Positions 1 to 21,099 of a DNA stretch of 21,099 nucleotides are shown piece by piece. The DNA comes from Saprospiraceae bacterium (GTDB taxonomy: Bacteria; Bacteroidota; Bacteroidia; Chitinophagales; Saprospiraceae): positions 1-21,099 of the forward strand of contig JAGOIB010000018.1 in the NCBI GenBank assembly GCA_017995875.1. The letters run 5' to 3'. Both the position numbers and the translations under genes were made by a program. Within the stretch, counting starts at the first letter, position 1. Each line of letters begins with the position of its first letter. Below the pieces are notes generated by a model. It was given only the letters and a program-made list of their open reading frames with translations, made no database searches and was not told where the DNA came from.

Positions 1-1
1 A

Positions 2-1327
2 TTTGCTCCGCTTTCCGCTCAGAAGAGCCTTCCCCCAAGCATCCAGCCCTATTCGGTCAACTGGGGATATGCCGTTAAACAAATGTTTGATGCCGCTGGC
101 TATCAAGTGCCGGGTCCAAAGGCCGCATTTGACTTGTTGCCCAACAAGGGCAACGCATCAGAAGAAGCTCGCCTGGATTCAACCGTAAGCTATTTTGGAT
201 ACGATCTTACCGGAGTAGATTCTATCCCACTATTCCGGAATGTGTATACCAATCCTGAACCCGGGGTCCACGTCATCGTCGAATATTTCTATGAGCAGGA
301 AGGTTGGGTTCCACTAAACCTGACGACCCTGGTATCAGATGACCTGGGACGCCTCGTGGATGCATTTTCACAGCGCTATGACAATGAGTCCGGCTTGTTT
401 GTCCCTGATTCACGGATTGTATTGTTTCCCCGCGAGAATTCACTAGACCAGGTTGATTCCTTCACTGTGCTTGCATGGTCCGGAGAACTGGGGGATTACG
501 TCCGGCAACTGGCCGTCTGGAATACATTTGATGCATCTGATCGACTTATCGAAAGCATAAGCTCAATTGAGATCTTCGAATTCCCACTGATCTTCAAAGA
601 TCGCTATACCTATGACGAAACCGGCAACCTGATAAGGGTGGAATCCTATAATGTGGATGGCAGCGAATTGATCCCTGCCAATCAACAGGAATTCGAATAC
701 CAAAATGGGTTGCTGAGGACAGAGACCACCCTTGTATCAGATGGCCTTGGTGTATTCACACCTCAAAGTAAGACAGATTACACCTATACATCCTTTGGCC
801 ATAAGAAGACAGTCAAGAATTATGCATGGGACTTTGAAAAGAAAAGCTGGAGGCTCGTGCAGGATGATTACTACGGGTTTGATGAAGATAACAGGATCTC
901 CTCCCTTGAAGTCACCCATTTCAACAAAGAAGGAGGGCGTGAAACAAAGCAAACGACGTATGGCTACGTAAGGGACCACTATGTAGCAGCAGAGTACAAT
1001 CATGCGCTGGACATCGAGACACAGGAATGGCGCACAACGGATAAAAAATACTTCTACTACAACAGTGTTGTGTCCACCGAGCCGGATGAACCTGTAGTCG
1101 CTGATGCCCTGTTTATATACCCCAATCCGACTTCCGGAATGGTGCAGGTAAAACTGCTTGGTAAGGTTTCCGTACTGATCCATACGCTCTCAGGACAGCT
1201 GGTCAGGAAGTTTGCAATGGCGCCTGGAGAGAAAATGCTTGACCTGAGTGGATTACCTGCAGGCATGTACCAGGTCCGTGCCAAAAGTGATGATGATTAT
1301 TTCTCCGGCAAACTGCTGGTTCTTTAA
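2..1327 (+). CDS. T9SS-exported protein with C-terminal sorting domain, 5' partial
   Basis: The reading frame is open from the window edge, so the true start lies upstream; the first in-frame ATG at 83 is internal to sequence that already reads as protein. The first visible residues (FAPLSAQ, then KSLPPS) look like the end of a signal peptide with cleavage after AQ. The middle (about residues 190-340) holds repeated Tyr/Asp-rich beta segments such as YTYDETGNLIRVESY and DYTYTSFGHKKTVKNY, which resemble degenerate YD/RHS-like repeats. The last 80 residues form a type A T9SS sorting domain: YPNPTSG, then a beta-rich stretch, LSGLPAGMYQVR and a final KLLVL. In that family the domain directs outer-membrane export and surface attachment. 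The function of the mature part is unknown; adhesin or matrix protein is only a guess. The lipoprotein gene follows 34 bases downstream with no terminator between, so the two may be co-transcribed. Confidence 0.85.
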   Translation, partial: FAPLSAQKSLPPSIQPYSVNWGYAVKQMFDAAGYQVPGPKAAFDLLPNKGNASEEARLDSTVSYFGYDLTGVDSIPLFRNVYTNPEPGVHVIVEYFYEQEGWVPLNLTTLVSDDLGRLVDAFSQRYDNESGLFVPDSRIVLFPRENSLDQVDSFTVLAWSGELGDYVRQLAVWNTFDASDRLIESISSIEIFEFPLIFKDRYTYDETGNLIRVESYNVDGSELIPANQQEFEYQNGLLRTETTLVSDGLGVFTPQSKTDYTYTSFGHKKTVKNYAWDFEKKSWRLVQDDYYGFDEDNRISSLEVTHFNKEGGRETKQTTYGYVRDHYVAAEYNHALDIETQEWRTTDKKYFYYNSVVSTEPDEPVVADALFIYPNPTSGMVQVKLLGKVSVLIHTLSGQLVRKFAMAPGEKMLDLSGLPAGMYQVRAKSDDDYFSGKLLVL

Positions 1328-1361
1328 ATCAATTATGTAACTAATTAAAACTTATTATACC

Positions 1362-1799
1362 ATGAAATCGATTATGTTTAAAAACCCCTTTTTTACCCTG
1401 ATGTTGTTGACATTGACTGCGTTCACTTTTGTCAGTTGCGACCATGAAGATGAGGTTGTTGACCTCCCGTTTAATGAAGCCCTTGTCGGCACCTGGGATA
1501 TCACCTCATATGTGCTCGACGACGACGAATGGATTGGCCTTATCATTGAGGCTGGTGCAATCACCTTTGAGCAACCTAATGGAAGCAGCGGGATATTCAG
1601 TCAGGAAGTTACTTTCGCAAATGATGAAAAGGTAACTATTTCAGGAAGATATGTGCTGGATGAAACGGAAGGACGTGTGACCATGTATTACGAAGGAGAA
1701 CCCATCGTGGCGGACATCGTCATCACAGGTGACAAAATGCTCTGGGATAGCACCATGGATGGATATCCATTAGTGTTGAAAGCAAAAAAACGTAAGTAA
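1362..1799 (+). CDS. lipocalin-like lipoprotein
   Basis: This 145-residue protein starts with a lipoprotein signal: Lys at 2 and 7, a hydrophobic core (about 9-24) and the lipobox FVSC with the lipidated Cys at 26. The residues after Cys are acidic (DHEDE), which in Bacteroidota fits a lipoprotein export signal for surface display. The mature part begins with LVGTWDITSY, the usual opening of bacterial lipocalin-like domains, and continues as short beta strands rich in VT/VTI motifs, matching the small beta-barrel size of that family. No ligand can be named. The next ATG (codon 5) would also leave a workable signal peptide, but the upstream one is kept. The gene ends just before a strong intrinsic terminator, which separates it from the kinase gene. 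Family call is moderate, lipoprotein call is good. Confidence 0.8.
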   Translation: MKSIMFKNPFFTLMLLTLTAFTFVSCDHEDEVVDLPFNEALVGTWDITSYVLDDDEWIGLIIEAGAITFEQPNGSSGIFSQEVTFANDEKVTISGRYVLDETEGRVTMYYEGEPIVADIVITGDKMLWDSTMDGYPLVLKAKKRK

Positions 1800-1808
1800 T
1801 TCCAACGG

Positions 1809-1850
1809 GTGTTGCAGGGCCATGGTCCTGCAACACTATTTATTATTTTT
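1809..1850 (+). terminator. Rho-independent terminator after the lipoprotein gene
   Basis: A perfect 10-bp stem (GTGTTGCAGG paired with CCTGCAACAC, 1809-1818 and 1827-1836) encloses an 8-base loop and is followed by a T-rich run (TATTTATTATTTTT). It starts 9 bases after the stop codon of the lipocalin-like gene on the same strand. Confidence 0.9.
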
Positions 1851-1935
1851 CGTCTGTGATCAATAGACTCTCCTATTTTTAAGGTGTGATTTCAGATCAT
1901 AATAAAGTGCTCATCAGAAAAAAATCAAGAGCTGA

Positions 1936-3840
1936 ATGAACAAGAGAAGATGTTTGCTATTCCTTTTGCTGACAGGTTTGTTATCTACTCCGGCATGGTC
2001 CCAGTCCAAAACTGATAGCCTGTGGAATGTATGGAATGATCCTACTGAAGCGGACACTAGCCGATTAAAAGCAATCCAAAGATTAACCTGGCCAATGCTC
2101 AATACCAACATGGACAGCGCTTATCTGCTAGCGAAAATGCAGCTTGATTTTGCAACAGCCAAGAATAATGAGAAGTGGATTGGTAAGGCCCTCTACAATA
2201 TTGCTTCCTATCATTACCTCAAAAGTGAATATCCCCAATCCATATCCTTCTATAATCAAAGTCTCGAGATCCGTAAAAAAACGGGTGATCTCAAAGGAGA
2301 AGCCGCGATCTATGGTAACCTGGGACTCATCTACGGGGACCAGGGAAACGACCTGAAGGATCTCGAGTACCAGTTGAAAGCCCTGAAGATCAACGAACAG
2401 ATCCGGGATACGGCCGGTATGACGAGCAACTATAGCAACCTTGCCGGTCTTTATCAGAACCAGGAGGATAGCACCAAAGCCCTGGAATACTATGAGAAAG
2501 CTTTGAACATGTTTAGTGTCAGCGATGATCTACAGAGTATCGGCCTTCTCTACAATAATATCGGCAATATGTACAGAGGCTATCATATGTTTGAAAAAGC
2601 CCGGTGGTACCTGATGGAAAGCCTTTGTATCCGAACAGAACTGCAGGATATACTGGGCATGGCCATCACCTATATCAATCTGGGCACGCTATACATCAGC
2701 ATGAAGGATTATGCCCAGGCGAAAACATACACCATACAAAGCATTGAGTATTTCAAGAGACTAAACGATAAGGCAAGCCTGGCCAATGGGTATTACAATC
2801 TTGGGGATATCGCGAGAAGGGAGCAACAATACCAGGAGGCGTTGAAATGGTGTGCTGCATCATTGGAGATTGCGCGGTCAACGAATAAAGTGAACATTGA
2901 AGCAGCTGATTGCTCCTGCCTGTATCGCACGTACAAGGAATTGGGTGATCCTGCTAAAGCACTATCCTATTTAGAAGAATTTGTCGACCTCAATGATAGT
3001 CTTCGAAACGATGAGCTCAAGCTGGAAATGAGCCGGTTGAAATTTGAAAAAGAAAATCTGACGGATAGTATTTCACGCGTCCAGGAATTGAATCAGCTCA
3101 ATGATCTGCATGAATTGGAGATGCAAAAGCGCGGACGTCTCACCAATATCGTTTTAGTGGCAGCGATCGGATTCCTGGTTTTAATGATGATTTTCCTGAG
3201 CAGGATGTTAGTTCTTCAGCGCAATTCCTCCTCGCTCAAACGAAAAACCCAGGAACTTGAAAATCAACAACTGGTCAATGAAATTTCCTTGCTAAAAACA
3301 CAGGTTAACCCCCACTTCCTGTTTAACAGTCTCAGTATCCTCTCCTCCCTGGTAAGAATCGATCCGGACCTTTCTGAACGATTTATCGATCAATTGTCCC
3401 GTTCCTACAGATATATCCTTGAACAGAAAGATCAATCGCTTGTCACCTTACGCACCGAACTCGGATTTATCGAATCCTATTCCTTCCTGTTGAAAATTCG
3501 TTTTGAAAATAAATTCAGTGTAGATATTCAATTGCCTGATTACATCCTTGATAAATATAAGATAGCTCCGCTGACCCTGCAGCTCTTGATTGAAAACGCC
3601 GTTAAGCACAACCGGATGTCAGTAAGTGAACCTCTCATAGTCACTATATCCGTTGAGGTAGGCCAGATGTTGATTGTTAAAAATAAACTTCAACCCAGGA
3701 GTACACCTGCCGTATCTACAGGTGTCGGTTTGCAAAATATTATGGACAGGTATGCACTCCTGACCGACCGCCCGGTATGGGCGGGTGAATCAGACGAAAA
3801 TTTTGTTGTCAAAATTCCACTTTTGGATTGCACTGCCTGA
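1936..3840 (+). CDS. TPR-repeat sensor histidine kinase (LytS/YehU type)
   Basis: This 634-residue protein is the sensor of a two-component pair with the LytTR regulator 45 bases downstream. It has a signal peptide (residues 1-23, ending TPAWSQ), a periplasmic region of about seven tetratricopeptide repeats (about 80-355, with recurring motifs such as YGNLGLIYGDQGN, YNNIGNMYRG and YYNLGDIARREQQY), a coiled-coil linker, one membrane helix (about 403-425) and a cytoplasmic kinase. The kinase part carries the His_kinase signature QVNPHFLFNSL with the phospho-acceptor His460, an ATP-binding N box (LLIENAVKHN, Asn554) and a G box GVGLQNI (596-602). It should autophosphorylate on His and pass phosphate to Asp55 of the partner. 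The TPR input suggests sensing of a protein or peptide ligand in the periplasm, which is inference. The upstream terminator implies its own promoter, but I could not place one. Confidence 0.93.
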   Translation: MNKRRCLLFLLLTGLLSTPAWSQSKTDSLWNVWNDPTEADTSRLKAIQRLTWPMLNTNMDSAYLLAKMQLDFATAKNNEKWIGKALYNIASYHYLKSEYPQSISFYNQSLEIRKKTGDLKGEAAIYGNLGLIYGDQGNDLKDLEYQLKALKINEQIRDTAGMTSNYSNLAGLYQNQEDSTKALEYYEKALNMFSVSDDLQSIGLLYNNIGNMYRGYHMFEKARWYLMESLCIRTELQDILGMAITYINLGTLYISMKDYAQAKTYTIQSIEYFKRLNDKASLANGYYNLGDIARREQQYQEALKWCAASLEIARSTNKVNIEAADCSCLYRTYKELGDPAKALSYLEEFVDLNDSLRNDELKLEMSRLKFEKENLTDSISRVQELNQLNDLHELEMQKRGRLTNIVLVAAIGFLVLMMIFLSRMLVLQRNSSSLKRKTQELENQQLVNEISLLKTQVNPHFLFNSLSILSSLVRIDPDLSERFIDQLSRSYRYILEQKDQSLVTLRTELGFIESYSFLLKIRFENKFSVDIQLPDYILDKYKIAPLTLQLLIENAVKHNRMSVSEPLIVTISVEVGQMLIVKNKLQPRSTPAVSTGVGLQNIMDRYALLTDRPVWAGESDENFVVKIPLLDCTA

Positions 3841-3885
3841 AAGTTTTAATTGTCTAATTATTTATAAATCACAGCATCGTACAAT

Positions 3886-4641
3886 ATGAAGACGATCATT
3901 ATCGAAGATGAAAACCTCACCGCGAAACGCCTGGAAAGTTTGCTGCACAAATACGATCCTGCATTACAGGTGGAAGCCATTTTGCCATCTGTCCGGGATG
4001 CAGTACAATGGTTTGGTTCCAATCCGGAACCCGACCTGATTTTTATGGATATCCATCTGGAAGATGATCTTGCTTTCAAGATTTTTGAGCAAGTCAAGAT
4101 CCATGCCCCGGTGATATTTACTACAGCGTATGACGAGTATATGATCCAGGCCTTTAAAGTCAACAGCATAGACTACCTGCTCAAGCCGGTCAATTATGAT
4201 GAACTCGTACAGGCCATCGAGAAATTCAAATCACTCAAAAAACAGTTTGCTCAACCCAATCTCGAAACACTGCTGAAATCCCTTGGACATAAAGAACCGG
4301 AGTATAAAAGTCGTTTTATGATTACGGTGGGTACAAGGATCAGGAGTATTGAGACCACGGAGATCGCCTATTTTTATTCAGAGGAGAAACTGACCTTTAT
4401 GGTTACCAAAGAAGGGCAGAACCTCCCGATTGATTTCAGTCTCGACAAACTCACATCGATGCTCAACCCACATGATTTCTTCAGGATCAGCCGGCAGTTC
4501 CTGGTGAGCTTTCAATCCATTCAGATTGTTCACTCGCACATCAAGGGCAAACTCAAATTAGAGCTCATACCAAAGACAAAGTTTGAGGTGCTGGTCAGCG
4601 GAGACCGCATGACCGATTTCAAAGAATGGCTTGGAAGATAA
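3886..4641 (+). CDS. LytTR-family response regulator
   Basis: This 251-residue protein has an N-terminal receiver domain (about 1-120) and a C-terminal LytTR DNA-binding domain (about 148-250). The receiver keeps the key residues: acidic pair Glu7/Asp8, phospho-acceptor Asp55 (LIFMDIHL), Thr79/Thr80 in IFTTAYDE, and Lys100 in DYLLKPV. The LytTR part contains the expected hallmarks: ITVGTRIRSI near its start, IAYFYSEEKLTFMV, DFFRISRQFLVSF and a closing GDRMTDFKEWLG. The upstream TPR kinase is the obvious partner. Target genes cannot be read from the sequence; neighbouring T9SS-cargo and lipoprotein genes are possible targets but nothing proves it. It ends 21 bases from the convergent lipoprotein gene, with no convincing terminator hairpin in the gap. 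Confidence 0.95.
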   Translation: MKTIIIEDENLTAKRLESLLHKYDPALQVEAILPSVRDAVQWFGSNPEPDLIFMDIHLEDDLAFKIFEQVKIHAPVIFTTAYDEYMIQAFKVNSIDYLLKPVNYDELVQAIEKFKSLKKQFAQPNLETLLKSLGHKEPEYKSRFMITVGTRIRSIETTEIAYFYSEEKLTFMVTKEGQNLPIDFSLDKLTSMLNPHDFFRISRQFLVSFQSIQIVHSHIKGKLKLELIPKTKFEVLVSGDRMTDFKEWLGR

Positions 4642-4662
4642 GTCGAAAGGTGCTTGAAATTT

Positions 4663-5454
4663 TTATTTTTCCTTGCCTTCCGTTTTAGTAAGGTCAAAAG
4701 CTTTTTTCCCAAAGTCCACCTCCACGCATCTTTTTTCCTTATCATCAAATGTCTTGCATTTTAATTCAAAAAGATCTAATCCATTCTTCCGGAATTTAAA
4801 ACCATAGTTCGTTAGCTTGTCGCGCGTCTCGCCCAGGCCCACCTGATCAATATCTAATCCGGCATCGAAATAATCAAGCAAGGGAGCATAATATTTGAAT
4901 TTTCCAAGTCCGGTGACTTCCCCATTGTTTTTAAATTCTACTTTCTCACCTTTCTTCAATACATAACTCCCTTTAAAAAGGATTTCTTCCAGGATACGTG
5001 CCTGGTTTCCTGAAACATCAGGTGCTATTTTGACAAAAGTATTTTTCCCAATTTTTATTTTATTCTCTGCTACGATCTCAATGGTATACTTTGCTTTTAG
5101 TAAACTGTCATTTTGTTTTTCCCATAACTCATAAGTGCCGTTATTGTTTAATGGGATGAGGTCCGTCAGTGTTTCATGAAAATTGATGACCATGCTGGTT
5201 GGAACTAACGTGGTAGTGGGAATCTGGATATAACACTCTTCTGCACCTTCCTGCGCTTTCCTTGGTGATTTTTGATCAAGGAGGCTGGTCAGGTATGTTT
5301 CACTGAGGTAGCTTCCCGAGAAAGGGATAGGGGCTTTGATTTCTTTGAAGTTGAGCTTAGAGGGAGTGCCGGCTGTTTCAGGATTGGGCTTCTGTTCATT
5401 GCGACAAGAAAGGAAGGTCATCAATGTAATGGTGAGCATGAAGACTTTATACAT
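4663..5454 (-). CDS. hypothetical lipoprotein
   Basis: I do not recognise the family of this 263-residue protein. It begins with a short lipoprotein signal peptide (MYKVF, hydrophobic core, lipobox FLSC with Cys at 17), so it is probably anchored in a membrane on the periplasmic or outer side. After a Pro/Asn-rich linker comes a region of alternating beta strands with short charged turns (for instance YELWEKQND, KIKIGKNTF, KGEKVEFKNNGEV), which suggests a soluble beta-rich fold. There are four Cys beyond the lipobox Cys or close to it, including CKTFDDKEKRC near the C terminus, which could form a disulfide. The C terminus is charged (TKTEGKEK). The gene is convergent with the LytTR regulator and probably a single-gene unit. 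Confidence 0.75.
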   Translation of the reverse strand: MYKVFMLTITLMTFLSCRNEQKPNPETAGTPSKLNFKEIKAPIPFSGSYLSETYLTSLLDQKSPRKAQEGAEECYIQIPTTTLVPTSMVINFHETLTDLIPLNNNGTYELWEKQNDSLLKAKYTIEIVAENKIKIGKNTFVKIAPDVSGNQARILEEILFKGSYVLKKGEKVEFKNNGEVTGLGKFKYYAPLLDYFDAGLDIDQVGLGETRDKLTNYGFKFRKNGLDLFELKCKTFDDKEKRCVEVDFGKKAFDLTKTEGKEK

Positions 5455-5526
5455 TTTCTTTTTGGGTTTAGAAAGTGAAGGTAATAGCAGTGCAATACTT
5501 TGGCATTCTGTTCACTAAGATAGGAA

Positions 5527-6300
5527 TTAGTATCCCTTTCGCAACATATCCGCATATGCATTTGGCAATTCACTCTTCTCAACAGCTACCGCAGCCTTTT
5601 CAACATCATATTCAAAACGAATGAAATCTACGGTCAGACTTTTTAGATCCCGGCTCGACGTATTTTCATCCAGGTGCAGGATAACAAAACAACCCCTTGG
5701 GTCTCCATCTTTTGGTTTGCCTACAGAACCGAGGTTTATAGCATGGCGATAATGTGGCATTTCAACTGTACCTGAGTTTAGAATGCGATGATATGGTTTG
5801 TGTGTATGCCCAAAACAAAGGATATCAGCATTGGCTTGTTCCATGATACGTAGCATACTCTTCTCTTCGCGATCCTCAAACAGGTATTCGTTTATTTTCC
5901 GGGGACTTCCATGGACCAATAGCATTTGAATTGTTTCGAGGCCATGCTTAAATTCGAGACGTATATGGGAGGGTAGCGTGCGGAGATAATTTCGTTCAGC
6001 TGTTGCTACCAATTGATTGGTCATCGCGATGGAAACCTTTCCCATTTCCTTTTCCAGGTCAGTCTTGTAAGCGCAGCCACAGTCATCACTTTTTTGTCCG
6101 ATTCCGAAATCATAATTGCCGGCAATAGTTGGGATATTTCTTTTCCGGATTTCACGGATGACTTCATTTGGCCAGACATTGTATCCGACCAGGTCGCCAA
6201 GGCAATAAACCATATCGATCTGCTGTGCATCTATACTAGCAAGACATGCCTCGAGTGCAGGGAGGTTGGAATGAATATCACTAAATAGGGCGATTTTCAT
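5527..6300 (-). CDS. calcineurin-like metallophosphoesterase
   Basis: The 257-residue protein has the metal-binding motifs of the calcineurin-like phosphoesterase superfamily (YfcE/MJ0936-like branch) in order: SDIHSN (Asp8, His10), CLGDLVGY (Asp36), AGNYD (Asn62), LLVHGSP (His130) and CFGHTHKPY (His165, His167). These residues bind a two-metal centre that hydrolyses a phosphoester. The usual GNH(D/E) motif reads GNYD, so the catalytic His is replaced by Tyr. After it comes DDCGCAYK, which I recall as a signature of one cytosolic subfamily. There is no signal peptide, so it is cytosolic. The substrate is not known; phosphodiesters or small phosphorylated metabolites are possible. It is on the minus strand and stands alone between 72-base and 165-base gaps. 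Confidence 0.9.
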   Translation of the reverse strand: MKIALFSDIHSNLPALEACLASIDAQQIDMVYCLGDLVGYNVWPNEVIREIRKRNIPTIAGNYDFGIGQKSDDCGCAYKTDLEKEMGKVSIAMTNQLVATAERNYLRTLPSHIRLEFKHGLETIQMLLVHGSPRKINEYLFEDREEKSMLRIMEQANADILCFGHTHKPYHRILNSGTVEMPHYRHAINLGSVGKPKDGDPRGCFVILHLDENTSSRDLKSLTVDFIRFEYDVEKAAVAVEKSELPNAYADMLRKGY

Positions 6301-6369
6301 ATTAGGCTAATAACATAGGGATTGAATAAGCATTTTTGATTTGATGATCAACGGGAATGATGATGAAGG

Positions 6370-6377
6370 CAAAGTTA
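6370..6377 (-). promoter_or_regulatory. possible Bacteroidota -7 promoter box upstream of the phosphoesterase gene
   Basis: On the minus strand the sequence TAACTTTG matches the Bacteroidota sigma-70-type -7 consensus TAnnTTTG, about 70 bases before the phosphoesterase start. A TTG lies upstream (within CGTTGG) but at a spacing shorter than usual, so the match is tentative. Confidence 0.35.
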
Positions 6378-6465
6378 AGCAGAATCTTTGCCAACGAGCT
6401 ATTCAGCAAAACGTAGAAAGCGATTGATGACCGGGGCAGTAAATTTATTGTAAGGGAGTCGTAAA

Positions 6466-7095
6466 TCAGTCCGGCTGCATTTTTTTAAAACTGCAAAAAA
6501 TAAAATTCTGGATAGTGCCGGAAGGAGTCGTATGATCAACAGTACTGCATTTGATTTTTGTGAAGAACTTTTGGAGTCGCGCTATCATTGATCTTTCAGA
6601 GTACTGATGGATGTCAATGCCACTGCACTTTTTTGGCCCATTTTCTGAAAAAGTGCCAATGACGAGTATGCCATTGGGCCGGAGGTTTTGCTGTACCGTT
6701 TCAAGATAGGCATCTATGTCATTATCGCTGGTCAGGAAATGAAATGCTGCCCTGTCGTGCCAGAAGTCATATTTTTGAGTCGGCTGAAAAGTCGTTGCAT
6801 CTGCAACAATCCATGTTACTTGCTGCGCACGATCGCCAAGTCTGGTTTTGGCTCTTTCTATTGCTGTTTCTGAAATATCCAGTACGGTAATATCCTTATA
6901 ACCCAGGTTGAGCAAGTGGTCCACCAAAAGACTGTCGCCTCCGCCAATGTCTATGATCTTAGCTGTCAATGGAACCTTGAATTCCTTAAAGAAAGCCAGG
7001 GATGTAGCAGGTGTGGGCTGATACCAGCTCACTTCAGATAGTTTCTTTGCCTGATAGATGTTTTCCCAATGTTGATGACGGTCAAATAAATGCAT
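6466..7095 (-). CDS. class I SAM-dependent methyltransferase
   Basis: This 209-residue cytosolic protein has a Rossmann-fold methyltransferase layout. Motif I is IIDIGGGDS (47-55, the SAM-binding glycine loop), motif II is VLDIS (71-75, acidic residue for the ribose), motif III is IVADATTF (96-103) and motif IV is YDFWHDRAAFHFL (109-121), followed by a typical post-motif region LRPNGILVIGTFS. The N terminus HWENIYQAKKLSEVSWYQP is characteristic of a group of small methyltransferases related to thiopurine/tellurite-resistance enzymes, where the segment closes over the active site. The substrate is not evident. The start ATG at 7095 is chosen because homologous sequence begins immediately. It lies downstream of a crp-type gene, with a 212-base gap that holds two inverted repeats. 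Confidence 0.9.
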   Translation of the reverse strand: MHLFDRHQHWENIYQAKKLSEVSWYQPTPATSLAFFKEFKVPLTAKIIDIGGGDSLLVDHLLNLGYKDITVLDISETAIERAKTRLGDRAQQVTWIVADATTFQPTQKYDFWHDRAAFHFLTSDNDIDAYLETVQQNLRPNGILVIGTFSENGPKKCSGIDIHQYSERSMIARLQKFFTKIKCSTVDHTTPSGTIQNFIFCSFKKMQPD

Positions 7096-7136
7096 GCGGT
7101 GCTTGTTTTGGTGGCTCTATCGTCTCCCGAAGTGAA

Positions 7137-7181
7137 AGGCCATCACCTTATCATGTGAGGAGTATGACTTGGTGATGACCT
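7137..7181. repeat. imperfect inverted repeat upstream of the methyltransferase gene
   Basis: Two 11-base arms (AGGCCATCACC at 7137-7147 and GGTGATGACCT at 7171-7181) are reverse complements except at one position, with a 23-base spacer. No T-tract follows on either strand, so it does not look like a terminator. It lies about 40 bases upstream of the methyltransferase start and could be an operator or an mRNA structure. Confidence 0.5.
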
Positions 7182-7224
7182 GACTTTTGCATTTACTAAA
7201 TTAGAGAGACTACCGGGTATGCGT

Positions 7225-7250
7225 CGTTAGGGCAATGTCATGCACTAACG
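7225..7250. repeat. compact hairpin in the gap between the crp-type gene and the methyltransferase gene
   Basis: CGTTAG and CTAACG form outer arms, and GCA/TGC form inner arms, separated by one mismatched pair, with a 6-base loop ATGTCA. It is 58 bases downstream of the Crp-family stop on the minus strand, but no U-run follows, so a regulatory or structural role is as likely as termination. Confidence 0.45.
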
Positions 7251-7307
7251 TCCTTACCAAAGGTAGGGGCAAGTGGAAGTGAAAAGTTTTTACATTGGAT
7301 AAATAAT

Positions 7308-7871
7308 TCAGTGCTTTGCCCTGATGCGACTGAGACTGACTTGTGTAATGCCAAGGTAGGAAGCAATGTATTTTAATGGAACACGCTTTAGCGCATCCGG
7401 ATGATCGTTAAGAAAATTGGTGTAACGAACTTCTGCTGAATTAAACTGGATATTCTCAATCCGGTTGAGTGTTGCTATAAATACTTTGAGGAATATATTT
7501 TTAATAAGGCGCTCTATTTCTATATGGTCATTGTACAGGTTACGGAGTTTGTCAGCATTGATAGCAATCAAAACGGTATCCTCAATGGCCTGGATGCCTT
7601 TTCGGGAAGGAATACCTGTAACCAAACTCTCGACTCTGGCAACAAACGCATTTTCAAATTCTAATGTCTCGGTGATATCCTGATCTCCCTTTAGATAATA
7701 AACTCTTAATGCTCCTTTTTTAATAAAGTAAATTGTTCTGCACGTATGCCCTATAGGTTGTACATCGGTGTTCTTTTTGTACGACACCTGGGTACAAATC
7801 TCAAGTAACGCCTTTAGATCCTTTTGAGACAAAGGATGAATTGTTTGTATATAATCGGTCAGCGCTTTCAA
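7308..7871 (-). CDS. Crp/Fnr-family transcriptional regulator with TTG start
   Basis: This 187-residue protein has an N-terminal cyclic-nucleotide-binding-like beta roll (about 15-120, with IGHTCRTIYFIKKGALRVYY and the segment that usually carries the ligand-binding residues) and a C-terminal helix-turn-helix (about 160-187, PLKYIASYLGITQVSLSRIR). It lacks the FNR iron-sulfur cysteines and a clear cAMP-binding Arg-Ser pair, as is common for the short Bacteroidota members. The ligand is therefore unknown. An in-frame TGA lies eight codons upstream and there is no ATG between, so TTG at 7871 is the only reasonable start. Its targets are not evident; the neighbouring methyltransferase gap contains two palindromes that could be binding sites. 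It is unlinked to the cbb3 genes here. Confidence 0.88.
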   Translation of the reverse strand: MKALTDYIQTIHPLSQKDLKALLEICTQVSYKKNTDVQPIGHTCRTIYFIKKGALRVYYLKGDQDITETLEFENAFVARVESLVTGIPSRKGIQAIEDTVLIAINADKLRNLYNDHIEIERLIKNIFLKVFIATLNRIENIQFNSAEVRYTNFLNDHPDALKRVPLKYIASYLGITQVSLSRIRAKH

Positions 7872-8003
7872 GGGGTATGCAGTTAGCTTTCACTTAAAAT
7901 TAAGCATAATCTATGGTATGGCAGTAAAAATTCCTTCTGGCATCTGGAGTTATCTACAGATCATGGATTCCGCGTAATTCAATCTAAAGGTGCTTTTCTG
8001 GAG

Positions 8004-8468
8004 TCAGCCCAGCCTTTTCTGGAAGCAAATACTATTGGCTACGTTTTCATAAGGCCCATAGTTTGGAATGACGTGGTAACCTGATTTTTTATAAAGGGCG
8101 ATGGCCTCAGGCTGGTTATACCCAGTCTCCAGGATGCACTTATGGAAACCACCTTCACGGGCCCATTCTTCGAGGCCATTTAACACTACAGAGGCAATGC
8201 CTCTTCCACGGTATTCGGGACGGACAAACATCCTCTTGATTTCTACTGTATCCTCACTAAATTTTCTAAATGCACCACAGCCTACTGCATGACTGTCAAT
8301 ATAGGCAACCAAAACGTGTTTTATATTGCTGAGTTTGTTGAATTGAGCATAGAAGGGATGGTCATCACCATCCCGCACCTGGAGTTCTGCATCCAGAAAG
8401 GTCACCAGGGTCTGAAAATCGTCACTGGACGAATCGGTCTTTATGAGTGTGGTTAGTGACGTAGACAT
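8004..8468 (-). CDS. GNAT-family N-acetyltransferase
   Basis: This cytosolic protein of about 154 residues shows the GNAT fold: a beta strand VLVAYIDSHAVGCGAF, then VEIKRMFVRPEYRGRGIASVVL with the acetyl-CoA pyrophosphate-binding motif R87-G-R-G-I-A, followed by a helix, the strand CILETGYNQPEAIALYKKSGY and a C-terminal strand with a conserved Tyr/Asn. The reaction is transfer of the acetyl group from acetyl-CoA to an amine; the acceptor cannot be predicted. The start is set at the ATG at 8468, two codons inside a possible TTG start at 8474, because ATG is preferred and the domain begins right after it. It is flanked by the Crp-family gene and the secreted protease, in gaps of 132 and 57 bases, so operon membership is unclear. 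Confidence 0.9.
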   Translation of the reverse strand: MSTSLTTLIKTDSSSDDFQTLVTFLDAELQVRDGDDHPFYAQFNKLSNIKHVLVAYIDSHAVGCGAFRKFSEDTVEIKRMFVRPEYRGRGIASVVLNGLEEWAREGGFHKCILETGYNQPEAIALYKKSGYHVIPNYGPYENVANSICFQKRLG

Positions 8469-8525
8469 TTGCAAATTATCATTTGGTGCTTAGTGGGGGA
8501 TTCTATCATTTGAATTTCTATGGTC

Positions 8526-9854
8526 TCAATAAACGATCATTTTTTCTGCAAAGGCTCCTTTTTCATTTCGTATTTCTACGAAATACATTCCGGGCGAAAG
8601 CGAAAGCCTCTCAAACGTTTCCCTTTGAAGGCCTGGCAGGTATGTCCGGTATTCAAGGGTCCCCATGACCTGCCCATTCACATTGAAAAGGGTGATCGCA
8701 GCACTACATGCTTCTTCCACCTGGAAGACAACTGCAAACTCCCCATTATTTGGATTCGGTTCGATATGAAAAGGAATTCCCTGTACAGATGCATCAACAG
8801 ATGCAGGAGGTGCCAGCAATCCGCTTCTCGGCCCCGTCAGCACATTACGCATAAGGTCCGATTGGCCTTTAGTGAACATATTCATGCATAACTCACTCGA
8901 ATAATCCATATAGTTTTCGATCAGATCAGGTACGTCAGCATTGTAATGGGTTTCGACCTGCATGCAGGTATTTTTTGTGGTATCGCAATCAAAGGCAGAT
9001 TGGGCGTTAGCAAATGGAGTATCATCGATGCCATCACTTTGCGCACAGTCATTTGCCCCGATCAAACCTCCATCCCCCCAGATATGACGCAGTCCAAAGT
9101 AATGTCCAACTTCATGCACAGGAGTCCGGCCCTTGACATCTATTGCGCCCCCACCGGCTATTTCTATCGGATTTGGATTGTTACTACCAAATACACGATA
9201 GTCAATGACCACACCATCTTCAAAAGCATCAGGCGCGCCTGAATTTTCCGGCCAGTTGGGAAGATTATTTGGTGGAAAAGCAAAGCCGAGAATTTGGCCT
9301 ACTTCCAGGCCAAAAATGGTAATAGGTTGAATTTTACAAACCCATATATTGAGAAATTGCTCCGGATCCAGGGCATTACTTCCGCCCAGGATATCCGATT
9401 TCACTTCAGGCAGCAGATTGGTGCCTAAAATATCTACCTCAAAATCAACCGCAGTCTGCACCCTGATGATGTCAGCCAGTTCGAATTGTATCCGGGGAGA
9501 ACCTGCCTCTGGTTGAAAAAAGGGGCGAAGATTATTGGTGTCTGCATTGTTCCGGTTGAAATCTTCATTCAGGATTCGCATCTGGTCCAGGATGATACTG
9601 TCATCGAGGTTCTCAGCTGCATTTTTCCACACGACATGCACTACAACATTTACGATGAGGGGTTCAAAGTTTCTGGAGGATGGTGTAGCTAAAGCTGTAT
9701 CAAAGGTTTTGTCAAAAGACTCCTGCAAGGATGGGTAATTCCTCCGTACGATATCAGAAAAAATATCATTACCGCACTGGACAGGCGGTATTGGGGATTG
9801 AGCTCCCAGGGATAACGTCCATAGAAAAGTTACTATCAGGATGAATCTGGTCAT
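8526..9854 (-). CDS. T9SS-exported M43 (pappalysin-type) zinc metalloprotease
   Basis: The 442-residue product starts at an internal ATG (9854), since from there it has a clean signal peptide (MTRFILIVTFLWTLSLGAQ); the longer frame to 9929 adds 25 unconvincing residues. The catalytic core holds the zinc site VHEVGHYFGLRH (His247, Glu248, His251, His257), followed by a Cys-containing loop, DGIDDTP, and the Met-turn ENYMDY (Met316), all hallmarks of the M43 cytophagalysin/pappalysin branch of metzincins. Cys pairs in this loop probably form disulfides. The C-terminal 80 residues (IEPNPNNG, then LSPGMYFVEI and EKMIVY) are a T9SS sorting domain, so the enzyme is probably exported and either anchored or released. 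The substrate is extracellular protein, inferred from family. No catalytic residue is missing. Confidence 0.95.
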   Translation of the reverse strand: MTRFILIVTFLWTLSLGAQSPIPPVQCGNDIFSDIVRRNYPSLQESFDKTFDTALATPSSRNFEPLIVNVVVHVVWKNAAENLDDSIILDQMRILNEDFNRNNADTNNLRPFFQPEAGSPRIQFELADIIRVQTAVDFEVDILGTNLLPEVKSDILGGSNALDPEQFLNIWVCKIQPITIFGLEVGQILGFAFPPNNLPNWPENSGAPDAFEDGVVIDYRVFGSNNPNPIEIAGGGAIDVKGRTPVHEVGHYFGLRHIWGDGGLIGANDCAQSDGIDDTPFANAQSAFDCDTTKNTCMQVETHYNADVPDLIENYMDYSSELCMNMFTKGQSDLMRNVLTGPRSGLLAPPASVDASVQGIPFHIEPNPNNGEFAVVFQVEEACSAAITLFNVNGQVMGTLEYRTYLPGLQRETFERLSLSPGMYFVEIRNEKGAFAEKMIVY

Positions 9855-9929
9855 TTGGATTATGTTTGGTGAAATGCCCTTATGTTGAGTGAATATATAA
9901 AGACATATGATGGTTTCAAATTTTACCAT

Positions 9930-9960
9930 AAAAAAACCGGCCCTTGAGCAGGTGCCGGTT
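9930..9960 (-). terminator. Rho-independent terminator after the CotH-kinase gene
   Basis: On the minus strand, arms AACCGGC and GCCGGTT plus an inner CCT/AGG pair (one bulged base) form a stem, directly followed by a run of seven T (9930-9936 as A on the plus strand). It begins about 40 bases after the stop of the CotH-type gene and lies upstream of the protease start, so these genes are separate transcription units. Confidence 0.85.
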
Positions 9961-9998
9961 TGAAAATCATCATGAAAAAATGGTCTGCTTCCCTTCTT

Positions 9999-12350
9999 TT
10001 AGAGTTTGATTGCTTTTACAACAACTGATTTTATATTTCCTAAACGGACATAATACATTCCGGGAGCTAAATCATGAACGGGTATCGTAGAATGGTAATC
10101 GGGCAGTTTGCCCGTTTTGACAACCCGGCCTGTTTGATCTGTTAAGCTGTATTCCAAAGGTGTATCCATTTGTTCGGCACGTATCCAGAGTTGATCCGTA
10201 AAGGGATTAGGGTAAATCATGAAAGTAAGTGGTGTCTCTGTTTCAGCCGTGCCGGTTGCATCCTCATTATTAGCATTAAACGTCGTGTGCTGGATCACAA
10301 AATCACCGGTACCGTTTGGAATACGTGCATAGCCCATATCCGTCGTCTGCGTACCGAATTCCATCTGATCTAATACATTCAATCCGCTATCAGAAAACAA
10401 CAATGTTTCTCCGGCAGCCGAAAGTTTAAACGAAGCATGGTACGGTCCATCATCTTTATCCTCATCTGCCCATATGATCAGGTAGCTGTCAGCAGGAAGA
10501 ACAGTGCCGGCAGGTATTTGCCATTTGTCAGGAACTGCAGTATTATCAGTGAGGTAGAAGCCGCTAAGGTCAACTTCAAAGTCATTCGTATTATACAATT
10601 CAATCCAGTCTTCATGTTGACCAGCTTCATCGGTTTCTCCCAGGTTATTGATCGCCAGGATTTCATTGATCACAACACCATTGGAAGCAAAGCTTTCAGC
10701 AACATTGTATACAAAAATATCATGTTCAGCACCTGTAGGCAAATAGGAGACTGAAAGCGCGGCATTATCTGCAACCGCTTCTATGTAATACCTGACGAAG
10801 GTTTGAGCAGCATATCCAGGGATCTGTGCAGCAAAAATCCCATCACCACTTGCGCCATCATCATGTGCACCATCATCATACATAGATGTCACTGTAAAAT
10901 TTCCGACCAGTCCTGTAGCATAGTAGAGGTTCACGCCTTTGATCCCGTTAGAAGAGGTGACAGTTGCCTGAATGATGGTTGCTTCATTTGCAACTGGAAT
11001 TTTGTATTCCTCTAAAGTGCTGTTATAAAAAGGTGCGGACACAATGGTTGGTGCTACCTGTGCTACTTCGGCATTACTCAGTAAAAAGGTTCTGCGATTG
11101 GCTACAAATGTTTTTAAACCCGGAACACCACTGGTGTATTGTGAATAAGGATATAATTTTTTAGTATCACTGTTGACAAGTGCTTTGATCCTGGTATCAA
11201 TAGTGTCAATCAGGGCATTTGCTTTTTCTGTTGTGAAGGTCTCCTGGAGGATGGTTCTGTAATGCGCGAGGTAGCGTTGGCGCCATTCCGGAATATTGAG
11301 AAGTTTATTCAACAATGGATAATTGACATTGGTCACATTTTTAAAGGGTCCCCAGCTTGCACTGGTGGCAAAATTGGTCTCAAAGGAAGAATTACCATCA
11401 TACTCCAGCGGGGTAGTACGATCCGTCTCTGGTTCATAGTAAGCGATATAATCCATTTTGCCTTTCATCGTGTAGCTATCATCATCCGTAAAGATGTTTT
11501 CTACAGCTAGAAACCAAAGGGCCTTGTCGATATCAAGCCTGGCACTGACATCTGCTTTATTAGCATCGGTAGCCGTGCCCAATAGCTCACACGCATCGAC
11601 TAATTTTTGCCATGGATTTTCAATATCACTTGATTTGAGCGCATAATATTCCTGGTACGTAGTGGTGTCAGGACCGAGATAATTCAGGCCTGCTGTTCCA
11701 TCGCCCCAGCCAGGACCTCCTCCTCCACCCATTCCGGTTTCTCCTGTAGTGGCTCTAAAGAGTGCTCCATCATTACTGAGAAAATATCCTTCCAGAAATG
11801 TTTTATCCACAGATTGGATATTGGGATAGATTCCCCAATCCTGATTGTTCAGAAACAAGTGGATAAAATTTGCTTTTGCAATCGGTGTGTGACGTGCCGC
11901 CATCTGGCAATACAGTACCTCCCGCATCATGGTCGGATCCTGATGGGCATTATTGAATTTCAGATTTTTAAACCCCATGAATTTTTGATCAGGGTGAATG
12001 AAATCAGAACTGATGGCAAAGGATTTCTTCTGCGAATTTCCTATCGTAAAGTAGGACGTGTTTCCTCTGAAACGAACGCCCACACTGTCATAGACAATAC
12101 TATCCAAGGTCATTGTGGCAGGAATTTCTGTTTCGCTTTGGTAATTATTGGTGAGTTGTGTCCAGTAATTAGCTTGTGGAAAATCCAGGTGTACTTCCCT
12201 GATCAGATCTTTCTGATATAATCCAATAGGTTCCTGGCCACCGGAATACAATATTTTTCCATCCGCCGAATAATACATCTCTCCTGGCAGGCTTTGGGAA
12301 ACAGCCCCCATTCCAATAGTCATCAAAGCAATCCATAAAATTCCTTTCAT
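9999..12350 (-). CDS. T9SS-exported CotH-kinase and lamin-tail protein
   Basis: The 783-residue product is taken from the ATG at 12350, which gives the signal peptide MKGILWIALMTIGMGAVSQ; the longer frame to 12440 overlaps a promoter-like box. The first part (about 40-430) is a CotH-kinase domain with FRGNTSY near residue 95, KSFAI near 110, a DDDSY motif at 289-293 and LEYDGN at 315-320 in place of the family's usual PWDLN. It also carries a Gly-rich insertion (206-218). An Ig-like domain follows (about 436-550, with a DDGAHDDGASGDG loop), then a lamin-tail domain (about 557-690, beginning VVINEILAINN) and a T9SS sorting domain (711-783, YPNPF to AIKL). Spore CotH phosphorylates proteins; here the protein should act outside the cell. 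Kinase activity is inferred only. Confidence 0.93.
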   Translation of the reverse strand: MKGILWIALMTIGMGAVSQSLPGEMYYSADGKILYSGGQEPIGLYQKDLIREVHLDFPQANYWTQLTNNYQSETEIPATMTLDSIVYDSVGVRFRGNTSYFTIGNSQKKSFAISSDFIHPDQKFMGFKNLKFNNAHQDPTMMREVLYCQMAARHTPIAKANFIHLFLNNQDWGIYPNIQSVDKTFLEGYFLSNDGALFRATTGETGMGGGGGPGWGDGTAGLNYLGPDTTTYQEYYALKSSDIENPWQKLVDACELLGTATDANKADVSARLDIDKALWFLAVENIFTDDDSYTMKGKMDYIAYYEPETDRTTPLEYDGNSSFETNFATSASWGPFKNVTNVNYPLLNKLLNIPEWRQRYLAHYRTILQETFTTEKANALIDTIDTRIKALVNSDTKKLYPYSQYTSGVPGLKTFVANRRTFLLSNAEVAQVAPTIVSAPFYNSTLEEYKIPVANEATIIQATVTSSNGIKGVNLYYATGLVGNFTVTSMYDDGAHDDGASGDGIFAAQIPGYAAQTFVRYYIEAVADNAALSVSYLPTGAEHDIFVYNVAESFASNGVVINEILAINNLGETDEAGQHEDWIELYNTNDFEVDLSGFYLTDNTAVPDKWQIPAGTVLPADSYLIIWADEDKDDGPYHASFKLSAAGETLLFSDSGLNVLDQMEFGTQTTDMGYARIPNGTGDFVIQHTTFNANNEDATGTAETETPLTFMIYPNPFTDQLWIRAEQMDTPLEYSLTDQTGRVVKTGKLPDYHSTIPVHDLAPGMYYVRLGNIKSVVVKAIKL

Positions 12351-12662
12351 TCTGTCTTTGAGTTTAGTAACGGTATCGTGTGATCGCATGCATAAAATAT
12401 GAGTGTCAAAAATACATTTGTTATCAGGGATGGCTTCCAATCGGGTGGATTAAATCCTGGAGAAGCACAACCTTATCCGGGTCAGCTCTCTGGAAAAGAT
12501 GGATTATTCAGGGTTTTGTACTCAAGCCGCAACCGATTTGGCTCATTTTGGCCATAGGTATGTCGGTCAGGCGACATCGGGGGGATAAGGCATAAGCCTC
12601 AGATTCGTTCCGGATCTCGTTACTATGTCTTTAGCCAAATCCTTTTTTGCTATCTGAAGTCT
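12351..12662. other. 312-base intergenic region
   Basis: This gap separates the CotH-kinase gene from the downstream end of the PLP-enzyme gene. It contains a promoter-like box for the CotH gene at 12407-12414, a small hairpin at 12560-12577 (ATGTCG and CGACAT around a 6-base loop), and an 8-base inverted pair CCTTATCC (12471-12478) / GGATAAGG (12583-12590). No convincing open reading frame, RNA gene or terminator with a T-tract is visible. Confidence 0.5.
12407..12414 (-). promoter_or_regulatory. possible Bacteroidota -7 promoter box upstream of the CotH-kinase gene
   Basis: TATTTTTG on the minus strand matches TAnnTTTG exactly. A TTG lies 23 bases upstream, at the long end of accepted -33 spacing. 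The predicted leader is about 50 bases to the ATG at 12350, which supports that start over the longer frame at 12440. Confidence 0.45.
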
Positions 12663-13967
12663 TTATACCAACTCCAAATCTGGTTTGATTGCACTACTCA
12701 TAGAAAATAAAGGTATATGGCTAAGCGCCTGATCAATATCACCTATGATATCATTATAGTTCTCCACGCCAACAGATAGCCTGATCATTTTTTCAGTAAT
12801 AGAGAGCGCCTGTTTATGCTCCGGTGCGACATCAGCATGTGTCATCGTGGCAGGATGCTCAGCAAGGCTCTCTGTGCTTCCCAGACTGACCGCCAGCTTG
12901 ATCAATTTGAGTGCATTTAAAAATATAAAGGCTTCTTTTTCACCGCCCTTAAGGTCAAAGGAGATCATTCCGCCGTTGGTTAAGCATTGCCGCTGCCTGA
13001 TGTGGTAGGCTTTACCGTCAGCTTCCGTTAAATTACCCGGATAATATACTTTTTCAATTTTCGGATGTTGATAGAGGTACGCGGCGATGCGTTCTGCATT
13101 GAAGGCCTGGATGTCCATTCTCATTTTTAGAGTCTCCAGGCTTCGCATCAGCAGCCAACCGGTCCATGGTCCTGCCATATTTCCAAGAAAGGTTCTTAAT
13201 CCTTTTACTCTTGTAATAAGTTCGGAAGAACCCAGGCAAGCTCCTGCAATGACATCACTATGCCCCCCGATATACTTAGTCGCTGAATATAATACCAGAT
13301 CAGCACCATGTTTCAGGGGATGTTGCCACACAGGCCCCATGTAGGTGTTGTCAACCGCTAATAATACATTCTTATCTTTTGTAGAAAAATAAGTTGCAAC
13401 GTCTTTGCTCCCGGATATATCTACCAGGTCATTGGTTGGATTGGCTGGTGTTTCGATATACACCATTGCCAGTTTATCAGCCATGCCGCTTTTTTCAACG
13501 AGGGCGATGATTTCTTCGGTTCCCTGACTTGCTCTGAAGGATAGCGTATGTATACCAAATTTGGGAAGAATTTTTTCAGTAAAATGATCACTTCCACCAT
13601 ACAGCGGCATGCTGGTCAGGAGCAGGTCACCGGGTTTTAAAAATTCAAATAACACAGTAGTGATCGCTGACATGCCACTGGCAAATACAGCGCATTCTTC
13701 TGCTTCATCCCAAAGACAGAGGCGGTCTTCTAGTATTTCCAGGTCGGGGTTGTTGATCCTGCTGTAGATCAGCCCCAATTCTTCTCCTTCATTTTTAGGT
13801 CGAAGGCCATAGGCAACTTCAAAAAAAGCTTTGCCTTCTTCAGCATTCTTAAAGACAAATGTAGAGGTCTGGAAAATCGGGCTCTTAATAGCCCCTTCTG
13901 AAAGCTCAGGTTTATACCCATAAGACATCATCAGGCTTTCAGGTTTCAATTTTTTAGAAGTAGACAT
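12663..13967 (-). CDS. PLP-dependent Cys/Met metabolism enzyme (cystathionine gamma-synthase family; gamma-lyase possible)
   Basis: The 434-residue protein belongs to the Cys/Met-metabolism fold type I PLP enzymes. The PLP lysine is Lys231 in LYSATKYIGGHSD; Asp206 (LAVDNTYMGP) holds the pyridine nitrogen; Tyr123 (PLYGGS) stacks on the ring; YSR at 69-71 binds the phosphate from the neighbouring subunit; and SLGSTESLAEHPATMTH near residue 365 is the typical substrate-side motif. Members of this family act as cystathionine gamma-synthases, cystathionine or methionine gamma-lyases, or O-acetylhomoserine sulfhydrylases; sequence alone does not settle which. It differs from standard members by a 15-residue insertion at about 51-65 and a C-terminal tail. 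It follows the SafE-like gene after an 89-base gap and may be read through from the cbb3 operon, but has no obvious link to it. Confidence 0.88.
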   Translation of the reverse strand: MSTSKKLKPESLMMSYGYKPELSEGAIKSPIFQTSTFVFKNAEEGKAFFEVAYGLRPKNEGEELGLIYSRINNPDLEILEDRLCLWDEAEECAVFASGMSAITTVLFEFLKPGDLLLTSMPLYGGSDHFTEKILPKFGIHTLSFRASQGTEEIIALVEKSGMADKLAMVYIETPANPTNDLVDISGSKDVATYFSTKDKNVLLAVDNTYMGPVWQHPLKHGADLVLYSATKYIGGHSDVIAGACLGSSELITRVKGLRTFLGNMAGPWTGWLLMRSLETLKMRMDIQAFNAERIAAYLYQHPKIEKVYYPGNLTEADGKAYHIRQRQCLTNGGMISFDLKGGEKEAFIFLNALKLIKLAVSLGSTESLAEHPATMTHADVAPEHKQALSITEKMIRLSVGVENYNDIIGDIDQALSHIPLFSMSSAIKPDLELV

Positions 13968-14056
13968 ACCAATAATTTTTTAATGGTTATGACAATCGCC
14001 TATCCATGGCTTGGCTGGATCGGCCCAATAAAAAGTGGTATGGTTCTAAAAATAAA

Positions 14057-14776
14057 TTACTGAGGTTTGTGACAACAACTTACCTCCGTTGATTCTTTAT
14101 CCATCGAAGGGCTCAGATAGGGTATTCCAAGATTCATTCCCCGTAATATCAACATCACTGCCATGACTCCAACAAAATACGGAACAGCCTTGTTTATTTT
14201 TTGTCTTGCTACACCTGATATGAGGTGACCAAATAGCATCAAACCTGCCATGACAGGCATGGTGCCTAAACCAAACGCAAACATCAAAAGGACACCGTGC
14301 CAGGTATGCATTGTAGCCATGGCTGCTGCGATAGCAACATAGACAAGGCCACAGGGAAGAAGACCATTTAACAATCCAATCGGAAATAAAGATGATACCG
14401 GTTTGGGAGCACTCAGTAATTTGCCCAGGGATTTTTGCACCCACCTGTTCAATTGCGCCAGCCAAATAATCCTGGAGGAAAACGAAAACCTTGAGACGAT
14501 AAATAACAGTATCAATATACCGGCAGCAATAGAGATGACTTGCTGCAAGCCCCACAATCTGAATTGCTGACCAAGAAAACCAAACGCCAATCCCAGGATA
14601 CTATAGGTAAGAGCCCTGCCAATATTATACAATCCTATCCCAATATATTTGTGAACACCCGTATACGACCTTACCGGTAATGCCAATGCAATGGGCCCAC
14701 ACATGCCAATACAATGAAAACTCCCCAAAAACCCGATGGAAAGACCCGTTAATATGCTTAGGTAGATTGCACTCAT
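14057..14776 (-). CDS. SafE/TauE-like membrane protein at the end of the cbb3 locus
   Basis: The 239-residue protein has about six membrane helices in two related halves and belongs to the sulfite exporter TauE/SafE-like (DsbD-like) group that often ends Bacteroidota cbb3 loci. It starts with a helix containing FHCIGMCGP (Cys22, Cys26) and repeats a related motif GLLPCGLVY (Cys142) in the second half, the arrangement of DsbD-type membrane domains. A C-terminal SCCHKPQ tail adds two Cys and a His, which may bind metal. In the cbb3 setting the most likely role is copper or thiol handling for oxidase assembly (related genes have been linked to copper supply), but sulfite export cannot be excluded. 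It is the last gene of the locus, separated from ccoH by a heptamer array that begins one base after its ATG on the plus-strand side. Confidence 0.82.
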   Translation of the reverse strand: MSAIYLSILTGLSIGFLGSFHCIGMCGPIALALPVRSYTGVHKYIGIGLYNIGRALTYSILGLAFGFLGQQFRLWGLQQVISIAAGILILLFIVSRFSFSSRIIWLAQLNRWVQKSLGKLLSAPKPVSSLFPIGLLNGLLPCGLVYVAIAAAMATMHTWHGVLLMFAFGLGTMPVMAGLMLFGHLISGVARQKINKAVPYFVGVMAVMLILRGMNLGIPYLSPSMDKESTEVSCCHKPQ

Positions 14777-14777
14777 T

Positions 14778-14965
14778 GAAAAAGTTTCGAGTTTACAGTT
14801 TCGAGTTTACAGTGTCGGGTTTGCAGTGTCGAGTGTCGAGTTTGCAGTTTACAGTTTTGGATTTATTATTTCGAGTGTATAGTTTCATTTTAACTGTTTA
14901 TGAGTCATAATTTTTGAATACTGAATTGCTATTTTTTCTCGAAACTCAAAACTCGCCACTCGAAA
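14778..14965. repeat. heptamer tandem-repeat array between the SafE-like gene and ccoH
   Basis: On the plus strand, consecutive 7-base units begin at 14785: TTTCGAG, TTTACAG, TTTCGAG, TTTACAG, TGTCGGG, TTTGCAG, TGTCGAG, TGTCGAG, TTTGCAG and TTTACAG, then more degenerate units up to about 14931. From 14938 to 14965 four units run in the opposite sense: CTCGAAA, CTCAAAA, CTCGCCA, CTCGAAA. The last one touches the TAG stop of ccoH (14966-14968). The gap is 189 bases, exactly 27 units long. No promoter or terminator is visible in it. Confidence 0.85.
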
Positions 14966-15403
14966 CTATTCAACAAACACACTCTCTTCCTTATAGAATT
15001 CCTTCCCACCATTCTTCCATTTGATTCTCGCCTTATACATTCCTTTCAACAAACTGCTCTTTGGAATCGTGCGCCTGTTAGACCCGTTTGGTTCAATTGC
15101 CAATTGCACATCCTTGCCCTTTGAATCGTTTCTCAGCAGTTCAATATTACCTGATTCGAGGCTTTCAAAAGTGCCCGGAGGCAATGTAATCACTACTTCA
15201 AGTAAAGTCTGGCCGACAAGGTTGTTGGTCGACACATTCTCCAGGTTCTGCCTGGCATCGATCACATCCTGGTATTCCAGTTCTTTCTGATAGTAATTGT
15301 CATCGATCATCTCATTGGTCTGCATGGACGCATAAAAAACCATCCCCAGCATCACTACCAGAAAGACGACGATGAAGATTGTTAGTTTATGTCCCCAATT
15401 CAT
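14966..15403 (-). CDS. ccoH: FixH/CcoH-type cbb3 oxidase assembly protein
   Basis: The 145-residue protein has the FixH/CcoH layout: a short N terminus (MNWGHK), one membrane helix (about 7-27) and a periplasmic domain of beta strands. The family motif around residues 28-50 is present as NEMIDDNYYQKELEYQDVID, with the conserved DNYY-and-Lys pattern that follows the helix. Family members help assemble and stabilise the cbb3 oxidase. Gene order (after ccoG, before the SafE-like gene) matches the usual cco/fix assembly cluster. Both flanking gaps are made of 7-base repeats; the stop codon TAG is followed without any spacing by repeat units. The upstream array occupies the place where a ribosome-binding site would lie. 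Confidence 0.9.
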   Translation of the reverse strand: MNWGHKLTIFIVVFLVVMLGMVFYASMQTNEMIDDNYYQKELEYQDVIDARQNLENVSTNNLVGQTLLEVVITLPPGTFESLESGNIELLRNDSKGKDVQLAIEPNGSNRRTIPKSSLLKGMYKARIKWKNGGKEFYKEESVFVE

Positions 15404-15606
15404 TTTAGTTTCGAGTTTCGAGTTTACAGTTTCGAGTTTACAGTTTCGAGTTTACAGTTGGCAGTTAGCAGGTAACACTTAATATTAAATTATATTTTTC
15501 ATTTTTCATTTTTCATTTTTCATTTTTCATTTTTCACTTTTCACTCTTCACTTTTCACTCTTCACTTTTCACTCGATACACGACACTCGACACTGCAAAC
15601 TCGACA
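15404..15606. repeat. double heptamer array between ccoH and ccoG
   Basis: The plus-strand array from 15409 to about 15471 reads TTTCGAG twice, then TTTACAG and TTTCGAG alternately, ending with TTGGCAG and TTAGCAG. After a short AT-rich break, an unbroken lattice of 16 units runs from 15495 to 15606: TTTTTCA six times, then CTTTTCA and CTCTTCA alternately, then CTCGATA, CACGACA, CTCGACA, CTGCAAA and CTCGACA. It abuts the ccoG stop (TAG at 15607-15609). The gap is 203 bases, exactly 29 units. Confidence 0.92.
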
Positions 15607-17010
15607 CTATTTAAACGGTCCTAAAAATTTCGTCTTCACCGTTTGAATCCGCTGCCCGTTACTATAGACACCAATCGATAACGAATTGCTTCGTTCATGG
15701 ATTTCCTCTTTTGGAACGATCAGGAAAAAAGTAAAATCATTGAGGGCTTCCTTTTTCAAAAGCATCTGTTGCGCGCCGATGAGTTTAATTTCCCCGTTGA
15801 TACCCTCCACTTTCAATTCTACAGGAATCTCCTTATTTGTTTTATTGATGATTTTAGCTTCAAACAAGTTACTTAATTTACCTCCTTCCACTTCCTGGTA
15901 TAATTGACCTTTCGCCCTTGTAATATGGGTATCTACTGTTTTTCTGGTGACAATCATGACGGTCATTGCAGCAATTAATACCAACAATAAACCGCTGTAG
16001 GCTTTTACCTTGGTATTCACAATGAAAGGGGTGCCATTGTGAATCTGATTTTCAGAAGCATACCTGATCAATCCTACAGGCAACCCGACTTTAACCATGA
16101 CCTCATCACAAGCATCAATACAAGCAGTACATCCTACACAATCCATCTGCACTCCGTCACGAATGTCAATCCCGGTAGGACAAACCATGACACATTTTTT
16201 ACAATCGACACAATCTCCAAGGGTGCGGGTTTCACCTTTTTTGAAACGGCCTCTTTCTTCACCACGCCTGTAGTCATAAGAAATCTGCATCGTGTCTTTG
16301 TCAAACATTACGCCTTGCAATCGTCCATAGGGGCAAACAGTGGTGCAGACGATTTCTCTCACGAAGGCAAACACCGAATAAAAAAGAAATGTAAAAACCA
16401 GCAATCCAACCAGCAATCCAATATTCTTGGATAACGGTTCGCCTATAAGCTTTACAACTTCATCGATACCGATGATGTAGGCAAGAAAGGTATGCGCGAT
16501 CAGGAAAGAAAAGATCAGGAATACTGTATGCTTTACTGTTTTCTTCCAGATTTTCTCAACCGTCCATCCTCCATCATTCAATACTTTTTGTCTTCCGGGT
16601 GAACCCTCGATCATCCACTCAATCCGTCTGAAAACAAATTCCAGGAAAACGGTCTGCGGACAAGCCCATCCACAGAATAACCGTCCATAGATGACCGTAA
16701 ACAATACAATAAAGATGATAAACGAGATCATCCCTATCGCAAAAATGAAAAAATCCTGCGGCCAGAAGATTTTCCCAAAGAGGATAAACTTGCTGTCGAT
16801 AATGTTGATCAGGAAAAGTGGCGAACCATTAATCTTGATCAGGGGCAGTGTGAAGAAGACAAGTAAGTACACATAAGAAACCACTGATCGGTATTTGTAG
16901 AATTTACCGGATGGCTTAAGGGCATAGATCCAGTTTCGCTTACCGGTTTCAGTAACACTACTGACCCGGTCGCGAAAGGTCTCTGCATGCAATAATTCGT
17001 CTTCTGTCAT
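15607..17010 (-). CDS. ccoG: CcoG/FixG-type iron-sulfur protein for cbb3 oxidase assembly
   Basis: This 467-residue protein has five or so membrane helices and a ferredoxin-like cluster domain. CGWACP (Cys113, Cys117) and CTTVCP (Cys222, Cys226) are the membrane-associated Cys pairs of the family; two ferredoxin [4Fe-4S] motifs follow: CVDCKKCVMVC (Cys267, 270, 273, 277) and CVGCTACIDAC (Cys291, 294, 297, 301). The C terminus (about 350-467) is the Ig-like accessory domain seen in CcoG/RdxA. Reported roles include copper reduction for the oxidase CuB site. It begins one base after the ccoP stop, so the two are translationally close. The stop codon runs directly into the repeat array. Confidence 0.95.
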   Translation of the reverse strand: MTEDELLHAETFRDRVSSVTETGKRNWIYALKPSGKFYKYRSVVSYVYLLVFFTLPLIKINGSPLFLINIIDSKFILFGKIFWPQDFFIFAIGMISFIIFIVLFTVIYGRLFCGWACPQTVFLEFVFRRIEWMIEGSPGRQKVLNDGGWTVEKIWKKTVKHTVFLIFSFLIAHTFLAYIIGIDEVVKLIGEPLSKNIGLLVGLLVFTFLFYSVFAFVREIVCTTVCPYGRLQGVMFDKDTMQISYDYRRGEERGRFKKGETRTLGDCVDCKKCVMVCPTGIDIRDGVQMDCVGCTACIDACDEVMVKVGLPVGLIRYASENQIHNGTPFIVNTKVKAYSGLLLVLIAAMTVMIVTRKTVDTHITRAKGQLYQEVEGGKLSNLFEAKIINKTNKEIPVELKVEGINGEIKLIGAQQMLLKKEALNDFTFFLIVPKEEIHERSNSLSIGVYSNGQRIQTVKTKFLGPFK

Positions 17011-17011
17011 T

Positions 17012-18145
17012 TTATTTTTTCATCAAAGTATCCGGCTGAGCCGCTGTTACTGCACTTGTATCAGGTGTTGCTGCAGCAGGAACGTACAATTCGCCTTGTT
17101 TTTCTTTTGCATCCGGTGGATTGGTGCCTTTCAAGGTAAGCACATAATTCACCACTTGAGCTATCTGAACAGGCGAGAGTTGTTCTTTCCATGAAATCAT
17201 CCCTTTCTCAGGATATCCATACTTCACTGTTTTGAAAAGATCCTTCAACGCACCACCATGGATCCAGTAATCATCTGTAAGGTTAGGTCCTACCAGTCCA
17301 CCACCATCGGTTTTGTGGCAAGCTGCACACAAGGTCACAAATGTTTTCTTGCCCGCATCAAGGTCAGCTCCAGTCATCACGGTAACACTGTTTTCATCCA
17401 CGGCATTTGCCTGGGTCTTCAGGAATTCATCATGCTTTTGCTCGGCGACGGCTACTGCATTTTTATATTCCTCTATCTGCATAGGCGCAGATTTGGCGAT
17501 GTGATAGCGATACAGATACCCTGCACCAAAGAGGATGGTGATGATAAAAGCTGTGGTAAACCATGGCGGAATGATGTTGTCCAACTCACGGATACCATCA
17601 TAACTATGGCCTGTATCTATTTTATATTCTTCCTCGATAGGTTTAAAGTTCATGGCAGCCCATTTTTCCTTAAACCATGTCAATGGATCACGGGTGCCAA
17701 CAGGACTTTCTTCCTTGCCATACATTTTCTGAATGAAATCATTCGTCTTATGTGCAAAGAAGAGGATAAGGATCAGTTCAGCGCTGATGACACACAACAA
17801 CAAAATGGACATGGCATTAGATGACAACCCTGGTGTGGGTACTGTCGGTGTTGACTGTGCCATCAGGGATGTGCTCATGAGCAACAAGGCGAATGGGATA
17901 AGCACCCTGGTATTGCCTGACTTGATTTTAAATTCATAAAACCGCTTGGCTGTAGTAATAAAGGTGTTGGATAGTATCAGGATCGGTAACAGCAGAAAGA
18001 CTGCAAAGATGACCAGGAGCATATTGATGTCCATAGCACCCTTAGGAGCTGCTGAGACAGGTGCATTCTGACCATAGGAGACAGACCAGGTCAGGAGCAT
18101 GACAACACTTAAAATCGTTTTCATATGTTTTGATATACAATTCAT
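17012..18145 (-). CDS. ccoP: cbb3-type cytochrome c oxidase subunit III (CcoP), mono-haem
   Basis: The 377-residue protein carries one class I cytochrome c domain (about 258-340) with CAACH (Cys273, Cys276, His277) and a likely axial Met316 in KGMISW. Classical proteobacterial CcoP has two haem sites; this one has a single CxxCH. N-terminally there is a signal-like hydrophobic stretch (10-25), helices at about 39-60, 80-95 and 113-132, and another at about 195-213 (IPPWFTTAFIITILFGAGYLYRYH), preceded by YDGIRELDNIIPPWF, the conserved CcoP N-terminal domain motif. A second start at 18124 would begin right at MKTILSV and is equally plausible. It passes electrons from cytochrome c toward the CcoO haem. 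It sits between ccoQ (9-base gap) and ccoG (1-base gap). Confidence 0.93.
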   Translation of the reverse strand: MNCISKHMKTILSVVMLLTWSVSYGQNAPVSAAPKGAMDINMLLVIFAVFLLLPILILSNTFITTAKRFYEFKIKSGNTRVLIPFALLLMSTSLMAQSTPTVPTPGLSSNAMSILLLCVISAELILILFFAHKTNDFIQKMYGKEESPVGTRDPLTWFKEKWAAMNFKPIEEEYKIDTGHSYDGIRELDNIIPPWFTTAFIITILFGAGYLYRYHIAKSAPMQIEEYKNAVAVAEQKHDEFLKTQANAVDENSVTVMTGADLDAGKKTFVTLCAACHKTDGGGLVGPNLTDDYWIHGGALKDLFKTVKYGYPEKGMISWKEQLSPVQIAQVVNYVLTLKGTNPPDAKEKQGELYVPAAATPDTSAVTAAQPDTLMKK

Positions 18146-18154
18146 GATGGATGA

Positions 18155-18316
18155 TTAGTCTTGAAGTGGAAGGTTTTCCATGTGTTCGATTTCTTTTTTA
18201 TCGATGCTGTAGATCCAGATCATCACACCGGTAAAAAAAACAACAAACATCACAAGTGAAATAATGGGGTAAATACTGACCCCTGCTATTTGTTCCAGAT
18301 AACTTGAAAATTTCAT
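18155..18316 (-). CDS. ccoQ: CcoQ-like small subunit of the cbb3 oxidase
   Basis: This 53-residue protein is short and easily missed. It is read from the ATG at 18316 (MKFSSYLEQ) to TAA at 18155-18157. It has one hydrophobic helix (about 14-37, PIISLVMFVVFFTGVMIWIYS) and a charged C terminus DKKEIEHMENLPLQ, the plan of the CcoQ/FixQ family. CcoQ stabilises the oxidase complex in other organisms. It lies five bases after ccoNO and nine before ccoP, the normal CcoQ position, so membership is strong even though the sequence itself is poorly conserved. Confidence 0.88.
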   Translation of the reverse strand: MKFSSYLEQIAGVSIYPIISLVMFVVFFTGVMIWIYSIDKKEIEHMENLPLQD

Positions 18317-18321
18317 GTTCG

Positions 18322-20454
18322 TTATTTTTTAGGGTTAGCAGTAGTTACTTTGATATCGGTCCCCAATCGCTGGAGATAAGCGATGAGGGCTATGACTTCG
18401 CGCGAACTTGCAATCTCGATTTTATCCGCCTTGAGATTGGTGGCGATGGCATCCGCTTGTTTCTTCAGATCGTCATTGGCTGTCGCCTCATATCCTTTCG
18501 GATACGGTACGCCCATCTTGCGCATGGCATGTATCTTGGAATTAGTGGTACTGATATCGAGATCATCCTCAAACATAGTCTGGTAGGGTGGCATGATAGA
18601 TCCGGGGACCATCGAGGTCGGATCATACATGTGATTGAAATGCCAGCTGTTTGGATATTTTCCACCAACCCTTGCCAGGTCCGGACCGGTACGTTTACTT
18701 CCCCACTGGAAAGGATGGTCGTACACAAACTCACCTGCTTTGGAATACTCTCCATATCGTGTTACTTCATATCGGAATGGACGAATCATCTGTGAGTGAC
18801 AGTTGTAGCAACCTTCGCGCAGATAGATATCACGTCCTTGAAGTTCAAGAGGCGTATAAGGCTTGACGGATGCAATCGTTGGAATATTTGATTTTACAAG
18901 AAACGTCGGCACTAATTCAAACAGGCCACCGATCCCGACAACGACAAGACTTAAGGTCAAAAGTAGTATTGGTTTCCGCTCAATGACACTGTGCCAGAAA
19001 CTTCCTTTCGGAGAAACATATCTTTTCTCCAGCGGTGGAGCTTCAGCGGATTCGAATTCTAAGAAACTACCTGCCTTCGCGGTTTTCCATAGATTATAGA
19101 TCATCAGGATCACACCGATGAGGAAGATCGTTCCTCCAAGAGCCCTGAGCACATAGAATGGAATGATCGTTTGTACCACATCAATAAACTGATATTGCAG
19201 TTGTCCTTCAGGTGTGAAGGCTTTCATCATAAAATACGTGCGGAAAGCACTCCAGTACATCGGAATCGCATACAGTAATATCCCAAGTGTGCCGATCCAG
19301 AAATGCGTACCGGCCATCTTTTTGGAATAAAGTTTTGTATTGAACATTTTTGGGATAAGCCAATACATCATTCCAAAGGTTAGAAATCCATTCCACCCGA
19401 GAGCGCCAATATGCACGTGGGCTACTGTCCAGTCACTATAGTGGGAGATGGCATTGACGTTTTTGAGGGACAACATAGGTCCTTCAAAGGTGCTCATACC
19501 ATAAGCGGTGACAGCCACCACAAAGAATTTTAAGACGGGATCTTCTCTTACTTTATCCCAGGCACCACGCAATGTGAAAAGGCCGTTAAGCATTCCTCCC
19601 CAGCTTGGGAGGATCAGCATGATCGAAAAGGCAGTACCTAATGATTGCGCCCATTCGGGTAATGCTGTATATAACAAGTGGTGAGGGCCTGCCCATATAT
19701 AGAGGAAGATCAAACTCCAGAAGTGTACGATACTAAGACGGTATGAGTACACCGGACGCTCAGCTGCTTTCGGCAGGAAGTAATACATCAAACCCAGGTA
19801 AGGTGTGGTAAGGAAGAAGGCAACAGCATTATGTCCATACCACCATTGCACAAGCGCATCCTGCACACCGGCATACCACGAATAACTTTTGAAAAGGGAA
19901 ACCGGAAACTCCATGGAATTGACAATATGCAGCATCGCTACCGTCACCCATGAAGCAATAAAAAACCATATCGCTACATACAAGTGACGTTCACGCCTGG
20001 TGAGTATAGTGCCAAACATATTGATACCAAAGACCACCCAAATCAAGGTGATCAGGATATCAATCGGCCACTCCAACTCTGCATATTCCTTGCCGGTGGT
20101 GATACCCATCAACAGGGTTACCGCCGCAAGGACGATGATCGTCTGCCATCCCCAGAAATGTATGTTGCCCAGTTTTTTACTCCACATAGGCGTCTTGACC
20201 AATCTGGGTAATGCATAGTAGATGGCAGTGAAAATGCCATTACCCACAAATGCAAAGATGACTGCATTGGTATGCACAGGCCTGAGCCTTCCAAACGTCA
20301 GGTAAGGAAAATACTCACCAAAGTTTAATACAGGGAAGGCCAGCTGAAAGGCAGCAATGACGCCAAGCAACATTCCCACTGCACCCCAGGTGATGGTTGC
20401 AATTGCAAACAACCTCGGGAGCTTGTTGTCGTAGTAAAATTTTTCTAATTCCAT
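18322..20454 (-). CDS. ccoNO: fused cbb3-type cytochrome c oxidase subunits I and II (CcoNO)
   Basis: The 710-residue protein joins the catalytic CcoN subunit (about 1-460) to the CcoO cytochrome c (about 490-710). In CcoN, about 12 membrane helices carry the haem and copper ligands: His61 (low-spin haem), His208 (WYGHN, CuB), His258 and His259 (AGPHHL, CuB), His346 (high-spin haem) and His348 (low-spin haem) in AHVHIG. Tyr252 in LYIWAGPHH fits the Tyr cross-linked to a CuB ligand. After a linker and a membrane anchor (about 496-520), the CcoO part has EGCYNCHSQMIRP (Cys549, Cys552, His553) with axial Met621 in SIMPPY. CcoO is normally a separate protein. The complex reduces oxygen to water with proton pumping, usually at low oxygen. 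It is followed at 5 bases by ccoQ. Confidence 0.97.
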   Translation of the reverse strand: MELEKFYYDNKLPRLFAIATITWGAVGMLLGVIAAFQLAFPVLNFGEYFPYLTFGRLRPVHTNAVIFAFVGNGIFTAIYYALPRLVKTPMWSKKLGNIHFWGWQTIIVLAAVTLLMGITTGKEYAELEWPIDILITLIWVVFGINMFGTILTRRERHLYVAIWFFIASWVTVAMLHIVNSMEFPVSLFKSYSWYAGVQDALVQWWYGHNAVAFFLTTPYLGLMYYFLPKAAERPVYSYRLSIVHFWSLIFLYIWAGPHHLLYTALPEWAQSLGTAFSIMLILPSWGGMLNGLFTLRGAWDKVREDPVLKFFVVAVTAYGMSTFEGPMLSLKNVNAISHYSDWTVAHVHIGALGWNGFLTFGMMYWLIPKMFNTKLYSKKMAGTHFWIGTLGILLYAIPMYWSAFRTYFMMKAFTPEGQLQYQFIDVVQTIIPFYVLRALGGTIFLIGVILMIYNLWKTAKAGSFLEFESAEAPPLEKRYVSPKGSFWHSVIERKPILLLTLSLVVVGIGGLFELVPTFLVKSNIPTIASVKPYTPLELQGRDIYLREGCYNCHSQMIRPFRYEVTRYGEYSKAGEFVYDHPFQWGSKRTGPDLARVGGKYPNSWHFNHMYDPTSMVPGSIMPPYQTMFEDDLDISTTNSKIHAMRKMGVPYPKGYEATANDDLKKQADAIATNLKADKIEIASSREVIALIAYLQRLGTDIKVTTANPKK

Positions 20455-20523
20455 GTTCTGTATTCCGTGTTTGTTATGATTGATTTATTTTGATTGTATG
20501 ATTTTTAAATGATTAGCTTATTA

Positions 20524-20545
20524 GGTTATATGGTTATAGGTTATA
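20524..20545. repeat. short GGTTATA repeat in the ccoNO leader
   Basis: GGTTATA occurs three times at 20524-20530, 20532-20538 and 20539-20545. The last two are adjacent and the first is set off by one extra base. It is a smaller, less regular relative of the other heptamer arrays in the cbb3 gaps. Confidence 0.5.
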
Positions 20546-20576
20546 TTTAGTTTGTCCTTATTTTGTATTATTTCAC

Positions 20577-20618
20577 TGCCCACTGAATACCGATTACCGA
20601 ATACCGAATACCGATTAC
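20577..20618. repeat. heptamer array overlapping the ccoS stop codon
   Basis: On the plus strand six consecutive 7-base units run from 20577: TGCCCAC, TGAATAC, CGATTAC, CGAATAC, CGAATAC, CGATTAC. The last unit overlaps the ccoS TAA stop (20615-20617), so part of the reading frame is made of repeat. Confidence 0.85.
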
Positions 20619-20770
20619 TCATCTTCTTTTTTAGTATCATCGAATAAGATTCGCCTGGCCGGAGAAAAGTCATCATCAAACTGCCCGTCCCGCACACTCC
20701 ACATAAAGGCAACCAGAAAGCCGCCTGCGATGCAGATACTTACCAGGAGTAGGAGAATAATGACACTCAT
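20615..20770 (-). CDS. ccoS: CcoS-type cbb3 oxidase maturation protein
   Basis: This 51-residue protein is read from the ATG at 20770 (MSVIILLLLVSICIAGG) to TAA at 20615-20617. It has one N-terminal membrane helix (about 3-23), then FMWSVRDGQFDDDFSPARRILFDD. The segment WSVRDGQFDD is the family signature of CcoS (WxxRxGQFDD-type), which in other bacteria is needed to insert cofactors into the oxidase. The start is set directly at the base adjoining a heptamer array; no Shine-Dalgarno is evident. It lies between ccoI and ccoNO, its usual place. A 63-residue frame on the same strand (20521-20712) overlaps it but is a shadow. Confidence 0.92.
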   Translation of the reverse strand: MSVIILLLLVSICIAGGFLVAFMWSVRDGQFDDDFSPARRILFDDTKKEDE

Positions 20771-20910
20771 TTAAGTTAGTAGTTAGTTATTAGTAGTTAG
20801 TAGTTAGAAGTGAGTAGTTAACAGTTATTATTAGTGAGTTGTGAGTTTTGAGTTTTAATCGTTAATCGTAAATCGTAAATCGTCAATTGTCAATTGTCAA
20901 TTGTTTTAAG
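20771..20910. repeat. 20-unit heptamer array between ccoS and ccoI
   Basis: The whole gap is a perfect 7-base lattice on the plus strand: TTAAGTT, AGTAGTT, AGTTATT, AGTAGTT, AGTAGTT, AGAAGTG, AGTAGTT, AACAGTT, ATTATTA, GTGAGTT twice, TTGAGTT, TTAATCG twice, TAAATCG twice, TCAATTG three times, TTTTAAG. It begins at the base next to the ccoS ATG and its last unit contains the ccoI stop codon (20906-20908). Four unit families follow each other without a phase break. Confidence 0.92.
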
Positions 20911-21099
20911 TTAATTTATATCGCTTGGCAAACATCTGTGTTAATCCGTAAGTAATGAGGATAATCGATATCGAACTACATGGCATCAGGATCGCTGCGA
21001 TGATAGGGGACAATGTTCCTTGCACCGCGAAATACAAGCCAATGATGTTGTAAAATATGGATATTCCGAAACTAAAAAGGATGATCCTCTTGCCGGACT
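20906..21099 (-). CDS. ccoI: C-terminal end of CcoI/FixI copper-transporting P1B-ATPase, 5' partial
   Basis: The frame is open from the right window edge and reads SGKRIILFSFGISIFYNIIGLYFAVQ and onward to the stop at 20906-20908, about 63 codons. The two terminal helices (YNIIGLYFAVQGTLSPIIAAILMPCSSISIILITYG) match the C-terminal membrane helix pair of P1B-type ATPases of the FixI/CcoI type, including the characteristic AAILMPxSSxSI motif. The complete protein would pump copper for cbb3 oxidase assembly. Its position ahead of ccoS and ccoNO is the standard cco gene order. The identification rests on only the last part of the protein, so the ATPase and metal-binding domains cannot be examined. 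Confidence 0.88.
   Translation of the reverse strand, partial: SGKRIILFSFGISIFYNIIGLYFAVQGTLSPIIAAILMPCSSISIILITYGLTQMFAKRYKLT

Follow-up and report, generated by a model that had tools for sequence, protein, structure and literature searches.

Four intergenic gaps in the cbb3 operon of a Saprospiraceae bacterium contain tandem 7-base repeats (heptads) that tend to follow an orientation rule, in which AGT-type heptads leave a gene and ACT-type heptads approach the next one. A pattern search that used no gene calls found hairpins with an AGT-left/ACT-right order in 36 of 395 Bacteroidota genomes and the opposite order in 1; in IMG/VR contigs, 87 stretches had the AGT-left/ACT-right order and 3 the opposite. 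To our knowledge, bacterial heptamer repeats have been reported for decades with no accepted reason for their period and place. Polarity of this strength is a constraint for any explanation, and it makes the question testable: does transcription depend on the order of the arms, or does this order only record how the copies arise? It also suggests that arrays dissimilar in sequence may be equivalent.

Heptad arrays in the cbb3 operon

The window, that is the whole stretch of 21,099 nucleotides that was analysed, encodes proteins with matches in Bacteroidota genomes. The features of the operon and its gaps are as follows.

14057..14776, minus strand: gene of a DsbD_2-type membrane protein, last of the run (Pfam PF13386, 162.5 bits)
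14777..14965: gap 1; AGTTTCG/AGTTTAC heptads at left, degenerate middle, reverse-complement heptads at right (e.g., CTCGAAA)
14966..15403, minus strand: fixH (ccoH; Pfam PF05751, 59.9 bits)
15404..15606: gap 2; AGT heptads at left, short AT spacer, TTTTTCA/CACTTTT and CGACACT-type heptads at right
15607..17010, minus strand: ccoG (Pfam FixG_C and Fer4 domains)
17012..18145, minus strand: ccoP (Pfam FixP_N and cytochrome domains)
18155..18316, minus strand: ccoQ-like frame of 53 aa, named by position and look; weak counterparts in genomes G310 and G272
18322..20454, minus strand: ccoN-ccoO fusion (Pfam COX1 and FixO on a single frame)
20455..20614: gap 3; degenerate GGTTATA-type stretch at left, TACCGAA/TACCGAT heptads at right
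20615..20770, minus strand: ccoS-like frame of 51 aa, named by position; G310 and G272 have counterparts at 70-71% identity
20771..20905: gap 4; AGTTAGT-type heptads at left, changing to AATCGTA and AATTGTC heptads at right
20906..21099, minus strand: 3′ end of the upstream gene, ccoI by position (open frame; G310 and G272 have counterparts at 79-85% identity)

Outside the four array gaps, the junctions of the operon measure 1-9 bp. Heptamer runs occupy these four gaps and none of the others tested, as a sequence-only reading had described: lag-7 z-scores against 300 dinucleotide shuffles were +5.7 to +13.9 in the four and -1.3 to +1.5 in the 12 other gaps tested. Lag-7 identity was 0.54 in gap 1 (z +8.5), 0.77 in gap 2 (z +13.9), 0.50 in gap 3 (z +5.7) and 0.77 in gap 4 (z +10.9); gap 2 has the strongest array and hairpin of the four, and the strong array of gap 3 is confined to about 20585-20618. 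Among lags of 2-15 in the four gaps, none besides 7 and 14 rose above a z of 2.7. Period 7 was called by Tandem Repeats Finder (TRF) in all four, and by both measures the window contains 7-base units beyond chance, as general heptanucleotide tandem repeats do.

The longest single TRF period-7 run has about 11 copies (15496-15573), and the runs of up to 20 previously claimed require diverged units and a spacer to be included. The units had also been said to differ between gaps; this does not hold for all of them, as the gaps at 14777 and 15404 have the 14-mer AGTTTCGAGTTTAC in common, and both finish in reverse-complement heptads. It is true that all long gaps of the operon carry arrays, although the arrays themselves account for part of this length: in the nearest relatives, three of the four gaps are short (roughly 40-50 bp) and array-free.

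Period, place and unit turnover in relatives

A period-7 check on relatives bore out the signal in most of those sampled: period 7 was dominant in G310, G272, two Larkinella genomes and 80 cbb3 loci, and in the two closest relatives period 8 came next, far behind. Arrays were mainly intergenic. Only 7 of 72 shared more than half of their length with a called ORF, and all seven lay about 75 bp or less from an ORF end, one of them at a contig edge; of the IMG/VR stretches, 56 of 193 fell inside genes as delimited by a crude gene caller.

Between ccoS and ccoN, each of the three genomes compared (the window, G310 and G272) has arrays, with differing units, and many arrays of G310 and G272 are built of GGC or AATTACG units. 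The window's 25-base AGTTTCG/AGTTTAC pattern was absent from 20 genomes around G310 at up to 2 mismatches, and GAGTTTCGAGTTTCGAG from 12 genomes at up to 1 mismatch. The wide spread of one unit was rejected as a general explanation, although gaps 1 and 2 have a unit in common.

Within gaps 2, 3 and 4, the likeness of units drops with distance, and gap 1 shows no such drop; in the three gaps a unit thus resembles its neighbours most closely, which agrees with the prediction of local duplication. A 7-base local copying process, as had been proposed, fits the period in most relatives, this drop in likeness and the change of units in the ccoS-ccoN gap, and an origin of the arrays by slippage or local duplication is fairly well supported. 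Across four genomes, arrays also showed a weak tendency to cluster in neighbouring gaps, with 10 neighbour pairs at most 6 kb apart where 5.5 were expected (P 0.033); the signal was significant in no single genome.

Polarity of the arms

Polarity is what looks new about the arrays, and we found no description of the orientation rule in searches of one open-access library. Adjacent array pairs were RY in 16 and YR in 1 of 22 in one set, and RY in 29 and YR in 1 of 45 in another. Arrays at gene boundaries were purine-rich outward in 37/40 and 92/125 cases in two sets. Gaps with arrays were rarer between divergent genes (3/48, against 211/911 gaps overall; P 0.0025) and commoner between convergent genes (14/48 against 127/911; P 0.004). 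Array-free intergenic hairpins had a bias in the same direction but weaker (198 vs. 104), array-free 5′ boundaries were also biased (501 vs. 307), and the polarity bias was absent from coding-region hairpins (61 vs. 73).

We rejected a fixed AGT anchor: GAT-left (11/385) and TGA-left (7/395) arrangements also occur, AGT-left being the commonest with its 36/395. Triplets with a single purine seldom stand at the left (ACT 1/395, TCA 1/395, CTA 0/385), the backwards-control counts for TGA, TCA and CTA having been taken by hand from tables.

Purine content was not our sole measure of polarity. Because AGTTTCG units are not purine-rich, the window was scored by triplets, counting outward AGT, GAT and TGA against their complements. 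For gaps 1 to 4, these counts were 12:0, 9:2, 10:0 and 15:0 in the left halves and 8:6, 19:1, 3:3 and 7:4 in the right halves; five array-free gaps of the window gave mixed counts, one of them equally strong (14:2 at 6301). The two measures can diverge, as in the Larkinella pair 29726/29787, which is YR by purines yet has GGT at left and ACC at right, and which was scored against the rule. The 80 cbb3 loci, judged by eye, were mixed: 4 fit the rule, 3 go against it and the remainder are undecidable. Among the array gaps of G310 searched for stems, 6 had none and 2 had one, both with a pyrimidine-rich 5′ arm; of those of G272, 5 lacked a stem, 5 had a lean towards R and 2 a lean towards Y. The inverted arms of gaps 1 and 2, the polarised orientation and the unit common to these two neighbouring gaps had been overlooked in the earlier reading.

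Folding of the gaps

Two of the four gaps have inverted arms. In gap 2, the RNA fold reached a z of -6.33 (0/200 shuffles as good) and the inverted similarity score was 22 against a shuffle maximum of 17. In gap 1, minus-strand RNA folded with a z of -3.10 and plus-strand DNA with a z of just -1.67; its arms had an inverted score of 16 against a shuffle maximum of 13, and a direct score of 18. Gap 3 had no significant RNA fold (z +0.57) and an inverted similarity within that of shuffles, and gap 4 combined an inverted score of 8, within shuffles, with an RNA fold z of -2.08 (4/200 shuffles as good). Terminator-like sites, defined as a G+C-rich stem followed by a T run, were absent from the four gaps in a scan of 14000-21099, which found 6 elsewhere against 5.9 expected. 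The cbb3 gap arrays had no Rfam match.

Comparison with known repeat families

Cyanobacterial STRR repeats are short tandem heptamers between genes with fixed cyanobacterial units. By description, the window's arrays are likewise short intergenic tandem heptamers.

Heptamer repeats themselves are a known bacterial kind and, according to PMC4679880, have already been reported in Bacteroidetes. That source describes TAACTGA arrays in Beggiatoaceae, Cyanobacteria and Bacteroidetes; the supposition that no Bacteroidota family had been described fails on the five Bacteroidetes that it gives, some with other heptamers beside the TAACTGA arrays. Like the window's arrays, TAACTGA arrays are 7-base, intergenic, abutting gene ends and patchy between lineages, but they have one fixed unit, and they are presented as direct repeats apart from a single inverted case (PMC4679880). 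Their placement in Maribeggiatoa and Flexibacter litoralis agrees with the orientation rule, most sets being “forward” (the ACT-bearing strand) before starts, as does one F. litoralis set reversed right after a stop; a Microcystis sample, with TAACTGA both ways at start codons, goes against it (PMC4679880). A double TAACTGA unit had 0 matches in the window at up to 2 mismatches, which places the window's arrays outside this family.

The heptanucleotide long simple sequence repeats of Mrazek 2007 resemble the window's arrays in that period 7 is the commonest class and polymerase slippage with a 7-nt step is the idea offered for it (cited in PMC4679880, PMC4692102); in the passages of these two sources that cite them, neither convergent arms nor a polarity rule is stated. 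In Xanthomonas and Nostoc, the GGGAATC and GGGGA(C/T)T heptamers described in PMC4692102 are also intergenic, include some convergent inverted pairs and vary in length and sequence among relatives, but they are G-rich, quadruplex-forming and made of a single unit per genome group, whereas the window's units are not G-rich. REP palindromes (GTAG and CGTC superfamilies, the latter reported from Bacteroidetes) are intergenic hairpins present in many copies, with a suggested role in termination or mRNA stability; in PMC3733652 they are palindromes of 20-40 bp with a tagged end, whereas the window's stems have period 7 and no common core was seen in them.

Proposed mechanism and alternatives

The period, place, unit turnover and polarity of the arrays and the fold of gaps 1 and 2 are all observed directly. 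Our best reading of them, held tentatively, is that the arrays are DNA that grew by slippage and was retained in a hairpin order resembling that of a terminator; both the copying by slippage and all that concerns function are what we infer. Intergenic tandem duplications would grow by 7-base steps, each unit copying its neighbour and then drifting, so that units would turn over fast and the period would stay. Arrays would survive almost solely between genes and mostly in one arrangement, with heptads bearing AGT (or GGT, GAT, TGA) after a stop codon and heptads bearing the complement ACT (ACC, ATC, TCA) before the next start codon. On either strand, this would yield a purine-leaning 5′ arm and then a pyrimidine-leaning 3′ arm, often able to fold. 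The orientation rule hints at hairpins acting on RNA, and the arm order may be retained for an effect on the transcript, whether as a two-way terminator, as an attenuator or by shielding mRNA ends with a hairpin. The RNA-DNA hybrid of a pyrimidine-rich 3′ arm is weak, which would favour release. In the cbb3 operon, fixH, the DsbD_2 gene, ccoS and ccoNO could thereby differ in expression from the genes that precede them. The array sites lie inside the operon, where full termination would be odd.

More speculatively, polarised heptad arrays may constitute a class of intergenic element that is widespread among bacteria, as yet undescribed and defined by a grammar independent of sequence: AGT-type heptads, a spacer and ACT-type heptads, almost invariably in this order. 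Such arrays would form anew, with different units, in gaps that had held them before. The grammar and not the sequence would be conserved, since a hairpin with a purine 5′ and a pyrimidine 3′ arm would matter to transcription both ways. We regard this generalization as possible but doubtful.

The arrays could instead be neutral slippage debris, in which slippage favours a 7-base step, arrays stay where they are harmless and polarity reflects only what is tolerated at gene ends; purine-rich DNA, for example, would be kept off start codons, and the array would supply stop codons. The data on period, place and turnover are equally compatible with this, stop codons at gene 3′ ends are often in phase with the heptads (by eye), two of the four window gaps do not fold, and Mrazek 2007 (cited in PMC4679880) put forward slippage with a 7-nt step. 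Polarity, however, is not accounted for by plain slippage, and it was also seen (by eye) between convergent genes with no start codon near, in the pattern search that used no gene calls and in array-free intergenic hairpins. We consider neutral debris a possible account that is unlikely to be the right one.

Rather improbable is an origin from REP-like hairpins that an HUH transposase (Y1, RAYT-type) has spread or shaped, the heptads being stems that decayed or were duplicated. Some Larkinella heptad hairpins do have a core TTGGCTGACGCA...TGCGTCAGCCAA in common, but this core is absent from the window gaps, and its two near-matches in the window both lie within genes. Y1_Tnp occurs in 10/10 array- or hairpin-bearing genomes and in 1/4 taken as array-poor, which leans toward an association, although these 14 genomes were hand-picked and unequal in size and Y1_Tnp is widespread. 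PMC6006769 reports a Bacteroidetes subclass of such proteins with atypical flanking structures. Against the transposase reading, units vary across gaps and genomes, and the drop in likeness with distance fits local duplication better than insertion.

Tandem repeats near operon start codons are the usual place for phase variation. That changes of copy number in the gaps phase-vary the cbb3 operon is nevertheless very unlikely, as arrays are spread over many gaps in relatives and the units are diverged, not pure.

Short-read assemblies fail at repeats, but we give almost no credence to an assembly artefact, because arrays of like polarity occur in named Larkinella records, matches with unchanged polarity occur in very long contigs beyond 3.6 Mb (G429:C1 and G554:C1), and the genes flanking the arrays have counterparts in G310 in the same order.

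Results

All gaps longer than 100 bp inside the cbb3 operon, four in number, carry tandem arrays of 7-base units (heptads). Five operon genes were assigned by Pfam, and the small frames were placed by position and counterparts in relatives.

Features of the cbb3 operon
Ending at 20906, minus strand, ccoI by position
20615-20770, minus strand, ccoS-like frame (position and counterparts in relatives)
18322-20454, minus strand, ccoN-ccoO fusion in a single 710-aa frame (Pfam)
18155-18316, minus strand, ccoQ-like frame (position and counterparts in relatives)
17012-18145, minus strand, ccoP (Pfam)
15607-17010, minus strand, ccoG (Pfam)
14966-15403, minus strand, fixH (Pfam)
14057-14776, minus strand, DsbD_2 gene (Pfam)

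Elsewhere in the window, a TPR protein with a His_kinase domain (1936-3840; Pfam) precedes a frame of 251 aa (3886-4641), by its look a putative LytTR-type response regulator.

Identity at a 7-base offset, scored against dinucleotide shuffles, was 0.54 in gap 1 (14777-14965; z +8.5), 0.77 in gap 2 (15404-15606; z +13.9), 0.50 in gap 3 (20455-20614; z +5.7) and 0.77 in gap 4 (20771-20905; z +10.9), and z reached only -1.3 to +1.5 in 12 other gaps tested. TRF agreed with this result. The sequence-only reading that the long cbb3 gaps hold period-7 arrays describes a real feature, with some corrections of detail; its claim to novelty was overstated, as heptamer arrays are of a known kind, reported in PMC4679880 for Bacteroidetes too. 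In gap 4, the AATTGTC/AATCGTA array resembles a sigma-70 promoter several times over when read on the minus strand (20865-20900; TTGACA, 17, TACGAT). Promoters of Bacteroidota differ from the sigma-70-like consensus, and these matches are probably due to chance.

Relatives were drawn from a CcoNO search, with 80 named loci kept out of at least 590 matches, and from a CcoG search of genomes; the closest found were the genomes G310 and G272 (CcoG 76%, CcoNO 87-88%). The ccoG-fixH and ccoI-ccoS gaps measure about 45-50 bp and 40-45 bp, respectively, in both. In G310 about 48 bp separate fixH from dsbD_2; the contig of G272 stops within fixH. The array caller found no array in these short gaps, and three of the gaps were therefore inflated on the side of the window. 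The stretch from the conserved ccoS end to ccoNO is about 220-250 bp in these relatives and carries heptads in both, with units unrelated to those of the window (judged in G272 from the readable part only); this gap therefore carries arrays in three lineages, built from differing units. One of the two G310 arrays here lies within a called reading frame extending ccoS. Unit likeness drops with distance in three of the gaps: over lags 7 to 56, gaps 2 and 4 both go from 0.77 to 0.37, and gap 3 goes from 0.50 to background; gap 1 holds at 0.45-0.57.

A single array caller (score >=12, periods 4-13) was applied to all sets. Period-7 arrays numbered 27 across the 664 kb sampled from G272 and 18 across the 698 kb from G310. 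The 80 cbb3 loci, 1.48 Mb together, held 20, and two Larkinella genomes held 16 and 7 (400 kb each, sampled partly around known matches, which biases density). Period 8 came second (8 arrays in G272, 9 in G310), and no other period exceeded five arrays in any set. Seven of 72 arrays lay more than half inside a called ORF, all within about 75 bp of a called ORF end and one at a contig edge. In these relatives, period 7 is thus enriched and essentially intergenic. The trait is patchy, because G305, another genome, had no period-7 arrays in 200 kb by the same caller and a Flavobacterium genome had two in 200 kb, nearly equalled by other periods.

The arrays have a polarity. In gaps 1 and 2, AGT heptads stand at the start and their reverse complements at the end, and RNA folding energy against shuffles gave z -6.33 for gap 2 and -3.10 for gap 1 (-1.67 as DNA), with +0.57 for gap 3 and -2.08 for gap 4. 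In mRNA sense, AGT/GGT/TGA/GAT heptads follow the stop codon and ACT/ACC/ATC heptads precede the next start in all four gaps by eye; triplet counts match this for the left half of every gap, and clearly for the right half of one gap out of the four. Across G310, G272 and the two Larkinella genomes, arrays were purine-rich outward from the gene in 37 of 40 boundary cases (28 at 3' ends and 12 at 5' ends; boundaries overall 827 and 995). Outward AGT/GAT/TGA outnumbered their complements at 45/50 untied 3' and 28/34 untied 5' boundaries of array gaps, and at 320/614 (3') and 501/808 (5') boundaries of array-free gaps. Adjacent array pairs within 250 bp in all sets (n=22) had the purine-leaning arm first (RY) in 16 cases, the opposite order (YR) in one and another order in five. 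When two Larkinella genomes were searched in full, opposite-strand ACTCTTCA matches within 100 bp were minus-plus ten times and never plus-minus (by eye). Polarity was mixed in the 80 cbb3 loci, where by eye four fit, three spoke against and the remainder were undecidable. Stop codons, including those of the window's fixH and ccoG, are often in phase with the heptads at gene 3' ends, as if array-supplied (by eye; G310, G272, Larkinella).

A search independent of gene calls, for AGT-anchored heptads on the left and ACT-anchored ones on the right, three of each, matched 36/395 Bacteroidota genomes, and the opposite order 1/395; some positive genomes share one common hairpin (e.g., G364 and G390), and these counts are not independent events. 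GAT-left/ATC-right matched 11/385. Backwards controls, read from tables, gave 1/395 for the AGT-left pattern (TCA-left), 7/395 for the opposite order (TGA-left), 1/395 for the period-8 pattern and 0/385 for the GAT-left pattern (CTA-left). G310 had no such heptad hairpin in the genome-wide pattern search, and G272 was not spotted among the listed genomes. Period 8 forms a rarer second class of array and hairpin that keeps the AGT-left/ACT-right order (G310 and G272 samples; 9/395 genomes).

Among IMG/VR contigs, 87 stretches had the AGT-left/ACT-right order and three the opposite, several coming from shared contigs. GC spans 0.34-0.70 across the 83 stretches at hand, which makes more than one phylum likely. 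In 80 stretches, 193 arrays stood 150 bp or more away from the pattern used for the search, and the 56 of them inside called genes were discarded; 92/125 boundary cases were purine-rich outward, and pairs within 150 bp were 29 RY, 1 YR and 15 other (n=45). Two contigs filed as viral, 3300005578_000008 (L302, L322, L335) and 3300033153_015561 (L286, L323, L339), carry many heptad hairpins apiece.

Discussion

Heptamer arrays have precedents in several sources: arrays of TAACTGA, described from Beggiatoaceae, cyanobacteria and five Bacteroidetes (PMC4679880); heptamers as the commonest class, with a polymerase-footprint idea (Mrazek 2007, as cited in PMC4679880); and G-rich heptamers, some in convergent pairs, in Xanthomonas and Nostoc (PMC4692102). 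REP palindromes and the transposases that go with them are treated in PMC3733652 and PMC6006769. In PMC4679880, TAACTGA of Maribeggiatoa and Flexibacter litoralis has its ACT-bearing strand before start codons, which fits the polarity rule, whereas a Microcystis sample does not follow it. The rule was not found described in the open-access literature searched. What appears new, as far as we have seen, is this polarity together with unit turnover within a steady arrangement. That heptad arrays form a sequence-independent intergenic grammar is a bolder and rather doubtful reading, slightly weakened by untidy data from the G310 array gaps, the 80 cbb3 loci and the Y1_Tnp counts.

Among array gaps, those between divergent genes are under-represented (3/48 vs 211/911 of gaps overall, P 0.0025) and those between convergent genes over-represented (14/48 vs 127/911, P 0.004). 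Purine-rich 5' arms prevail in array-free intergenic stems of G310, G272 and Larkinella (198 to 104), with 61 to 73 in coding stretches and 18 to 5 in array gaps, the last excess stemming from Larkinella (13 to 1) and G272 (5 to 2); G310 array gaps gave 0 to 2, with six gaps lacking a stem. Since stem strength is independent of arm order, this bias points to something reading 5' to 3', most simply transcription. We favour a role on the transcript, where array hairpins would act in two-way termination, attenuation or end protection. Counting against it, the four gaps hold no canonical terminator, Rfam gave no match, two of the four lack a clear stem and the sites lie inside an operon.

Less probably, a hairpin-mobilising transposase may lie behind the arrays: Y1_Tnp occurs in 10/10 array-bearing vs 1/4 array-poor genomes, all hand-picked, and part of the Larkinella hairpins have a common core. 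This loop-side core, TTGGCTGACGCA...TGCGTCAGCCAA, occurs in several heptad hairpins (Larkinella samples L166-L205; L040 at 12154 and 16017), and G694, an unrelated-looking genome, has a match with a similar core.
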